Assembly (NCBI GenBank): GCA_030524545.1
Contig: JAUNGM010000002.1
Location: 62,001 to 126,000 of the forward strand
DNA length: 64,000 bases
From: Eubacteriales bacterium
Lineage (GTDB): Bacteria > Bacillota > Clostridia > Lachnospirales > Lachnospiraceae
Direction: 5' to 3'
Shown: positions 1 to 64,000 of the stretch, in pieces
Numbering within the stretch: position 1 is the first letter of the stretch
How the letters are laid out: every line of letters begins with the position of its first letter
Notes under the pieces: model-generated
Told to the model about the DNA's origin: nothing
Databases searched by the model: none
What the model saw: the letters and a program-made list of their open reading frames with translations, nothing else
Program-made: the position numbers and the translations under genes

Positions 1-104
1 TGGGAAATGCCACGGAAAGTGCCCGCAAAGCAGCAGACTGGCAGACAGATGAGCTTTTGAATGACGGCATCCTGAAAGCATTCCGGAAGCTGGAGCTGAT
101 TTAA
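1..104 (+). CDS. C-terminal end of an unidentified protein
   Basis: An open frame runs in from the left edge and ends with TAA at 102-104, giving about 33 residues that finish in ...FRKLELI. It is charged and probably helical. I do not recognise a family from so short a tail. It lies upstream of the galactose genes on the same strand, but a regulator on the opposite strand separates them, so no shared operon can be claimed. Confidence 0.5.
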   Translation, partial: GNATESARKAADWQTDELLNDGILKAFRKLELI

Positions 105-123
105 ATAATAGATGTATCTATTT

Positions 124-162
124 GGCACGCTTATATTCTGTTTTATTTGATATAAGCGTGCC
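124..162. terminator. Perfect 13-bp inverted repeat between convergent genes
   Basis: GGCACGCTTATAT (124-136) is exactly complementary to ATATAAGCGTGCC (150-162), with a 13-nt AT-rich loop. It sits between two convergent stop codons (104 and 169), so it probably ends transcription from both sides. There is no clear U-tract on either strand, which weakens the intrinsic-terminator reading. Confidence 0.5.
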
Positions 163-168
163 GTGATA

Positions 169-1056
169 TTATAGGGATAATTTCTGGTACTCCCTGGGAC
201 TATAGCCCATTTTTTCCCGAAAGACCCTGGAGAAATATGAGGAACTGGAAAAACCGCATTGTACCGCAGTTTCAGTGATGTTTCCGGTGCCTTTGGCCAA
301 TAGGGCAAGGCTCTGTTCAATACGGTAGTTCAGAAGATAGTCAAACAATGACTCACGCATATTCTTTTTAAAAAAACGGCAGCATTCGCTCGGGCAGATG
401 CTGACCTCTGCGGCAATATTCTCCAGCGTGATCTTTTCCTGATAATGGGTATGGATATAGGTGAGGATCTGCTTCAGCCGTTCAATATTTTTGGCAGATA
501 TCTGGCTGTCGGAAGAAGTCTGCACATGCCTGCATACGATTCTCCATATTTCCATCAGAAGAAGATAAATCTGGAAATCATAATCCTCCTCGTGCTTCTG
601 GTCATGGTACAAACGCTCCACAGTACGAAGCATTTCTAAAATATCCATCTGCCATTCCTCAGAATCGGTGAGGGACAGACTGGGAATAGAAGGATTTTCT
701 ACGATCCGTTTCATGTATTTTTCTTTCAGAAAGCTGTCCCGGAAGCCTTCCAGAAGACGGGGATGGAAAGTGATGGACACATAATGGCAGTCCTGCTCGT
801 CAATGGAGTGCCCGGTATGGAGCATATTGGAATTACAAAGAAGCCCCTGCCCTTCCTTCAGGTGATAAACGTGTTCATTGACCTGATACCGGATTTCTCC
901 TTCCAGAACATAGGTCCATTCCAGCTCCGTATGCCAGTGCCACATGAAGGACCGACGCTCATAATCGGACAGCCGTTCATGACTGACCCTCACAGGAAAT
1001 TCATAGGTTCCGTGAACTTTGATCTCTTTTTGGTTTTTGTCTGTCTGAATCTGCAT
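169..1056 (-). CDS. AraC-family transcriptional regulator
   Basis: Predicted cytoplasmic DNA-binding regulator of about 295 residues. The N-terminal half is a cupin sensor (HWHTELEWTYVLEGE, then a jelly-roll with NSNMLH). The C-terminal hundred residues hold two helix-turn-helix motifs ending in the typical FSSSSYFSRVFREKMGYSPREY. The open frame reaches back to 1119, but that ATG lies inside the -10 box of a good promoter. I start at 1056 (MQIQTDKN), which has a GAGGT ribosome site just upstream. It diverges from galK, so control of galactose or galactoside genes is likely, though not shown. Carbohydrate-responsive AraC proteins of this form are common in Lachnospiraceae. Confidence 0.85.
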   Translation of the reverse strand: MQIQTDKNQKEIKVHGTYEFPVRVSHERLSDYERRSFMWHWHTELEWTYVLEGEIRYQVNEHVYHLKEGQGLLCNSNMLHTGHSIDEQDCHYVSITFHPRLLEGFRDSFLKEKYMKRIVENPSIPSLSLTDSEEWQMDILEMLRTVERLYHDQKHEEDYDFQIYLLLMEIWRIVCRHVQTSSDSQISAKNIERLKQILTYIHTHYQEKITLENIAAEVSICPSECCRFFKKNMRESLFDYLLNYRIEQSLALLAKGTGNITETAVQCGFSSSSYFSRVFREKMGYSPREYQKLSL

Positions 1057-1117
1057 AAATACCTCAATATAGTGCAAAAACTGTTCAATATAATCGTTGA
1101 AATAATTCCTGCTTCTC

Positions 1118-1145
1118 ATTATAATAGCATTAACAACAAAGTCAA
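1118..1145 (-). promoter_or_regulatory. SigA-type promoter of the AraC gene
   Basis: On the minus strand TTGACT (1145-1140) and TATAAT (1123-1118) are 16 bp apart. Transcription would begin near 1110 and leave a leader of about 50 nt before the ATG at 1056. The box overlaps the longer alternative ATG, which decides the gene start. Confidence 0.65.
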
Positions 1146-1299
1146 GAGAGCGAAGCAGGCGGGCCGGAAAAAATCAGAAACTGCCCGCAAAAGTATCCCG
1201 TGGACAGAACGGCGGCATACGGGATGAAACAAAGTGTAAAGAAAAAAACGCAAAAAAATAAAAAAGAAAACGGATTGAAGAAAAAGGAGTACGTCCACT

Positions 1300-2583
1300 A
1301 TGAAAGCAGAGCAGGTAAAAGAGTTATTAAAACAGAATTCCTCCGTACAGCTTCTGGAGCAGATGTACGGCAAAGGAAAAGCAGAAGCAAATGCTGCAAG
1401 ATACGAAATGGTAGCAAAGGGCTTTTCCGCGAAATTCGGTGATAAGGAATTTGAATTCTTCACTTCTCCCGGAAGAACGGAGATCGGCGGTAACCATACA
1501 GATCACAATCAGGGCAAGATTCTTGCAGGAAGTGTTCAGATGGACTGTGTTGCGGCAGCAGCAGCTAATGGAACAGAAACCATTCATATGATCAGCGAAA
1601 CTTACAAACAGGAACTTGTCATTGACCTGAATAATCTGGAACCTAACAGCCAGACAACAGGAACCCTTCCTCTGATCAAAGGAGTTCTGTCAGGATTAAA
1701 GAACCGCGGATTTGAGATTCATGGATTTGATGCTTATGTAACCAGCAATGTGATCGGCGGTTCCGGTGTAAGCTCTTCCGCATCTTTTGAAATGCTGATA
1801 TGCTGCATTGTAGATTATCTTTTCAACAACTATACAAGAGATGTAGTTTCCTACGCAAAGGCAGGACAGTATGCAGAAAATAAATACTGGCTGAAAGGCT
1901 CCGGACTTCTGGATCAGATGGCCTGCGCGGTAGGCGGAATTATTACCATTGATTTTGCCAATGCGGAAGAACCGGCTATGCGCAGGGTTGACTGTAATTT
2001 TGATGATCTGGATCTGGATCTTGTGATCGTAAATACGGGCAAAGGCCATGCAGATCTGAGTGCGGAATATTCCGCAGTACCAAACGAGATGAAGAGCGTG
2101 GCAAAATATTTCGGAAAAGAAGTTCTGGCAGAAGTAGAGGAAGAAGAAGTGATTGCAAATGCGAAGGATATCCGCAAAGCCTGCGGTGACCGTGCACTTC
2201 TCCGTGCCTTCCATTTCTTTGAAGAAAGCAGCCGTGTAGATACACAGGTAGCGGCACTGGAGAGTGGAAATAAGGAAGAATTCCTGAAAGAAATCACTGC
2301 TTCCGGTAATTCTTCCTGGAAATGGCTGCAGAATTGTTACCTTAATGAAACACCGCAGGAGCAGTCCATCACCTGTGCGCTGGCACTGACGGAGCTGTTC
2401 CTCTCCAAGATCAAAGGAGGTGCATGCCGTGTTCACGGCGGCGGATTTGCTGGTGTTATCGCAGCATTTTTGCCAAAGGAACATACTGCAGAATATTGCA
2501 GCTACATTAACAAAGCACTGGGAGACGGTTCCGCATTTGTCATGCATATCCGCAACCAGGGCGCAATTCACGTTGAACTTTAA
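1300..2583 (+). CDS. galK: Galactokinase
   Basis: Phosphorylates alpha-D-galactose to galactose 1-phosphate with ATP, the entry step of the Leloir pathway in the cytoplasm. The 427 residues show the galactokinase signature GRTEIGGNHTDHNQG (58-72), the GHMP-kinase ATP loop (VIGGSGVSSSASFEM, about 150-165) and the C-terminal GHMP glycine motif GGACRVHGGGFAG. Length is normal. An AAGGAG site precedes the ATG. galE follows on the same strand after 138 bp, and the two probably form one unit ending at the 3765 terminator. The AraC gene diverges upstream. No galT is visible, unless it is the unidentified gene at the left edge or lies elsewhere. Confidence 0.95.
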   Translation: MKAEQVKELLKQNSSVQLLEQMYGKGKAEANAARYEMVAKGFSAKFGDKEFEFFTSPGRTEIGGNHTDHNQGKILAGSVQMDCVAAAAANGTETIHMISETYKQELVIDLNNLEPNSQTTGTLPLIKGVLSGLKNRGFEIHGFDAYVTSNVIGGSGVSSSASFEMLICCIVDYLFNNYTRDVVSYAKAGQYAENKYWLKGSGLLDQMACAVGGIITIDFANAEEPAMRRVDCNFDDLDLDLVIVNTGKGHADLSAEYSAVPNEMKSVAKYFGKEVLAEVEEEEVIANAKDIRKACGDRALLRAFHFFEESSRVDTQVAALESGNKEEFLKEITASGNSSWKWLQNCYLNETPQEQSITCALALTELFLSKIKGGACRVHGGGFAGVIAAFLPKEHTAEYCSYINKALGDGSAFVMHIRNQGAIHVEL

Positions 2584-2628
2584 AAACTTTAAAACAGAAA
2601 CATTTATCATGCAATAGGAATCTGTAAG

Positions 2629-2721
2629 TACCATAATGCGCTGAGAATATGCGCGGAAAAGGAGGAAATGCCCAAGGGCATACCATAATGCGCTGAGAAT
2701 ATGCGCGGAAAAGGAGGAAAT
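2629..2721 (+). repeat. 41-bp perfect direct repeat carrying the galE ribosome site
   Basis: The 41 bases at 2629-2669 recur exactly at 2681-2721, 52 bp apart. Each copy ends in AAAAGGAGGAAAT, so the Shine-Dalgarno sequence is duplicated. The second copy leads into the galE ATG at 2722. The first leads into ATG 2668, which opens a six-codon frame (MPKGIP, stop at 2686-2688). It looks like a recent tandem duplication of the leader. Confidence 0.95.
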
Positions 2722-3738
2722 ATGGCAATTTTAGTTACAGGCGGTGCGGGTTATATTGGAAGCCACACAGTAGTTGAGCTGCAGAGTGCAGGATATGAGG
2801 TAGTTGTACTTGATAATTTAAGCAATTCCAGCGAGAAATCCCTGGAGCGTGTAGAGAAGATCACAGGAAAACCGGTGAAATTCTATAAGGCAGATATTCT
2901 GGACAGAGATGCCCTGAACGATATTTTTGATAAGGAAGAGATTGATTCCTGTATCCATTTTGCAGGCTTAAAAGCAGTGGGAGAATCTGTGGCAAAGCCA
3001 TGGGAATATTACGAAAACAACATTGCAGGAACCTTAACATTAGTGGATGTTATGAGAAAACACGGCGTGAAGAACATCATCTTCTCTTCTTCCGCAACCG
3101 TATACGGCGATCCGGCGATCATCCCGATCACGGAAGAGTGCCCGAAAGGACAGTGCACTAATCCATACGGCTGGACAAAATCCATGCTGGAGCAGATTCT
3201 TTCCGATATCCAGAAAGCAGATCCGGAATGGAATGTAGTGCTTCTGCGTTACTTCAACCCGATCGGTGCCCATAAGAGCGGAACCATAGGAGAAAATCCG
3301 AACGGTATCCCGAACAATCTGATGCCGTACATTACTCAGGTAGCAGTCGGCAAGCTGAAAGAACTGGGCGTATTCGGAAATGACTATGACACTCCGGACG
3401 GTACAGGCGTAAGAGATTACATTCATGTCGTAGACCTTGCCAAAGGCCATGTAAAAGCCCTGAAGAAGATTGAGGATAAGGCCGGATTAAAGATCTACAA
3501 CCTGGGAACAGGTAAAGGCTACAGTGTTCTTGATATTGTGAAGAATTTCGAGGCAGCAACAGGCGTGAAGATTCCATATGTGATTAAAGACCGCCGCCCC
3601 GGTGATATTGCCGCCTGCTATTCCGATGCAACCAAGGCAAAGGAAGAGCTTGGCTGGGCAGCGGAATACGACATCAAGGATATGTGCGCTGATTCCTGGA
3701 ACTGGCAGTCACACAATCCGAACGGATATGAGGATTAA
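2722..3738 (+). CDS. galE: UDP-glucose 4-epimerase
   Basis: Interconverts UDP-galactose and UDP-glucose with bound NAD, closing the Leloir pathway and supplying UDP-galactose for glycans. This extended short-chain dehydrogenase/reductase of 338 residues has the NAD loop GGAGYIGSH (7-15), SSSATVYG (122-129) with the catalytic hydroxyl residues, and YGWTK (Y149, K153). The frame is open back to 2701, but the start at 2722 is preferred because the AAAAGGAGG inside the repeat lies at proper spacing before it and the Rossmann strand MAILVTGG begins there. It is the last gene before a strong terminator. Confidence 0.95.
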
Positions 3739-3764
3739 AGAGTATTTTTAACATGCGAGAAAAG

Positions 3765-3807
3765 CTGTCCCACCGCAGAGAAACTGTGCGGCGGGACAGT
3801 TTTTTTT
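3765..3807 (+). terminator. Intrinsic terminator after galE
   Basis: CTGTCCCACCGCA (3765-3777) pairs with TGCGGCGGGACAG (3787-3799) with one A-C mismatch, followed by eight T residues. Confidence 0.92.
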
Positions 3808-3954
3808 GCTGTGTACCGCAGCAGTGGGCTTTTGGCTTGCTAAAACAGGTGCTTCATGGTAAGATAAAATCCAGATGGAAAAAGAATGCCGGATAAAAAT
3901 GTTCCCCCGGGATGCGAAGGCATAAAACTGTAATGGGCAGTGGGAGGAGAAAAG

Positions 3955-5046
3955 ATGAAAGAGAAAGAAAAGTCAAAGAAAAGGAAAAGCCGGAAGAAAA
4001 TTTTACTTATCCTTCTGGCGGTTGTACTGGTTCTGATCATTGGGGTAATCTGCGGGGCGGGTGCGCTCTTTTCGGAGGAGCTTAAGATTATTGGTTCCAT
4101 TGAGAAAGTAAGTGATGATAAGCCAGTGTATTATATGGAAGTGGACGGCGATTATCATTTTGAAGAGTTTCTGGAGCAGGGAGGGGCTTCTTCCGATGGG
4201 GAAGTGAGTGCGTTCCTTACAAAAAAGATATCAAAGGGTTTCTATTCCGTAGATGTAGAAGAGGACGGGCTGGCATGCAGTACGATCTCGGCCATGACTC
4301 CGGACGGCGCGCACATCTGGGCCAGGAATTACGACTGGACAGGGGCTGTACCGATCATTGTAAAGTGTACGCCGGAAGATGGCTACAGTTCTATTTCAAC
4401 CTGCGATTTCCAGCATATCACGGGTAATCCGGAAACCGTACCGGAAGGAATGTTCAATCAGATGCTTGCCGTTGCAGCACTGTATGTTCCTATGGATGGA
4501 ATCAATGAAGCAGGACTCTGCGTGGCAGACCTGGAAGTGAATGAGGGCGGTATGGCGGATGTAGATACGGAGAAAACAGATCTGACGATCACAAACGCAA
4601 TCCGGCTTCTTCTGAATAAGGCGGCCACGGTGAAGGAAGCCATAGAGCTGCTGGAACAGTATGACATTCATGCTTCCGCAGGCATCAGCCATCACCTTTC
4701 GATTTCAGATGCGGAAGGAAATTCTGCAGCTATTGAATTCGTGGACGGAGAGCCGGTGGCGGTAGATACCTGTTCCGTTACAAACTTTAATCTTGCAGGC
4801 GGAGATATATCAGCCGGAGGCGACAGCGCAAAAGAACGATATGAATATTTAACCTCTGCCTATGAAGAAAGCAATGGTATTCTGACTGCTGACCAGGTAA
4901 AGGAGTCTATTTCTCAGGTTGCACAGCCGGATGGGGAATGGACCACACAGTGGTCAATCGTATATGACCAGGGCTCCATGACAGCGAACTATTATTTCAA
5001 CAGTGATTATACATCTGCCTATAGCTATACACTTGGGAAGGAATAA
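3955..5046 (+). CDS. Membrane-anchored linear-amide C-N hydrolase (choloylglycine hydrolase / C45-like)
   Basis: About 363 residues: a very basic N-terminus, one hydrophobic segment (about 15-40, signal anchor or signal peptide), then an N-terminal-nucleophile hydrolase-like domain facing outward. The candidate nucleophile is Cys in GLACSTISAMTPDG, followed by GAHIWARNYDW, a pattern of the bile-salt hydrolase / penicillin V acylase / acyl-CoA:6-APA acyltransferase superfamily. The substrate cannot be read from sequence. In classic enzymes the Cys is exposed by processing; here it sits about 100 residues in, so cleavage or activity is uncertain. A GTG at 3940 is in frame, but GGGAGGAG places the start at ATG 3955. 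The gene is 8 bp from nudC and probably co-transcribed. Confidence 0.7.
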   Translation: MKEKEKSKKRKSRKKILLILLAVVLVLIIGVICGAGALFSEELKIIGSIEKVSDDKPVYYMEVDGDYHFEEFLEQGGASSDGEVSAFLTKKISKGFYSVDVEEDGLACSTISAMTPDGAHIWARNYDWTGAVPIIVKCTPEDGYSSISTCDFQHITGNPETVPEGMFNQMLAVAALYVPMDGINEAGLCVADLEVNEGGMADVDTEKTDLTITNAIRLLLNKAATVKEAIELLEQYDIHASAGISHHLSISDAEGNSAAIEFVDGEPVAVDTCSVTNFNLAGGDISAGGDSAKERYEYLTSAYEESNGILTADQVKESISQVAQPDGEWTTQWSIVYDQGSMTANYYFNSDYTSAYSYTLGKE

Positions 5047-5054
5047 CGACAATC

Positions 5055-5891
5055 ATGATACAGGATATAAAACCAAAGAAATTTAGAAATGAATATCAGC
5101 ATGTGAAGGCAGGAAAATCAGATTTCTGCCTTGTATACAGAGGGGGAAAAGTGCTGATAAAGGTAACGGAAGGACAGATTTTCTATCCGACATTTGAAGA
5201 GATTCATGCAGATCCGGATAAGGGGATTTATGCATTTCGTATAGATCAGACAAAGATATTCCTATATCCGGAAGAGATTACTGGCTGTACAGACGATTAT
5301 ACATACTATCCCATGAATTTTCTAAGACAGGCACGTCCAAAAGACATGGCATATGCAGGGGTTGTCGGATGTCATCTGGACACATGGTACAGGGACAATG
5401 TGTTTTGCGGAAGGTGTACCGCCCGGCTGGAGCATGATACAAAAGAGCGGATGCTGTATTGTCCTGAGTGCGGGAACCGGATCTATCCCAAAATCTGTCC
5501 GGCAGTAATCGTATGTGTAACCCACAAAGATAAAGCACTCATCACCAAATATGCGGGAAGAGCCTATACCAGGTATGCCCTGATCGCAGGCTTCACGGAA
5601 ATCGGTGAGACAGCAGAAGAAACGGTGGCCAGGGAAGTCATGGAAGAGGTTGGGATTAAGGTAAAAAATATAGAATACTATAAAAGCCAGCCGTGGGGCT
5701 TTTCCGGCGGGCTTCTGATGGGGTTCTTCTGCGAAGCGGACGGAGATACCGCTTTGACGATCGATACCCATGAGCTGTCCGTGGGTAAATGGGTGGATAT
5801 CGAAACCCTGAAGGATATGGATGACGGCGTCAGTCTCACGCGGGAGATGATGCGTGTAGCCTATGAACGCCGGAATGCAGGAAGGGCATAG
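5055..5891 (+). CDS. nudC: NAD(+)/NADH pyrophosphatase, Nudix family
   Basis: Hydrolyses NAD(H) to NMN(H) and AMP; family members also remove NAD caps from RNA. The 278 residues contain a zinc ribbon (CGRC ... CPEC, about 115-140), a full Nudix box GFTEIGE...AREVMEEVGI in which the REVMEE glutamates bind metal, and SQPWGFSGGLL, the NudC-specific motif after the box. Length is typical. It follows the hydrolase gene by 8 bp and ends at a palindromic terminator shared with the convergent regulator gene. Together with the macrodomain gene at 29.8 kb and the NMNAT-like protein at 22.8 kb it is one of several pyridine-nucleotide genes here, but that may be chance. Confidence 0.92.
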   Translation: MIQDIKPKKFRNEYQHVKAGKSDFCLVYRGGKVLIKVTEGQIFYPTFEEIHADPDKGIYAFRIDQTKIFLYPEEITGCTDDYTYYPMNFLRQARPKDMAYAGVVGCHLDTWYRDNVFCGRCTARLEHDTKERMLYCPECGNRIYPKICPAVIVCVTHKDKALITKYAGRAYTRYALIAGFTEIGETAEETVAREVMEEVGIKVKNIEYYKSQPWGFSGGLLMGFFCEADGDTALTIDTHELSVGKWVDIETLKDMDDGVSLTREMMRVAYERRNAGRA

Positions 5892-5904
5892 ACGGCGATG
5901 CCGT

Positions 5905-6765
5905 TTATACCCAGGCCGTGGGAGAGGACAAATGTCCTCTCTTTCTCATTTTCTGCGGAGTTTCCCCATACAGCTTTTTAAAAGTACGCAGAAAGACCTT
6001 ATAATTGGTAATTCCGTGTTTTTCCATCAGGTTCGTGACCGTCTCATCAGAGTCAGTCAATTCTTTGTAAAGCTCCATCACACGAACGTCGTTGAGATAT
6101 TCCAGAAAGGTCTGCCCCGTGTATTTTTTGAAGATCCGGCAGAAATATTCACGGCTCAATCCCAGATATCCCGCGGCCTCATCAAGGCTAAGCTGCTCCC
6201 GGTAATGACTGCGTACCCATTCCATAATGCGGCTGATCCGGGAGAAATCCCGGTGTGCGGCCTTCTCTCTGTCAGATGCTGTCTGACGGGAATGATTCCG
6301 GTATAGACAATAGAGCAGGTCGTAAAGACGTGCTGTAAACAGCAGAGGATAACCGTCTTCCTGCATTTCATAAATCTGAAGCATTTCTTTGAGGTAAACG
6401 GCCGGGCCGGAAGAATCCCGGGGTGTTTTCTGTCCCGGAATCCGTGTAGCAAAGCGCAGAGCGGAAAAATCCGTAAAAAAATGCCGGAGCTGTTTGGCGG
6501 AAATCTGCAGCAGAAGATAATTGGTCACCCGGCCGTGGGTCTGGGTCATGTGGATATCTTTGGAATTGATGATCAGAATATCCCCGTCAAAAAGTTCATA
6601 GGTTTCTGCCTGAATGACGGCAGTCATCCTTCCGGAAACGATAAAGAGGATTTCAAGATATTCGTGCCAGTGGGCAGTAACCGTCTGGGCAGGACAGCAG
6701 ACATTTTCAAAACGGGCGGGGAGCAGGTTATTTTCCTTGACCAGTTCATAGGTATAAGCAGACAT
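5905..6765 (-). CDS. AraC-family transcriptional regulator
   Basis: 286-residue cytoplasmic regulator. The N-terminal cupin (HWHEYLEILFIVSG, then the NSKDIHMT turn) probably senses a sugar. The C-terminal AraC domain carries two HTH motifs (LSLDEAAGYLGLSREYFCRIFKKYTG, here about 195-220, and the motif ending in GETPQKMR). The frame is open to 6855, but AAAGGAGT directly upstream of ATG 6765 (MSAYTYELV) sets the start. It diverges from the GH3 gene and probably controls it. Its last codons overlap the stem of the terminator shared with nudC. Confidence 0.85.
   Translation of the reverse strand: MSAYTYELVKENNLLPARFENVCCPAQTVTAHWHEYLEILFIVSGRMTAVIQAETYELFDGDILIINSKDIHMTQTHGRVTNYLLLQISAKQLRHFFTDFSALRFATRIPGQKTPRDSSGPAVYLKEMLQIYEMQEDGYPLLFTARLYDLLYCLYRNHSRQTASDREKAAHRDFSRISRIMEWVRSHYREQLSLDEAAGYLGLSREYFCRIFKKYTGQTFLEYLNDVRVMELYKELTDSDETVTNLMEKHGITNYKVFLRTFKKLYGETPQKMRKRGHLSSPTAWV
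5922..5951. terminator. Bidirectional terminator between nudC and the AraC gene
   Basis: GAGAGGACA (5922-5930) and TGTCCTCTC (5933-5941) form a perfect 9-bp stem with a 2-nt loop, followed by TTTCTCATTTT for rightward transcription. The stem lies inside the final codons of the leftward AraC gene. Confidence 0.7.
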
Positions 6766-7017
6766 TTGAGGGACTCCTTTCTTCCTGGGAAGCGTGAACC
6801 GGCAATTTTTGTGCAGACGCTTCCGTGCAGATTCCTTTAAAATCAATTTTAACATAATATATTCCCTTTAATTTTAATAAAAATCTTCAAAAATATCAAT
6901 ATCAACCATAAAATAGCTAAAAAAGAGGATAGAAAAGAAGACGGCATTCCAGCATAATAAAATTACAAATTATTTCTGGATACATTATACAAATACAAGG
7001 ATGAGTTACGGAGGTTT

Positions 7018-9594
7018 ATGATGAAATTAAGAAAACGTGGATTTACCGGCTCTGTTTCAGATGCGGTGACAGAGCGCGAAACAGCAAACAGAAAAGTGGC
7101 GCGATGTACCGCAGCAGAAGGTTTTGTCCTTCTGAAAAATGAGGGAGGGTTACTTCCCCTGGCAAAGGGAAGCAAGGTCGGCCTTTACGGTGCAGGTGCG
7201 GTCAGAACCGTGAAGGGCGGAACCGGATCCGGTGATGTGAATGAGCGTGACTGTGTGAACATTTATCAGGGTATGGAAAATGCCGGGTACAAAGTGACCA
7301 GCAAAGAATGGCTGGAAAGCTATGATGCATTGTTTGTTCAGGCAAGACAGGACTGGAAGGATGAAATATACAGAAAGATGCCGGAATATGACAACAACTT
7401 TTTCCGTGCCTATTCCGCTACCCAGTTCCGGATGCCCTGCGGCGATGGCATAAATGAGGAAACCGCAAAAGCAGACGGTGCCGATACCGCCATCTTTGTA
7501 TTAAGCCGTATTGCAGGTGAAAATGCGGACCGTCACGATACGGAGGGCGACTACTTCATTACAGAGGAAGAAAAAGCGCTGCTCGGACAGATCTGTGCTT
7601 CCTATGCGAATGTGGTGCTGGTGATCAATACAGGCGGCCTGGTGGATCTGGGCTTTGCGGAGGAATTTTCCAATATCCGTGCGATCCTGCAGTTTATGCA
7701 GGCCGGACAGGAGGGCGGAAATGCATTTGCAGACGTGATGAGCGGAGATGTGACTCCTTCCGGTAAAATGACAGACACCTGGGCATTGACCTACGGTGAC
7801 TATCCGAACGCTTCTTTCTTCAGCCACAAGAGCGGCGATATTTATACGGAGGAATATAAAGAGGGAATTTATGTAGGTTATCGTTATTTTGATACGTTTG
7901 ACGTACCGGTACGCTACTGCTTTGGCTATGGACTTTCCTATACGGAATTTGAGATGAACGCCGGTAAGATCTCCGTAAGCGGAACGGGAAGTGACAAGCC
8001 GATGGTTTCCGTGGAAGTATGTGTGAAAAACACAGGGGATACCTTTGCCGGTAAAGAAGTAGCACAGATCTACGTTTCCTGTCCTCAGGGGAAACTTCCG
8101 AAGGAATACCGCCGTCTGGCAGGCTTTGGAAAAACAGATCTTTTAAAACCGGGCGAAACACAGGAAATGAACATTTCCTTTTCCCTGTATCAATTGGCAT
8201 CCTACAATGAAGAACTTGCTGCGTGGGTACTGGAAAAAGGAACCTACGGCATCTGGGTTGGAAATTCTCTTGATTCGGCAAAACCTGCAGGAAGCCTGAA
8301 GCTGGATGAGGATGCCGTGATGGTACAATGCGGCCATATTTGCGAAAAGAAACAGGAGCTTGAAGAAATGCGCCCGGATACAGAGAAACTGCAGGCAAAA
8401 ACTGCAGCTTGGATGGCAGAAACAGCAGAGCTTCCGTCTGTAGAACTGAAAGCTTCCGATATCGTAACAGAAACCATCCATTATTCCGATATCCCGGATG
8501 AGCTTCCGGGAAAAGCCGGAGAGATTACAGAGAGCCTTTCTCTTGACCAGTTGGTAGCACTGGCGACCGGTGATGTAAACTCCGGGCAGAGCGAGCTTGG
8601 AAGCGCAGGACAGACTGTTCCCGGCGCAGCCGCAGAGACAGTTTCCATAGCGGCAGAAGAGCCGTGGAATGTAGCCAGCATCGTTCTGGCGGACGGACCT
8701 GCAGGCCTTCGTCTGAAACAGTCCTATCAGGTGGTGGACGGCAAGATTGAAGCAGGTGATTTCCTGGAAGCTCTGGAAGGCGGATTCTTTGCAAAAGAGA
8801 GGGAGAAGAAGGGAACACCGTATCATCAGTACTGTACGGCAATTCCGGTGGGAACTTTGCTTGCCCAGACCTGGAATACGGAGCTGATGAAAGAAGTGGG
8901 TGAGATGATCGGCCATGAGATGGAAATGTTTGAGGTGACCTTATGGCTTGCACCTGGCATGAACATCCATAGAAATCCCCTTTGCGGCAGAAACTTTGAA
9001 TATTATTCTGAGGATCCGCTGCTGGCAGGAATGATGGCTTCCGCTATTACCCTTGGCGTACAGAAGGTGCCCGGATGCGGAACTACGATCAAGCACTTTG
9101 CCTGCAACAATCAGGAAGACAACCGTATGGGAAATGACAGCGTGATTTCCGAGAGGACTCTTCGTGAGATTTATCTGAAGGGATTTGAGATCGCAGTGAA
9201 AAATTCCCAGCCGATGTCGATCATGACTTCCTACAATATGATCAATGGTGTCCATACGGCCAACAGCTATGACCTCTGTACAAAAGCAGCCAGAGATGAG
9301 TGGGGCTTTGCAGGAGCGATCATGACCGACTGGACGACCACGACGGATTCCACAGCAGGTGTCTGCACAGCATCCGGCTGTATGCGTGCCGGAAATGATA
9401 TGGTAATGCCGGGTGATCCTTCTGACCATGAAAACATCCGCAGGGAACTGGAAGAGGGAACTCTGGATATCCGTGAACTGAAACGCTGTGTCTGCAATAC
9501 AGTCAATATTGCGGTTCAGTCCAATCAGTACGAGGATGCCGTAAGCTATCTGGAACAGTTTGAGGGCCTGGACAGTTATATGACAGCAAAATAA
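7018..9594 (+). CDS. Glycoside hydrolase family 3 beta-glucosidase, permuted domain order
   Basis: Cleaves beta-glucosides or related beta-linked oligosaccharides with retention. At 858 residues its domains are in reverse order for GH3. The alpha/beta sandwich (EGFVLLKNEGGLLPL at about 33, GYGLSYTEFE at about 305) and a fibronectin-like domain come first. The catalytic TIM barrel follows (ADGPAGLRL at about 560; GRNFEYYSEDP at about 660; IKHFACNNQE at about 692; catalytic Asp in IMTDWTTTTD at about 770). This permuted form is known from Ruminococcus albus and Butyrivibrio enzymes. There is no signal peptide, so it acts on imported sugars. ACGGAGG precedes the ATG pair at 7018/7021. It diverges from an AraC regulator and ends at a strong terminator. 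Confidence 0.93.
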   Translation: MMKLRKRGFTGSVSDAVTERETANRKVARCTAAEGFVLLKNEGGLLPLAKGSKVGLYGAGAVRTVKGGTGSGDVNERDCVNIYQGMENAGYKVTSKEWLESYDALFVQARQDWKDEIYRKMPEYDNNFFRAYSATQFRMPCGDGINEETAKADGADTAIFVLSRIAGENADRHDTEGDYFITEEEKALLGQICASYANVVLVINTGGLVDLGFAEEFSNIRAILQFMQAGQEGGNAFADVMSGDVTPSGKMTDTWALTYGDYPNASFFSHKSGDIYTEEYKEGIYVGYRYFDTFDVPVRYCFGYGLSYTEFEMNAGKISVSGTGSDKPMVSVEVCVKNTGDTFAGKEVAQIYVSCPQGKLPKEYRRLAGFGKTDLLKPGETQEMNISFSLYQLASYNEELAAWVLEKGTYGIWVGNSLDSAKPAGSLKLDEDAVMVQCGHICEKKQELEEMRPDTEKLQAKTAAWMAETAELPSVELKASDIVTETIHYSDIPDELPGKAGEITESLSLDQLVALATGDVNSGQSELGSAGQTVPGAAAETVSIAAEEPWNVASIVLADGPAGLRLKQSYQVVDGKIEAGDFLEALEGGFFAKEREKKGTPYHQYCTAIPVGTLLAQTWNTELMKEVGEMIGHEMEMFEVTLWLAPGMNIHRNPLCGRNFEYYSEDPLLAGMMASAITLGVQKVPGCGTTIKHFACNNQEDNRMGNDSVISERTLREIYLKGFEIAVKNSQPMSIMTSYNMINGVHTANSYDLCTKAARDEWGFAGAIMTDWTTTTDSTAGVCTASGCMRAGNDMVMPGDPSDHENIRRELEEGTLDIRELKRCVCNTVNIAVQSNQYEDAVSYLEQFEGLDSYMTAK

Positions 9595-9607
9595 AGGAAT
9601 GAAAACT

Positions 9608-9668
9608 CCCCTGCATCTGCATCAGGAAAATACCAAACGGTATCCCGGGCAGGTGCAGGGGATTTTTT
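9608..9668 (+). terminator. Intrinsic terminator after the GH3 gene
   Basis: CCCCTGCATCTGC (9608-9620) pairs with GCAGGTGCAGGGG (9649-9661) with one G-U pair, then TTTTTT. A small inner hairpin (ATACC/GGTAT) sits in the loop. Confidence 0.9.
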
Positions 9669-10124
9669 CTATCTTTCCGCTGCGATTTTAAATACAACCT
9701 TATCAATAGGAGCAGGCTGATCCTTCATGATCGCGACCTTGTGGGCATCGTTGGGGAAACAGACCATGAATTGTCCAGGTTTCAGGTCATAATATCCGTC
9801 TGCTTCGCCCGTCAGGAATTCGATATCTTTTTCTTCACTGTAAGGAACCTCTGTTTTTAGTGCGGGGATATCGCAGGTTGCGATGCGTTCCACGCCCTTA
9901 ACGATATAGTGAAGGTCAATATATTTGCGGTGTGCTTCATAGATACAGTCGCTTTCCGGCTTGGAAACAAGGGATACCGGATTGCAGAAAAGCTTGTCTT
10001 TGATCAGGACGGTGCCGGGCTTTGGAAGTTCATTTGCAGCGAGGCTGGATAAAAAGCATAAGGCTTCATATAACATGGGAAAATCACGGTAATTGTCTTT
10101 GTTGGCGATAGAATCAAATATCAT
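9669..10124 (-). CDS. YhcH/YjgK/YiaL family protein (cupin-like, sugar metabolism)
   Basis: 151 residues of the DUF386 family, relatives of EbgC and of YhcH from sialic-acid operons, which are metal-binding jelly-roll proteins thought to act on sugars or their anomers. Family features are AHRKYIDLHYIVKGVERI, the EKDIEFLTGEADGYYDL stretch and the metal-site histidine in CFPNDAHKV. AAAGGAGG lies 6 nt before ATG 10124, so the longer frame to 10283 is not used. It converges on the GH3 gene and its stop abuts that terminator. The exact substrate is not evident. Confidence 0.85.
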   Translation of the reverse strand: MIFDSIANKDNYRDFPMLYEALCFLSSLAANELPKPGTVLIKDKLFCNPVSLVSKPESDCIYEAHRKYIDLHYIVKGVERIATCDIPALKTEVPYSEEKDIEFLTGEADGYYDLKPGQFMVCFPNDAHKVAIMKDQPAPIDKVVFKIAAER

Positions 10125-10325
10125 AAGCATCCTCCTTTGTCTGTTGATAAATTGGTATATGCTTATTATAAAGCAGGGAAAGAGAAAAAACCAGAGGTTT
10201 CCGGCTTGTTGATTATGGAGCTTGCTATCTGATGTCTGATATAGTATAATCCGCTGTGGAGAAATTCCATGCCGCCAAACCATGTGTTTGGGGCATTCTA
10301 CTATAGGGTGAGGAGTTTATGTGAG

Positions 10326-11666
10326 ATGCAGCGGGAAAAACAGGATTTGACGGAAGGATCTCTTGGAAAGAAGATTTTATTTTTCAGTATTCCATTGATG
10401 CTTTCCAATCTTTTGCAGGTTTTATTTAACATGGCGGATATTGCGGTTGTGGGGCAGTTTGCCGGATCCCAGGCCCTTGGGGCGGTTGGCTCTACGACTA
10501 CACTGGTGACCATGTTTACAGATTTTCTGATAGGGCTGTCCGGCGGGATCAATGTGCTGACAGCTCTCCATTTTGGGGCTAAAAATAAGAAAAGTGTCAT
10601 AGAAACAGTCCATACGGCATTGCTGCTCAGTATTGTCTGCGGCATGCTGCTGATGCTGGCGGGGATTGTTTTCCCACGGCAGATTCTTCAGCTCTTACAT
10701 ACAAGGCCGGAGCTGCTGGATGGGGCTGTTTTGTATATACGAATCTACTTTTTGGGAATTCCGGCCCTTGCGGTATATAATTTTGGTAATTCCGTGTTCA
10801 GTGCAGTGGGAGAGACAAAACGTCCTCTGTATTACCTGGCATTTGCAGGCATGATCAATATAGTGCTGAATCTGTTTTTTGTAATTTTTTGCAAAATGGA
10901 TGTGGCAGGTGTGGCAGCCGCCAGCGTGATTTCCCAGTATATTTCCGCGTTCCTGATCGTAGCGGCATTGTTTCGGAGCAGTGAGGATTATGCGCTGCGC
11001 TTACGGTATCTCCGTGTAAGCAGGGATAAGGCAAAAAATATCCTGAAGATCGGGATTCCCGCAGGCATGCAGAATGCGATTTTCCAGGTGGCAAATCTGT
11101 TTATTCAGGTAGGGGTCAATTCCTTCAGCGCCACGATGGTTGCCGGAAATTCTGCGGCCGCCAATGCCGATGCGCTTGTATACAGTGTGATGATGGCGTT
11201 CTATACGGCATGCGGAAGTTTTATGGGGCAGAACTATGGTGCCAGAAAAAAAGACCGTATCCGAAAGAGCTATCTTATCAGTCTCGGTTATGCTTTTGGG
11301 GTGGGTACGGCAATGGGGCTGTCCCTGGCGGCCTTTGGAACCGTTTTCCTGGGCCTGTTTACCAATGATCCGGCTGTCATTAAGGCAGGAATGTACAGAT
11401 TGACGATCATGGGATTTTCCTATGGTTTTTCCGCATTTATGGATTGTACGATCGCAGCGGCGAGAGCACTTGGAAAGAGCCTGGTACCTACGGTCGTTGT
11501 CATTATGGGGTCCTGTGTATTCCGGATTATCTGGGTCTACACGGTTTTTGCATATTTCCGAACGATCCCCTCTCTGTATCTGCTGTATATTTTCTCATGG
11601 GGGATTACGGCATTGGCGGAGATCGTGTATTTTATACGGGTATATAAAAAGGAAATCGTATTTTGA
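10326..11666 (+). CDS. MATE-family multidrug/Na+ antiporter
   Basis: Inner-membrane exporter of 446 residues with twelve predicted hydrophobic helices in two repeats. The start reads MQREKQDLTEGSLGKKILFFSIPLML, with NMADIAVVGQFAGSQALGAVG in helix 1-2, typical of DinF/NorM-like clostridial MATE proteins. An upstream in-frame ATG (10269) is unlikely because GAGGAG stands 10 nt before ATG 10326. Its substrate is unknown. It is transcribed towards glycerate kinase, with only 12 bp between the two stop codons and no obvious terminator. Confidence 0.9.
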   Translation: MQREKQDLTEGSLGKKILFFSIPLMLSNLLQVLFNMADIAVVGQFAGSQALGAVGSTTTLVTMFTDFLIGLSGGINVLTALHFGAKNKKSVIETVHTALLLSIVCGMLLMLAGIVFPRQILQLLHTRPELLDGAVLYIRIYFLGIPALAVYNFGNSVFSAVGETKRPLYYLAFAGMINIVLNLFFVIFCKMDVAGVAAASVISQYISAFLIVAALFRSSEDYALRLRYLRVSRDKAKNILKIGIPAGMQNAIFQVANLFIQVGVNSFSATMVAGNSAAANADALVYSVMMAFYTACGSFMGQNYGARKKDRIRKSYLISLGYAFGVGTAMGLSLAAFGTVFLGLFTNDPAVIKAGMYRLTIMGFSYGFSAFMDCTIAAARALGKSLVPTVVVIMGSCVFRIIWVYTVFAYFRTIPSLYLLYIFSWGITALAEIVYFIRVYKKEIVF

Positions 11667-11678
11667 AAGCTGTTCTTT

Positions 11679-12860
11679 TCATCGGACAGACCAAAGGCGG
11701 AATACCTGTTCTGCAGTATCAGCCATATTTCTTTTGGCATTTTCCGGATTCATGGCTTCTTCTAATGTAACAATGCTGCGCAGGATTGGGAAAAAGGCAT
11801 CAATCCCGTTACTGTTGCAGGCAGCGGCATCTTTTGTGACACTTCCGGCAAAAGCAATGACCGGTTTGTTATATTTCTTGGCAAGTTTTGCCACTCCCAC
11901 AGGCGCTTTTCCCATGGCTGTCTGTCCGTCCAGCCGTCCTTCTCCGGTGATCACCAGGTCTGCGTCTGCAAGATAGCTTTCAAGCTGGGTTTCGTTCAGG
12001 ACAATGCGAATCCCTGATTCCAATACGGCGTTTGTGAATGTCAGGAAGGCAAAACCGAGTCCTCCGGCTGCACCGGTTCCCTCCTGTAAAGGATTCGCTT
12101 TGGGGAATTTTGTCTTCGCAAGCTGTGCATAATCGTTGAGCCATTGATCCATCTGGGCGACCATGGATGGGGTGGCTCCTTTTTGCGGGCCAAAGACAGC
12201 GCTGCATCCCTGTTCACCGCATAATTGATTGGTCACATCACAGGCAACCCGGAATTCACATTCTTCCAATTCCGGAATGACATCATCCGTACAAATAGAT
12301 TCCAAAACCTCCAGTCCCTGTGCACCAAAGGGAACCTGCTTACCGTCTTTATCCAGGAAACCGAAGCCCAAAGCCTGAAGCATTCCGATCCCTCCGTCAT
12401 TTGTGGCGCTGCCGCCGATTCCGACAATAAAGCGGCGGCATCCTTTTCGGATAGCATCTTTTATTACTTCTCCGACTCCATAGGTGGTAGTGTAAAGAGG
12501 ATTTCTTTTTTGGTCAGGGACCAATGTGATACCGGCTGCACCGGACATCTCAAGAATTGCAGTTTTGGTTGGTTCGGTACAGGAAGGGCAGCTCTCCTGA
12601 AAGTCTCCTTTCGTTTGCCTGATGATGCCGTATTTGCAAATGATGGGCTCGCCAAGCGGTCCGGTAACGGAAACCTCCTGCATAGTGCCATTCATTCCGC
12701 ATACCAGCGCGTCAACAGTTCCCTCTCCTCCGTCTGCCAGCGGACGTACGATAACATCCGCATTCTGATCTGCCTGATGGATTCCCTCTGCGATTGCATA
12801 GCCCGCTTCCATAGAGGTCAGGCTTCCTTTTAAGGAATCGATTGCGATAACTACTTTCAT
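11679..12860 (-). CDS. glxK: Glycerate 2-kinase (GarK/GlxK family)
   Basis: Phosphorylates D-glycerate to 2-phosphoglycerate, feeding lower glycolysis. The 393 residues match the type-II family along their length: MKVVIAIDSLKGSL start, RPLADGGEGT (about 40-49), the GIGGSATNDGGIGMLQALG loop (about 147-165), ITGEGRLDGQT (about 295-305) and VIAFAGSV. AAAGGAG precedes the ATG. It diverges from a CdaR-type regulator, the usual partner of glycerate kinase in glucarate/galactarate and glycerate use. It is the natural last step for the tartronate-semialdehyde-reductase-like product encoded at 20.4 kb. Confidence 0.92.
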   Translation of the reverse strand: MKVVIAIDSLKGSLTSMEAGYAIAEGIHQADQNADVIVRPLADGGEGTVDALVCGMNGTMQEVSVTGPLGEPIICKYGIIRQTKGDFQESCPSCTEPTKTAILEMSGAAGITLVPDQKRNPLYTTTYGVGEVIKDAIRKGCRRFIVGIGGSATNDGGIGMLQALGFGFLDKDGKQVPFGAQGLEVLESICTDDVIPELEECEFRVACDVTNQLCGEQGCSAVFGPQKGATPSMVAQMDQWLNDYAQLAKTKFPKANPLQEGTGAAGGLGFAFLTFTNAVLESGIRIVLNETQLESYLADADLVITGEGRLDGQTAMGKAPVGVAKLAKKYNKPVIAFAGSVTKDAAACNSNGIDAFFPILRSIVTLEEAMNPENAKRNMADTAEQVFRLWSVR

Positions 12861-13111
12861 ACTGGTTCTCCTTTAATATTTTTTCGATAGATTCATACAA
12901 CATGGAGCTGCCGCGTTTCGGTTTTACTGTCCGGCGGCCAACGCGGAGTATCTGTCTGATATGTTACACTATAACAGACTACAGACGAAAATGAAATGTT
13001 ACTAATAACATAATTAAAAGAAAAATAAATAAAATTATTGTCATATATAACACTGATAGATATAATAGGAATAGATATAGGTATACACATTTATAATTCG
13101 TAGGTATCATA

Positions 13112-13132
13112 TTCCTCTGTAATACAGAGGAA
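13112..13132. promoter_or_regulatory. 21-bp palindrome upstream of cdaR
   Basis: Arms TTCCTCTGTA and TACAGAGGAA flank a single A, a perfect dyad ending 8 bp before the ribosome site of the CdaR-like gene. It may be an operator for the regulator itself or an mRNA hairpin limiting its translation. Confidence 0.6.
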
Positions 13133-13154
13133 AGTGTATGAGGAGGAAAAAGAA

Positions 13155-14237
13155 GTGATAACGAATGTTGACCGGGCGCTGGCCCAGCAGATCGTCAATG
13201 CGGTGAAGGATGTGTGCGGGCAGGACATTAATTTTATTGACCGTTCAGGCATGATTTTTGCAAGTACGGCGAAGGAGCGGATCGGCACCTTTCATGAAAT
13301 TGGTTACGAAGCGTTTCATACCGGGAAAACGATCGAGGTAGACAGTGATAACAGCTTTACAGGAACCCAGAGAGGAATTAATCTTCCGATTTACCATAAC
13401 CAGAGGATACTGGCTGTGATCGGTATTTCCGGAGAGGCAGAAAAGGTAAGAAAGTACGCCCATCTGGCAGAACGCATGACGCGTCTTCTGATCAGAGAGC
13501 AGGAGTTTAATGCTTTCAGCCGGAATCAGGATGATAAAAAGCATTTTATGATCCATTCTTTGATCGGAAGGCAGGAAGCGGATAAGGATTATCTGAAAGA
13601 CAGTCTGGAAGCATTCGGCATTGATCTGAAAAAAAAGAAACGTCTGCTCCTGATCCGGCTGGAGGAAAGCAGGCCGGACAGGGAAAGTGATTCTATGATG
13701 GAAATGAAGATCCATCAGATGTTTGGTACAGCTCAACTAAAACTGTATACATATGATTATCCCAATGAATACCTGGCCGTGATGGATGAAGAATGCTTTG
13801 AGAATTACAAAGCTTTTTTTCAGAAATTTGCGGCGGATCATCAGGAATTTCTTAAGATGGCTGTTGGAAAAGCCTGTTCCGTATATGAATTAACAAATTC
13901 CTATCATTCTGCCCTGACTGCATGGAAAAGTATTGCGTCAGCAAGCCGCAGCTTTGTGGTTTTTGATGAGCTTACTATGGAAATTGTACTTTCCGCTATG
14001 GACGTAAAGAGCAGGGAAGAATTCAGACGGAAAACAATTTCCATGCTTTCTGATGAGGAGACAGATTTGATAAGGGTCTATTTTGAAGAAGACATGTCCC
14101 TGTCGGAAACCTGTAAACGCATGTTTGTTCATAAAAATACCCTGCAGTATAAGCTGAATCATATATATCAGAAATGCGGATTTAATCCCAGACGTTTTCA
14201 GGATGCGGTAATTCTTTATCTTGCAGTAAAGATGTAA
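13155..14237 (+). CDS. CdaR-family sugar-diacid regulator
   Basis: Transcription factor of about 360 residues. The N-terminal putative sugar-diacid recognition domain (about 5-135) reads ALAQQIVNAVKDVCGQDINF then GMIFAS and IGISGEAEKVRKYA. A middle GGDEF-like region follows. The C-terminal PucR-type HTH (LSETCKRMFVHKNTLQYKL) ends in the NPRRFQDAVIL motif. GTG 13134 is in frame, but GAGGAGG at 13140-13146 points to GTG 13155 and matches where the family begins. It diverges from glycerate kinase, a pairing known from E. coli cdaR/gar genes, so it is probably an activator of that gene responding to glycerate or a diacid. Confidence 0.88.
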   Translation: MITNVDRALAQQIVNAVKDVCGQDINFIDRSGMIFASTAKERIGTFHEIGYEAFHTGKTIEVDSDNSFTGTQRGINLPIYHNQRILAVIGISGEAEKVRKYAHLAERMTRLLIREQEFNAFSRNQDDKKHFMIHSLIGRQEADKDYLKDSLEAFGIDLKKKKRLLLIRLEESRPDRESDSMMEMKIHQMFGTAQLKLYTYDYPNEYLAVMDEECFENYKAFFQKFAADHQEFLKMAVGKACSVYELTNSYHSALTAWKSIASASRSFVVFDELTMEIVLSAMDVKSREEFRRKTISMLSDEETDLIRVYFEEDMSLSETCKRMFVHKNTLQYKLNHIYQKCGFNPRRFQDAVILYLAVKM

Positions 14238-14332
14238 AAAGGTACATTGTTTTAAAATTCAGCAATATGCTAAAAGAGGCAGATGAAAAATTATCCTTAT
14301 TTCACAAATAAGAAAAATAGTGTTGACAAATT

Positions 14333-14367
14333 ACTGAAAATATGAGATAACTGGTATATCAGATATC
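14333..14367 (+). promoter_or_regulatory. Promoter and operator of the GntR/TctBAC region
   Basis: TTGACA (14333-14338) and TATATC (14355-14360) are 16 bp apart. The -10 lies inside CTGGTATATCAGATATC (14351-14367). The same core recurs at 15116-15131 ahead of tctB. TGGTATATCA resembles operators of the FadR/FCD branch of GntR, so autorepression is likely. Confidence 0.7.
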
Positions 14368-14404
14368 AAAATACAAAAAATTTAAAAAGAAAGAAGGTGA
14401 TTAC

Positions 14405-15064
14405 TTGAAGAAACCGGAGATTATTGAGGTAGCTCCATTGCGGGAACAGATTGCAGATATTGTGAGACAGATGATTATCAATGGTGATTTGGAAAGTGAG
14501 CAGAAAATCAGTGAACGGCAGATTGGAACGATGCTGAATGTCAGCACAACGCCGGTAAAGGAAGCGTTCCGCACGCTGCAGGCAGAAGGGTTGATTTATA
14601 GTATCCCAAGGAAGGGATCCTTTGTATCCGCTCATTCGAAGGATAATTTGATGCAGTATTCTCTGGTGAGGAGTGCTTTGGACGGGGTTGCCGCAAATCT
14701 GGCTGCTCAGTTTGCAGATGAGGGAGACATTGCATATATGCAGAATGAGCTAAGCATAGCCAGGCAACTAATCCAGGAACATGGGGACAGTGCAGAGATT
14801 AGTAAGCACAATTATAACTATCATGTTCGGCTCAGAGAAGCCACAAAGAATAACTTTCTGGTTAATCTGACAACGATGGTTGCATCTATGGACAATTCCA
14901 TTCGGCAAGTGGTAAATAAGACGGATTTTGATGAATTGATGATGCGTCAGGAAGAACATGAGAACATTCTTCAGATGATTATTGAAAAGAAATCTGAGGA
15001 AGCGGAACAGCTCATGATTGTACACATACGGAAAGCAACAAAAAAAGCTTTGCGTAAGGAGTAA
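14405..15064 (+). CDS. GntR-family regulator with FCD effector domain
   Basis: 219 residues. An N-terminal winged helix (APLREQIADIVRQMIINGDLE, SERQIGTMLNVSTTPVKEAF, KGSFVS) is followed by an all-helical FCD domain (about 85-215) with the usual Asp/His metal and acid pocket residues spread through DFDELMMRQEEHENIL and IVHIRKA. FCD regulators generally bind organic acids. It starts at TTG 14405 behind AAGGTGA. It precedes the tripartite transporter genes, and matching operator copies lie before both, so it is the likely repressor of the acid-uptake operon. Confidence 0.9.
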   Translation: MKKPEIIEVAPLREQIADIVRQMIINGDLESEQKISERQIGTMLNVSTTPVKEAFRTLQAEGLIYSIPRKGSFVSAHSKDNLMQYSLVRSALDGVAANLAAQFADEGDIAYMQNELSIARQLIQEHGDSAEISKHNYNYHVRLREATKNNFLVNLTTMVASMDNSIRQVVNKTDFDELMMRQEEHENILQMIIEKKSEEAEQLMIVHIRKATKKALRKE

Positions 15065-15079
15065 AAGAAAAAGTAAGAG

Positions 15080-15105
15080 ATCTTCGTGAAAGCGGAGATT
15101 TTCTT
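15080..15105 (+). terminator. Weak hairpin with U-tract between gntR and tctB
   Basis: ATCTTCG (15080-15086) pairs with CGGAGAT (15093-15099) with one G-U pair, followed by TTTTCTTT. It could attenuate read-through from gntR so that tctB depends on its own control site. Confidence 0.45.
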
Positions 15106-15111
15106 TAAGGG

Positions 15112-15131
15112 ATATCTGGTATATCAGATAT
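15112..15131. promoter_or_regulatory. Second GntR-type operator, upstream of tctB
   Basis: ATATCTG and CAGATAT flank GTATAT, a 7-bp dyad. It shares a 16-base stretch (CTGGTATATCAGATAT) with the gntR promoter. Several further ATATC half-sites follow to about 15155. Confidence 0.65.
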
Positions 15132-15174
15132 GAGATATCGGATATTAAATATCAAATGAGAAGGGAGAGCAAAG

Positions 15175-15642
15175 ATGAAAAAATATAAGGAAGTGATCAG
15201 TGGAACTATCATTTTCATTTTTGCCGCAGTTTATTTTGGAATTGGATTAACGATACCGGAATTTAACGATGGTTTCATTAGTTCGGATTTTATGCCGAAA
15301 CTGTACGGTATTATTTTAATGGCATTAAGTGCGGTGCAGATTTTTATGGGGGCAAAAGGATTAAAGAATGAAGGAGAAGACCAAAAGGAGGGCGGAAGCT
15401 TTTTGGTACCCGAGGTAGTGATTACCTTTGTATTTCTCGTCCTGTATGTAGCTTTGCTGAATGTACTGGGATTTTTATTTTCAACAATCCTGTTTCTTCT
15501 GGGAATGGTTACACTGTTCACTCCGAAGGAAAAAAGAAACATTATAAAAATTGTTCTGATCAGTGTTGTGTTCAGCGTAGTGGTGTACCTGATCTTCGTA
15601 AAGGGATTTGGCCTGACGCTGCCGGAAGGATTCTTTGGATAG
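15175..15642 (+). CDS. tctB: Tripartite tricarboxylate transporter, small membrane subunit
   Basis: 155 residues with four predicted membrane helices (about 8-28, 43-58, 80-108, 118-150), the size and layout of TctB. It pairs with the large TctA subunit encoded 12 bp downstream and works with a TctC-type binding protein to import carboxylates using an ion gradient. AAGGGAGAG precedes the ATG. It is the first gene of the tctB-A-C, aminotransferase, aldolase set and sits directly behind the proposed GntR operator. Confidence 0.88.
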   Translation: MKKYKEVISGTIIFIFAAVYFGIGLTIPEFNDGFISSDFMPKLYGIILMALSAVQIFMGAKGLKNEGEDQKEGGSFLVPEVVITFVFLVLYVALLNVLGFLFSTILFLLGMVTLFTPKEKRNIIKIVLISVVFSVVVYLIFVKGFGLTLPEGFFG

Positions 15643-15654
15643 GAGGAAAAACAG

Positions 15655-17163
15655 ATGACGAATATGATTATAGAAGGATTCAGTTCCATTTTGCTTAATC
15701 CCACCTGTCTGATGTGGATGGCAGTGGGAACCGTAGTAGGAATTATCTTCGGATCGATTCCGGGACTTACGGCGACAATGGCTATGGCCATGTTTATTCC
15801 GGTAACATATGCGTTAAGCGCAGAAGAGGGAATTGCTCTGCTGCTGGCTTTATATATCGGAGGAACCTCCGGCGGATTAATTTCAGCGATCTTACTGAAC
15901 ATCCCAGGTACCCCGGCTTCCATTGCCACCTGTCTGGACGGACGTCCTATGGCAGAGAAAGGGCAGGCCGGACGTGCATTAGGCGTGGGAATTGTATTTT
16001 CCTTCCTTGGCACCATCATAGGACTGCTGGCGCTGATGCTGATCTCGCCTACGCTTTCCTCTATCGCGATCAAGTTTGGACCTCATGAATATTTTGCAAT
16101 TACCATCTTCTCTCTGACTCTGATCATTACATTATCCAGTGAGAATCTGGTAAAAGGTCTGATCACCGGTGTGATCGGCCTGATCTTTGCAACGGTAGGG
16201 CTGGCACCCATTGATTCCACAGCACGTTATACCTTCGGGGTGACTTCTTTGAACAGCGGTTTTAACGTTTTGATCGTTCTTGTAGGTGTCTATGCAGTAT
16301 CTGAAATTATCGGAACAGCAGAAGCCCTGCACAGCGGAACACAGAAAGACCTTTCCGTATTGACGGATTTTAAGGTAAAGGGCTTCGGATTCACAATGAA
16401 AGAATTCGTTTCTCAGATCTGGGGAGCCATTCGGGCATCTGCAATTGGAATCGGCCTTGGAATTCTGCCCGGTATTGGAAACGGAACTTCCAATATGCTT
16501 GCATACACAGTGGCAAAGAATCAGTCAAAGAATCCGGAGAAATTTGGAAAAGGATGTATTGACGGTATTGTGGCATCAGAGACAGCGAATAATGCAACGA
16601 TTCCGGGAACCATCATTCCGCTTCTGACACTTGGAATTCCCGGAGATTCCACAGCAGCCCTGCTTTTAGGAGCTCTGGTCATGAAGGGAATCACACCTGG
16701 TCCGCTGATCTTCCAACAGAATGGTAAGGTAGTATATGCCATCTATGCGGCAATCGGTGTATCCGCACTTTTGATGCTGATCATTGAGTATTTAGGACTG
16801 AAATGGTTTGTAAAGATTTTAAAGGTGCCTACCCACATTTTAATGCCTCTGGTATTTGCACTGTGTATCGTGGGAGCTTTCGGCACAAACAACCGTGTAT
16901 TTGACTGCGGTGCGTTGGTATTCTTCGGGTTTGTGGGATATTTGCTGAAAAAGGGCGATTATCCGCTGGCTCCGCTGATCTTAGGATTTGTACTTGGTGA
17001 AATCATGGAGCTGAACTTCAGAAGAGCGGTATCCTACTCAAACGGAAATTATCTGGAGTTCTTTACCCATCCGATATCCTGCGTATTTCTAATTTTGGCA
17101 GTGTTCTCGATCGTGATGAACCTGAGAAGCATTTACAAAAAGAAAAAGCAGCAGGCTGCTTAA
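15655..17163 (+). CDS. tctA: Tripartite tricarboxylate transporter, large membrane subunit
   Basis: 502-residue permease with about twelve membrane helices. TctA motifs are clear: GSIPGLTATMAMAMFIPVTY (about 33-52), GGTSGGLISAILLNIPGTPASIAT and its partner NNATIPGTIIPLLTLGIPGDS about 225 residues later, the duplicated glycine/proline loops that form the transport path. It moves a carboxylate delivered by the TctC lipoprotein. AGGAGGAAAAACAG precedes the ATG. The substrate cannot be read from TctA; the neighbouring enzymes suggest a hydroxy or oxo acid. Confidence 0.95.
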   Translation: MTNMIIEGFSSILLNPTCLMWMAVGTVVGIIFGSIPGLTATMAMAMFIPVTYALSAEEGIALLLALYIGGTSGGLISAILLNIPGTPASIATCLDGRPMAEKGQAGRALGVGIVFSFLGTIIGLLALMLISPTLSSIAIKFGPHEYFAITIFSLTLIITLSSENLVKGLITGVIGLIFATVGLAPIDSTARYTFGVTSLNSGFNVLIVLVGVYAVSEIIGTAEALHSGTQKDLSVLTDFKVKGFGFTMKEFVSQIWGAIRASAIGIGLGILPGIGNGTSNMLAYTVAKNQSKNPEKFGKGCIDGIVASETANNATIPGTIIPLLTLGIPGDSTAALLLGALVMKGITPGPLIFQQNGKVVYAIYAAIGVSALLMLIIEYLGLKWFVKILKVPTHILMPLVFALCIVGAFGTNNRVFDCGALVFFGFVGYLLKKGDYPLAPLILGFVLGEIMELNFRRAVSYSNGNYLEFFTHPISCVFLILAVFSIVMNLRSIYKKKKQQAA

Positions 17164-17180
17164 TATAGGAGGAAAATGAG

Positions 17181-18158
17181 ATGAAAAAACAATTATTGGC
17201 AGGTTTATTGACTATAGCAGTAGCAGCAGCGGCGCTTACCGGATGCGGAAGCTCCGGTAAGGATGAAAAGGAATGGCCGGAAAAAGCAATTACCTTTGTG
17301 TGTCCCTGGTCTGCAGGCGGCGACACGGACTTTAATATCCGCACACTGGCAAAATATGTCGAGAAAGAACTGGACGCAACAATTACCATTGTAAATACCA
17401 CGGGCGGCGGCGGTTCTGTTGCATCCAATGATGTGAAGAACCAGAAAAATGACGGCTACACATTCCTGGCCTTTGATTCCGCAATTGCGTTGAACAAAGC
17501 TTCCGGTGTGACCGATTTCGGATACGAGGCTTTTGAGCCGGTGGCAATGTATGCAAAAAGTACCGGAGAATTTATTGTAGTGAGAGCCGATTATCCGGTG
17601 GATACGGTGCAGGAACTGGTTGATTATTCCAAAGAGCATCCGGGCGAAATCAAATTTGCGGCAAATACAGGCGGTACATCCTACTTTGCAGCCACCAAAT
17701 TAAAAGAGATTGGGGCAGACTTTAATATCGTTAATTCCGGCAGCTCCTCAGAGCGAGTGGCTTCTCTTCTTGGAAACCATATTGATGTCTCGATTAACTC
17801 TATGGGGGTGATCGAGCAGTACATAGAAACAGGGGAGCTGAAAGTTCTTGGAAATATGGCGACGGAGCTTCCGGAGGCATACAGTGATTATTCTCTTGTG
17901 AAGGATGAAGGAATCGATCTTGCGTATGACCTTGTTTATAATCTTCTGGCACCAAAGGATACAGATGCGGAGATTATAGAGAAATTAAGCAGCGCGATTG
18001 AAAAGGTTGTAAAAGAAAATGCAGACTATGCAGAGGAAATTAAGACCGCTTACGGACAGACCCCGTATGTTTTGACAGGCGAGGAAATGGTAAAGGCTTT
18101 TCAGGCTGAGGATGATATGTATATGGAATATGCTGACGAATTCCAGTCAGCTCAGTAA
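17181..18158 (+). CDS. tctC: Tripartite transporter substrate-binding lipoprotein (TctC/Bug family)
   Basis: 325 residues. An N-terminal lipoprotein signal with lipobox LTGC (Cys about 22) anchors it outside the membrane. The mature part is a Bug-family Venus-flytrap domain: ITFVCPWSAGGDTDFNIR (about 34-50) holds the loop that binds the proximal carboxylate, and the VNTTGGGGSVASNDV strand is family-typical. It captures the carboxylate for TctAB. AGGAGGAAAATGAG precedes the ATG and it follows tctA by 17 bp. Confidence 0.93.
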   Translation: MKKQLLAGLLTIAVAAAALTGCGSSGKDEKEWPEKAITFVCPWSAGGDTDFNIRTLAKYVEKELDATITIVNTTGGGGSVASNDVKNQKNDGYTFLAFDSAIALNKASGVTDFGYEAFEPVAMYAKSTGEFIVVRADYPVDTVQELVDYSKEHPGEIKFAANTGGTSYFAATKLKEIGADFNIVNSGSSSERVASLLGNHIDVSINSMGVIEQYIETGELKVLGNMATELPEAYSDYSLVKDEGIDLAYDLVYNLLAPKDTDAEIIEKLSSAIEKVVKENADYAEEIKTAYGQTPYVLTGEEMVKAFQAEDDMYMEYADEFQSAQ

Positions 18159-18177
18159 GATACAGGAGGAAATGCAA

Positions 18178-19380
18178 ATGCAGAATGAAGTAATCAAAGG
18201 TGCGAAGAGATTGGACAATATGTATTTTTCTCCGGTGCGTCAGGTGCTTGAAAAAGCGGCACAGATCGCACAGGCGGGACACACGGTGATTCCCTTCAGT
18301 GCAGGGGAACCGGATTTTGACACACCTTCGCAGATTAAAGAGGATACCATCAGGGCGATCGAGAAGAATCTGACCCACTATGCACCAAACAGAGGCGTGC
18401 TGGCTCTGCGGGAAGAGATCAGCAAGAGCTTTGAGACGCACTGCGGTGTTCACTATGATCCGGTGGATGAAATTATCCTGACAGCCGGAGGGGCAGAGGC
18501 AGTCAACAATGCATTCCTGGCCTTTGTGGATCCGGGAGATGAAGTAATCGTGTTTACCCCGGCATTTATGAATTATGAGAACATGATCGCCATGGCAGGC
18601 GGTGTCATGGTAGCCATTCCTTTGGAAAAGGAAGATGAATTTCAGATCAACATTGAAAAGGTAAAGGAAAAGATCACCTCCAAAACCAAGATGATCGTTG
18701 TAAATAATCCCTGCAACCCCACAGGCGTAGTCTACAAAAAGCAGGTACTTAAGCAGCTTGCCGAGCTGGCAGTCGCCCATAATCTTCTGGTATTTTCCGA
18801 CGAGATCTACAATGAGATCTCCTACGATGGGGAGGTTTGCTACTCCATTGCATCCTTTGAAGGAATGCGGGAACGGACCATCACCATGAATGGTTTTTCA
18901 AAAGCCTATGCTATGACGGGGTGGAGACTGGGAATCCTGGCGTCAGACAGGGATATTATTACAAAGCTGCTGAAAATTCACCAGTATACCACGACCTGCA
19001 CGCCGACCTTTATCCAGCATGGTCTGGTGACTTCCATGAACAGCAGCAGGACAAACAAGGAAAAAGAGGAGATGCTGAAAGCCTTTGCAAGGCGCAGGAC
19101 ACTTCTTCTGGAGGGCCTGGATGAGATTCAGAGCCTTTCCTATATCAAACCAATGGGTGCATTCTATGTGTTTGTGGATGTAAGCAGAACCGGCATGTCA
19201 GGAGAAGAATATGCAAACCGTCTTCTGGAAGAGAAGTATGTTGCCACAGTACCGGGAATCAAGCTTGGAAAAGAATGCGGAGATTTTATCCGGATCTCCT
19301 TTGCAACAAGTGATGAGAACATTAAAGAAGGCCTGAGAAGAATGAAAGAATTCGAGGCAGATTACACAAATAGAAAGTAG
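18178..19380 (+). CDS. Pyridoxal-phosphate aminotransferase, class I
   Basis: 400 residues of the fold-type I aspartate/aromatic aminotransferase family: PFSAGEPDFDTP (about 37-48), NNPCNPTGV, FSDEIYNEISYDG with the PLP-contacting Asp and Tyr, the Schiff-base Lys in GFSKAYAMTGWRLG, and the carboxylate-binding Arg in FIRISFA near the end. It transfers an amino group between an amino acid and a 2-oxo acid. ATG 18178 is chosen over 18172 because AGGAGG then has 8-nt spacing. It starts 19 bp after tctC and is followed 9 bp later by the aldolase gene, so its substrate is probably the imported compound or its product. Confidence 0.92.
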   Translation: MQNEVIKGAKRLDNMYFSPVRQVLEKAAQIAQAGHTVIPFSAGEPDFDTPSQIKEDTIRAIEKNLTHYAPNRGVLALREEISKSFETHCGVHYDPVDEIILTAGGAEAVNNAFLAFVDPGDEVIVFTPAFMNYENMIAMAGGVMVAIPLEKEDEFQINIEKVKEKITSKTKMIVVNNPCNPTGVVYKKQVLKQLAELAVAHNLLVFSDEIYNEISYDGEVCYSIASFEGMRERTITMNGFSKAYAMTGWRLGILASDRDIITKLLKIHQYTTTCTPTFIQHGLVTSMNSSRTNKEKEEMLKAFARRRTLLLEGLDEIQSLSYIKPMGAFYVFVDVSRTGMSGEEYANRLLEEKYVATVPGIKLGKECGDFIRISFATSDENIKEGLRRMKEFEADYTNRK

Positions 19381-19389
19381 GTAGAGAGA

Positions 19390-20289
19390 ATGAGAACAGA
19401 TTTTATAAAAGGAATTGTAGTGCCGATTTTAACACCAATTGATGAGAATGAAATGGTTGACGAGAAAAAACTCCGTGATCAGGTGGACTTTGTGATCAAC
19501 GGTGGTGTAGAAGGAATCCTGGCTTTTGGAAGCAACGGAGAATTCTACATGGTTGATGAGGATGAAATGGAAAGATCGCTGGAGATCATCATTTCTCAGG
19601 CAAATGGACGCGTGCCGGTGTACTTTGGTATTGGCGCAATCAAGACGAGAAAATGCATTGCCCTGGCAAAGATGGCAGAGAAAAAGGGCGCGGACGGCAT
19701 TTCCGTACTGCAGCCAATGTTCCTGAAGCCTACGGAGGATGAGCTTTATACCCACTTTGAGAGCATTGCAAACGCAGTTCCGAACCTCCCCATGCTCTTA
19801 TATAACAACCCGGGTAGAACCGGATATACCATGTCCGGCGCATTGGTGGAGAAGCTGGCAAGAAATGTAGAGAATATTGTGGGAATGAAGGATTCCAGCG
19901 GAGATATGACACAGACAGCCGAATTTATCCGGAGAACACTGGATCTGGATTTCAAGGTTTTCGGCGGAAAAGATACCCTGTTATTTGCATCCCTCTGCCA
20001 CGGTGCAGTAGGCGGTGTCTGCACAACCGCAAACTTTATGCCGGAACTGATCACTTCCATTTATGACAAATACATCGCCGGAGATGTAGAGGGCGCATTG
20101 AAGCAGCAGTTTATTTTAAACCCCGTCCGCCTGTCCATGGATAAAGCAAGCTTCCCTGTAGCTACAAAGGATATGGCAAATATGAGAGGAAGAGATGTAG
20201 GTGTTCCTTATCTTCCAAACAAGGCCACACCGAAGGGCGCTGCTTACGACGGAATGTACAGCAATATGAAGAGCGCAGGGCTGCTTTAA
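19390..20289 (+). CDS. DapA-family lyase (class I aldolase)
   Basis: 299 residues of the dihydrodipicolinate synthase / N-acetylneuraminate lyase family, which form a Schiff base with a 2-oxo acid (usually pyruvate). Visible are GSNGEFYM (48-55), Tyr138 in LLYNNPGRTGY and the Schiff-base Lys167 in GMKDSSGD. The GSNGE loop in place of the GTTGE of true DapA, and the catabolic neighbourhood, argue against lysine biosynthesis. Cleavage of a 4-hydroxy-2-oxo acid to pyruvate plus an aldehyde acid would suit the reductase downstream. It might equally be a dehydratase such as the 5-keto-4-deoxyglucarate type. Confidence 0.85.
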   Translation: MRTDFIKGIVVPILTPIDENEMVDEKKLRDQVDFVINGGVEGILAFGSNGEFYMVDEDEMERSLEIIISQANGRVPVYFGIGAIKTRKCIALAKMAEKKGADGISVLQPMFLKPTEDELYTHFESIANAVPNLPMLLYNNPGRTGYTMSGALVEKLARNVENIVGMKDSSGDMTQTAEFIRRTLDLDFKVFGGKDTLLFASLCHGAVGGVCTTANFMPELITSIYDKYIAGDVEGALKQQFILNPVRLSMDKASFPVATKDMANMRGRDVGVPYLPNKATPKGAAYDGMYSNMKSAGLL

Positions 20290-20416
20290 AAACGGAATAG
20301 AAAAAGAAATATCCAAAAACCGAATATGGAAAATTGAATATAGAAAGCAGAATAGAAAAACCAAATAGAAAAGCAGAATAAAAAAAAGAATAGAAAAATA
20401 TACGGAGGTAGTAAAA
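20290..20416 (+). repeat. A-rich degenerate tandem repeats between the aldolase and reductase genes
   Basis: Units like GAATAGAAAA or GAATATRGAAA recur about seven times between 20293 and 20400 with 5-18 nt spacing, before an ACGGAGG ribosome site. The stretch is nearly all purine on the plus strand and has no strong hairpin. Confidence 0.7.
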
Positions 20417-21301
20417 ATGAAAATCGGATTTATCGGACTTGGAATTATGGGAAAACCAATGAGCAGGAACTTACTGAAGGCTGGATATGAACTGGTGGTA
20501 TTTGACAGAAATATCAGTTCTATCAATGAAATTGTATCATGCGGCGCCAAAGCAGGCCAAAGCGGAGCAGACGTTGCTGCACAGAGTGATGTGGTCATTA
20601 CCATGCTTCCGAACTCCCCGCATGTGAAACAGGCCGTAATGGGAGAAAACGGTATCCTGGAAGGCGCAAAAGAGGGCCTGATCCTTGTTGATATGAGCTC
20701 GATCGCTCCGCTGGCATCCCAGGAAATCTGCAAAGCCTGCGCAGAAAAAGGCGTAAAAATGATCGACGCTCCTGTATCCGGCGGGGAACCAAAGGCAATT
20801 GACGGCTCACTGTCCATCATGGTAGGCGGAGATAAAGAGGTATTCGACCAGATGTACGATATGCTGATGGTAATGGGCGGAAGTGTTGTTCACTGCGGAG
20901 ATATCGGCGCAGGAAACACCACAAAGCTTGCAAATCAGGTAATCGTTGCATTAAATATCGCAGCAGTTTCAGAAGCGTTTATGCTCAGCACAAAAGCAGG
21001 TGTGGATCCGGAGAAAGTCTTCCATGCGATCAGAGGCGGTCTGGCAGGTTCCACAGTCATGGATGCAAAGGTGCCGATGATCACCGCAGGAAACTTTACT
21101 CCTGGATTTAAGATTGACCTTCATATCAAGGATCTTGGAAATGCACTGGAAACCGGACACGGCGTAGGCGCACCGCTTCCTCTTACCTCGTTTGTTATGG
21201 AAATGATGCAGAACCTTCATATGGACGGATATGGACAGAGTGATCACAGTGCTCTGGTAAAATATTATGAAAAATTAACCGGCACAGAGATCAGAAAATA
21301 G
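20417..21301 (+). CDS. garR: 2-hydroxy-3-oxopropionate reductase / 3-hydroxyisobutyrate dehydrogenase family
   Basis: Predicted NAD(P)H-dependent reductase of tartronate semialdehyde to D-glycerate, or of a related beta-hydroxy acid. The 294 residues show the dinucleotide loop GFIGLGIMGKPM (4-15), the substrate loop DAPVSGGEPKAIDGSL (117-132) and catalytic Lys170 in GAGNTTKLANQ, the full family set. Assignment as GarR rather than 3-hydroxyisobutyrate dehydrogenase is by context: glycerate kinase and a CdaR regulator lie 7 kb away and a DapA-type lyase is directly upstream. The two activities are not separable by eye. Confidence 0.82.
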   Translation: MKIGFIGLGIMGKPMSRNLLKAGYELVVFDRNISSINEIVSCGAKAGQSGADVAAQSDVVITMLPNSPHVKQAVMGENGILEGAKEGLILVDMSSIAPLASQEICKACAEKGVKMIDAPVSGGEPKAIDGSLSIMVGGDKEVFDQMYDMLMVMGGSVVHCGDIGAGNTTKLANQVIVALNIAAVSEAFMLSTKAGVDPEKVFHAIRGGLAGSTVMDAKVPMITAGNFTPGFKIDLHIKDLGNALETGHGVGAPLPLTSFVMEMMQNLHMDGYGQSDHSALVKYYEKLTGTEIRK

Positions 21302-21340
21302 TATTGGCCGGGGATTTATACAAGGAGGAGAAAGATAAAA

Positions 21341-22687
21341 ATGTCATACGTAGATAGAATCATTGCAGCGACAGAGGCAAAGAATGCAGATCAGCCGGAA
21401 TTTCTCCAGACCGTGCGGGAAGTATTAAATTCTCTCCGTCCGATCGTGGACAAGGACGAAAAATACGAAAAGGCCGGGATTCTGGAAAGGATCGTGGAAC
21501 CGGAGAAGACCGTGATGTTCCGGGTACCCTGGGTAGATGATCAGGGAAAGGTTCAGGTAAACAGAGGCTACAGAGTCCAGTTTTCCAGCAGTATCGGACC
21601 ATATAAGGGAGGACTTCGCTTCCATCCGTCCGTAAATATCAGTGTGGTAAAGTTTCTTGGATTTGAGCAGATCTTCAAAAATTCGCTGACGGGACTTCCC
21701 ATTGGCGGCGGCAAGGGCGGATCGGACTTTGACCCGAAAGGAAAATCCGATGGGGAAATGATGCGCTTCTGCCAGTCCTTTATGACAGAATTATACCGCT
21801 ACATCGGTCCGGATACGGATTGTCCGGCAGGAGATATCGGCGTGGGAGCCAGAGAGATCGGCTATCTTTACGGACAGTATAAAAGGATCAAGGGCTGCTA
21901 CGAGGCAGGAGCACTTTCCGGAAAGGGACTGGCCTACGGCGGTTCGCTGGGACGCAATGAAGCTACCGGATTTGGTGCGGTATATTTCACGGAAGAGTAT
22001 TTCCGGAAGATCGGAAGAAAGATCGAAGGTACAACATTCGCAATCTCCGGCTTCGGCAATGTATCTTGGGGTGTATGCAGAAAGATCAATGAATTAGGCG
22101 GAAAAGTCGTTACCCTGTCCGGCCCGGACGGATACATCTATGATCCGGACGGAGTCACCGGCGAAAAGGTGGACTATATGGTGGAGATGCGTGCATCCTG
22201 CAGGGATATGGTAAAAGATTATGCAGATAAATTCCATGTGGAATATCACCCGGGAGAAAAACCATGGGGAAGAGTGGGAGCAGATATTTATATGCCATGC
22301 GCTACACAGAACGATATTCACAGAGAAGATGCACAGAGGATCCTGGATGAGGGCAGCAGCCGGATACTGATCGAAGTAGCCAACATGCCTACGACACAGG
22401 AGGCTATGGATCTTTTGATGGAAAACGGAGTGGATGTCCTTCCTTCTAAAGCAGTGAATGCAGGCGGTGTGGCAGTATCTTCTCTGGAGATGTCCCAAAA
22501 TGCGGAACACCTTTCCTGGACAAAAGAGGAAGTGGACCAGCGGCTTCACCAGATCATGAAGAATATTTTCCATAACATTGATGATGCTGCCTCTGAGTAT
22601 GGATGCCCGGGAAATTATGTGGCCGGAGCAAACCTGGCAGGCTTCCAGAAGGTAGCGGATGCTATGCTTGCACAGGGAATCTGCTAA
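21341..22687 (+). CDS. gdhA: NAD(P)-specific glutamate dehydrogenase
   Basis: Reversible oxidative deamination of glutamate to 2-oxoglutarate and ammonia. The 448 residues match hexameric bacterial GdhA: GPYKGGLRFHP (87-97), IGGGKGGSDFDP (121-132) with catalytic Lys125, PAGDIGVGAREIGYL, and the Rossmann segment AISGFGNVSWG at about 228. AAGGAGGAG precedes the ATG. It closes the acid-catabolism cluster at a terminator 30 bp later. Beside an aminotransferase it could recycle 2-oxoglutarate and release ammonia from an imported amino compound, though it may simply be the general GDH of the cell. Confidence 0.95.
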   Translation: MSYVDRIIAATEAKNADQPEFLQTVREVLNSLRPIVDKDEKYEKAGILERIVEPEKTVMFRVPWVDDQGKVQVNRGYRVQFSSSIGPYKGGLRFHPSVNISVVKFLGFEQIFKNSLTGLPIGGGKGGSDFDPKGKSDGEMMRFCQSFMTELYRYIGPDTDCPAGDIGVGAREIGYLYGQYKRIKGCYEAGALSGKGLAYGGSLGRNEATGFGAVYFTEEYFRKIGRKIEGTTFAISGFGNVSWGVCRKINELGGKVVTLSGPDGYIYDPDGVTGEKVDYMVEMRASCRDMVKDYADKFHVEYHPGEKPWGRVGADIYMPCATQNDIHREDAQRILDEGSSRILIEVANMPTTQEAMDLLMENGVDVLPSKAVNAGGVAVSSLEMSQNAEHLSWTKEEVDQRLHQIMKNIFHNIDDAASEYGCPGNYVAGANLAGFQKVADAMLAQGIC

Positions 22688-22716
22688 ATTTGTTAAGAAT
22701 GGTTATGGTTATTTGT

Positions 22717-22752
22717 GAAAAAGCTCTCCGGTAAAAGGCCGGGAGCTTTTTC
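22717..22752 (+). terminator. Intrinsic terminator after gdhA
   Basis: GAAAAAGCTC-T-CCGG (22717-22731) pairs with CCGGGAGCTTTTTC (22739-22752) with one bulged T. The 3' arm itself carries the T-run. Confidence 0.85.
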
Positions 22753-22792
22753 GTGGTTATAGAAAAGAAGAAGGAGAGAAGGAGGGTGCAGG

Positions 22793-25700
22793 ATGAAATA
22801 TTCACCGGAAAAAGAAAAGGCAGTCATCATAGAAAACTATATCATCACCGGAACGGGGGTGAACTGCCGGGAAGTCTTAAGGCGTTGCCGTCCGGTTATG
22901 AAGGATCTGTGCGGTGATGCCATGGAACCGGAGGACTGGCTGAAGCATCTTTATCAAAAATGCCTGGCACGGTATTTTCCGGAAAATTTTCCTGATACGG
23001 GAAGTCCTGAGTTGGAAGTTGCCGAAGCATTTTATATGGAAGTTCTGCAGGAGTTGCTTTTGATCGAGCGCGGACAGATGGCTTTTGATCCCTGCCGTGA
23101 TTTTGCGTTTCTGACGGAGGAGGAGCTGGCCGGCAGCGAGATCAGGGAGGAGTACGGGCGTTTTATCCGTTGCTTCCGGGAACTGAAGATCTATGAATTT
23201 ATGAGAATTGCCAGAGACTGCACCCCGTTTAATACGCTTGGGCATATTGCGGGAGTACACCATGTAGCCATGTACATTGCGCGCCAGCTAAAGCATACTC
23301 CGCTGAAGATTGATCTGGCGCTGATCTCTTCTGCCGCAATCATTCATGATATCGGGAAGTTTGGCTGCAGGCCCCGGGAAATGAAGCGTGTTCCTTATCT
23401 CCATTATTATTATACGGATCAGTTTGCCAGAAGATTTCAGTTTGCGGATATCGGCCATACTGCGGCAAACCACTCCACCTGGGATCTGGAGCTGGAGAAT
23501 CTGTCCATAGAAAATCTGCTGCTGATCTATGCGGATTTCCGGGTGAAAAGTGTGAGGGATGCCAATGGGGAGGAGGTGATCCGGTTCTGGAGCCTGGATG
23601 ATTCCTACCAGGTGATTCTGGACAAGCTGGATAATGTAGATGAAAAGAAGCGTGTCCGATACCAGAAAGTATTCGGTAAGCTGAAGGATTTTGAGGATTT
23701 TCTGATCTTTCATGGCGTTTCCGTGGATCTAAAACAGGATTTCCGCGGAAAAGAAAAGGAGAAGCATACGGCACTTCTTACCATGGAGGAAGTGACGGAA
23801 AGAGTGAAATACCAGGCAATCGACTCCAACCTTACGATCATGCATCACATGAACCATTCTTCCAGATTCCTGAGCCTTTTGGAAGAAACCAGAAGTGAGA
23901 GCGAATGGCGGAACGTGCGTACTTACTTAAATATTCTGGAGGAATATTCTACGTATATGACCATGGCCCAGAAGGAGACGATCATCAAATTTCTCTATGA
24001 GATGATGATACACAGGGATGGAGATATCCGCAGGCAGGCAGCGCGAGTCACCGGAGAGCTGATCGCATCTTATGGGATCCGTTACCAAAAGGAGGTGCCG
24101 GAGGGGGCGCCCACCTTTGACACAGGCAATTCCGAGGTGGAAATGTGGTCATCCGTACTTCATACAATGTTGATTCCGGATCATAAGATTACGGAGCAGC
24201 ACAGGAGATGGCTGGGGTATGCCATGAAAAGAGTGTTTCAGACAGTCATGGATCAGATTGACAGGAATAAGAAAGGCACGGTCCTTCAGGTGCTGGTGGA
24301 GTATTACAGGAAGACGGATTGGGATGAACTGGTGCTTTTTCTCCTTATGGACTGCGCCGCGGATATTGCCTTTGACATATGTACCCGGGAGCAGAGAAGG
24401 ATCCTGCTGGACTTTACCGGAAAGATGCGGATACAGGAGAATGAGGAGCTTGAAACGGCAGCTATGCGCTTTTTGAAGCTTTGGCTGGAGCAGGGCTGGA
24501 AGCCGGAGAAGAACGAGCTGGAACAGATCCTGTCTAATCTGGAGATCCTGGAAAAGGACCCTGTCTGCTGCAGATATTTAAAGCATGAGATCCTGGCCCA
24601 TATGGAGGGAAAGGAGAGAGCGTTTCCCTTATCCGGGCAGGAAATTTCGCTTCTTTTTCAGGAGAACCAGAGGGTGGATACGCCCTGGATCTTTAAGCTT
24701 GTGAACCTTGAAATACTGAAAAAATACTGTAGAAAAAAAGGGCATGACCGTGTTTTTCAACTGGGAGCCCATCTTGCCAATATGCTGCAAAACAGTGACC
24801 GTATCGTCATTAAGCACAGAGTGGGAGAAGACCTGACAGAGATCTTTGGGGAATTGTCGGAAACAGAGCAGTATGAGATCGCCATGGAGCTGATGAAAGG
24901 ACTGGAGGTTGGGGAATATTCCACTTCCAAGTATATTCCGGAATATCTGGGACGGATCTTCTTTTATATGGAAGAACATGTTCAGACAGAACTGGTGGAA
25001 CAATTCTGCCGGATGGTTGACAGCGCCAATGGAAAGGTGGCGGTGGTAACGCTGGAAACTGTGGGAATGGTACTGCAGCAGTCCTTTATGCAGAAGGAAA
25101 GCGGGCATATCCGCCTGCAAAGGGAGACACTGGAAGGACTTCTTTTCCGGGGGATGGCGCACTATCAGGAAGAAATCAGTCAGGAAGGCTTCTATATTGT
25201 GGGCCACAGTATTTTCGGAAGTGAAAACATTTCTCTGGAGCAAAAAGTATCCTGCATCCGTTTCATGGGAAAAAAGCTGCTTACGCTGCTGAAATCCGCA
25301 AAAAAGGAACTGAAGCTTTACAGTACAGGAGCAGCGCTGAACCACATCTACCGTTTCTTGTCCGAATATCTGCTGCAGCATCAGATGGATGAAACCAGGG
25401 AAGAGAAGATTGCATTCTTTCCGGGAACCTTTGATCCTTTTTCACTGGGGCATAAGGAAATTGTGAAAGAGATCGTACGAAAAGGATTCGTGGTGTATCT
25501 GGCCCTGGATGAATTTTCCTGGTCAAAAAAGACGCAGCCATACAAAATTCGCAGAAAGATCCTGCAAATGTCTGTGGCGGATTTAAAAAACGTATATCTT
25601 TTCCCTGCGGAAATTCCTGTGAACATTGCAAATCCCGGGGATTTAAGAGTATTGAGAGAACAGTTCCCGAGCAAAGAGGTGTATTTGGTCGTTGGAAGTG

Positions 25701-27487
25701 ATGTGGTGAAAAATGCCAGCGCTTACTTCGGAGAAAGAAGCGAACATTCGGTTCACAGCTTTCCGCATATTATTTTTGAGCGCAACGAGGAGAAGACAGA
25801 AGCAGAAAAGTATGAAGATGTGATTTTGGGGAAAGTGATCAGGCTGAAGCTTTCTGCGCATTTTGAACGGATCAGTTCTACAAGGATCAGGGAGTCGATT
25901 GATCTGAACCGGGACATCTCGTCCCTCGTAGACCGGAATGTACAGAATTATATTTATGACAGAGGGCTTTATACGCGTGAGTCCATGTATAAGCTCATGA
26001 TGAAGAGCAAGCCTGTGAATACCTCGCTGGCAGAGTGTCTGAATGAGGAGCTTACGTCAGAGCTGTCCAACGGAATCCTGAAGGAATTGTGGGACAGGGG
26101 AACGCAGGGAGGTGAACGTTTCAGGGAAGAGCAGGTTTTGATGATCCGGGATGAAAAGCTTTATCAGCAGGTGGTGGGCGTGGCCTTTTATCATACTGTT
26201 CCTCTGTCAGGCATGTACAAGGAATGCGGGGATTCCCAGCTTGCAGCCTATTTGCGGAAGCATGTTTCCGGCAGGATCGGAGTGATCACCGGGGTTTATG
26301 GCAGGGAACGGCAGGACGAAAGCGATAACAGACAGACGGCTTTGACGGAGCTGCTGGCTCATTTTGTCCGAGAGGAGTATTCCTATGCCCTTTGCTTTGA
26401 AGCCGGAGAATTGGAAGAACTGCTGCTGAGACAGGGATTTACTTCTGTTCCTGTGAAGAAAGGGTGCTATCTGGTGGATCTTAGAAACCCGCTCGTGCTG
26501 TTGTGCGATACCTGTATGTCCATGAAGGAGCCTTTTGGCAGCAATCCCAGAGTAAAGAGACAGATATGGGACTGCAGGAGAAGACTGCAGAGCGCGCTGG
26601 CATCCCTTTACCCTGGCAATCTGGTATTGTGTATTGAATCCGATATTCTGAACCACCGCCTGATGCAGTTGATCACGAAGGAAAATGGAGTGTCTATGGT
26701 TCCTCAGAAGGGAAAGAAGCCGGGACCGAAGATGTGTGTGCCGTATGGAAAATTCCTGCGGGGAATGCTGGTGCCAAATTGTGTTACAAAAGGACTTGAT
26801 ACGGAAAAACTCTACAGCAGGGATATGCAGAGCTTTGAGATCCGGGAGTATCCCAATTATGCGCACACGAATCTGCAGATGCGCACCATTAAGTCCTTCC
26901 GCCGTCCCGTTATCCTGGTGGATGAACTGTACCATAAAGGGTACCGGATTGCCGGAATCGATAAAGTCTGCCGGGAAGAAGGCATGACCATTGATAAGAT
27001 TATTGTGGGAATTATGTCAGGAAGCGGCAGGGATCTGGCAGATATGAGGAAAAAAGAGATTGACAGTGTTTATTTCCTTCCAAGTATGCGGGCATGGTTT
27101 ATGGAATCCAGATTTTATCCCTTTATCGGAGGGGATTCCGTAAATCAGGAAGGAGAGCGGGAGGGGAACATCACCTTTCTTCCGTCTGTGAATCCGATTT
27201 TGCCTTATTATATGCCTCATTATCTGAAAGACGTAAAAATAGAGGACTATTATGCACTTTCCGGTCTGTGTCTGGATAATGCGGAGAAAATTCTAAAGGT
27301 GCTGGAAACGGAGTATCAGAAGCTGACAGGGCGCAAGCTTACCATCAGCCGTCTGGGGGAAGTGATGGCAGAGCCGCGGTATCCCGATACCAGCATTGGG
27401 AACTTTGGCGGATGGCAGATGCTGCCCTCCGGATATGTGCAGTATGAAAAAGAACGGCTGAAACGGCTGGGAAATCTGAAACAGTAG
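22793..27487 (+). CDS. 1564-residue HD / helical-repeat / NMNAT-like nucleotidyltransferase / PRTase-like protein
   Basis: A very large cytoplasmic protein with no signal or membrane segment. Domains in order: a helical lead; an HD phosphohydrolase-like domain (HIAGVHH 151-157, IIHDIGKFG 183-191, further His and Asp at GHTAANHS and IYADFRVK); about 500 residues of helical, HEAT-like repeats (380-860); and a nucleotidyltransferase domain (873-1060) with FFPGTFDPFSLGH and ISSTRIRES, the two signatures of NMN adenylyltransferase/CTP-transferase folds. A GNAT-like segment (about 1085-1230) and a C-terminal region with RRPVILVDELYHKGYRI (about 1368), close to a phosphoribosyltransferase PRPP loop, follow. 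GGAGGG precedes the ATG. It is followed by a dehydrogenase-like and a flavodoxin-like gene at 20 bp and -4 bp, clearly one operon. I know of no assigned function. The domain set suggests nucleotide or NAD-like cofactor chemistry. Confidence 0.8.
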   Translation: MKYSPEKEKAVIIENYIITGTGVNCREVLRRCRPVMKDLCGDAMEPEDWLKHLYQKCLARYFPENFPDTGSPELEVAEAFYMEVLQELLLIERGQMAFDPCRDFAFLTEEELAGSEIREEYGRFIRCFRELKIYEFMRIARDCTPFNTLGHIAGVHHVAMYIARQLKHTPLKIDLALISSAAIIHDIGKFGCRPREMKRVPYLHYYYTDQFARRFQFADIGHTAANHSTWDLELENLSIENLLLIYADFRVKSVRDANGEEVIRFWSLDDSYQVILDKLDNVDEKKRVRYQKVFGKLKDFEDFLIFHGVSVDLKQDFRGKEKEKHTALLTMEEVTERVKYQAIDSNLTIMHHMNHSSRFLSLLEETRSESEWRNVRTYLNILEEYSTYMTMAQKETIIKFLYEMMIHRDGDIRRQAARVTGELIASYGIRYQKEVPEGAPTFDTGNSEVEMWSSVLHTMLIPDHKITEQHRRWLGYAMKRVFQTVMDQIDRNKKGTVLQVLVEYYRKTDWDELVLFLLMDCAADIAFDICTREQRRILLDFTGKMRIQENEELETAAMRFLKLWLEQGWKPEKNELEQILSNLEILEKDPVCCRYLKHEILAHMEGKERAFPLSGQEISLLFQENQRVDTPWIFKLVNLEILKKYCRKKGHDRVFQLGAHLANMLQNSDRIVIKHRVGEDLTEIFGELSETEQYEIAMELMKGLEVGEYSTSKYIPEYLGRIFFYMEEHVQTELVEQFCRMVDSANGKVAVVTLETVGMVLQQSFMQKESGHIRLQRETLEGLLFRGMAHYQEEISQEGFYIVGHSIFGSENISLEQKVSCIRFMGKKLLTLLKSAKKELKLYSTGAALNHIYRFLSEYLLQHQMDETREEKIAFFPGTFDPFSLGHKEIVKEIVRKGFVVYLALDEFSWSKKTQPYKIRRKILQMSVADLKNVYLFPAEIPVNIANPGDLRVLREQFPSKEVYLVVGSDVVKNASAYFGERSEHSVHSFPHIIFERNEEKTEAEKYEDVILGKVIRLKLSAHFERISSTRIRESIDLNRDISSLVDRNVQNYIYDRGLYTRESMYKLMMKSKPVNTSLAECLNEELTSELSNGILKELWDRGTQGGERFREEQVLMIRDEKLYQQVVGVAFYHTVPLSGMYKECGDSQLAAYLRKHVSGRIGVITGVYGRERQDESDNRQTALTELLAHFVREEYSYALCFEAGELEELLLRQGFTSVPVKKGCYLVDLRNPLVLLCDTCMSMKEPFGSNPRVKRQIWDCRRRLQSALASLYPGNLVLCIESDILNHRLMQLITKENGVSMVPQKGKKPGPKMCVPYGKFLRGMLVPNCVTKGLDTEKLYSRDMQSFEIREYPNYAHTNLQMRTIKSFRRPVILVDELYHKGYRIAGIDKVCREEGMTIDKIIVGIMSGSGRDLADMRKKEIDSVYFLPSMRAWFMESRFYPFIGGDSVNQEGEREGNITFLPSVNPILPYYMPHYLKDVKIEDYYALSGLCLDNAEKILKVLETEYQKLTGRKLTISRLGEVMAEPRYPDTSIGNFGGWQMLPSGYVQYEKERLKRLGNLKQ

Positions 27488-27507
27488 CGGGAAGGAGAGA
27501 ATGCTTT

Positions 27508-28497
27508 ATGGTTACAGGTGAAAAAACCATCCTTGATCTTGGCGGGAAAAGGCGCACGCAAAAAATGATGTCTCCGTGCTGGCTGAAAAGCACGCGGACG
27601 GACAGGAAAAGAATCCACGTAACAGGTCTTGGAGATGTTGGAGGAACCCTTCTGATCGGGCTTGCGCTGGCAGGAGGCGAGGATGTGGAGGAAATCGGAA
27701 TCTATGATCTGAATGCAAAGCAGTGCCGGCGCTGGGAGATAGAACTGAGCCAGGTGCGGGATCCTCTGGGAAGCAGAAGGATCCCTCCGGTGCGGACTAT
27801 CAGGGAGGACGAGCTGTTTGCGTGTGATGTGTTTGTTTTCTGCGTTGCTCTGGCAGTTCCTGCAGTGGGAAAGGAGACGGGAGACGTGCGGATGGCCCAG
27901 TTTGCTGCGAATAGAAAAATCGTGGAACAATATGCACGGAGAGCTTCGGAAGCAGGCTTTCGGGGGCTGTTTGCAGTGGTGTCAGATCCTGTGGATCTCC
28001 TTTGCAAAGCAGCGTATCTGGCCGGGAATGAGGCAGGAAACGGACTGCTGCCGGAGCAGATACAGGGCTGTGGACTTGGGGTGATGCATGCGCGCGCTTC
28101 TTATTATGCGGAAAGAGAACCGGAATTTGCCCGCTTTTTGTCAGAAGGGAGGGTATTCGGGCCTCATGGAAGAGATCTGGTGGTGGCAGACAGTATCGGT
28201 AATTATCATGAGGAACGGTCTCTGCGTTTGACGGAGCTTACCGTTAAGGCAAATCTGACAGTGAGAGGACTGGGCTTTAAACCTTATATTGCGCCTGCCC
28301 TTTCTTCCGCCGCACTGACCATTCTCCGTATCATAGAAGGTGAATGGAATTACAGCGCCAATTATTTGGGCAATGTCTATTTTGGCGGAAGAAACCGGAC
28401 GACCCGGGAGGGAATCGAGTGGGAGGTGCTGCCGCTTCCTCCGATTCTTTTTAAACGGCTGCAAAGCGCCTATGAAAATCTGGAGATGATCTTATGA
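27508..28497 (+). CDS. Divergent lactate/malate dehydrogenase-like protein
   Basis: 329 residues. After a basic 35-residue extension comes a Rossmann loop GLGDVGG (40-46) and an acidic strand end IGIYDLN that would bind the NAD ribose. VSDPVDLLCKAAYL aligns with the NPVDILT motif of lactate dehydrogenases, and GPHGRDLVV with the active-site GEHGDS, keeping the catalytic His. Similarity elsewhere is weak, so substrate and even activity are uncertain. AAGGAG lies 9 nt before the ATG. It sits between the 1564-residue protein gene and the flavodoxin-like gene, overlapping the latter by ATGA. The context suggests a redox step on a product of the large protein; this is inference. Confidence 0.7.
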   Translation: MVTGEKTILDLGGKRRTQKMMSPCWLKSTRTDRKRIHVTGLGDVGGTLLIGLALAGGEDVEEIGIYDLNAKQCRRWEIELSQVRDPLGSRRIPPVRTIREDELFACDVFVFCVALAVPAVGKETGDVRMAQFAANRKIVEQYARRASEAGFRGLFAVVSDPVDLLCKAAYLAGNEAGNGLLPEQIQGCGLGVMHARASYYAEREPEFARFLSEGRVFGPHGRDLVVADSIGNYHEERSLRLTELTVKANLTVRGLGFKPYIAPALSSAALTILRIIEGEWNYSANYLGNVYFGGRNRTTREGIEWEVLPLPPILFKRLQSAYENLEMIL

Positions 28498-29615
28498 GAC
28501 TGACAGTGATCAAGCCGGTAAATGGAAATTATACAAAAACAGAACGGTTTGACCGGGTGCTGGAAGGGGGCCTGAAGGCGCTGAAAGCATGTCCGGAGTA
28601 TGCCGGACTGGAGGTGGAATGGATCGAAAATGCCCGTCAGGCGCAGGAGAAGCTTCAGGCGGACGGAAAGCTCCGGAAAAGAAGGATTCTCTTTGCCGTG
28701 TCTTTGGGAGAGTTCGGCATGAATCTGGAATTATATGCCATTCTGGAAAAGCTTCGGAAGTATCCGGGCTGCATGGAGAAAAGTATCGGAGGGATCCTGG
28801 TGGACGGAAACAGTGAACTGTATACAAAATCCACTGCCAGAGAAATTGCAGCGACGGCGAACAGGGCGGGCTGCCTCTTTTTGGGAAAGCCTTTGGTGGA
28901 AGGAACGGGAAGCCTCTATAATTTCAGGATCATAGCATCTAATTTGGGAACCGATGTAGCAGATGCCTATTATCAGACAACGGAGCTTCTTTTGAAAAGA
29001 CTGATGGAGTACCTGCCGGTAAAAAAGGAAAAGCCGCAGATTTTGTGCCTTCATGCCAGTGACTATGATACCTCCAATACCCTAGCACTCTGGAAAATGG
29101 TAAAGGGCAATCTGGGCGGGCGCTGCTCTGTCCGGGAAATCTCCCTGCGGGACGGAGAAATCCGTGACTGCACCGGCTGCAGTTACAATACCTGTATGCA
29201 CTTCAGTCAGAGATCGAGCTGCTTTTATGGCGGAACCATTGTAGAGGAGGTCTATCCGGCTGTGGAAGCCTGTGATGCCCTGGTGATGGCCTGCCCAAAT
29301 TATAATGACGCCGTGGGAGCAAATCTCACTGCATTTATCAACCGGCTTACCGCTCTCTTCCGCAAACGGCAGTTTTATGAGAAATATCTTTTTGCGGTCA
29401 TTGTTTCCGGCTACAGCGGCGGGGACATTCTTGCCAAACAGCTTTTGGACAGCCTCTGTATGAATAAAACCTTTCTTCTGCCCGGAAACTTTGCATTGAT
29501 GGAGACCGCAAATGATGCGGGAAGCATCTTCGAAGCAGCGGATATCAGAAAGAAGGCAGCCGTTTTTGCCGGAAATATGCTGGCTCAGATTTGGAAGGAG
29601 GAATCTATTAAATAG
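28494..29615 (+). CDS. Flavodoxin-fold NAD(P)H-dependent oxidoreductase with N-terminal extension
   Basis: 373 residues in two parts. The C-terminal two thirds (about 180-373) resemble the NADPH-dependent FMN reductase / iron-sulfur flavoprotein family: LCLHASDYDTSNTLALWKMV as the FMN phosphate loop, then RDCTGCSYNTCMHF with clustered cysteines and VMACPNYNDAVGANLTAFINRL as the flavin-binding segment. The N-terminal 180 residues (KRRILFAVSLGEFGMNLELYA, then GGILVDGNSELYTKSTARE) look like a second alpha/beta nucleotide-binding domain I cannot name. The ATG overlaps the preceding stop (ATGA), so translation is coupled. It probably carries out a reduction in the pathway of the large protein. No clear terminator follows. 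Confidence 0.72.
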   Translation: MRLTVIKPVNGNYTKTERFDRVLEGGLKALKACPEYAGLEVEWIENARQAQEKLQADGKLRKRRILFAVSLGEFGMNLELYAILEKLRKYPGCMEKSIGGILVDGNSELYTKSTAREIAATANRAGCLFLGKPLVEGTGSLYNFRIIASNLGTDVADAYYQTTELLLKRLMEYLPVKKEKPQILCLHASDYDTSNTLALWKMVKGNLGGRCSVREISLRDGEIRDCTGCSYNTCMHFSQRSSCFYGGTIVEEVYPAVEACDALVMACPNYNDAVGANLTAFINRLTALFRKRQFYEKYLFAVIVSGYSGGDILAKQLLDSLCMNKTFLLPGNFALMETANDAGSIFEAADIRKKAAVFAGNMLAQIWKEESIK

Positions 29616-29768
29616 TGCCAAGGAAGGACTTTTCCCTTTTTCTTTGCAATTTATCCACCTGTTTGGAAGCAGTTTATGCCATCAGATGATAACCTACAAG
29701 CCAGCCTATGCAATGAAGTTTTCTGCAAAAACTTTGGATATATCTCGATTTTTACCGTAAAGTCGTCA

Positions 29769-29797
29769 TTCACAGAGAAAATGTTTTGTGATAGAAT
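29769..29797 (+). promoter_or_regulatory. Probable promoter of the macrodomain gene
   Basis: TTCACA (29769-29774) and TAGAAT (29792-29797) are 17 bp apart, 55 bp before the ATG, so the gene can be expressed apart from the upstream operon. The rest of 29616-29852 shows no gene. Confidence 0.5.
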
Positions 29798-29852
29798 AAT
29801 TGAAAAATATGTGATGAGGAATGTGATAAAGAGTTAAAGGAGGCAGGATATT

Positions 29853-30362
29853 ATGATAAAAACCATGCGTGGAGATATCACAAAAGTGACGAACGTTACG
29901 GCTATTGTAAATGCGGCGAACAACAGTCTTCTGGGCGGCGGCGGTGTGGATGGGGCCATTCACAGGGCAGCAGGCCCGCAGCTTCTGGTGGAATGCCGTA
30001 TGCTTCACGGCTGTGAAACGGGACAGGCAAAACTGACCAATGCTTATTATCTGCCGTGCAAATATGTGATTCATACGGTGGGGCCTGTCTGGCGCGGCGG
30101 GAAGCACGGGGAGCCGGAAAAACTGGCAGATTGTTACCGTAATTCATTGAAAGTTGCTGTTGAAAAGGAAATCCGGTCGATTGCATTTCCTTCCATTTCT
30201 ACGGGTGTTTACGGCTATCCTGTAGAGAAAGCTGCAAAGACAGCAGTAAAAGCTGTACGTGAATTTCTGAACGAAAATCCGGATAAACTGGATCTGGTGA
30301 TGTGGGTGCTGTTTGATCCGTATACAGAGGAAGCTTATGAGAATGCTCTGAAGGAAGTATAA
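29853..30362 (+). CDS. Macrodomain protein, O-acetyl-ADP-ribose deacetylase-like (YmdB family)
   Basis: Binds ADP-ribose and probably hydrolyses O-acetyl-ADP-ribose or removes ADP-ribose from targets. The 169 residues are one complete macrodomain: GDITKV start, [18 protein letters not shown] (about 22-39) with the catalytic-loop Asn and Asp, [10 protein letters not shown], and [10 protein letters not shown] (about 113-122), the diphosphate-binding loop. Length is normal. AAAGGAGG precedes the ATG. It lies 237 bp after the operon of the 1564-residue protein and has its own promoter, so a functional link through NAD or ADP-ribose is only suggested. Confidence 0.93.
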
Positions 30363-30548
30363 ATCTGTATGGAGAATCCTTTGTTTCGAATATTTTCCTG
30401 TATTTTCCTGTTATGGAAAATGTTCTGATTTTATATCACAAAATGTCCTTATTGTTGTCACAGTTCCAACACATTTACCCATTATAGTAGTGGGCGTAAA
30501 CAAAAACAACGGAACAATGTTGACAGTACAAGAAAGGATATGATTTTT

Positions 30549-31520
30549 ATGAGACGTAAATATGCAGCGATGGTATTAGGCCTGGCATTGACACTTACTT
30601 CTATGAATGCCGTATACGCTACAGATTCAGCAGTATCTGCCGCAGAGGAGAGTACAGCAGATGAAACAGCAGAGACTATAGATGAAACGTCAGAGACCTC
30701 CGAAACGGATGCGGGCGAAGAAACGGAAGAGATTTTCGGTGAGGTAAAAGAAGTGGGAGAGGATGGTATTACCATTGCTCTTGGTGAGATTACAGAGCCG
30801 GAGAATGAACCGGAAGAGAATGAGACAACTGAAGATACAGATGTCGTGACAGAATCTGATGAGACAGAGATGGATGACAGTGAAGAACCGGAAGTGATCA
30901 TAGAGGAGGATTATGGAATTTCCGATGAGGAAGCACCGTTCATGCTGAAGCTTACAGGAGAAGAGCAAAAACTGGCATTTGCGGAAACTGTTGTTGTTGA
31001 AAGAGAAGTAAAACCGGAAGCATTCGAGGATGTGGAGTATGAAGTAGATACAGATGGTTCCGCAGCAGATGAGGAAACAGAAACTGCGGCAGCGGATGAA
31101 ACCACAGACACAGAAGCTGCTGCAGCGGATGAAACCGCAGTTTCAAATACGGATGCAGAAAACAGTCCCGAAGATGCAGATGCTGTTTCAGATACAGAGG
31201 ACGGAATCACTGCTGAAGAAGCAGAAATGGAAGTTTTCATTGACGACGAAGCCCCGGAGATGGAGACAGAAGCAATTAGTCTTGATGATATTAAAGTTGG
31301 TGATATTGTAAAGCTTACACTTGATGCAGACGGAAATGCTGATAAGATTGTTGTACTGGCTGCTGAGAAAGAGGAAGCAGAGCCAGAGACTTCGGAAGAA
31401 GATGCTTCTGAGGAAGGGACAGAGAATTCTGACACTGACACGAAGAAGGAGGCAGAGGATTCTGCCGCTGATGCAGGGGATGCAGCAGAGGAAGCCGCTG
31501 ATATGGCAGAAAGTGAATAA
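30549..31520 (+). CDS. Secreted, highly acidic low-complexity protein
   Basis: 323 residues. A signal peptide (about 1-25, MRRKYAAMVLGLALTLTSMN, cleavage near VYA-TDS) is followed by long Glu/Asp/Thr/Ala-rich stretches that must be disordered. Three short ordered pieces recur in related clostridial proteins: FGEVKEVGEDGITIALGEI (about 60-80), FMLKLTGEEQKLAF (about 135-148) and ISLDDIKVGDIVKLTLDADG (about 243-262). They resemble one small beta-rich domain split by two acidic inserts. Function is unknown; cation or surface binding would suit the charge. ATG 30540 is in frame, but AAAGGA spacing favours 30549. A structured leader and terminator follow. Confidence 0.75.
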   Translation: MRRKYAAMVLGLALTLTSMNAVYATDSAVSAAEESTADETAETIDETSETSETDAGEETEEIFGEVKEVGEDGITIALGEITEPENEPEENETTEDTDVVTESDETEMDDSEEPEVIIEEDYGISDEEAPFMLKLTGEEQKLAFAETVVVEREVKPEAFEDVEYEVDTDGSAADEETETAAADETTDTEAAAADETAVSNTDAENSPEDADAVSDTEDGITAEEAEMEVFIDDEAPEMETEAISLDDIKVGDIVKLTLDADGNADKIVVLAAEKEEAEPETSEEDASEEGTENSDTDTKKEAEDSAADAGDAAEEAADMAESE

Positions 31521-31533
31521 TTGATGGGTGTAC

Positions 31534-31595
31534 CTTATCCCGTAGGTGTCTGCTCCGAGGGAGTATGAGCCGGGAGGAGACCCGCAGGATATAAG
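31534..31595 (+). ncRNA. Candidate structured RNA or imperfect hairpin
   Basis: CTTATCC (31534-31540) can pair with GGATATAAG (31587-31595), and GTCTGCTCC (31548-31556) with GGAGGAGAC (31573-31581, one G-G mismatch), around a G-rich loop. It lies between the acidic-protein stop and the terminator at 31601. It may be a 3' processing structure. I recognise no known RNA family. Confidence 0.3.
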
Positions 31596-31600
31596 ATTAC

Positions 31601-31633
31601 ATAGCCTTCGCAATATGCGGAGGCTATTTTTTT
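31601..31633 (+). terminator. Intrinsic terminator after the acidic-protein gene
   Basis: ATAGCCTTCGCA (31601-31612) pairs with TGCGGAGGCTAT (31616-31627) with one G-U pair, followed by seven T residues. Confidence 0.9.
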
Positions 31634-31736
31634 AATAAAGTCAGCCGGTGCATGTTGACGATTAAAATTGAAATGTGTATGATTATTGCTGTGAATATTT
31701 TGCGGATGTGAACCGGCAGTAAGAGGTGAGAGAAAC

Positions 31737-32708
31737 ATGATTTTTCTATATGAACAGGGAGAACAGGGTATCCGGATTTCCAGGGTATTCGGGATAGGCG
31801 AAAGTGTGGAGATTCCGGAGAAAATTCAGGGATATCCGGTGACAGAACTGGGAGCGTATGCTTTTTCAGACAGAATGGACAGGAAGGAATTCGAGGGAAT
31901 CCTCGCCTCCGGAAAATTGTGCCGGGATGACGGTATTCCGGCTGATTCTGTGGAAGGAATACCGGAAATGGCAGGAGATGTGCTGCAGGAAGTGTGCCTT
32001 CCGGAGCATCTTGCAAAAATAGGAAGATATGCGTTTTATAATTGCAGAAATCTGCGAAAAATAAGAGTTGGCAGTGAATTGTCTGATCTTGGCGCCGGTG
32101 CTTTGACAGGCTGCCACAGGATTGAAAGGGTTGAGGCAAAGCTGCGGGAAGATGGAAGCTCCTGCCTTCGGGAACTGTTGACTGAGCTTCCGGAGGAACT
32201 GCGTGTGGATCTGAGAAAAAATGGAGAGACAGGCAGATTCTGGTTCCCGGAATTTTTTGAAGAGGGTGTGGAAAACACCCCGGCCAGAATCCTGGAAAAC
32301 CATGTTCATGGCAGCGGGATCCGGTATCGGAACTGCTTCAGCCATAAAAGCCTGAATATCAAAGAATACGATAAACTTTTTGCCTATGCCAGAGCCTGGG
32401 AGCAGGAGAGTGCTGTTGCCAGACTGGCTGCGGACCGGGTACTTTATCCTATGGAGCTTTCCGAATCAGCAAAAGAACAGTACGTGAATTTTCTGAAGGA
32501 GCATATTCTGCCGGCAGTTTCCTACTTGGCACAGAAAAAGGAATACAGTGCTATGGGAAAGATTCTGGAGGAGATATTGCCCGGCCGGGAAGACCTGGAT
32601 GAAATGCTTGTGTGGTCGGAGAGAGAAGGGGACATGGAGTGTGTAAGTCTCCTTATGGATCATCTTCACAGGCACACAAAGATGCGGAGAAAGGTATTTG
32701 AGCTGTGA
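31737..32708 (+). CDS. Leucine-rich-repeat (LRR_5/BspA-type) protein, cytoplasmic
   Basis: 323 residues without a signal peptide. The N-terminal half has LRR_5-type repeats (VEIPEKIQGYPVTELGAYAF at about 24-43; CLPEHLAKIGRYAFYNCRNL at about 87-106, then KIRVGSELSDLGAGALTGC). The C-terminal half (about 170-323) is helical and probably a protein-binding region. BspA-type LRR proteins are usually surface proteins, so the lack of export signal and the coupling to the next gene are notable: its stop overlaps the GTG of the VWA/metallopeptidase gene (GTGA), and the AAA ATPase gene follows that. It is probably the specificity or target subunit of that trio, by inference. Confidence 0.75.
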   Translation: MIFLYEQGEQGIRISRVFGIGESVEIPEKIQGYPVTELGAYAFSDRMDRKEFEGILASGKLCRDDGIPADSVEGIPEMAGDVLQEVCLPEHLAKIGRYAFYNCRNLRKIRVGSELSDLGAGALTGCHRIERVEAKLREDGSSCLRELLTELPEELRVDLRKNGETGRFWFPEFFEEGVENTPARILENHVHGSGIRYRNCFSHKSLNIKEYDKLFAYARAWEQESAVARLAADRVLYPMELSESAKEQYVNFLKEHILPAVSYLAQKKEYSAMGKILEEILPGREDLDEMLVWSEREGDMECVSLLMDHLHRHTKMRRKVFEL

Positions 32709-34141
32709 AAAATAAGCAGGAAATTCCGAAAAACGAACGAAAAACAATAGAGAAAGAGCAGGATTCTGGAATGGCTTTGCCGGAGCGGAAAGCATTTAAA
32801 AGCCCCATCCTGGAGCTGCAGAAAAAAGAAGAAGAACGGCTGGATATCTGCCGGGATATTTTGCGGAATTCCAGAAATGAGCTTTACATTTCCATGCGGT
32901 TTCTGGATGTCGCTATGTCGTCTCTGCGCCTGGAACCGGCTTTTGGAACAGGGACTCTCGGGACGGATGGAGAGGCGGTTTATTTTGAACCGGACTGGCT
33001 GATTTCTGCTTTTATGAGCCGGAAAATACTGGTGAACCGCCTGTATCTCCATGAGCTTCTGCACTGTCTTTTCTGCCATGTGTGGAATGGGAAAAAGCGG
33101 AATGCCCGTCTGTGGAATCTGGCATCGGATATTGCGGTGGAGTCGGTGATTGACGATCTGTACCAGAAGGCGGTTTATATGCGGCCCGGAAGTATTCGCC
33201 GGGAAACTTACCATAATCTGAGAAACCAGAAAAAAGTCCTGACGGCTGAAGCCATTTATCATATTTTGGAAAATGTTCCCCAGGAGCCGGGAATCATGGA
33301 ACGGATGGAGCAGGAATTTCGTCTTGACGATCATAGCCGGTGGGATGACGGTAAATCCAAAAGCGGTATGCAAAACAGGCAAAAGCAATGGGAAGACCTT
33401 CGTCAGAAGATGCAGACAGAGATGGAAACAATTTCCAAGGGCGCTGCTTCCGACGCGAAAACACTGCTGGAGCAGCTCCGTGTGGAGAACCGGGAGCGGT
33501 ATGACTATAAGTCGTTTCTGCGGAAATTTTCCGTACTAAAAGAGGAAATGAAGGTGGATATGGATGCCTTCGACTATATTTTTTATCATTATGGGATGGA
33601 AACTTACGGAAATATGCCACTGATCGAACCGTTGGAAACAAAAGAGGTGAAGAAAATCGAGGATTTTGTGATTGTCATCGATACCTCCATGTCCTGTAAA
33701 GGGAATCTGGTGAAGCATTTCCTGGAGGAGACGTACGGAGTGCTGTCGGAATCAGAGAGTTTCTTCCGAAGGATCAATGTGCATATCATACAGTGTGATG
33801 ACCGGATTCAGGAAGACCAGGTGATCCATAATAGCAGGGAGATGGAAGAATATCTCCGGGATTTTACGGTGAAGGGACTGGGCGGAACTGATTTTCGCCC
33901 GCCCTTTGAATATGTGGAACGGCTGCGTCAGGCAGGCTGTTTTACAAAGCTTCGGGGGCTTTTGTATTTTACGGATGGATACGGGCTTTTTCCTGTCCGG
34001 ATGCCGGCCTATGATACGGCATTTATTTTTATGAAGGATGATTACCGGGATGTGGATGTGCCTCCCTGGGCAATGAAACTGATCATTGATCCGGAGGAAT
34101 TTTCTGCAGAAGAGAGGACAACAGAACATTATGAATATTAA
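32705..34141 (+). CDS. Putative metallopeptidase with VWA-like domain (DUF2201 family)
   Basis: 478 residues. The N-terminal part (about 60-180) carries a zinc motif HELLH (about 118-122, in LYLHELLHCLFCHVW) typical of DUF2201 metallopeptidase-like domains. The C-terminal part (about 315-470) is a von Willebrand A-like domain with the metal-site motif DTSMSCKG, then GLGGTDFRPPFEYV and LLYFTDG. A charged helical linker joins them. DUF2201 proteins are regularly encoded beside MoxR AAA ATPases, as here, where the ATPase ATG overlaps this gene by 11 bp. It starts at GTG 32705 inside the LRR stop. The peptidase activity is predicted only; several family members are thought to act as chaperone adaptors. 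Confidence 0.85.
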   Translation: MKNKQEIPKNERKTIEKEQDSGMALPERKAFKSPILELQKKEEERLDICRDILRNSRNELYISMRFLDVAMSSLRLEPAFGTGTLGTDGEAVYFEPDWLISAFMSRKILVNRLYLHELLHCLFCHVWNGKKRNARLWNLASDIAVESVIDDLYQKAVYMRPGSIRRETYHNLRNQKKVLTAEAIYHILENVPQEPGIMERMEQEFRLDDHSRWDDGKSKSGMQNRQKQWEDLRQKMQTEMETISKGAASDAKTLLEQLRVENRERYDYKSFLRKFSVLKEEMKVDMDAFDYIFYHYGMETYGNMPLIEPLETKEVKKIEDFVIVIDTSMSCKGNLVKHFLEETYGVLSESESFFRRINVHIIQCDDRIQEDQVIHNSREMEEYLRDFTVKGLGGTDFRPPFEYVERLRQAGCFTKLRGLLYFTDGYGLFPVRMPAYDTAFIFMKDDYRDVDVPPWAMKLIIDPEEFSAEERTTEHYEY

Positions 34142-35633
34142 ACGTGCAAAACAGGAAATCATAGATACGGTGGAAGCTTATCTTTACAAAGATGAATACG
34201 GGGAATATGTAATCCCGCAGATACGGCAGAGGCCGGTTCTGCTGCTTGGGGCTCCTGGTATCGGGAAGACGCAGATCATGGAGCAGGTGGCCAGGGCATG
34301 CGGGATCGGACTGGTGTCCTATACCATTACGCACCATACACGCCAGAGTGCCATCGGACTGCCGTTTATTTCCCATAAGGAGTACGGCGGAAAAGAATAT
34401 TCCGTGACGGAATATACGATGAGTGAGATTGTGGCGAGTATTTACAACAAAATGGAAGAGACAGGCCTTCAGGAAGGAATTATGTTTATTGATGAGATCA
34501 ACTGTGTTTCTGAAACTCTTGCTCCTGCCATGCTGCAGTTCCTTCAGTGCAAGACTTTTGGAAATCATGAGATTCCCCGGGGATGGATCATCGTTGCAGC
34601 AGGAAATCCACCGGAATTTAATAAATCTGTCCGGGAATTTGACGTAGTGACCATGGATCGTGTGAAGAAAATTCAGGTAGAACCGGACTTTGGAGTGTGG
34701 AAGGAATATGCTTATCAGGAAAATATCCATCCGTCCATTTTATCCTATTTGAGTCTCAGAACCGGCTTTTTTTACAGGATGGAGACGACAGTGGACGGCA
34801 AGCAGTTTGCCACGCCCCGCGGCTGGGAGGATCTGTCACGTATGATTTCCGTCTATGAAAAGCTTCATAAAGAGGTGACCACGGATGTGGTTATCCAGTA
34901 TATCCAGCATCCGAAAGCGGCGGGGGATTTTGCGGGGTATTATGAGCTTTACCGGAAATATGAAGCGGATTATCAGATTGATGAGATTCTTCAGGGAAAG
35001 AGCTTTGAAGGAATGCTGAAAAAGGTTGCCCACGCACCTTTTGATGAGCGGATGAGTGTAGTAAACCTTCTTTTTTCAGGAGTGGGCCAATATGTCCGAA
35101 GAGCCGTACAAAGGGAGGAAGTCCTTGAGAAAGTATTTGATACGTTAAAACTGATCAAAGAAGTCATTGGCAGCAGCAGCGACCCATTATTGGTGGTTGA
35201 ACAGCATATGGAGCTTCTGCGTGAGGAGTGGGAGAAGAAGAAGGCGGCAGAGCTTCTGAACCGCCGTGAGGATCTCTGCTACAGAAAAGCAATGGAGCTT
35301 CTGGAAAAATATAAAAATGTGATTCAGGGTACCGGGAACCGGGATGGTAATCAGGTTTTTGAAGAGCTGAAAGAAGTATTTTCCGGTGACAGGGAAGCGT
35401 ATGAAGATGTATTTGACCAGGCCGGAAATGTTCTGGAGAATGCTTTTGATTTTATGGAAGCGGCGTTTTTAAACAGTCAGGAAATGGTGGTGTTTGTATC
35501 CGGCCTGAATACGGATTTTTACAGTATCCGGTTCCTGAAGGAGTATGAATGCGAGCGGTATTATCGATATAATAGAGAACTGCTTTTTGAAAATGTGAGC
35601 CAGGAAATCAGAAAGAGAATAGAAGCACTTTGA
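34131..35633 (+). CDS. MoxR-type AAA+ ATPase
   Basis: 500 residues. ATP-driven remodelling protein with Walker A GAPGIGKTQIMEQ (about 38-50), Walker B IMFIDEINCVSE (about 118-129) and sensor region VAAGNPPEFNKS, followed by a long helical C-terminal part. MoxR ATPases act with VWA-domain partners to load metals or remodel complexes, and the partner here is the DUF2201 protein encoded just upstream with an 11-bp overlap. The frame is open to 34086, but ATG 34131 (MNIKRAKQ), behind GAGAGGA, is where homologous proteins would start. LRR, VWA and AAA genes form one translationally coupled unit. Confidence 0.88.
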   Translation: MNIKRAKQEIIDTVEAYLYKDEYGEYVIPQIRQRPVLLLGAPGIGKTQIMEQVARACGIGLVSYTITHHTRQSAIGLPFISHKEYGGKEYSVTEYTMSEIVASIYNKMEETGLQEGIMFIDEINCVSETLAPAMLQFLQCKTFGNHEIPRGWIIVAAGNPPEFNKSVREFDVVTMDRVKKIQVEPDFGVWKEYAYQENIHPSILSYLSLRTGFFYRMETTVDGKQFATPRGWEDLSRMISVYEKLHKEVTTDVVIQYIQHPKAAGDFAGYYELYRKYEADYQIDEILQGKSFEGMLKKVAHAPFDERMSVVNLLFSGVGQYVRRAVQREEVLEKVFDTLKLIKEVIGSSSDPLLVVEQHMELLREEWEKKKAAELLNRREDLCYRKAMELLEKYKNVIQGTGNRDGNQVFEELKEVFSGDREAYEDVFDQAGNVLENAFDFMEAAFLNSQEMVVFVSGLNTDFYSIRFLKEYECERYYRYNRELLFENVSQEIRKRIEAL

Positions 35634-35686
35634 GAGCCGGAAATCAGAATGAGAATCAAAGCGTTTCAGAGGCAGGTGACGAGATT

Positions 35687-36268
35687 ATGTGCGGAAGATA
35701 TTATGTGGATTTTCAGGTGGCGGAAGAAGTTGGAAAACTGGCACCGGATTGGGAAAGAAAGCTGATCGCCGGGGCAAAAAAGGACATTCATCCGTCAGAA
35801 GAAGCTCTGGTTTTGACAGGACAGGGCGGTGAAGCTGTTGTGGGAACCATGCGCTGGGGATTTCCGGGATATCAGGGGAAGGGGCTGATCATCAATGCCC
35901 GTGCGGAGGGCGTACTGGATAAGCCTTTTTTTCGGGACAGTATCCTTCACCGCAGATGTGTGATTCCGGCCAAAGGGTTTTATGAGTGGAACAAAGCAAA
36001 AGAAAAAAGTACGTTTTACCGGAAGAAAAGTCCCGTGATCTGGATGGCGGGATGCTATAAAGAGTATCATGGGGAAAACCGTTTTGTGATACTGACAACG
36101 GATGCAAATGTTTCCGTAGCTGCTATTCATGACAGAATGCCCCTGATTCTGGAACAGCAGGAAGCGGAAGCCTGGCTTTTGGATGATCAGGCAGTGGAGT
36201 TTCTCCTGCATAAGATTCCTCCGCTGCTGGAACGTGAACAGGAATATGAACAGATGACGTTATTTTAA
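35687..36268 (+). CDS. SRAP-domain abasic-site protein (HMCES/YedK family)
   Basis: Forms a covalent link with abasic sites in single-stranded DNA, shielding them from breakage. The 193 residues begin MCGRYY, giving the catalytic Cys2 after Met removal; this fixes the start at 35687 although the frame is open to 35630. Other family residues: NARAEG (about 71-76), PAKGFYEW with the active-site Glu and HDRMPLIL with the active-site His. The protein ends in EQMTLF, close to the QLSLF-type sliding-clamp motif. The gene follows the MoxR gene by 53 bp and ends at a strong terminator just before the SOS-controlled Y-family polymerase gene. Confidence 0.93.
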   Translation: MCGRYYVDFQVAEEVGKLAPDWERKLIAGAKKDIHPSEEALVLTGQGGEAVVGTMRWGFPGYQGKGLIINARAEGVLDKPFFRDSILHRRCVIPAKGFYEWNKAKEKSTFYRKKSPVIWMAGCYKEYHGENRFVILTTDANVSVAAIHDRMPLILEQQEAEAWLLDDQAVEFLLHKIPPLLEREQEYEQMTLF

Positions 36269-36285
36269 GTGCGAAACGTTTGGGG

Positions 36286-36340
36286 AAAGAGCTGTATTGC
36301 ATGCTGCATAATTGTAATGTGCAATACAGCTCTTTCTTTG
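36286..36340 (+). terminator. Strong terminator after the SRAP gene
   Basis: AAAGAGCTGTATTGCA (36286-36301) is exactly complementary to TGCAATACAGCTCTTT (36320-36335), a 16-bp stem, followed by CTTTG. It separates the SRAP unit from the SOS promoter. Confidence 0.85.
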
Positions 36341-36438
36341 CGTAAAAACGGAATATAACCAACACTTTTGGAAAAAATGAAATATAAGTATTTGAAAAAT
36401 TTACCTGAAGAAAAATGAGTTCGTCCCGCTTTATCACC

Positions 36439-36486
36439 TTGACACGAACGAATGTTTGGAATACAATGAGAAAGAACAAATGTTCT
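36439..36486 (+). promoter_or_regulatory. SOS promoter with two LexA boxes
   Basis: TTGACA (36439-36444) and TACAAT (36462-36467) are 17 bp apart. CGAACGAATGTTTG (36445-36458) fills the spacer and fits the Gram-positive LexA/DinR consensus CGAAC-N4-GTTYG. A second box, AGAACAAATGTTCT (36473-36486), covers the expected start point. LexA bound to either would block RNA polymerase. Confidence 0.92.
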
Positions 36487-36539
36487 AAAAAGGGAGTTTG
36501 AGTAAATGAGCAATATTTCGGAAATGTGAGGTGGATGTT

Positions 36540-37805
36540 ATGGAAAAGAAGCGAATTTACGTCTGTATTGACCTGAAATGTTTTTATGCTTCTGTGGAAT
36601 GTGCGGAGCGGAAGCTGGATCCATTTACCACGAATCTTGTAGTGGCAGATCCGGAACGTTCTGAGAAGACGATCTGCCTGGCAGTTTCTCCGGCAATGAA
36701 AGCCAGAGGGGTGCCTGGCAGATGCCGGGTATTTCAGATTCCGCCGGATATTGAGTATATTACGGCAACACCCAGGATGCAGCTCTATATTGATTATTCC
36801 GCTGCTATTTATGAAATTTATCTCAAATACATTGCCAAAGAAGACATTCATGTATACTCCATTGATGAGGTTTTCATGGATGTGACGGATTATCTGGAAA
36901 TGTATCAGATGACAGCCAGAGAGCTGAGCATCCGGATCATGCAGGATGTTCTGGACAGGAAAGGAATCACCGCTACCTGCGGAATCGGGACGAATCTCTA
37001 TCTTGCCAAGGTGGCTCTTGATATTACGGCCAAGCATGTGGATGACCATATCGGCATTCTCGATGAGGAGTCCTACAGGAAACTGCTGTGGAACCATAAA
37101 CCGCTTACGGATTTCTGGCGGATCGGGCCGGGGATTTCCAGGCAGTTGGAACGTGTCGGGATCACTACAATGGGAGAACTGGCAAAGGCAGACGAAGATA
37201 TGCTCTATAAAATGTTCGGCGTCGATGCGGAGCTTTTGATCGACCATGCATGGGGAAGAGAGACAACTACCATGGCAGATATCAAGACCTATAAGCCAAA
37301 ATCCAATTCTATTTCCAGCGGCCAGGTGCTGAGCCGTGACTACAATTATGAGGAAGGGAAGCTGATCGTGAAGGAGATGGCAGATCTGCTCTGTCTGAAT
37401 CTGGTGGAGAAGGGGCTGCTCACCAATTCCATTACGCTTCATGTGGGATACTCCAACCGTATCGATAAAAAGTCCGCCCACGGAACGGCAGCCATGTCCG
37501 TGGCCACAAGCTCCTCTAATCGGATCATGGAGTATACGGAGCAGTTGTATGAACGGATCGTGGATCGATATACGCCTGTCCGCAGAATGAGCGTGACATT
37601 TAACAATGTTACAGACGATACGTACCAGCAGTATGACCTTTTTACCGCCCCATCAGATTTGGAACGGGAGCACAGGATGCAGAAGGCCATCCTGGATATT
37701 AAAGAGAAATTCGGAAAGAATGCCATCTTGCGCGGCATGAACCTACAGGCGGGAGCTACAACCATGGAGCGGAACTGCCAGATCGGAGGACATAGAAGTG
37801 GCTGA
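36540..37805 (+). CDS. Y-family DNA polymerase (DinB/UvrX-like), SOS controlled
   Basis: Translesion polymerase of 421 residues. The palm residues are plain: YVCIDLKCFYASVE with Asp11 and SIDEVFMD with Asp109/Glu110. The fingers, thumb helix-hairpin-helix (RIGPGISRQLERVGITTMGEL) and little finger follow. QQYDLF near residue 363 looks like a sliding-clamp motif. Sequence style and the YolD-like partner place it with UvrX/YqjW-type polymerases of Firmicutes, not E. coli-like DinB. GAGGTGG lies before ATG 36540. The promoter has two LexA boxes, so it is induced by DNA damage. The next gene overlaps its end by 8 bp. Confidence 0.93.
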   Translation: MEKKRIYVCIDLKCFYASVECAERKLDPFTTNLVVADPERSEKTICLAVSPAMKARGVPGRCRVFQIPPDIEYITATPRMQLYIDYSAAIYEIYLKYIAKEDIHVYSIDEVFMDVTDYLEMYQMTARELSIRIMQDVLDRKGITATCGIGTNLYLAKVALDITAKHVDDHIGILDEESYRKLLWNHKPLTDFWRIGPGISRQLERVGITTMGELAKADEDMLYKMFGVDAELLIDHAWGRETTTMADIKTYKPKSNSISSGQVLSRDYNYEEGKLIVKEMADLLCLNLVEKGLLTNSITLHVGYSNRIDKKSAHGTAAMSVATSSSNRIMEYTEQLYERIVDRYTPVRRMSVTFNNVTDDTYQQYDLFTAPSDLEREHRMQKAILDIKEKFGKNAILRGMNLQAGATTMERNCQIGGHRSG

Positions 37806-38133
37806 GAGACCGAAAATGTTAAGAGAAGAACGTGCCAAGCAATTTATGCCCTTTGCAGCTTTAAAGGGATACCCGGAAGCACTGCGTAAAAAAGAAAAAA
37901 GAATCGTCCAAAAGCGGGAGCTGTCCGAGGAGCATCAGGAAGAACTGGACCGCAAACTGCACCAGGTGCGGAAGAACGATATCATTACAGTTGTGTATTT
38001 CTGCAATAACGAATATCTGGAGCAGACTGGCATGGTTTCAAAGATGGATGTGAAAGCCCGTGTACTGTATATTGTCAACACCAGGATTCTGTTTGATGAT
38101 ATCTATGACATCAGCGGGGAACATTTCTGTTAA
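37798..38133 (+). CDS. YolD-like protein
   Basis: 111 residues of the YolD-like family, small proteins nearly always encoded next to Y-family polymerases of the UvrX/YqjW type. MLREERAKQFMPFAALKGYPEALR is the conserved N-terminal block. A charged helix (about 35-60) and a small beta-barrel-like C-terminal part (IITVVYFCNNEYLEQTGMV) follow. It starts at GTG 37798, inside the polymerase gene, so the two are translationally coupled and under the same SOS promoter. The role is not established; regulation or scaffolding of the polymerase is assumed for the family. Confidence 0.88.
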   Translation: MAERPKMLREERAKQFMPFAALKGYPEALRKKEKRIVQKRELSEEHQEELDRKLHQVRKNDIITVVYFCNNEYLEQTGMVSKMDVKARVLYIVNTRILFDDIYDISGEHFC

Positions 38134-38152
38134 TGGATGTACTGATCTAATA

Positions 38153-38218
38153 TGAGAATTTATTGAGGTAAATTCTCAGATGAAATACCTTGACAGATGA
38201 GGTATATCATGATAACAT
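38153..38218 (+). promoter_or_regulatory. Promoter and operator-like dyads of the padR operon
   Basis: A perfect dyad TGAGAATTTA/TAAATTCTCA (38153-38178, 6-nt centre) lies first. Then TTGACA (38190-38195) and TAACAT (38213-38218) are 17 bp apart. ATACCT and AGGTAT (38185-38205) flank the -35 box and are a fair candidate for the PadR site. Confidence 0.6.
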
Positions 38219-38251
38219 TGACGTATAAAAAAGGGCAAAGGAGGTATGAAC

Positions 38252-38599
38252 TTGTCAATTTCAGCAGATACCCTGCGCGGTTATACGGATACGATTATCC
38301 TGACTCAATTAATGGAGAAGGACAGTTACGGATATGAAATCAATAAGCAAGTACAGCAGCGCACGGGCGGGAAATATGAATTTAAGGAAGCGACACTCTA
38401 TACGGCGTTTAAACGGCTGGGGCAGAATGGCCTGATCACCTCTTATTGGGGAGAGGAAGGGACTGGTGCCAGACGGCGTTACTATAAGATTACGGAAGAA
38501 GGAAGGAAGCAATGGGAAGAGCGGAGCCGGGAATGGCAGGAGATCCGCTCTCTTCTGGATGTTTTGCTCACATTGGAGGTAGAATATGAATCGGATTGA
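38252..38599 (+). CDS. PadR-family transcriptional regulator
   Basis: 115-residue winged-helix repressor: LRGYTDTIILTQLMEKDSYGYEI is the conserved PadR N-terminus, FKEATLYTAFKRL the recognition helix, and GTGARRRYYKITEEGRK the wing. It is PadR subfamily 1 with a short C-terminal dimer helix. AAGGAGG is 7 nt before TTG 38252 and only 1 nt before ATG 38246, so TTG is the better start. Its end overlaps the DUF4097 gene by 14 bp, the usual pairing in which PadR represses its own operon in response to envelope stress or drugs. Confidence 0.9.
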   Translation: MSISADTLRGYTDTIILTQLMEKDSYGYEINKQVQQRTGGKYEFKEATLYTAFKRLGQNGLITSYWGEEGTGARRRYYKITEEGRKQWEERSREWQEIRSLLDVLLTLEVEYESD

Positions 38600-39875
38600 G
38601 ACAAAAATTGTGATCATGATCACCAATCGCCTGGCAGCAGCGAAGGACAGCAATGCAAAGACAGAGATGATCGAAGAACTAAGTGAGAATCTGTATCAGC
38701 GATATCTGGAGTTAACGGCAGAAGGTATGCCGGAAGAAGAAGCATTGCAGGATGCCATGGAAAGCCTGGGAGATGTAGAAGAACTGATCGCTTTTCTGAA
38801 AGAAGAGGAGTCAGAAGAAAATTCGTATAGGGAACACCGGGAAAAAGAGAAATCCCATAAAGAGGGCGGTTCCTCATTTTTTAGCTGCGATCTGGAAAGC
38901 GGAATTGAGGAAATCGTGAATGCGGCCTTTTCTACGGCCAGAGTGGCGGTTGACTGCGCCAGGGATGTGGCAAAGGATGTATCGGAACAGTGGAAAGAGA
39001 GATACCCGGATGGTGTATTTACCGGTTTTTCGGCCAAGCGGGGCAGGAAGGTGGACTGCACGGCCATTCCTCCGGAATATGTACATTCCATGGAAATCTG
39101 TCTGACCAACGGCAATATTGACATTAGCTGCGGAGATGAGGAGGGCGCCTATATCGAGATCACAGGAGATACGGAAGAGATTGAAACCATGCTCAAGGAA
39201 GACGGAGTATTGTCCATCAGCCAGGGAAATACCGCAAGTGCCTACTATTTTTTTATCCGCGGAATGCGGCGTTCCGATATTGCCGTCAGGCTGCCGAAAA
39301 AAGTATGGGATAAAATTCACATTTCTACAGTAAACGGTGATATTCACATGGGCGATCATTTGGAATGCAGGGAGCTTCATGCTTCTACCACCAGCGGGAA
39401 TCTGGATATGAGCGGGCTTTCCGCTGATAATATGACATTACGTTCCTGCAGCGGCGGGATCGTTGGCCGTGAGCTGACAGGCGGCCTCCATGGTGAGACG
39501 AAGAGCGGAGGCATTGAGATTGACGGTGCATATGGGCGCTGTGAGCTCTTTTCCGCCAGCGGAGACATTGTCTATCGTGGTGAGGGCGAAGAAGTGAATG
39601 GTTCCAGCACCAGCGGGGATGTCATGCTGTATCTGATGAAGCTTCCGAAGAAAGCAAGGAGCAATTCCATTTCAGGAGACTGTGAGGTACGGGTCGCTCC
39701 GGAGGAAGGCTTTCACATTTCTTACCGGACTGTCAGCGGGAAATTTATGACCAATCTTCCTTTTACAGGCACTTTGGGAGAAAAGAACGGAGATGCTGTC
39801 TATGGGGACGGGGCTTTTGGCGAAATAGAGATGTCCAGTGTCAGCGGAGACATTGAACTTTGCAAAATGGAATAA
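38586..39875 (+). CDS. DUF4097 adhesin-like protein with N-terminal HAAS domain
   Basis: 429 residues. The first 75 residues form a helical HAAS-type domain (LSENLYQRYLELTAEGMPEEEALQDAMESLGD). A charged linker and an amphipathic stretch (about 100-130) lead to a DUF4097 beta-helix from about 165, with regular turns such as STVNGDIHMGD, STTSGNLDMSGL, SCSGGI, SASGDIVYRG and SVSGDIEL. No signal peptide or membrane segment is seen, so it is probably cytoplasmic. Such proteins accompany PadR regulators; their function is unknown. It is translationally coupled to padR and ends at a strong terminator. Confidence 0.88.
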   Translation: MNRIETKIVIMITNRLAAAKDSNAKTEMIEELSENLYQRYLELTAEGMPEEEALQDAMESLGDVEELIAFLKEEESEENSYREHREKEKSHKEGGSSFFSCDLESGIEEIVNAAFSTARVAVDCARDVAKDVSEQWKERYPDGVFTGFSAKRGRKVDCTAIPPEYVHSMEICLTNGNIDISCGDEEGAYIEITGDTEEIETMLKEDGVLSISQGNTASAYYFFIRGMRRSDIAVRLPKKVWDKIHISTVNGDIHMGDHLECRELHASTTSGNLDMSGLSADNMTLRSCSGGIVGRELTGGLHGETKSGGIEIDGAYGRCELFSASGDIVYRGEGEEVNGSSTSGDVMLYLMKLPKKARSNSISGDCEVRVAPEEGFHISYRTVSGKFMTNLPFTGTLGEKNGDAVYGDGAFGEIEMSSVSGDIELCKME

Positions 39876-39928
39876 GGCATCAGACAATAAAACATATATA
39901 AAAATACTGCTTTTATATGAAGAAATAT

Positions 39929-39986
39929 ACTCCCTCCGGGACAGACATAAGTAACAGAAAAAATGTCTGCTCCGGAGGGAGTTTTT
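39929..39986 (+). terminator. Intrinsic terminator after the DUF4097 gene
   Basis: ACTCCCTCCGG (39929-39939) pairs with CCGGAGGGAGT (39972-39982), extended by AGACAT/ATGTCT after a small internal loop, then TTTTTGTTT. Confidence 0.88.
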
Positions 39987-39999
39987 GTTTAAAAGCATA

Positions 40000-40044
40000 T
40001 TGACAAATAGCTTTATTAGTGATATGGTTAATTACACAAGTAAT
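40000..40044 (+). promoter_or_regulatory. Promoter and operator of the GntR/ABC operon
   Basis: TTGACA (40000-40005) and TATGGT (40023-40028) are 17 bp apart. ATTAC-ACAA-GTAAT (40031-40044) is a dyad over the start region, and its AGTAATGAA half recurs near 40068. It is a probable site for the GntR regulator encoded at 40180. The remainder of the 300-bp gap shows no gene. Confidence 0.6.
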
Positions 40045-40179
40045 GAACCAATAAACTGATTAACATAGTAATGAATGTGAGAAAGAAACAAGAGAGAAAA
40101 TAATAAGAGAAGAAATGACAGGACAAGAAATGACAGGGCAAAAAGAGTCAAAGCAATTTCAGAAAGGAAGTGACACAGC

Positions 40180-40563
40180 GTGAATGAGATCCTGACTCAG
40201 GAGAAATCCATTTATATTCAGATTAAAGAAATGATCGAGAATGACATTCTTCGGGATATTCTCCTGGAAGAAGAGCGTGTTCCCAGTACGAATGAGCTGG
40301 CGAAGCTTTTTTCCATCAATCCGGCTACAGCGGCGAAAGGAGTCAATCTGCTGGTAGATGATGGAACACTGTATAAGAAACGGGGAATCGGAATGTTTGT
40401 AGCTGAGGGGGCAAAGAAGAAGATCATGGAGAAAAGAAAAAAGCATTTTTATGACGATTATGTCAAGAGCCTGCTGGCTGAGGCCGGCAGCCTTGGAATT
40501 ACGAAAGAAGAGCTGATCGCAATGATCAGAGAATCAAAGGATGGAGGAATCGAACATGAGTAA
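40180..40563 (+). CDS. GntR-family regulator, YtrA subfamily
   Basis: 127 residues: winged helix (SIYIQIKEMIENDILRDILLEEERVPSTNELAKLFSINPATAAKGVNLL, about 10-58; KKRGIGMFV as the wing) and a short helical tail, the size of YtrA-type GntR repressors. These control ABC exporter operons that respond to cell-wall antibiotics. It starts at GTG 40180 behind AAAGGAAG. The ABC ATPase gene begins 8 bp inside its end, so it represses its own operon. The inducer is unknown. Confidence 0.9.
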   Translation: MNEILTQEKSIYIQIKEMIENDILRDILLEEERVPSTNELAKLFSINPATAAKGVNLLVDDGTLYKKRGIGMFVAEGAKKKIMEKRKKHFYDDYVKSLLAEAGSLGITKEELIAMIRESKDGGIEHE

Positions 40564-41428
40564 TCTGACTGCAAAAGGAATTGTAAAGACGTACGGAGGA
40601 AAGGATGTCCTCCATGGAATAGACCTGGAACTGGAACCCGGAAAAATTTACGGACTGATCGGAAGGAACGGTGCAGGCAAGACCACGCTGCTTTCTATTC
40701 TGACAGCCCAGAATCCGGCATCTGCCGGAACCGTTACATATGAAGGACAGCCTGTGTGGGAAAATCCGGATGTCCTGCGTCACCTTTGCTTTTCCAGGGA
40801 ACTGAACCAGATGACCGGCAGCAATGCCAACACCATGAAGGTGAAGGAATACTTAAGGATCGCAGCTACGTTTTTTCCTTATTGGGATAAGGAAATGGCT
40901 GCCCGGCTTGTAAAGGAATTTGACCTGGACGTGAAGAAGAGGATCAGTAAGCTTTCCAAAGGAATGCTTTCCATGGTAACGATCATTGTGGCGCTGGCCA
41001 GCAAAGCGGAATTTACGTTCCTGGATGAGCCTGTAGCCGGGCTGGATGTGGTTGCCAGGGAACGGTTCTACAATCTGCTGGTGGAAGAATTTACGGAAAC
41101 GGGAAGAACCTTTGTAGTGTCCACCCATATTATTGAGGAGGCGGCAGATACTTTTGAAGAGGTCATTATCGTAGATAAGGGAAAAATCCTCCTGAAGGAA
41201 AATACCCAGGAGCTGCTGGACAGAAGCTTCCACATCAGCGGCCATGAGGAGGAAGTAGATAAAGCAACCGCTTTTTTGGATGTATATCATGAGGAACATC
41301 TGGGACGCAGTAAGGGTGTGACCGTTCTTTTGAAGCCGGGACAGTCCATACCGGATCAGTATGATGTAAGCATCCAGAAACTGAATCTGCAAAAGGTATT
41401 TGTGGCACTTTGCGGGGAGGAGTCCTGA
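40556..41428 (+). CDS. ABC transporter ATP-binding protein
   Basis: 290-residue ATPase: Walker A GRNGAGKTTL (about 37-46), Q-loop region, signature LSKGMLSMVTI and Walker B FLDEPVAGLD, with the switch His in STHIIEEAA. The C-terminal 70 residues are the extension seen in ABC-2-type exporters. ATG 40556 overlaps the GntR gene, with GGAGG placed before it. It pairs with the two membrane-protein genes that follow. Confidence 0.92.
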   Translation: MSNLTAKGIVKTYGGKDVLHGIDLELEPGKIYGLIGRNGAGKTTLLSILTAQNPASAGTVTYEGQPVWENPDVLRHLCFSRELNQMTGSNANTMKVKEYLRIAATFFPYWDKEMAARLVKEFDLDVKKRISKLSKGMLSMVTIIVALASKAEFTFLDEPVAGLDVVARERFYNLLVEEFTETGRTFVVSTHIIEEAADTFEEVIIVDKGKILLKENTQELLDRSFHISGHEEEVDKATAFLDVYHEEHLGRSKGVTVLLKPGQSIPDQYDVSIQKLNLQKVFVALCGEES

Positions 41429-41429
41429 T

Positions 41430-42107
41430 ATGAATATGACCATGAGAAGTGTAAAATTCTGGGGAAGGCTGTGTATGGAATGTCTGGGATTATCTTTAGG
41501 GGCGGCCCTTGTATGGCTTCTGTTTGTGGGAGCGGGCTCCGGTGAGCTGTTTGGAACTGCAGGAGAGATATTGGCTGGAGTATTATCCCTGTATCCTTAT
41601 TACCTGCTGATCGTGGGGGCAGTGCTTACTGCAGTTATGGGAATGACTTATTTTCAGGTGTATTTTCCGGTAGTGCTTTCTATGAATGCAACCAGAAAAA
41701 GCATTGCCAGGGGAATCGTTGGATGTATGGCAGGATTGGTAGTGGGACTGCTGCTCATTTCCTCAGCAGTCTGGCGGCTGGTTCCGGGAGAGATTTCTTC
41801 TTCCGGATGGGGGTTGATGCCTCTTTTTACCGGAATCCTCTTTTTGATAGCGGCACTTGGACTGCTGCTGGGAGCAGTGGCGGCCAGATGGGGAAAGGTT
41901 GGTATGATCATGGCAGGGATTATGTGTGCGCTTGTCGGTGCAGGTGCCGGAATGACAGTTGCACTTTCGGATAAAGGAATCATAGAGTTTGTGACATCTA
42001 TTGCTGACGGAGATTTTAAACTGTTGGCTGCTGCGGGAGTCGTCCTGTATCTGGCAGCGGGAGTTTTTGTTTCCAGGTCGCTGCGGAAACTGGAAGTCCG
42101 GGCTTAA
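41430..42107 (+). CDS. ABC-2-like membrane protein
   Basis: 225 residues with six hydrophobic helices (first at about 15-35, last at about 195-215) and short loops. No conserved motif is recognised. Its position directly after the ATPase gene (ATG overlapping near the stop, GGGGAGGAG ribosome site) marks it as the first permease subunit of the YtrA-type exporter. The frame is open to 41400, but the ribosome site fits ATG 41430. Confidence 0.75.
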   Translation: MNMTMRSVKFWGRLCMECLGLSLGAALVWLLFVGAGSGELFGTAGEILAGVLSLYPYYLLIVGAVLTAVMGMTYFQVYFPVVLSMNATRKSIARGIVGCMAGLVVGLLLISSAVWRLVPGEISSSGWGLMPLFTGILFLIAALGLLLGAVAARWGKVGMIMAGIMCALVGAGAGMTVALSDKGIIEFVTSIADGDFKLLAAAGVVLYLAAGVFVSRSLRKLEVRA

Positions 42108-42119
42108 GGAGGGAGAAGT

Positions 42120-42839
42120 ATGCTGGAAGTATTGAAAAAACAATTTACCGTACAATGGAAAGACTGGATGGGAATGACACTGGTTCCGCTGGGTGCATGG
42201 ATACTGGGCCTGGGACTGCACTACATGGTTGTGCGGCTGGATTCTACTGTAACAAGCTATTTTCCCGCGGGAACAGGAATGGCAGTTTTGGCTGCAGGGC
42301 TTTGCACGGTCATTATGGGAATTGTTCAGCTTGGTATTTATTTTAACATGGAAGTATCCATGGGATGTACAAGACTCCGGTTTTTTGTGTCCTATTATGT
42401 GGTATCATTTGTATTTTCTGCCTGTTATATAGGAATTATTCTTCTCTTGAACATAGCAGAAAGAGTACTGGAGAAACGATTATATCCGAATCTGAGCTGT
42501 GAGATCGATTTTCTTCCGTATCTTCTGAAAGGCGGTATTCTTGCCGCAGCGGCAGTCTGCCTGGTGTCCGGCTTTTGCGGAGTACTGATATTACGTTATG
42601 GGAGGAAAGCCTTCTGGGTACTCTGGGCAGTCTGGATGATCTGTACTATTGGGCTGCCAAGGATTCATGAGGCTATGGAGGAGGCGCCAAATTCTTTGTT
42701 TGGATGGATCGGAAATAAGATCGGTTTTCTGTTCAGCGGCTTTACGGCAAATGAAGTGATCGGGATTGCGGCTGCGGTGAGTCTCCTGAGCCTGGCCGGA
42801 GCATGGCTGTACCTCCGGAAGCAGCAGGTGATGTCATAG
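42120..42839 (+). CDS. ABC-2-like membrane protein
   Basis: 239 residues with six hydrophobic helices (LVPLGAWILGLGLHYMV at about 16-32; FFVSYYVVSFVFSACYIGII; LLKGGILAAAAVCLVSGF; and others). It is the second membrane protein of the GntR/ABC operon, 12 bp after the first, with AAGGAGGG before the ATG. It resembles its neighbour only in layout. The operon ends at the terminator that follows. Confidence 0.75.
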   Translation: MLEVLKKQFTVQWKDWMGMTLVPLGAWILGLGLHYMVVRLDSTVTSYFPAGTGMAVLAAGLCTVIMGIVQLGIYFNMEVSMGCTRLRFFVSYYVVSFVFSACYIGIILLLNIAERVLEKRLYPNLSCEIDFLPYLLKGGILAAAAVCLVSGFCGVLILRYGRKAFWVLWAVWMICTIGLPRIHEAMEEAPNSLFGWIGNKIGFLFSGFTANEVIGIAAAVSLLSLAGAWLYLRKQQVMS

Positions 42840-42885
42840 ACAGGCGATGTCCTAGGAAATAGGGCAATATAAGGAATATGAATAG

Positions 42886-42927
42886 AACCGGCCGGAGCAG
42901 AGATGCTTTGCGGCCGGTTTTATTTTG
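42886..42927 (+). terminator. Intrinsic terminator after the GntR/ABC operon
   Basis: AACCGGCCG (42886-42894) is exactly complementary to CGGCCGGTT (42911-42919), followed by TTATTTTG. Confidence 0.9.
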
Positions 42928-43174
42928 TTGGTGTCACAGTAAAAACAGAGCAGGAAAGGTGTTGGATATATCAAGATACCGTGCAAACGAAAACGGCGAT
43001 AAAGTCCGTACATAAACATGGACTGGCCTATGATTTTCTGTTATTATATGAATGAAAAAGTTGAATGGGAAAGTAATGAAGATGAAGGATTGTTCGTGCA
43101 TCTGCTGCACCAGGTATGATATGCCTGAGAGAGCATAACATCATGGATACAGAAACAGGAGGAAGGTTCTGAAA
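42928..43174 (+). other. Gene-free leader upstream of the beta-mannosidase gene
   Basis: About 250 bp with no convincing frame. It holds small dyads, GTGCA-TCTGC-TGCAC (43097-43111) and GGTAT-GAT-ATGCC, and a TTATAT that could be a -10 near 43044. I see no defined riboswitch. Confidence 0.4.
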
Positions 43175-45625
43175 TTGGAAAAGAGAAAGCTAAGTGAAAA
43201 TTGGAGAATGCGGTGCTTAAATCCAAAGAGCGGACTGTCAGACTGGCAGGAGGCGGTTGTACCGGGAAGTGTATATACAGACTTATTGAGGAATCACCGG
43301 ATACCGGATCCTTACTGGAAGGATAATGAGGATACGGTCTGTGCCCTGATGGAGGATGACTATGAATACGAGTGCGCCTTCCATGAGACCGGGATGGAAG
43401 AATATTCCGATGTTTATCTGAGGTTTGAGGGGCTGGATACGCTGGCGGATATCTATCTGAACGGTGAATATGTAAGCCATGCCGAGAATATGCACCGGAT
43501 CTGGGAATATAACGTAAAACATCTGCTGCGGGACGGGGAAAACCATCTGCGGGTGATCTTCCGATCTCCGCTGAATTATATTGCCAAAGCATACAAAACA
43601 TATGGAAATATCGGAAATGATGATACCTTCGAGGGATTTATGCATTTGCGCAAGGCTCACTATATGTTTGGATGGGACTGGGGAGCACACCTGCCGGACG
43701 CAGGGATTTTCCGTCCGGTTTGGCTTTGCAAAGAAAAGGGCGGAAGAATTGAAAGCATCTATATCAGACAGACCCACGAAGAGGGCCGCTGCACACTGGC
43801 TTTTGAAGGGGACTGCAGGCTTGCGCAGTCCGGCAGCTATCGTATCAGAATCACCGTGACCTCACCTGCGGAGGAAGTATTTCAAACAGTATTGGATGCG
43901 GATGGACGGGGAAGAATCGTAATCGATCAGCCGCAGCTCTGGTGGGTGAACGGTCTGGGAGAGCAGCCGCTTTATATGGTGGAGGCTGTGCTCCTTCTGG
44001 ACGGGAATGAGATTGATACCTGGAAACGGAGAATCGGCCTGCGTGCCATGACAGTCAGAAGAGAGAAGGATGAGTGGGGCGAAAGCTTTGCACATGAGAT
44101 CAACGGGATTTCCTTTTTTGCCATGGGCGGGGACTATATTCCGGAGGAGCACCTTCTGGGACGCCGCAGCGAAGAAAAGACCCGGCAGCTTTTAATGGAC
44201 TGCAAGCTGGCGAATTTTAATGTGATCCGCGTATGGGGCGGGGGCTTTTATCCGGATGACTGGTTCTATGATATCTGTGATGAACTTGGGCTGGCTGTAT
44301 GGCAGGATTTCATGTTTGCCTGCTCCGTATATGAGCTGACGGAGGCCTTTGAAGCGAATATCCGCCAGGAATTTATTGACAACATCAAACGCCTCCGCCA
44401 TCATCCGTCCCTTGCCCTGTGGTGCGGCAATAATGAGATGGAGATGTTTGTGGAGGAACGGTGCTGGGTAACGAAGCATACGGAGGTGCGGGACTATCTT
44501 CTGATGTATGAACGGATCATACCGGAAATTCTGAAAAAGTACGATCCTCAGACCTTTTACTGGCCGGCCAGCCCGTCGTCAGGAGGTTCCTTTGATGAAC
44601 CAAACGACCCTGACCGCGGGGATGTTCATTACTGGAAGGTATGGCACGGAAACCGCCCGTTTTCCGAATACCGGAAATTTTACTTCCGGTATCTGTCGGA
44701 ATTCGGATTCCAGTCGTTCCCCTGTAAAAAGACCATTGAAGCCTTTACGGATGATCCGGCAGACTGGAATATTTTCAGCTATGTGATGGAAAAGCATCAG
44801 AGAAACTACGGCGCAAACGGAAAGATCATGAACTACATGCAGCAGATGTACCGGTATCCCACGGACTTTGAGACTGTGCTTTATGCCTCCCAGCTCCTTC
44901 AGGCAGATGCCATCCGCTATGGGGTGGAGCATTTCCGGAGGAACAGAGGCAGGTGCATGGGTGCAGTATACTGGCAGATCAATGACTGCTGGCCGGTGAT
45001 CTCCTGGTCTTCCATTGAGTTTGGGGGACGCTGGAAAGCACTGCATTATTATGCAAAACGGTTTTTTGCCCCTGTGATGATCTCCTGCGAGGAAGAGAGC
45101 TGGATGACTGCGGAGGCCAATATGAACCGCCAGCATTTTGTATTTCCGAAGTCCATACGTCTGCACATTGCCAATGAGACGATGGAGGAGCGGGAAATCC
45201 TGGTGAAGTGGCAGATCAGAAATGCAATGGCTGAAATTCTGCGTGCAGAGGAGCAAACCGTTTTGGTTCCGGCTCTTTCCGGGAAGTTGCTGGAAAAAGA
45301 GGAGCTTCCGGAGCTTGACGTATTCTGTGAATATGTGAGCTATGAGGCCTGGGAGAAAGGGAAAAAGGTTTCAGAGGGAACTACGATCTTTTCCTATCCG
45401 AAGTATTTCCGCTTTGAAGATCCTGTACTTGGATTTACGGTAAATGGAGATGAAATTACGGTGAGTGCCGGTGCTTACGCAAAAAGTGTGGAGATTCAGA
45501 ATGAAGAGCAGGATCTGATACTTTCCGATAATTACTTTGACCTGAACGGAGACAGTAAGACCGTAAAGATCCTGCGGGGTAATGCTGAAGGAATCCGGGT
45601 AAGAAGTGTTTATGAAATAAGATAA
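43175..45625 (+). CDS. Beta-mannosidase, glycoside hydrolase family 2
   Basis: Releases beta-linked mannose from the non-reducing end of manno-oligosaccharides or N-glycan cores. The 816 residues have the GH2 plan: jelly-roll sugar-binding domain (1-190), immunoglobulin-like domain, and a TIM barrel with general acid WCGNNEME (about 412) and nucleophile SEFGFQSFP (about 507), then C-terminal sandwich domains. No signal peptide, so it is intracellular. It starts at TTG 43175 after GGAGGAAGG. The DUF4432 gene follows by 52 bp, probably as one operon. Confidence 0.93.
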   Translation: MEKRKLSENWRMRCLNPKSGLSDWQEAVVPGSVYTDLLRNHRIPDPYWKDNEDTVCALMEDDYEYECAFHETGMEEYSDVYLRFEGLDTLADIYLNGEYVSHAENMHRIWEYNVKHLLRDGENHLRVIFRSPLNYIAKAYKTYGNIGNDDTFEGFMHLRKAHYMFGWDWGAHLPDAGIFRPVWLCKEKGGRIESIYIRQTHEEGRCTLAFEGDCRLAQSGSYRIRITVTSPAEEVFQTVLDADGRGRIVIDQPQLWWVNGLGEQPLYMVEAVLLLDGNEIDTWKRRIGLRAMTVRREKDEWGESFAHEINGISFFAMGGDYIPEEHLLGRRSEEKTRQLLMDCKLANFNVIRVWGGGFYPDDWFYDICDELGLAVWQDFMFACSVYELTEAFEANIRQEFIDNIKRLRHHPSLALWCGNNEMEMFVEERCWVTKHTEVRDYLLMYERIIPEILKKYDPQTFYWPASPSSGGSFDEPNDPDRGDVHYWKVWHGNRPFSEYRKFYFRYLSEFGFQSFPCKKTIEAFTDDPADWNIFSYVMEKHQRNYGANGKIMNYMQQMYRYPTDFETVLYASQLLQADAIRYGVEHFRRNRGRCMGAVYWQINDCWPVISWSSIEFGGRWKALHYYAKRFFAPVMISCEEESWMTAEANMNRQHFVFPKSIRLHIANETMEEREILVKWQIRNAMAEILRAEEQTVLVPALSGKLLEKEELPELDVFCEYVSYEAWEKGKKVSEGTTIFSYPKYFRFEDPVLGFTVNGDEITVSAGAYAKSVEIQNEEQDLILSDNYFDLNGDSKTVKILRGNAEGIRVRSVYEIR

Positions 45626-45677
45626 ATGATCGAAAAATGATACGAAAATGATACGAAAATGATAGAAGGAGCTGCTT

Positions 45678-46733
45678 ATGGATAAAAAAGAAATCATGAG
45701 TTATGTGGGAAGTATGCAGCAGGCAATGTCTGTAAGACCTGTTTTGTTTAAAGAAGGCCGTGCGGAAGGGCTTCAGGCATATGAGGTAAAAAATGACAGG
45801 CTATCCTTTACGGTAATGGCTGATAAATGCCTTGATATTGCTGAGGTAAACTGGATGGGATATAATATTTCGTTTCTTTCCAAGCCGGGATTGGCAGGAA
45901 GAAACCATTATGATACCAACGGGCAGGAAGCCCAGCGCAGCATCATGGGCGGCATGGTGTTTACCTGCGGACTGGAAAACATCTGTGCGCCCTGCACTGT
46001 CAGCGGCAAAGAATACCCCATGCATGGAAGGATACGGACAACACCTGCGGAGTATACAGGGGCAGACAGTTACTGGACAGATGGAACACCCTCCCGGTGT
46101 GAGATTCAGATTAAGGGAGAGATGAGGGAAGCAGAGCTGTTTGGGGAAAATATGGTGCTGAGACGCAGCATCAAAACCACCTGGCAGGTACCGGAAATCC
46201 GTATAAAAGACAGGATTACAAATGAGGGTTTTCGGGAGGAAACGATGATGCTTCTTTATCATTTTAATGTGGGATATCCTCTTCTGAGTGAGGCAAGTGA
46301 GATCGTCTTGCCCACAAAAGAAGTGGTTCCGCGGGATGGAGCGGCAGCAGGACACGTTGATGGATGGAACCGCATGGAGAAGCCAAAGGATAATGAACCG
46401 GAATATGTATTTTTGCATAAACTGGCTTCAGATAAAGAGGGAAATACCTTTGCAGCCGTGATCAATGAGGAGCTTGGCATTGGAGTAAAGATTCAGTTTA
46501 ATCAGAAATATCTGCCGTATTTTATGCAGTGGAAGTCTATTGCTTCCGGAGACTATGTGGTCGGGCTGGAGCCTGCCAATTCCAGTGTTTTTGGAAAGGA
46601 GTACCATCTGGAGCGGGGAGATTTACATACACTTCATCCCTTTGAAACAGAAGATATTGAACTGCGCCTGAGCTTTCTGGCAGGGAAAGAATTAAAAAAA
46701 GTGAAAGAAGAAGCTGCACAGCTTTTAGAATGA
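45678..46733 (+). CDS. DUF4432 family protein (aldose-1-epimerase-like fold)
   Basis: 351 residues of the DUF4432 family, whose beta-sandwich fold is that of galactose mutarotases. Conserved blocks: VMADKCLDIAEVNWMGYNISFLS (about 37-60), GGMVFTCGLENI with CTVSGKEYPMHGRI (about 91-118), LLYHFNVGYPLL and VGLEPANSSVFGKE. Some relatives isomerise ketoses or sugar phosphates. It sits directly behind beta-mannosidase with an AAGGAGCTG ribosome site, so a role on mannose or a mannoside product is likely, though not proven. Confidence 0.82.
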   Translation: MDKKEIMSYVGSMQQAMSVRPVLFKEGRAEGLQAYEVKNDRLSFTVMADKCLDIAEVNWMGYNISFLSKPGLAGRNHYDTNGQEAQRSIMGGMVFTCGLENICAPCTVSGKEYPMHGRIRTTPAEYTGADSYWTDGTPSRCEIQIKGEMREAELFGENMVLRRSIKTTWQVPEIRIKDRITNEGFREETMMLLYHFNVGYPLLSEASEIVLPTKEVVPRDGAAAGHVDGWNRMEKPKDNEPEYVFLHKLASDKEGNTFAAVINEELGIGVKIQFNQKYLPYFMQWKSIASGDYVVGLEPANSSVFGKEYHLERGDLHTLHPFETEDIELRLSFLAGKELKKVKEEAAQLLE

Positions 46734-46859
46734 CTGATCAAAAGAAATAGATCGTTGAGGTTGGATTTTCTCGGATTACCATTCGAAACGGGAATTTCAG
46801 GGAAGCAGGTACCTTGGATTTGAAAGGAAGACATAAAAAGTGAAGGAGAGGATTCAGAA

Positions 46860-47423
46860 ATGAAACTGGTTTATAAAGGCGGATTTGACGGAAATCCGGA
46901 GTCGCTTCCGGGAAGGGAGCATATGCCCGGGGCAGTTCCTTTTAAGGAAATGCAGGATGTTAAGAAGTTCGCAATTATTATGAATGTTGCTGCTGCTGTT
47001 GTAATGATCGTACTTATGGTACTGGCTTTTGTAAGGGGAGGTGCGGGAAGCGACAGTATTGTCGGATGTATCCTTCCCTTATTCTGCCTGTTTCCCCATG
47101 AGATGCTTCATGCGGTGTGCTTTAAGGAGGAAGTCTGCCTGTATACCTGTTGGAACAAGGGAATGCTCTTTGTTACAGGACAGGAAACAATGAGCAAAGC
47201 CAGGTTTATATTTATGAGTCTGCTTCCTAATCTTGTGTTTGGTTTTATACCTTACCTGTTGTTCATGATTCATCCCCAGTGGAGTGCTTTGGGGACTTTT
47301 GGAGCCATATCGATCGGTATGGGAGCAGGAGACTACTACAATGTCTTTAATGCTATTACACAGATGCCGAAAGGCTCCAGGACTTATCTGTATAAATTCA
47401 ATTCTTACTGGTATATGCCGTAG
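46860..47423 (+). CDS. DUF3267 membrane metallopeptidase-like protein
   Basis: 187 residues with four hydrophobic segments. The second carries FPHEMLHAVCF, an HExxH zinc motif in or next to the membrane, as in the DUF3267 family of putative site-2-protease-like proteins. GAGDYYNVFNAI near the end is a further conserved block that may supply a metal-binding Asp. Targets are unknown. It has a GAAGGAGAGG ribosome site and stands 45 bp before a response-regulator gene, so membrane-signal proteolysis is conceivable but not supported further. Confidence 0.78.
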   Translation: MKLVYKGGFDGNPESLPGREHMPGAVPFKEMQDVKKFAIIMNVAAAVVMIVLMVLAFVRGGAGSDSIVGCILPLFCLFPHEMLHAVCFKEEVCLYTCWNKGMLFVTGQETMSKARFIFMSLLPNLVFGFIPYLLFMIHPQWSALGTFGAISIGMGAGDYYNVFNAITQMPKGSRTYLYKFNSYWYMP

Positions 47424-47467
47424 GGCAGGCCTGTAAATGAAAAAATTGCAGCAGGAGATGATTTAGC

Positions 47468-48166
47468 ATGAAAGAGATAAACACAATTCTGATCGTGGAG
47501 GATGATACGGACATCAATAACCTGATTGCGGCTATTCTTAAGCGTCAGGGCTACGAGGTGATACAGTCGTTTTCCGGTACGGAGGCAGTCCTTCGTCTGG
47601 AACTGGAAACGTTCCAACTGGTCATTCTTGACCTGATGCTTCCGGGCATAAACGGGGAAACACTTCTGAAGAATATACGGGAAAAAATGAAGAATGAGAT
47701 TCCGGTACTGGTCTTATCTGCCAAAGCTTCTCTTGCAGATAAAGTCCAGCTTCTTACATCCGGGGCGGATGATTATATGACCAAGCCTTTTGAGCCGGAA
47801 GAACTGGCTGCGCGGGTGTATTCCTGCCTCCGCAGGAGCAGAAAAGCGGCGGTTTCGGAACCTGCAAAGGAATGCTTACAGTTTAAACATCTCCTTCTTT
47901 TTCCGGATTCCAGAAGAGTTACCGTTAAGGAACAGGAGCTTACGCTGACGCCTTATGAGTATGAAATACTCAGCCTCCTGGTACAGTCACCGGAGAAAGT
48001 TTTTTCCCGGGAGTCTCTGTATGAGCAGGTCTGGAAAGGCGGATATTACGGAGAGGACAATACGGTAAATGTACATGTGAGCAATCTGCGGAAGAAAATT
48101 GCTGCGGCAGATCCGGATGAAGACTACATAAAGACAATCTGGGGAATCGGATTTAAAATGGCATGA
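47468..48166 (+). CDS. OmpR-family response regulator
   Basis: 232 residues: receiver domain (1-118) with acidic pocket EDD (11-13), phospho-acceptor Asp55 in VILDLMLPG and Lys in LSAKAS, then a winged-helix OmpR/PhoB domain (about 130-230, SRESLYEQVWKGG...VNVHVSNLRKKI). Activated by the histidine kinase encoded at 50.0 kb, which lies beyond the ABC genes it presumably controls. The arrangement (regulator, ATPase, permease, kinase) is that of peptide-antibiotic sensing and detoxification modules. Confidence 0.92.
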   Translation: MKEINTILIVEDDTDINNLIAAILKRQGYEVIQSFSGTEAVLRLELETFQLVILDLMLPGINGETLLKNIREKMKNEIPVLVLSAKASLADKVQLLTSGADDYMTKPFEPEELAARVYSCLRRSRKAAVSEPAKECLQFKHLLLFPDSRRVTVKEQELTLTPYEYEILSLLVQSPEKVFSRESLYEQVWKGGYYGEDNTVNVHVSNLRKKIAAADPDEDYIKTIWGIGFKMA

Positions 48167-48312
48167 GCATCTTTATGATTTCTTTAATCTTTCTTGAGGA
48201 CTTATTTAAAGGGGAACCGGTATACTGTCTACATCAAGCAGAGAAAGAAAGGATGTAACTGTTCAGAAGGCCGGATCAGCAAAGCCCTGGACAGATGCGA
48301 AAGGAAAAGAGA

Positions 48313-49239
48313 ATGGAAACATATGTGACAGAGACCAGAGACCTTACGAAATATTACCATGATTTCTGCGCGCTGAATAAGGTGAATATCAGTATTAGGC
48401 GGGGAGAAATCTATGGGCTTGTAGGCGATAACGGAGCCGGAAAATCCACCTTTTTGAAGCTTCTTGCAGGGCAGATCTTTCCAAGCAGCGGGGAACTGCA
48501 GTTGTTTGGAAAACATCAGCAGAAGGAACTTGCTGCCATGCGTTCCCGTATGGGTGTGATCATTGAAAATCCGGGATTTTATCCAAATATGTCCGTAGAA
48601 AAAAATCTGGAATATTTCAGAATTCAGAAAGGCATTCCGGGTAAACAGGCGATAGAGGAAGTGATGGAGATCACAGGCCTTACACGTTACAGAAAAAAAA
48701 CAGGGAAGACCCTTTCACTTGGAATGAAACAGCGTCTTGGGCTCGCTATTGCTCTGTTAGGTGTACCGGAAGTCCTGCTTCTGGATGAACCGATCAATGG
48801 CCTGGATCCCAGCGGAATTATTGAAATGAGAAATCTTCTGGTGAAATTAAACAAAGAAAAAAATATTACAATTCTGATTTCAAGCCATATCTTAAGTGAA
48901 CTGGAGCAGATCGCAACTGTCTATGGATTTTTGCAGAACGGCTGTCTTCTGGAGCAGATTTCCGCTGAAAAGCTGCATAAAAAATGTTCGGATTATGTGG
49001 AAATTCTGGTATCTGACCCGGAACAGTATATGGTTCTGCTGGAACAAAAGATGAACCATAATGATTATCAGCTGCTGCCCGACGGTAAGATTCATATTCT
49101 GAATGCAAAAAACGGCCCGGAGGAGTTCGGAGAACTGGCCGGCAATGCAGGGATCAGGATTCTGGAGCTTTCTAAATGCCAGAAATCATTAGAAGACTAT
49201 TATATGAATCTGAAAAACGGAGGTGCAAAGAAATGTTAA
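48313..49239 (+). CDS. ABC transporter ATP-binding protein (bacitracin/lantibiotic type)
   Basis: 308 residues: Walker A GDNGAGKSTF (about 39-48), Q-loop, signature LSLGMKQRLGLA (about 132-143) and Walker B LLLDEPINGLD, with switch His in SSHILSELEQ. The C-terminal extension is typical of BcrA/EcsA-like exporters. AAAGGA fits ATG 48313 better than 48295. The permease gene overlaps its end by 7 bp. It probably exports or removes an antimicrobial peptide or moves a lipid. Confidence 0.9.
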   Translation: METYVTETRDLTKYYHDFCALNKVNISIRRGEIYGLVGDNGAGKSTFLKLLAGQIFPSSGELQLFGKHQQKELAAMRSRMGVIIENPGFYPNMSVEKNLEYFRIQKGIPGKQAIEEVMEITGLTRYRKKTGKTLSLGMKQRLGLAIALLGVPEVLLLDEPINGLDPSGIIEMRNLLVKLNKEKNITILISSHILSELEQIATVYGFLQNGCLLEQISAEKLHKKCSDYVEILVSDPEQYMVLLEQKMNHNDYQLLPDGKIHILNAKNGPEEFGELAGNAGIRILELSKCQKSLEDYYMNLKNGGAKKC

Positions 49240-50006
49240 ACTATATGAAAAGTGAATGCTATCGGACATTACGGGGGAAAGGCCTTTATACGGCCATCGC
49301 ACTGCTTGGGGGACTGGTTTTATGTATGAATGTGATTCTGGCGGTTTCCCGGCACTATATTGAAGGTTTTTTATATGGAACGTTTCGTTTCTCTTTGAAT
49401 ACGTATACCGGTTCTATATTTTGTATGATTGTTCTGGGTGCAGTTGTGCCTGCATGCCTCTTTTGGGATGACAGGCGCAGCGGTGTGATGAAAAATGCAA
49501 TATCTTACGGAGTTGCCAGAGAAAAAATGTTTCTCGGAAAGTGTATCGTTGCGTTTGGGTTCACATTTCTGGTACTTTGTGCGGTGTTGGCTGTTTATAT
49601 CAGCAGTGCCTATTTGCTTCTGGATCACCCGGAATGGGAGCCGTTAAGAGAAATGCTCATGGGGGTGGCTGCGGTCCTGCCTTCAGCAGCGGCCTCGCTG
49701 GTATTCAGTATTATGCTGGGCTGCGTCTGCCAGAAGGAAATGACATCCGTTCTTGTGTGGGCTGTGGTTTATTATTTGATTCCTATGGCGTTCCTTTTTG
49801 CAAGCCTGAAATTTGACGTGTTTGCGAGAATTATGAGATGGATACCTTACGGATTTTTGCAGACGGAAGCGCTTGTATCCATGAACAGCTATTATTGTCT
49901 GTGGGATACGGCTGCCGGATTTACCAGATGCATAGTTTCCGGTGTTGTGGGAATTGTGATATTCCTGGCTGTCGGTATCTGGAAAATCCGTAAGCAGGAG
50001 TTTTAG
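49233..50006 (+). CDS. ABC-2 permease of the regulator-linked exporter
   Basis: 257 residues: a short cytoplasmic lead (MLNYMKSECYRTLRGKG), then six hydrophobic helices in the BcrB/ABC-2 layout. The first helix is at about 18-38, the pair at about 68-85 and 105-128, and the last at about 228-250. GGAGGTGC precedes ATG 49233, which overlaps the ATPase gene. It forms the membrane part of the exporter. Confidence 0.85.
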   Translation: MLNYMKSECYRTLRGKGLYTAIALLGGLVLCMNVILAVSRHYIEGFLYGTFRFSLNTYTGSIFCMIVLGAVVPACLFWDDRRSGVMKNAISYGVAREKMFLGKCIVAFGFTFLVLCAVLAVYISSAYLLLDHPEWEPLREMLMGVAAVLPSAAASLVFSIMLGCVCQKEMTSVLVWAVVYYLIPMAFLFASLKFDVFARIMRWIPYGFLQTEALVSMNSYYCLWDTAAGFTRCIVSGVVGIVIFLAVGIWKIRKQEF

Positions 50007-50038
50007 AAGTGTGATTTCAAGAAAGAAGTGGAGGCGAA

Positions 50039-50959
50039 ATGATGATTTACGGGATAGGATTGGTTTGTTTACTGGCAGTGATTCTGTATCTTGCATTTCG
50101 CCTTTTTGTTCTGTATCAGTCTATGGCAAAGGCACAAAAGGAACTTCAGGAGATTTCCGAAGAGCTGTTTGAAAACAGGGTGTTAAAGATTGCCGTGCCT
50201 GACCGAAAACTGGAAGAATTGCTGGAAGCAGTGAATGCAAATCTGGATTCGATTCGTACGGAACGCCGTGCTTATCAGCAGGACGAGAGAAAGCTGAAGG
50301 AGCAGATTGAGAATATCAGCCATGATCTCCGTACTCCTTTAACTGCGGTGATTGGCTATCTGAAAATGATCGATATCAGCCAATTGGGGGATGAGGACAG
50401 AAAATTTCTGGAGATTGCCATTAAAAAATCTTATACACTTCAGGAGCTGACAGGGCAGTTTTATGAGTTATCCCGTGTTACCTCTCATGAGTTTGAACTG
50501 AAGAGAGAAGCGGTGGATGCAGCCAGAATCCTGAAGGAAACCTGTCTGGAGAATTATCGTCTGCTGGAAAATGCAGGTCTGGAGCTGACGCTTCCGGCAT
50601 TTGAAAATCCGGTTATGATATCCGGAAATGCAGAGACATTGAAGCGGGTGTTCGGCAATCTGATCCAGAACAGTATCCGCTATGCGAAGGGAGAACTGCA
50701 TATTGGAATCGAACAGGATCCGGACGAGAAAGCGGTTCGATTTTTATTTTCCAATGATATCAGTCCGGAGCAGGAAATTTCTGATCCTGAAAAGCTTTTT
50801 GAACGTTTTTATATGCAGGAGGAATCCCGCAGCCATGCAGGAACCGGACTTGGGCTTACCATCAGCAAAACCCTGACAGAACATATGGGCGGCAGTATGC
50901 ATGCGGAATATTCGGGAGATATAGAAAAAAGGTTCCTTACCTTTCTCATTGAATTTTAA
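50039..50959 (+). CDS. Sensor histidine kinase, short intramembrane-sensing type
   Basis: 306 residues. One N-terminal membrane helix (about 3-26), no extracellular sensor domain, a short linker, then a dimerisation/phospho-acceptor helix with His95 in ENISHDLRTPLTAVIGYL and a GHKL ATPase domain (N-box FGNLIQNSIRYA, G-boxes near FYMQEESRSHAGTGLGLTI). It phosphorylates the response regulator at 47.5 kb. Lack of a sensor domain suggests it reads the ABC transporter itself, as BceS-type kinases do. GGAGGCGAA precedes the ATG. Confidence 0.9.
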   Translation: MMIYGIGLVCLLAVILYLAFRLFVLYQSMAKAQKELQEISEELFENRVLKIAVPDRKLEELLEAVNANLDSIRTERRAYQQDERKLKEQIENISHDLRTPLTAVIGYLKMIDISQLGDEDRKFLEIAIKKSYTLQELTGQFYELSRVTSHEFELKREAVDAARILKETCLENYRLLENAGLELTLPAFENPVMISGNAETLKRVFGNLIQNSIRYAKGELHIGIEQDPDEKAVRFLFSNDISPEQEISDPEKLFERFYMQEESRSHAGTGLGLTISKTLTEHMGGSMHAEYSGDIEKRFLTFLIEF

Positions 50960-51026
50960 AAAGAGGGCTTCAAAATCAAAGAAAGAAGTATTATAATCGG
51001 TAGGAGGAAATTTAAAGAAGAGGGTA

Positions 51027-52385
51027 ATGAAAATGAAGAAACAATCAAATTTAGTGACGCAGGCACCTGCACCTGCGCTGCTTTTCTTTGCTCTTCCAAT
51101 GATTATAGGAAATCTTTTCCAGCAGTTTTACAATATGGCGGATTCTATTATTGTGGGGAATCTCGTAGGAGAAGATGCATTGGCGGCAGTGGGTGCGTCT
51201 TATTCTTTTACAACAGTATTTATTATGGTCGCCATCGGGGGCGGACTCGGTGCTTCGGTGCTGACCAGCCAGTATCTGGGCGCGGAGAAATACAGGGAAA
51301 TGAAAAGCTCGGTTTATACATTTCTGATCACATTTGCTGCGGTGAGTGTTGTACTGGCAGTTTTTGGGCTTGTCGCAAATCCGATGATACTGCGGCTTTT
51401 AAAGACACCGGAGAACATCATGGAGGATGCTGTACTGTATCTGCAGATTTATTTTCTGGGACTGCCGTTTATGTTTATGTACAACATTCTTTCTTCGGAT
51501 TTTAATGCGCTTGGAAGGTCGAATATTCCGCTGGCGCTGCTGATCTTTTCCTCCGTATTAAATATTGGGATGGATTTATGGATGGTAGGCGGACTGCATC
51601 TGGGAGTGGCCGGAGCGGCTATTGCAACGGTGATCGCACAGGGAATTTCTGCAGTGATCTCCCTTGTGATTCTTTTGAAAATTCTTCGGAATTATGAGAC
51701 AGAAGGAAAGGTGCCGTTCTTTCGGAAGGATATGTTCCGGACAGGTACGAAGATTGCAATTCCGTCCATTATCCAGCAGTCAATCGTCAGTATCGGAATG
51801 CTTTTGACGCAGTCTGCGGTGAATCGGTTCGGTTCTTCTGCGCTGGCGGGATTTTCTGCAGGATCCAGGCTGGAGTCCATCTGTGTTGTGCCGATGATCG
51901 CAACGGGAAATGCAGTATCGACCTTTACAGCACAGAATCTTGGGGCTGGAAAACCAGACCGTATCCGAAAGGGCTATGGAGTATCCTACGGAATCATTAT
52001 CTGCTTCGGCGCTGCTTTGATTTTGATCTCCCAGCTTTTTTACAGGCCGATTCTTTCTGCATTTGTCAGTGAGAGCAGTTCTCCGGTGGCTTTTCAGACA
52101 GGCACGGCATATTTTCGTTTCCTGGGAATCTTTTTCTCCTTTTTGGGATTTAAGGCGATTACGGACGGTGTATTGCGGGGGTCTGGGGATATGAAGGTTT
52201 ATATGTTTGCCAACCTGGTCAATCTGGGACTCCGTGTGGCTGTGGCCCAGCTTTGCTCACCCATCTGGGGAATCGAAATGATCTGGTATGCCGTACCGAT
52301 CGGCTGGTTTGCCAATTATTTCATTTCTTTCTGCTGGTACAAAACCGGGAACTGGAGAAAAAAATCGCTTGTGGCAGGAGATTGA
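51027..52385 (+). CDS. MATE-family multidrug/Na+ antiporter
   Basis: 452 residues with twelve predicted helices: ALLFFALPMIIGNLFQQFYN (about 18-37), then MADSIIVGNLVGEDALAAVG, the conserved MATE opening, and a second half starting near KIAIPSIIQQSIVS. It is similar to the MATE protein at 10.3 kb in layout but clearly a separate gene. It follows the kinase gene by 67 bp and could be part of the same stress response. ATG 51027 or 51033 may be the start; the ribosome site (GAGGG) is poor. Confidence 0.9.
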   Translation: MKMKKQSNLVTQAPAPALLFFALPMIIGNLFQQFYNMADSIIVGNLVGEDALAAVGASYSFTTVFIMVAIGGGLGASVLTSQYLGAEKYREMKSSVYTFLITFAAVSVVLAVFGLVANPMILRLLKTPENIMEDAVLYLQIYFLGLPFMFMYNILSSDFNALGRSNIPLALLIFSSVLNIGMDLWMVGGLHLGVAGAAIATVIAQGISAVISLVILLKILRNYETEGKVPFFRKDMFRTGTKIAIPSIIQQSIVSIGMLLTQSAVNRFGSSALAGFSAGSRLESICVVPMIATGNAVSTFTAQNLGAGKPDRIRKGYGVSYGIIICFGAALILISQLFYRPILSAFVSESSSPVAFQTGTAYFRFLGIFFSFLGFKAITDGVLRGSGDMKVYMFANLVNLGLRVAVAQLCSPIWGIEMIWYAVPIGWFANYFISFCWYKTGNWRKKSLVAGD

Positions 52386-52439
52386 CGGGATGCCGGTACG
52401 TTCAGGCGGCCGGATGAAGGTGAGGACAGGAATTGGCAC

Positions 52440-52467
52440 TTGACATTTGGATCATACGTGGTAAACT
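52440..52467 (+). promoter_or_regulatory. Promoter of the thiamine-precursor transport operon
   Basis: TTGACA (52440-52445) and TAAACT (52462-52467) are 16 bp apart and stand about 30 bp before the riboswitch. Confidence 0.65.
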
Positions 52468-52496
52468 TTTAGTCAATAAATAATTGTTTTTATTCA

Positions 52497-52590
52497 ACAG
52501 GGGAGCTGGTGGAGACCGGCTGAGATTGATACCGTATTTGTATCTGACCCTTTTAACCTGACCTGGGTAATGCCAGCGTAGGGAACATAG
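52497..52590 (+). promoter_or_regulatory. TPP riboswitch (THI element)
   Basis: The aptamer core is plain: CTGAGATTGATACC (52520-52533), TGACCC (52555-52560 region), ACCTGACCTGGGTAATGCCAG (the 52556-52576 block) and CGTAGGGAA (52577-52585). It binds thiamine pyrophosphate and should switch off the downstream transport genes through the terminator at 52617. Confidence 0.96.
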
Positions 52591-52616
52591 TGAGGCGCAG
52601 TTTTATGCGGTAATTG

Positions 52617-52648
52617 GCTCCTGCAGGTTCCCTGACAGGAGCTTTTTT
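52617..52648 (+). terminator. Riboswitch-controlled terminator
   Basis: GCTCCTG (52617-52623) pairs with CAGGAGC (52636-52642), followed by TTTTTT. The loop contains GTTCCCT (52627-52633), exactly complementary to AGGGAAC (52580-52586) at the 3' edge of the aptamer. This pairing is a ready alternative when TPP is absent. Confidence 0.85.
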
Positions 52649-52672
52649 AAATAAATTTTAGGAGGATAAAAA

Positions 52673-52975
52673 ATGAATGCAAGTGTAGCGATCCAGGTAC
52701 TTCCTGAAGCAAAAGATGATGAGGAACTGATCCGTGTGGTAGATGAGGTAATTGCCTACATTAAGAGTACAGGGCTGAACTGTTATGTAGGACCTTTTGA
52801 AACCGCAATTGAGGGTGATTACGATGAGCTGATGGACATTGTGAAGGAATGCCAGCACATTGCCATCCGGGCAGGTGCACCTTCTGTAGCCGCCTATATT
52901 AAAGTCACCTACCGTCCGGAAGGAGAAGTGCTTACCATTGAAAAGAAAGTTACAAAGCATCACCAGCAGGATTAA
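52673..52975 (+). CDS. Thiamine-binding MTH1187/YkoF-family protein
   Basis: 100 residues of the MTH1187/YkoF family: ASVAIQVLPEAKDDEELIRVVDEVIAYI (about 3-30) and YVGPFETAIEGDYDELMDIV, a ferredoxin-like fold that binds thiamine or its pyrimidine part in relatives. It is the first gene after the TPP riboswitch, with TAGGAGG before the ATG, so it probably helps uptake or delivery of a thiamine precursor. Its 3' end overlaps the permease gene by 38 bp. Confidence 0.88.
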   Translation: MNASVAIQVLPEAKDDEELIRVVDEVIAYIKSTGLNCYVGPFETAIEGDYDELMDIVKECQHIAIRAGAPSVAAYIKVTYRPEGEVLTIEKKVTKHHQQD

Positions 52976-53708
52976 TACCATTGCCGCAATCGCGGTCATC
53001 CTGGTAGTCTGGCAGGCGGTATCCGCTCTTGGAATTGTTCCGGGATATATGCTGCCGTCGCCTGTGGAGGTGCTGAAGGCCTTTATAAAGGAGTTTCCGC
53101 TGTTAATGGAGAACTCCGGAGTGACCCTTCTGGAGGCCCTGATCGGGCTATTGTGCGGTGTTGCTTTCGGATTTATAATGGCAGTTCTGATGGATCGTTT
53201 TGAGACTCTTTATAAAGCTTTTTATCCGCTGGTGGTTCTGACCCAGACCATTCCGACAGTGGCCATTGCACCGCTTCTGGTACTGTGGTTCGGGTATGAG
53301 ATGATGCCGAAGATCATCCTGATCGTAATTGCCACATTCTTTCCGATTACGGTGGGAGTTCTGGACGGATTTCGTTCTGCGGACAGGGATACCATGAATC
53401 TGCTCCGTTCTATGGGAGCAACAAAGCTTCAGGTTTTCCGCTACGTGAAGCTTCCGGGGGCAATGGGTCAGTTCTTTGCAAGCCTGCGTATTTCCGCCGC
53501 GTATTCTGTTGTGGGAGCGGTGATCTCTGAGTGGCTCGGAGGTTTTTCCGGACTGGGGGTTTATATGACCAGGGTAAAGAAAGCCTTTGCTTTTGACAAG
53601 ATGTTTGCGGTGATTTTTTTGATCTCATTTATCAGCCTGCTTTTAATGAAGCTGGTGGATTTTCTGCAGAAAAAATGTATGCCATGGGAGGATACAAAAC
53701 ATGAATAA
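52938..53708 (+). CDS. ABC permease for a thiamine precursor (ThiX-like)
   Basis: 256 residues, six membrane helices, BPD_transp_1 family. The EAA loop around [25 protein letters not shown] (about 155-180) contacts the ATPase. It resembles SsuC/TauC/ThiX-type permeases, and the riboswitch points to import of the pyrimidine moiety of thiamine (HMP or formylaminopyrimidine). It starts at TTG 52938 inside the preceding gene, behind AGGAGAAG. Its end overlaps the binding-protein gene by 8 bp. Confidence 0.88.
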
Positions 53709-54698
53709 AAAGAGAATACTGGCAGCAGGTCTTACTGCTGTGATGACAGTTACGGCAGCAGGAGTGGTTCCTGTTTCTGCTGAAGAACAGGAAAAAGAAA
53801 AGATTACATTTGTTCTGGACTGGACCCCAAATACGAACCATACAGGATTGTATGCGGCACAGAGCCTGGGGTATTTTGAGGAACAGGGGCTTGAAGTGGA
53901 AATCGTTCAGCCGCCGGAAGACGGAGCAGATGCGTTGGTTGCCTCCGGAAAAGCGCAGTTCGGCGTTTCTTTCCAGGATACCATGGCTCCGGGTGTGGCG
54001 GAGATAATGCGCTTCCCACCACAGCGGTAGCTGCCCTGATCCAGCATAACACTTCCGGCATCGTGTCCCGCAAGGGGGAAGGAATGGATACGCCAAAGGG
54101 TATGGAAGGCAAAAAATATGCCACCTGGGACAGCCCTGTGGAAGTAGCGATGATTCAGAATGTAGTGGAAGAGGACGGCGGAGATTTCAGCAAGGTCGAG
54201 ATGATTCCAAGCACTGTAACAGATGAGGTTTCCGCACTTCAGTCGGAATCTGTGGATGCCATCTGGATCTTTTACGGCTGGGCCGGAGTAAAGATGGAAC
54301 TGGAAGGACTGGATACCGATTATTTTGCTTTTAAGGATATTAATCCGGTATTTGATTATTATACGCCGGTTGTAATCGCCAATAATTCGTTCCTGGAAGA
54401 AGAACCGGAAACCGCGAAAAAGTTTTTAGCAGCGCTGAAAGAAGGCTATGAATATGCCATCGATAATCCTGAAGAGGCAGCAGAGATTCTCTGTGAAGCA
54501 TCTCCTGAGCTGGATAAGGAGCTGGTTACGGCAAGCCAGAAATACCTGGCAGATCAGTACAAAGCGGATGTAGAACAGTGGGGATATATGGATCCGGAAA
54601 GATGGAATGCTTTTTATCAGTGGCTGAATGAAAACGGCCTGGTAGAGAATGAAATTCCGGAAGATGCAGGCTTCTCCAATGAATATCTTCCGGAATAA
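53701..54698 (+). pseudogene. Thiamine-precursor substrate-binding protein, frameshifted (ThiY/NMT1-like)
   Basis: An NMT1/THI5-like periplasmic-type binding protein in two frames. Frame one (53701-54030) has a signal peptide ([21 protein letters not shown]), then [25 protein letters not shown] and [12 protein letters not shown], after which it goes astray and stops. Frame two resumes with [20 protein letters not shown] and runs through KGMEGKKYATWDSPVE to 54698. One G missing near 54001 (GCGGAGAT where GCGGGAGAT is expected) explains it. Restored length is about 332 residues, normal for the family. If real, the transporter lacks its binding protein; a sequencing or assembly error in the G run is equally possible. 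Confidence 0.88.
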
Positions 54699-54741
54699 TG
54701 CCGGAAGGAGGAAATTCCAAAGATAGGGAAAGGTTTGACGT

Positions 54742-55482
54742 ATGTCGGAGTTAGTTGTAAAAAATGTGAGCAAATCCTTTGACGGAAAAATGATCATTCA
54801 GAATATTAATGTGGTCCTTCATGAAGGAGAATTGGTATGCCTTCTGGGAGTCAGCGGCGGCGGAAAAACAACCTTGTTTAATGTGATTTCAGGACTGACT
54901 GTGCCGGATGCAGGACAGGTGTTTCTGGACGGGGAGGACATTACGGGAAAGCCGGGAAAGATCAGCTACATGCTCCAGAAAGACCTGCTGCTTCCCTATC
55001 GTACCATTGAGGATAATGTGGCTCTTCCTCTTTTACTCAAAGGAATGAAGAAAAAAGAAGCAAGGAGCCGGGTGAGCGCATATTTTGAAGAATTTGGGCT
55101 GGAAGGAACGCAAAAGAAATATCCCCGGCAGCTTTCCGGCGGGATGCGCCAGAGGGCGGCGCTGATGCGGACATATATGTTTTCCGGAAATGTTGCGCTG
55201 CTGGATGAGCCGTTTTCCGCGCTGGATACCATTACTAAGGGAAATATGCATACCTGGTATCTGAATATCATGGAGCAGATTCGTCTGTCTACGTTGTTTA
55301 TTACCCATGATATTGACGAAGCAGTTCTTTTATCGGACCGAATCTATCTGCTTACCGGCAGACCGGGCGAGATCACGCAGGAGATTATCATAAAAGAGCC
55401 GAAGCCAAGAAGAAAGGATTTTAATCTGACAGAAGAATTTCTGCAGTATAAGAGACAGATTCTGGAGTTGATCGGAGATTAA
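54742..55482 (+). CDS. ABC ATP-binding protein for a thiamine precursor (ThiZ-like)
   Basis: 246 residues: Walker A GVSGGGKTTLF (about 35-45), Q-loop in YMLQKDLLLPYRT, signature LSGGMRQRAALM (about 132-143), Walker B VALLDEPFSALD, and switch His in FITHDIDEAVLL. It is of the nitrate/sulfonate/taurine/ThiZ class. It powers the permease encoded two genes upstream. A terminator lies 29 bp after it, closing the riboswitch operon. Confidence 0.9.
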   Translation: MSELVVKNVSKSFDGKMIIQNINVVLHEGELVCLLGVSGGGKTTLFNVISGLTVPDAGQVFLDGEDITGKPGKISYMLQKDLLLPYRTIEDNVALPLLLKGMKKKEARSRVSAYFEEFGLEGTQKKYPRQLSGGMRQRAALMRTYMFSGNVALLDEPFSALDTITKGNMHTWYLNIMEQIRLSTLFITHDIDEAVLLSDRIYLLTGRPGEITQEIIIKEPKPRRKDFNLTEEFLQYKRQILELIGD

Positions 55483-55510
55483 AAAGCTTTGAGGCCGGGA
55501 CCCATCTATT

Positions 55511-55547
55511 AAGAGGATAGCAGACGGAAATGCTGCTGTCCTCTTTT
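55511..55547 (+). terminator. Terminator of the thiamine-precursor operon
   Basis: AAGAGGATAGCAG (55511-55523) pairs with CTGCTGTCCTCTT (55533-55545) with one G-U pair, then TT. Confidence 0.8.
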
Positions 55548-55663
55548 GGCAATCAAATAAATGCGGACGGCCTTAGGCAGCCGGACAAAGTTTGGCAGAG
55601 AATGACAGGATTAATAATTTTACTTGTATTAAGATAGGTTCAAGAGGAAGGAGGAACACGGAG

Positions 55664-56566
55664 ATGGAATGGACGGAAGGCTTGAAGAAGGCGATTGATT
55701 TTATGGAGAATCATCTTCAGGATGATATTTCCGCAGAAGATGTGGCGAATGAGGTAAATATCTCTTCGTTTTATCTTCAGAGAGGTTTTAAGATCATGAC
55801 AGGGTATTCCATCGGTGAATATCTTCGATGCCGCAGGCTTTATATGGCAGCATTGGATGTAATTGCAAACCGGGAAAAGGTGATCGATCTGGCATACAAG
55901 TATGGTTATGATACACCTGAGAGCTTTACGAAAGCGTTTACCCGGTTTCATGGGGCCTCACCAATGCAGCTCCGCAAAGACTGCCGGAAAGTAAAGACCT
56001 TCTTGCCTCTGAAAATTGTTGTATCAATACAAGGAGGAAATGATATGGATTTTACAGTAGAAAAAATGAACGGTTTTCAGGTAATCGGTTTTGAAAGGAG
56101 ATTTACTGCAGAGGATTCTTATGCCAGGATTCCGGAATTTTGGGACGAATGCTGCAATCATAAACAGAGCTGGTGTATGAAAGATCTGTGGAACGGAAAG
56201 GCACCGGAGACACCGGTGGAAAAGGCAATCTGTGACTGCAAGGTAGGCGAGTTTGGAATCTGTATTGACGATACAGGAGTACCGGGAGAGTTCCGTTATA
56301 TGATTGCGGGAACATACCATGGCGGTGAGGTGCCGGAGGGAATGACAGTATTCGAATTCCCGGATATGGAGTGGGCAAAATTCCGCTGCTGCGGGCCGAT
56401 GCCTGGCTCTTTACAGTCTGTGAATACCAGGATCTTTAATGAGTGGCTGCCCGGAAATCCGGATTATGAAATTGCAATGGGAGCAAATATTGAATGGTAT
56501 GACAAAGGGGATACCGGAGCAGCAGACTATGAAAGTGCAATCTGGATTCCGGTAAAACGTAAGTAA
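55664..56566 (+). CDS. AraC-family regulator with GyrI-like effector domain
   Basis: 300 residues: an N-terminal AraC HTH domain (1-110; ISAEDVANEVNISSFYLQRGFKIMTG, then DLAYKYGYDTPESFTKAFTRFHGASPMQLRK) and a C-terminal GyrI-like/SOUL-type small-molecule-binding domain (about 130-300; FQVIGFERRFTAED, EFPDMEWAKFRCCGPMPGSLQ, YEIAMGANIEWY). It is of the Rob/SoxS-like class that senses drugs or hydrophobic ligands. GGAAGGAGG precedes ATG 55664; the frame is open further upstream without a ribosome site. No obvious target operon adjoins it. Confidence 0.9.
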   Translation: MEWTEGLKKAIDFMENHLQDDISAEDVANEVNISSFYLQRGFKIMTGYSIGEYLRCRRLYMAALDVIANREKVIDLAYKYGYDTPESFTKAFTRFHGASPMQLRKDCRKVKTFLPLKIVVSIQGGNDMDFTVEKMNGFQVIGFERRFTAEDSYARIPEFWDECCNHKQSWCMKDLWNGKAPETPVEKAICDCKVGEFGICIDDTGVPGEFRYMIAGTYHGGEVPEGMTVFEFPDMEWAKFRCCGPMPGSLQSVNTRIFNEWLPGNPDYEIAMGANIEWYDKGDTGAADYESAIWIPVKRK

Positions 56567-56643
56567 ACTTTCGGGAATAGCCAGAAAATATTCGAAAAAT
56601 ATTCAGGAATTTTTTAGAAACTATTCCTGTCGGATGACATTGT

Positions 56644-56686
56644 TATCAAAGGCATGAATTATAAGATATGATTCATGCCTTTGATA
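56644..56686. terminator. Perfect 16-bp inverted repeat between convergent genes
   Basis: TATCAAAGGCATGAAT (56644-56659) and ATTCATGCCTTTGATA (56671-56686) match exactly around an 11-nt loop. It lies between the AraC-GyrI stop and the cotJC stop and could end transcription from both sides, though no U-tract follows on either strand. A smaller dyad (CAGGAAT/ATTCCTG) is at 56604-56629. Confidence 0.6.
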
Positions 56687-56712
56687 CTGCTGTAAGAGGC
56701 GTTGTACACTAT

Positions 56713-57258
56713 TTATTTACAGTCTTTGCATGTTTCCATACACGGCATATCAAAGCTTGGGTTGAACGCATAGAAGTTTTTGGATTCCAATTGTTCCTGG
56801 ACACTTCTGAGGGCTTCACCGAAACGCTGGAAGTGTACGACCTCCCGGGCCCGAAGGAATTTGATCGGGTCAGCGATTTCCGGAATATCGCGGACTACAC
56901 GGAGGATATTGTCATAGGTGGAACGTGCTTTCTGCTCTGCTGCAAGATTCTCAAACAAATCGGTAATGGGGTCACCTTTGCTCTGGAATTCACATGCATT
57001 AAAAGGAATTCCTCCGGCAGCCTGAGGCCATACGGCAACAGTGTGGTCAATATAATAAGGACCAAGGCCGGAGTTCTCGATTTCTTCCATGGTGAGATTC
57101 CTGGTGAGCTGATGAACGATGGTGGAGACCATTTCCAGATGGGCAAGTTCTTCCGTGCCAACATCGTTTAATACTGCCATAGCCATACGGTTCGGCATGG
57201 TAAAACGTTGGGAGAGATATCGCATGGAAGCACTGATTTCACCATCCGGACCACCATA
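56713..57258 (-). CDS. cotJC: cotJC, 3' segment (spore-coat manganese-catalase-like protein)
   Basis: The last 181 codons of a CotJC-type coat protein, a manganese-catalase-fold di-iron/di-manganese protein of the spore inner coat. The frame reads from TAT 57258 as YGGPDGEISASMRYLSQRF and includes the metal-ligand block GTEELAHLEMVS, the second ligand set AAEQKARSTYDNIL and REVVHFQRFGEAL. A start at the internal ATG 57225 would lack the first helix, and no ribosome site serves it. The missing 28 codons lie at 59398-59481, beyond a 2.1-kb recombinase element, in the matching frame. A joined protein would be 209 residues, normal for the family. Confidence 0.9.
   Translation of the reverse strand, partial: YGGPDGEISASMRYLSQRFTMPNRMAMAVLNDVGTEELAHLEMVSTIVHQLTRNLTMEEIENSGLGPYYIDHTVAVWPQAAGGIPFNACEFQSKGDPITDLFENLAAEQKARSTYDNILRVVRDIPEIADPIKFLRAREVVHFQRFGEALRSVQEQLESKNFYAFNPSFDMPCMETCKDCK
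57251..57258. other. Probable attachment site, left end (CCACCATA)
   Basis: CCACCATA at 57251-57258 matches CCCCCATA at 59390-59397 in seven of eight positions, with a shared core CCATA. It lies at the exact point where the cotJC reading frame breaks, 71 bp from the recombinase stop. Confidence 0.7.
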
Positions 57259-57328
57259 TAACTGTAACCTATAACTTGCCGGAACCCGCGCAAAGTATTA
57301 TGTTTTTGCAGGAACGGCGTGCTTGCAG

Positions 57329-58768
57329 CTATGAGTGGTACAGATAAAAAGTGAGAGTATGGTTTTTCTTATCGTAAATGATCTTTTCTACAATAGAACG
57401 GATGAAAATTCCCTTGATCTCATAATCGATGTCCCTGTTCTGAATAATGTCGTAAACGGTCTGAGGTTCTGAAAACTGTTTTTGAACTGTTTTTTCCGGC
57501 AGTTCTTTTGTGACCTGAACCCGGAAATTTTCAATACGTTCTTTTTCGGCGAGCAGCCGGGTTTTATTTTCTTTGTATTCTTCCAGGGTGTCCACGCCGG
57601 ATTCGTAGGCATATTTGATACGCTGTTCGCGAAGAGAAAGTTTTTCTAACTCCAGTTCATAATAGGTTTTTTCGCAGGGTGTAGGATCATTCTGAGAAGA
57701 GGGCGTACTGCAGAAAACGAAGTCAGACCCGGACAGGAGTTTTTTGAAATATTCCAGAATACCGTTGGTCAGTTCCTTCTCGGATATTCCGGAGGTCTCT
57801 TTGTGGATGCCCTTGGCATATTTCCAGCAATTAAAGAAGGGATATTTACAGGTATTATAGGAAAGGCTTGCGCCGCAGACAGAGCATTTTACAAGGCCGG
57901 AGAGCCAGTGTCTGCAGGATGAGATGCTGCGGCGTTTTGGGGACTTATAGGTATCAGCATCGATACGCTGTGCTTCCAGAAACTGTTTTTCAGATATGAA
58001 GGTTTCATGGGTTCCATTTGCTTTGATTCCATTCCATTCGAGCCTGCCAATATAAAAGGGATTTTTCAGTATGTAGGAAATGTTTCTTTTTTCAAAGGCA
58101 CCGCCGCGTTTCGTATGGACTCCCATATCATTTAGCTGCCTTGCGATAGCTGTGGGTTCCCTGTGATATTGACAGTATTGCTCAAAAATGTATTTCACAG
58201 TGTGCGCTTCGGCAGGATCAACAACAAAAGGCCTGCCATTTCCGACTGCCTGATATCCGAGCGGAGGGGAGGACTGATAGCCGCCGCGCATGGCTTTTTC
58301 TGTCATCCCTCTGACAACTTCCCCGGATAAGTTGATGGAATAGTATTCATCCATCCATTCAATGATTCGTTCGATCAGACTGCCGAATGGACCGTCGATC
58401 AGCGGTTCCGTAATGCTGATCACATCCACATTACATTGCTTTCGGAGCATGGATTTGTAAACGATGGATTCCTCTTGATTTCTGGCAAAACGGCTGAATT
58501 TCCAGAGGAGGATCGTGTTAAAAGGGGAAGGCCTGGACTTAGCCAGAGAAATCATGTGCTGAAATTCCGGACGTTTGTCAGCTTTCCGTCCGGAGATGCC
58601 GTTTTCTATAAAGATGTATTCCGGTTTTACCAGGATCTTGTTTTTTTGGGCATAGTCCAGCAGGAGTCTCTTTTGAGCAGCAGGAGAAAGCTCTTCCTGT
58701 TTATCTGTGGATACCCGGATATACAGGGCACCGGTGCGGCTGTTCGGAAGAGATGTTTGTTTTTTCAT
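57329..58768 (-). CDS. Large serine recombinase (SpoIVCA/integrase type)
   Basis: 479 residues. The resolvase catalytic domain begins ALYIRVSTDKQEE with the nucleophilic Ser in RVST (about residue 20) and arginines in WKFSRFARN. The recombinase domain (about 165-270; PPLGYQAVGNGRPFVVDPAE, ISYILKNPFYIGRLEWNG) follows, then a zinc ribbon (CSVCGASLSY...FFNCW) and a coiled coil (about 375-435). This is the plan of large serine integrases, including the one that excises skin from sigK. GGGTGAT favours ATG 58768 over 58780. It should recombine the CCATA-core sites around it and so remove or insert the element in cotJC. Confidence 0.94.
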   Translation of the reverse strand: MKKQTSLPNSRTGALYIRVSTDKQEELSPAAQKRLLLDYAQKNKILVKPEYIFIENGISGRKADKRPEFQHMISLAKSRPSPFNTILLWKFSRFARNQEESIVYKSMLRKQCNVDVISITEPLIDGPFGSLIERIIEWMDEYYSINLSGEVVRGMTEKAMRGGYQSSPPLGYQAVGNGRPFVVDPAEAHTVKYIFEQYCQYHREPTAIARQLNDMGVHTKRGGAFEKRNISYILKNPFYIGRLEWNGIKANGTHETFISEKQFLEAQRIDADTYKSPKRRSISSCRHWLSGLVKCSVCGASLSYNTCKYPFFNCWKYAKGIHKETSGISEKELTNGILEYFKKLLSGSDFVFCSTPSSQNDPTPCEKTYYELELEKLSLREQRIKYAYESGVDTLEEYKENKTRLLAEKERIENFRVQVTKELPEKTVQKQFSEPQTVYDIIQNRDIDYEIKGIFIRSIVEKIIYDKKNHTLTFYLYHS

Positions 58769-58855
58769 AATATCACCCATTTATTTTATGAGCTTCTTAA
58801 GGTAAAAAATACACTGGTACAAGTCTTTTTACATATCCTACAAAGGGGTGATTGT

Positions 58856-59056
58856 GTGCCGTTAAAAGTGATCAGTATGGTAAAAGTGGACGGCCGATGG
58901 GTTGAACAGGAGGATATGCCGGAAGAGAAATTTCAGGAAATACTTGAGCAAGTGATGATCCGGGCAGCGAATGCAATTGGCGTAAGAGCAGAAAAAATGT
59001 CCGCAAAAACTGCAGAAAAAAGCGATAAAACGATGGAGGGTCGGGAACAGGTTTGA
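58856..59056 (+). CDS. Small 66-residue protein of the cotJC element
   Basis: A small frame from GTG 58856, behind AAAGGGGTG, ending two bases before the converging XRE stop. The sequence starts MPLKVISMVKVDGRWVEQED, then a helix (EEKFQEILEQVMIRAANAIGV) and a Lys/Glu-rich tail. I recognise no family. It is the only gene of the element on the plus strand and diverges from the recombinase, a position often taken by recombination directionality factors or controllers; that role is a guess. Confidence 0.6.
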   Translation: MPLKVISMVKVDGRWVEQEDMPEEKFQEILEQVMIRAANAIGVRAEKMSAKTAEKSDKTMEGREQV

Positions 59057-59058
59057 GA

Positions 59059-59268
59059 TCAAAGATCAGACTTGTCTGTACGCCCAACCATATAGTCGAT
59101 GGATACATGGTAATGATCACACAATGCAATAAGGGTTTCCAGAGGGATACTGCGGGTGCCGATTTCATAATGAGAATAGGCACGCTGAGAAACATGGACA
59201 GCATGGGCGATTTCCGCCTGGGTTAAATTGTGTTTTAAACGAAGTGTACGGATTCTTTCGATTTTCAT
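59059..59268 (-). CDS. XRE-family HTH regulator of the cotJC element
   Basis: 69 residues, one Cro/C1-type helix-turn-helix: KIERIRTLRLKHNLTQAEIA, then HVSQRAYSHYEIGTRSIPLE and LCDHYHVSIDYMVGRT. It could repress the recombinase gene, which lies downstream on the same strand. AGAAGG sits before ATG 59268. The frame is also open without a stop back through the attachment site into the cotJC 5' segment, so a 140-residue CotJC-XRE fusion can be read, but the ribosome site supports the short form. Confidence 0.85.
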   Translation of the reverse strand: MKIERIRTLRLKHNLTQAEIAHAVHVSQRAYSHYEIGTRSIPLETLIALCDHYHVSIDYMVGRTDKSDL

Positions 59269-59389
59269 GTATAAGCCTTCTTTCCTGATGATAAAAAAAT
59301 CATACCACAAGAATCCGTTCAGGAAAATAGTTTTCTGGATATTTATCAGGAAATCTGTATGATGGGGGGATGGGGTACCGGAATCAGGC

Positions 59390-59397
59390 CCCCCATA
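59390..59397. other. Probable attachment site, right end (CCCCCATA)
   Basis: Partner of the site at 57251-57258. To its right the cotJC 5' segment begins in frame. The next bases leftward belong to the element. Confidence 0.65.
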
Positions 59398-59481
59398 CTG
59401 ACTCATGATAAACAGTGCAAGTTTTGCATTTGGTGTTTTGATATTGACCGGATACTCTAATCTTTTTTCATAATTCCACAT
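59398..59481 (-). CDS. cotJC: cotJC, 5' segment (first 28 codons)
   Basis: ATG 59481 behind AAGGAGGATG opens MWNYEKRLEYPV then NIKTPNAKLALFIMSQ, the conserved N-terminal helix of CotJC. The next codon is the shared TAT at the attachment core, after which the frame enters the element (GGPDSGTPSP). The start lies directly after the cotJB stop, as in intact cotJ operons. Without excision the cell can make only a short fusion, not CotJC. Confidence 0.9.
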
Positions 59482-59766
59482 CTATCTGCATCCTCCTTCC
59501 TGTTCCCATGGGAATGGCTGTTCCATCCATTTCCAGGTATCACCGCAGGAAAATTCTGCGTCATCAACGGTGAGCGGGCCAAAAGCACGGGCATATTCCT
59601 TCATCAGCTCCCGGCGTCTGGAGACATTTTTCTGATAAAATTCCATAGCCTCTTTGTCACAGGGATGTGTGTCCAGATAAAGCAGAATATCATATACGGC
59701 AAAGCTTACCTCATTGATTTCCCGAAGAAGCTTTGCTCTGTTTTGGGACTGGTTTGACGTCATCAT
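59482..59766 (-). CDS. cotJB: Spore coat protein CotJB
   Basis: 94 residues: LLREINEVSFAVYDILLYLDTHPCD and FYQKNVSRRRELMKEYARAFGPLT are the conserved CotJB blocks, mostly helical with a Trp-rich tail (DTWKWMEQPFPWE). CotJB is part of the inner-coat CotJ complex made in the mother cell under SigE in Bacillus. Its ATG overlaps the cotJA stop by 4 bp, and cotJC follows with no gap, showing a tight three-gene operon. Confidence 0.92.
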   Translation of the reverse strand: MMTSNQSQNRAKLLREINEVSFAVYDILLYLDTHPCDKEAMEFYQKNVSRRRELMKEYARAFGPLTVDDAEFSCGDTWKWMEQPFPWEQEGGCR

Positions 59767-60128
59767 CTTCGAGCACCTCGCTTTCCGCAGAATGGTTTAC
59801 AAAGTTCCGGGAAGACTGTGCCTGCCTGCAGGGCGTAGCAGAGATCAAAGGTACGCGTAAATTTCTGGCAGGGAACATATCCCATGGCAGGAGGGAGCAT
59901 ATCGGCTTTTGCATACAGTTCTGCTTCCTTCGGAGCCATCCCTGGCATATGGCAGTTACAAGTGGAATTTCTTTCGCATTCGCATTGCCCTGAAGTTCTC
60001 GCAGACATCCGTTCAGGCGCGGACATCCGTTTCGGCATGGGTATCCGCTCAGATGCAGGCATTCTGTTCATGCCGCAGGTAGTGCGGTAAGGACGGCCGC
60101 AGGAACGGCCCATCTGATAATTTTCCAT
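59763..60128 (-). CDS. cotJA: Spore coat associated protein CotJA
   Basis: 121 residues. The conserved C-terminal part MLPPAMGYVPCQKF...YALQAGTVFPELCKPFCG (about 75-115) marks CotJA. The first 60 residues are a Met/Arg/Cys/Pro-rich, low-complexity stretch with RM-containing repeats, longer than in Bacillus. AGAAAGGA before ATG 60128 lies in one arm of the inverted repeat at 60138-60193. It is the first gene of the cotJ operon, which shows that the organism descends from spore formers and probably still makes spores. Confidence 0.88.
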   Translation of the reverse strand: MENYQMGRSCGRPYRTTCGMNRMPASERIPMPKRMSAPERMSARTSGQCECERNSTCNCHMPGMAPKEAELYAKADMLPPAMGYVPCQKFTRTFDLCYALQAGTVFPELCKPFCGKRGARR

Positions 60129-60137
60129 GAAAAAAGT

Positions 60138-60193
60138 CCTTTCTGTTTCGAAATTGCGGTTACACTTTAGTTTATGTCATGGAAACAGAAAGG
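60138..60193. repeat. Perfect 12-bp inverted repeat in the cotJA leader
   Basis: CCTTTCTGTTTC (60138-60149) and GAAACAGAAAGG (60182-60193) are exact complements 32 nt apart. Read leftward, the 3' arm holds the cotJA Shine-Dalgarno and is followed by a T-run. It could be a long-loop tetR terminator, a translation-blocking hairpin or a protein site around the cotJ promoter. Confidence 0.65.
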
Positions 60194-60220
60194 TGTGCAT
60201 ATGATATCCGTATTATCTTT

Positions 60221-60838
60221 TTAAAGGGTAGCCGTTTCATCTTCGCGGAAGCTGCACAGGATTCCGGTAATGGCCTTATGAAGATAAGGTCTGTATTCAT
60301 CAAGCGGCACAGGCTGCTCATATAAAATACAGCTATAACAGGTAGACCCCACCAGTTCAATGATAGTAAAGAGCATCAGCTCCGGGTTCCGGTAAGTATG
60401 CTTGTTTGTGGAAAGAAGCTGGAGATAAGACTGATAAAAATGGTAGTCCTCATCCGGCATTTTTTCCTCAAATGCTCCTTTAAAAACACCCCATGCGAGA
60501 TTTTTGGAGATAAACAGCAGCAGGGAATGATCCTGTTCCAGGCGGTCCAGGATATGGTCGATGATAAATGCAAGCTGCTCTTCAAATCCCGTAAGGCCTG
60601 TTTCTTTGAGCGATTCATGGGCATCATAAAAAAGCTGGCCCGTTTTATGGGAAACCAGTTTATTACGGATATCATATTTGTCCTTAAAATACAGATAAAA
60701 AGTCCCCTTCGCCACCCCTGCTTTATCAACGATATCAGATATCGTTGTTTTGGTAATTCCTTTGGTGGTGAACAGTTCAAAGGCTGTGTTAAATAAAGCG
60801 TCCTTTTTTTTCTTTTTATTTAATTCTAATTTTCCCAA
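60221..60838 (-). CDS. TetR/AcrR-family repressor
   Basis: 205 residues. The N-terminal HTH domain (KKKDALFNTAFELFTTKGITKTTISDIVDKAGVAKGTFYLYFKDK, about 11-55) has the classic TetR recognition helix. The helical ligand-binding domain follows. AGGAGGAG places the start at TTG 60838, not the ATG at 60907. It diverges from the MMPL exporter gene, with three matching dyads (TGAC-N5-GTCA) between them, so it almost certainly represses both. The ligand is unknown; lipids, drugs or fatty acids are usual for MMPL-linked TetR proteins. Confidence 0.92.
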   Translation of the reverse strand: MGKLELNKKKKKDALFNTAFELFTTKGITKTTISDIVDKAGVAKGTFYLYFKDKYDIRNKLVSHKTGQLFYDAHESLKETGLTGFEEQLAFIIDHILDRLEQDHSLLLFISKNLAWGVFKGAFEEKMPDEDYHFYQSYLQLLSTNKHTYRNPELMLFTIIELVGSTCYSCILYEQPVPLDEYRPYLHKAITGILCSFREDETATL

Positions 60839-60966
60839 AAAGCTCTCCTCCTGATGGCATGGCAATATGGAAGATCCATATACTGCCCGGTTTATAGATG
60901 GAATCATGAGATGGAAAGAGTCAAGATACCGGAAATTCGACTATTTCTCTTAATTATAATGAAAAA

Positions 60967-61092
60967 TGACCATAAGTCAATACTGGAAAACAGTACCAAA
61001 TTTCTAAAAAATTTGTAAATTCCTAAAAAGATATTGACTGTTGGTCATTTTTGTTATATAACACTCCATGGAATAAAAATGACCAATGGTCA
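60967..61092 (+). promoter_or_regulatory. Three TetR operators and the MMPL promoter
   Basis: Dyads TGACCATAAGTCA (60967-60979), TGACTGTTGGTCA (61035-61047) and TGACCAATGGTCA (61080-61092) share TGAC-N5-GTCA. The middle one covers a -35 TTGACT (61034-61039), with TATAAC (61057-61062) 17 bp on. The third lies after the start point. Binding would block the exporter promoter directly. Confidence 0.85.
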
Positions 61093-61213
61093 TAAAATGA
61101 GAAAAGGGAAAAGAAACTGAAAATTTCCATAAGAAGAAAAAACGGATTAAAAAACGGATTATGGAAAGAAAACGATTATGAAAATCAACCAGGAACAGAG
61201 AAAGGAGACTATG

Positions 61214-63331
61214 ATGGAAAAACTGGGAAAAGGAATTGTGAAACATAAAACCCTGATACTTCTTCTGGGAATACTGCTTCTGATTCCATCGGCATTGGGG
61301 TATCTGAAAACCCGTGTAAATTACGATATTCTGTCCTATTTGCCGGGGGACATCGAAACAATGAAAGGGCAGGATATCCTGGTGGATGAATTTGGGACAG
61401 GCGCATTTTCCATGATTGTGCTGGAAGGAATGGATTTTAAGGATGTATCTGTCCTGAAGGCGGAAATGGAGCAGGTGGACCATGTGAAAAACATTATCTG
61501 GTATGACACCTTTGCGGATATTTCCATACCGGTGGAGCTGCTTCCGGATAAGATCAAAGATGCATTTATCAATGGGGACTGTACGCTGATGGCGGTCATC
61601 TTTGACACCACCATGTCTGCAGATGAGACGATGGATGCCATTGAAGAATTGAGAGCGCTTGCAGGAAAGCAGTGCTTTATCAGCGGTATGTCCGCTGTTG
61701 TAACAGATACCAAGAACCTGTCAGATAAAGAAACACCCATTTATGTATGTATTGCGGTGCTGCTTTCTTCCCTTGTTCTGGGGCTGACGATGGACTCTTA
61801 TCTGATCCCGCTGATGTTTCTTTTGAGTATCGGAATGGCAATCATTTATAACCTGGGAAGCAACATCTTCCTGGGAGAGATTTCCTACATAACGAAAGCC
61901 TTAAGTGCGGTACTTCAGCTCGGCGTTACTATGGACTATTCCATTTTTCTCTGGCACAGCTATCAGGAATGTCTTGGAAAACGGCTGGATGCGGCGGAAA
62001 AAGAAAACGGTGCAGGAAAACGCATTTCAGATAAAGAAATCCGTAATGATGCTATGGCAGAAGCGATTGCAGCAACCATCACCTCGGTTGTAGGAAGTTC
62101 GATCACAACAGTTGCCGGATTTATTGCACTCTGCTTTATGAGCTTTACCCTTGGCATGGATCTTGGCGTGGTCATGGCAAAAGGTGTTGTTTTCGGTGTC
62201 ATTGCATGTGTCACCATCCTGCCGTCCATGATCCTGTTTTTTGATAAAGGAATCCAGAAGACACGTCACCGTCCGCTGCTCCCGAAGTTCACAAAACTTC
62301 CGGCTTTTGTTTCAAAGCATTACGGAATCATCCTGATTCTGTTTGTGATTATCTGGGTACCGGCAATATACGGTAACCAGCATGCAGCAGTATATTATAA
62401 TCTGGATGAAACACTTCCAAAGAATCTGGCAAGTATCATGGCAAACCAGAAGCTGAACGATACCTTTGAGATGAACTCCACGCATATGCTTCTGATAGAC
62501 AGCCAGATGGAAGCAAAAAAGATTTCCGATATGACAGATGAGATCAAAGAAGTAGCGGGTGTCAAATCCGTGATCGGCCTGGATGCCATGATGGGAAGTG
62601 AAATCCCAAGGGAATTGCTTCCGGAAAAAGTAACGGAGATGCTGGTAAACGAAAACTATGAGATGATGCTTGTAAGCAGCGAATATAAAGTGGCATCTGA
62701 TGAGGTCAATGACCAGTGTGAGGCATTGAATAAGATTATCAAAAGCTACGATCCGAATGCCATGCTTGTAGGAGAAGCGCCGTGTACCAAGGATCTGATC
62801 GAAATTACAGATCAGGATTTCAAGACCGTCAACTTTGTATCCATCGGTGTGATCCTTCTGATCATCCTGATCGTTTTCCGGTCTGTGAGTCTGCCGGTGA
62901 TTCTGGTGCTGGTCATTGAATTTGCAATTTATATCAACATGGGAATTCCATACTTTACCAACACGGAAATCCCATTTATCGCATCTATTGTCATCGGTAC
63001 CATACAGCTTGGTTCCACTGTGGACTATGCCATCCTGATGACGACCCGCTATAAGCTGGAAAGACATAACGGAGCAGATAAAAAAGAGGCGGTCAGAATT
63101 GCCCACAGTACATCCATTCAGTCGATTGTGGTAAGCGCACTGAGCTTTTTTGCAGCTACCTTCGGAGTCGGCGTTTATTCGGATATAGATATGATCAGTT
63201 CTCTGTGTACTCTGATGGCAAGGGGAGCGCTGATCAGTATGGTAGTCGTATTGCTGGTATTGCCGGCCATGTATCTGCTTCTTGATAAAGTAATCTGTAC
63301 AACATCGATAGGATTCAAGTCTAAAAAATAA
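61214..63331 (+). CDS. MMPL/RND-family membrane exporter
   Basis: 705 residues, twelve predicted membrane helices in two similar halves, each with a large extracellular loop (about 30-180 and 390-545). TM4-like segments GVTMDYSIFLWHSYQE (about 240) and GSTVDYAILMTTRYKLE (about 600) carry the Asp-Tyr pair used for proton coupling in MmpL proteins. It may export lipids or hydrophobic compounds. AAAGGAG fits ATG 61214 or 61211 better than the ATG at 61178. Controlled by the divergent TetR gene. The secreted-protein gene 15 bp downstream probably encodes its partner. Confidence 0.93.
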   Translation: MEKLGKGIVKHKTLILLLGILLLIPSALGYLKTRVNYDILSYLPGDIETMKGQDILVDEFGTGAFSMIVLEGMDFKDVSVLKAEMEQVDHVKNIIWYDTFADISIPVELLPDKIKDAFINGDCTLMAVIFDTTMSADETMDAIEELRALAGKQCFISGMSAVVTDTKNLSDKETPIYVCIAVLLSSLVLGLTMDSYLIPLMFLLSIGMAIIYNLGSNIFLGEISYITKALSAVLQLGVTMDYSIFLWHSYQECLGKRLDAAEKENGAGKRISDKEIRNDAMAEAIAATITSVVGSSITTVAGFIALCFMSFTLGMDLGVVMAKGVVFGVIACVTILPSMILFFDKGIQKTRHRPLLPKFTKLPAFVSKHYGIILILFVIIWVPAIYGNQHAAVYYNLDETLPKNLASIMANQKLNDTFEMNSTHMLLIDSQMEAKKISDMTDEIKEVAGVKSVIGLDAMMGSEIPRELLPEKVTEMLVNENYEMMLVSSEYKVASDEVNDQCEALNKIIKSYDPNAMLVGEAPCTKDLIEITDQDFKTVNFVSIGVILLIILIVFRSVSLPVILVLVIEFAIYINMGIPYFTNTEIPFIASIVIGTIQLGSTVDYAILMTTRYKLERHNGADKKEAVRIAHSTSIQSIVVSALSFFAATFGVGVYSDIDMISSLCTLMARGALISMVVVLLVLPAMYLLLDKVICTTSIGFKSKK

Positions 63332-63346
63332 ACGGAGGTTATGACA

Positions 63347-64000
63347 ATGAAAGGATTATATAAAGAAATGTATCGGAAACTGCTGACTGCTTCCCTGACA
63401 ATGAGCATGGTCTTAACTCCGGCTCTTAGTGTGGCGGCTGATACCGGAAGTACCGGTTCTGACAGCGAAGATAAAGAAACTGCGGAAGAATTCAGCGATA
63501 AAGCGGAAAAAGATGAAACCGTTTATATCTTTACAGATGCGTCAGGAAATCCCACCAAGACCATCGTAAATGAACATCTGAGCGGAGAAGGAAGCGGTGA
63601 GGTGGAGGATACCACAGCCCTGGAAGATATTAAAAATATTAAAGGTGATGAAACCTTCAGCGACGGCGGAGAGGATGAGATAACCTGGAACGCGGAGGGA
63701 GAAGATATCTACTACCAGGGAACTACAGATAAGGAATCGCCTGTAGATATCAATATCACCTATTATCTGGACGGAAAAAAGGTTTCACCGGAAGAAATCG
63801 CAGGGAAAAGCGGCGAGGTTACGGTTCGTTATGATTATGTGAACAAAGAAAAGAAAATGGCTAAAATCGGAAAAAAACAGCAGGAAATTTATGTTCCTTT
63901 TGCTGTAGTCAGTGCTATGCTGCTTGATAAAAATAAGGTTTCCAATGTAAGCGTAAGCTCCGGCAGGATCGTTGAGGAAGGGGATAAGATTATGGTTCTC
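63347..64000 (+). CDS. Secreted protein, partner of the MMPL exporter (cut by the window end)
   Basis: 218 codons run to the right edge without a stop. A signal peptide (about 1-31, LLTASLTMSMVLTPALSVAA) is followed by an acidic linker and then beta-rich sequence (VDINITYYLDGKKVSPEEIAGKSGEVTVRYDYVNKE, about 140-175; IYVPFAVVSAMLLD). This looks like the extracellular part of YhgE/Pip-like proteins often encoded beside MMPL exporters. GGAGG at 8-nt spacing favours ATG 63347 over 63341. The rest lies outside, so the assignment is tentative. Confidence 0.7.
   Translation, partial: MKGLYKEMYRKLLTASLTMSMVLTPALSVAADTGSTGSDSEDKETAEEFSDKAEKDETVYIFTDASGNPTKTIVNEHLSGEGSGEVEDTTALEDIKNIKGDETFSDGGEDEITWNAEGEDIYYQGTTDKESPVDINITYYLDGKKVSPEEIAGKSGEVTVRYDYVNKEKKMAKIGKKQQEIYVPFAVVSAMLLDKNKVSNVSVSSGRIVEEGDKIMVL

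What the first reader, a model, noticed from the sequence alone, without database searches (positions are those of the whole stretch)
56713..59481. cotJC is split by a 2.1-kb serine-recombinase element that can be removed in frame
Seen: the CotJC N-terminus (28 codons, 59398-59481) and the rest (57258-56713) are separated by an element with its own large serine recombinase. A CCATA core (CCACCATA / CCCCCATA) sits at both ends, and both copies are in the same codon phase (TAT of YGGPD), so excision rebuilds a 209-residue CotJC with no lost codon. Known: skin in sigK and SP-beta in spsM are excised in the mother cell during sporulation. Inference: a compact sporulation-linked switch in a coat gene, without phage genes.
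Basis: partly seen in the sequence, partly recalled or inferred. Interest (0 to 1): 0.92.

Follow-up and report, generated by a model that had tools for sequence, protein, structure and literature searches.

The report
Spore-coat gene split by removable DNA
A spore-coat gene of a gut bacterium is cut in two by a tiny DNA element that looks able to cut itself out, and related bacteria carry the same gene cut by similar elements, so the gene may have to be spliced at the DNA level each time a spore is made.

Summary
cotJC is split at codons 30-32 by a 2,139-bp element carrying a large serine recombinase (LSR), a Xre-type regulator and a 66-codon ORF ("sm"). Removing it restores a 209-codon cotJC in frame.

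Comparison shows a widespread system. By my reading, cotJC is split in 22 of 44 cotJC-bearing genomes of the window's genus, at four sites, in three of them at two sites; spoIVA showed no clear kb-scale split. Of 80 genome loci with a related LSR, 48 abut cotJC and 24 a SpoIID/peptidoglycan-binding gene. Attachment sites share a palindromic layout. The predicted joined site attP occurs intact in two viral contigs, one a near-copy of an element seen inside cotJC. Cut-off 3' halves in the genus evolve under the same constraint as intact genes. sm lies opposite the LSR in 100 of 101 cases, often behind a CATANNNTA sporulation-type promoter; it is my candidate directionality factor.

Best reading: a minimal skin-like element, excised in the sporulating mother cell. 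Excision in this strain and its timing are inferred. Known kind of system; target, size and abundance were not met in the papers searched.

The parts
59398..59481 (-). cotJC 5' piece, codons 1-28 (codon 29 Tyr and the Gly-Gly-Pro core are present at both ends)
   Evidence: translation and join; CotJB and CotJA upstream
59387..59394 (-). attL core GGGGGGCC (Gly30-Gly31-Pro32)
59370..59386 (-). attL element arm (8-nt spacer + 9-nt arm GTACCCCAT); arm matches the inverted attR arm at 7 of 9
59059..59268 (-). Xre/Cro-type HTH regulator, 69 codons
   Evidence: Pfam HTH_3 E=1.9e-15
58856..59056 (+). sm: small ORF, 66 codons, GTG start; candidate recombination directionality factor (function inferred)
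   Evidence: family by iterative HMM, opposite strand to the LSR; only match in own genome
58832..58840 (+). CATATCCTA (CATANNNTA), sporulation-type -10 motif in front of sm
58782..58790 (-). CATAAAATA (CATANNNTA), -10-like motif in front of the LSR
57329..58780 (-). large serine recombinase, 483 aa (start perhaps at 58768 behind GGGTGAT); Resolvase, Recombinase and zinc-ribbon domains; Ser24 invariant in the 8 aligned LSRs, window included
57256..57272 (-). attR element arm (ATAGGTTAC + 8-nt spacer)
57248..57255 (-). attR core GGTGGTCC
56713..57258 (-). cotJC 3' piece, from codon 29 to stop; Mn-catalase domain
   Evidence: Pfam PF05067 E=3.8e-37; join
59482..59766 (-). cotJB, directly upstream
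   Evidence: Pfam PF12652 E=8.4e-30
59763..60128 (-). cotJA
   Evidence: Pfam PF11007 E=3.1e-16
60168..60198 (-). cotJ operon promoter-like GCACACC-N15-CATAAACTA; CATANNNTA also upstream of cotJA in the 14 related loci listed

Best explanation
This is a minimal skin-like gene-intervening element. The LSR once inserted it by attP x attB recombination at the Gly-Gly-Pro codons of cotJC. In vegetative cells it stays in place and cotJC is broken. During sporulation, mother-cell sigma-factor promoters (CATANNNTA type) would switch on the cotJ operon, the LSR and the small divergent ORF sm. sm would act as recombination directionality factor (RDF), letting the LSR recombine attL x attR. The element leaves as a 2.1-kb circle and cotJC is rebuilt without a scar in the chromosome of the mother cell, which dies, while the forespore keeps the element. 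The Xre protein probably keeps the divergent LSR/sm promoter quiet otherwise. Shown here: the parts, the shared core, in-frame restoration in sequence, the same att layout in relatives, intact attP copies, constraint on the cut-off half, the sm-LSR linkage and the promoter motif. Inferred: excision in this strain, mother-cell timing, sm as RDF, Xre as repressor.
For: Join gives 209 codons in frame. Of 17 element pairs, window included, the script joined 15, all in frame; it missed 2, for a variant core and a coordinate offset. att layout in 17 elements; after realigning one, outer arms match 7.5 of 9 on average, range 5-9. Intact attP in 2 viral contigs; one (L134/L246) is 95.5% identical over 9.1 kb to an element inside cotJC (L135), and the two part at GGTGGACC. 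3' halves of 8 split genes of the genus: median pN/pS 0.111 (28 pairs) against 0.113 for 14 intact genes (91 pairs). sm opposite to the LSR in 100 of 101 ORFs in 160 loci. CATANNNTA upstream of sm in 31 of 80 against 57 of 1516 control ORFs; TATAAT 1 of 80 against 163 of 1516. Own genome has uninterrupted sigK and spoIVA and no second cotJC.
Against: No junction, circle or expression data for this strain. sm was found in only 26 of 42 genome loci with at least 9 kb upstream of the LSR (50 of 56 viral ones), so it is not universal at the sensitivity used, and it matches no known family with a function. Selection on the halves could date from before insertion, since dS is saturated in most pairs; with five more distant split genes added the median pN/pS is 0.169 (78 pairs). 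The attP contigs could be incoming phage rather than excised forms. 49 of 80 sm upstream regions lack CATANNNTA. The LSR promoter motif also occurs in members outside cotJC, and 74 of 156 LSR upstream regions lacked the T-rich motif used to align them.
Confidence: 0.75

Rival explanations
1. A recent insertion by a degraded mobile element has simply inactivated cotJC; nothing is restored on schedule, and cotJC is dispensable or on its way out.
For: No joined form in the assembly. The window's attL arm is less typical than its attR arm. 20 of 64 genus genomes gave no cotJC hit (many of these are incomplete), so the gene may be lost at times. Some split species also hold a full-length CotJC paralogue.
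Against: The element keeps complete LSR, sm, Xre and att sites in 2.1 kb. In the split genes of relatives that I joined the pieces stay in frame, with constraint equal to intact genes within the genus. By my reading 22 of 44 cotJC-bearing genomes of the genus are split, against none clearly split for spoIVA.
Confidence: 0.13
2. The element excises, but by ordinary phage-like or stress induction or at random rather than by a sporulation programme; the promoter motif is a habit of these phages.
For: Close LSR relatives sit in viral contigs, and the CATA motif also precedes LSRs not in cotJC.
Against: CATANNNTA is rare in front of other ORFs of the same loci (57 of 1516) and the sigma-A-like TATAAT is scarce before sm (1 of 80). 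72 of 80 genome loci of the clade abut one of two sporulation-type genes.
Confidence: 0.2
3. The 3' half is translated on its own from an internal start and makes a shortened catalase, so the split is tolerated without excision.
For: An ATG (57225) opens a 170-codon ORF.
Against: That product lacks residues 1-39, including Glu35 of the GGPDGE motif, a manganese ligand in manganese catalases (recalled, not from a call). In doubly split relatives no single remaining piece holds even this much.
Confidence: 0.05

Closest known systems
gin element in gerE, Bacillus cereus ATCC10987 (PMC5595907; part 1 of 6 of the text and passages read)
   Same: Non-phage element with serine recombinase, short core in a sporulation gene, gene rebuilt in sporulation, small RDF (GirX, 42 aa).
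   Different: gin is 28.6 kb with 31 genes and three recombinases; here 2.1 kb, one recombinase, cotJC, a Blautia relative. Excision is proven for gin, not here.
skin-Cd in sigK, Clostridioides difficile (PMC5025042; passages read)
   Same: LSR plus a small RDF (CD1234) that needs sigma-E and SpoIIID; excision in the mother cell.
   Different: Target is a sigma factor, element has 19 genes, LSR from a sigma-A promoter; here a coat gene and a sporulation-type motif at both LSR and sm.
SP-beta in spsM, Bacillus subtilis (PMC4191935; listing abstract and passages read)
   Same: Recombinase rebuilds a spore-envelope gene by precise excision.
   Different: Prophage; the window element has no recognised phage genes.
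yin in yabG, Clostridium botulinum (PMC10747680; passages read); vfbin in spoVFB and vrin in spoVR (named in PMC4191935)
   Same: Intervening elements in sporulation genes.
   Different: Prophage-like or phage-gene-bearing as described there; other targets.

Membership tests
Sporulation gene-intervening (skin-like) element | Splits a sporulation gene | tested here: met
   cotJC, directly after cotJA and cotJB; its role in sporulation is established knowledge of the cotJ operon
Sporulation gene-intervening (skin-like) element | Short direct repeat as core, removal rebuilds the reading frame | tested here: met
   GGNGGNCC; 209 codons
Sporulation gene-intervening (skin-like) element | Own site-specific recombinase next to the att site | tested here: met
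   LSR ends 56 bp from the attR arm
Sporulation gene-intervening (skin-like) element | RDF expressed in sporulation | tested here: inconclusive
   sm is a candidate by linkage and promoter motif only
Sporulation gene-intervening (skin-like) element | Excision in the sporulating mother cell | not testable with these tools
   no reads, no cultures
Large serine recombinase | Resolvase + Recombinase + zinc-ribbon domains, catalytic serine | tested here: met
   PF00239, PF07508, PF13408 over cut-off; Ser24 invariant in 8 aligned LSRs (its catalytic role is recalled)
Prophage | Phage structural or replication genes | tested here: not met
   three likely genes in 2.1 kb; LSR, Xre and sm match no phage structural family in Pfam. 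Of the three only sm relatives were scanned in PHROGs (the scan meant to include LSR and Xre failed)

The most novel reading that the evidence does not exclude
cotJC of gut Clostridia is a standing hot spot of developmental DNA splicing. Distinct LSR lineages occupy four conserved sites of one small gene, at times two at once, so that some species must excise several elements in each mother cell to make one coat protein. A whole LSR clade lives mostly in two sporulation-type genes and uses a shared small RDF under mother-cell promoters. The window element is its reduced end state: a 'DNA intron' of recombinase, RDF and regulator with no cargo.
Probability: 0.6. Interest if true: 0.87.

Novelty: new variant of a known kind. 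Interest (0 to 1): 0.78.

Why it matters
The intervening elements in sporulation genes described in the papers I read are single cases. Here one coat gene is split in about half of the cotJC-bearing species examined in a gut genus, which suggests that programmed DNA rearrangement may be routine in gut spore formers. Annotation that takes such genes as broken would misjudge spore biology. The 2.1-kb element is a natural minimal excision module with predicted attB/attP/attL/attR and a testable RDF family, useful for asking how directionality of serine recombinases is controlled.

Tried and rejected
Assembly breaks as the cause of splits: judged unlikely. 14 of the 22 split genomes have two pieces on one contig; the other 8 (G010, G011, G015, G017, G020, G029, G033, G054) rest on pieces of separate contigs that end at the recurrent sites. 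spoIVA in the same 64 genomes is whole in 37 of 42 hits; of the other five, G012 and G032 are contig-edge pieces, G022 and G034 are two pieces within a few bases, and G017 is a partial hit left unexplained. A degenerate attL arm as sign of a dead element: considered, but 7 of 9 is inside the range of the 17 elements. Second intact cotJC in the genome: not found; the hit at C51:282-500 matches the Pfam profile but gave no CotJC match. Identity of sm: none in Pfam or, below E 0.01, the PDB; 10 of 40 members match phrog_26314, without function, and single members match three other PHROGs and one NCBIfam model weakly. Fold of sm: not obtained. sigma-E and sigma-K consensus letters are recalled: the passages of PMC517825 that I saw do not spell them out, so the two are not told apart. 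Papers: all seven searches made were made; six sought cotJC, Mn-catalase or intervening-element links, RDF structures. Listings were capped (25 of 38, 20 of 171, 12 of 632). In them the word cotJC occurs only in PMC4028888, PMC3416734 and PMC2648990, none about intervening elements by title and not read. Passages of PMC10083194 and one passage of PMC11318856 named no cotJC target.

Counts that rest on my own reading of printed tables: whole/split/unclear cotJC per genome and spoIVA. The 1516 control ORFs are ATG ORFs of at least 60 codons with a ribosome-site motif; LSR genes were not taken out.
Full report
OBSERVATION. On the minus strand the order is cotJA (60128-59763), cotJB (59766-59482), cotJC codons 1-28, then an element, then the rest of cotJC to 56713 (Pfam). 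Inside lie a Xre-type HTH gene (59268-59059), a 66-codon ORF on the opposite strand (58856-59056, "sm") and a 483-residue large serine recombinase (LSR; 58780-57329). sm and LSR diverge from a 75-bp gap; sm and Xre converge. Joining the flanks at the shared core gives 209 codons and a stop. The own genome gave no other cotJC and no joined copy. Its sigK and spoIVA are uninterrupted. sm occurs once; of 8 LSR-profile matches only the window's is of this kind (E=4.5e-246, next 4.2e-13).

THE RECOMBINATION SITE. Site-A junctions of relatives and both ends of 17 elements, window included, share one design: a 9-nt arm, 8 nt, GGNGGNCC, 8 nt, and the inverted 9-nt arm. One search gave a mean outer-arm match of 7.2 of 9 with L083 misaligned by my coordinates (4 of 9); realigned, L083 scores 8 of 9, so the mean is 7.5 and the range 5-9. 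The window scores 7. Arms change together: L101 has ATATCTTAA on both sides instead of ATAGGTTAC. One 5' core is a variant (L101, GGTGGTCT). GGNGGNCC encodes Gly30-Gly31-Pro32 of YGGPDGE.

NATURAL SUPPORT FOR THE CORE. A scan of viral contigs for the predicted joined site attP found 2 contigs (read). One, L246, is the same contig as L134. It is 95.5% identical over 9.1 kb to L135, whose element abuts cotJC. After the LSR both read TTATAGGTTACTGCACTCCGGTGGACC and then part: L135 runs into cotJC, L134 into the other attP arm. So the exchange maps to this core. Whether the attP copy is an excised or an incoming form is open. Neither attP-bearing record gave a cotJC hit.

HOW COMMON. In 116 relatives searched with the Mn-catalase profile (79 with a match), many show cotJC in pieces. 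In the 64 genomes of the window's genus, 44 have a cotJC hit. By my reading 19 are whole, 22 split and 3 unclear (G007, G008, G056). Of the 22, 11 are split at site A (codons ~30-32), 7 at B (~62-65, GTEE), 2 at C (~134-136) and 2 at D (~174-177). G033 (A+B), G055 (A+C) and G036 (B+C) are split twice; G033 and G055 are counted under A, G036 under B. 14 of the 22 have two pieces on one contig; 8 rest on pieces of separate contigs, and G010 shows only the 3' piece, with an LSR in front of it. Pieces at sites B, C and D were read; in most of those loci a distant LSR match lies by them. Control: spoIVA in the same 64 genomes is whole in 37 of 42 hits; none of the other five is clearly split by a kb-scale insert, one (G017) is unexplained. 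The genus is Blautia by inference: the LSR stretch of G055 contig 14 lies letter for letter in a record titled uncultured Blautia.

SIZES. Distances at site A with both ends on one locus: window 2.1 kb (2,139 bp crossover to crossover), then about 2.9 (L059), 3.7, 4.0, 4.4, 4.6, 4.7, 5.1, 5.8, 6.9, 7.9, 9.1 and 14.3 kb. G004 and G052 reach about 39 and 55 kb by the positions. The window element is the smallest of these.

THE RECOMBINASE CLADE. Of these 48 abut a cotJC piece and 24 a piece of a SpoIID-domain/PG_binding_1 gene; 7 have other neighbours and 1 ends at the contig edge. Of the best 80 of 145 viral loci, 16 are at cotJC, 13 at the SpoIID-type gene, 19 other, 32 at a contig end. In a tree of 128 LSRs (quick method) the window groups with L053 and L054, both at cotJC (SH-aLRT 99, 97). 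Targets are clustered (cotJC 23 changes against 42.6 in shuffles; SpoIID-type 13 against 25.7; 0 of 500 as low) but neither is one clade. LSR and cotJC are on the same strand in 28 of 48 genome loci and opposite in 20. That the SpoIID-type gene acts in sporulation is inferred from its domain.

THE SMALL ORF. Iterative HMM search from two seeds found 106 sm-like ORFs at E<0.01. In the 160 loci there are 101, of which 100 lie on the strand opposite to the LSR (75 of the 101 are non-redundant at 80%); the exception, L058, lies downstream of cotJC on a 3.5-kb contig. It was found in 26 of 42 genome and 50 of 56 viral loci with at least 9 kb upstream of the LSR, so 16 of 42 genome loci lack it at this sensitivity. 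It matches no family of known function. Published RDFs are likewise small and share no significant similarity (PMC5025042 passage).

PROMOTERS. Upstream of cotJA, 14 listed loci (two of them the same genome) and the window carry CATANNNTA; the window has CATAAACTA. Upstream of sm, 80 non-redundant of 105 sequences give a consensus around AACAAGTACAACCA and CATANNNTA before the ribosome site; 70 of 80 align on CATA plus a ribosome-site motif. CATANNNTA occurs in 31 of 80 (shuffles: mean 1.9, maximum 7 of 500) and in 57 of 1516 control ORFs of the same loci; TATAAT in 1 of 80 against 163 of 1516. Upstream of the LSR, a T-rich motif was found in 82 of 156 regions; of 58 non-redundant ones, 28 carry CATA at the expected place (shuffles mean 4.2, maximum 11 of 1000; cotJC members 11 of 26, others 10 of 17, contig-end 7 of 15). 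In the window, cotJA, LSR and sm all carry CATANNNTA. That this is the sigma-K/sigma-E type is recalled knowledge.

IS THE SPLIT GENE ALIVE? Of 17 element pairs, window included, the script joined 15, and in all 15 the frame runs through the core into conserved CotJC. Seven reach 207-209 codons; eight run on until homology stops near site B or C. Two were missed by the script (L101 variant core, L083 offset). Cut-off 3' halves of 8 genus members: median pN/pS 0.111 (28 pairs) against 0.113 (91 pairs of 14 intact genes). dN/dS was computable for 6 and 23 pairs (0.042, 0.041), the rest being saturated. With five more distant split genes added the median pN/pS is 0.169 (78 pairs). This fits a gene still in use, but cannot exclude recent insertions.

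MECHANISM AND KINSHIP. The anatomy matches published intervening elements in sigK, spsM, gerE, spoVFB, spoVR and yabG (PMC5595907, PMC4191935, PMC5025042, PMC10747680; read in part). In C. difficile the RDF depends on sigma-E and SpoIIID. By analogy I propose that sm, switched on in the mother cell, turns the LSR from integration to excision. The intervening-element papers listed show no occurrence of cotJC; those listings are capped and the library is open-access only. It works like a skin element; for membership the RDF role and the excision itself remain to be tested.

VERDICT. A real, minimal, probably working sporulation DNA-excision module, and one case of a large set that I did not find described.

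Noticed in passing
L087, L094, L096, L097, L109, L115, L163 (5' pieces); L081, L107, L181 (3' pieces): A second recurrent target of the same LSR clade: a SpoIID-domain/PG_binding_1 gene, broken near the motif CPNWMTQWGS; 24 of 80 genome loci.
   Followed up: partly
L046-L051, L238, L239, L241-L244, L065, L127: cotJC is also broken at three further sites (GTEE, AAEQ, RFGEA), mostly beside LSRs of other lineages; some genomes carry two breaks.
   Followed up: partly
L246:103-144 and L247:310-351: Intact attP copies as predicted from integrated ends.
   Followed up: yes
L058:2635-2769: sm copy on the same strand as the LSR and downstream of cotJC, the one exception among 101; possible misassembly or second element.
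   Followed up: no
G014, G026, G008, G043, G050, G059, G042, G052: A full-length CotJC paralogue at 62-66% identity exists beside the main copy in some species, also in some with a split copy; it might buffer the loss.
   Followed up: no
upstream of sm in many loci, e.g. L118, L093, L083: A conserved block around AACAAGTACAACC between the likely -35 and -10 regions of sm looks like an operator; the binder is unknown (AAGTACAA in 12 of 80 against 2 of 1516 controls).
   Followed up: no
G000:C51:282-500: A second Mn-catalase profile match in the own genome, weak and not CotJC-like.
   Followed up: no
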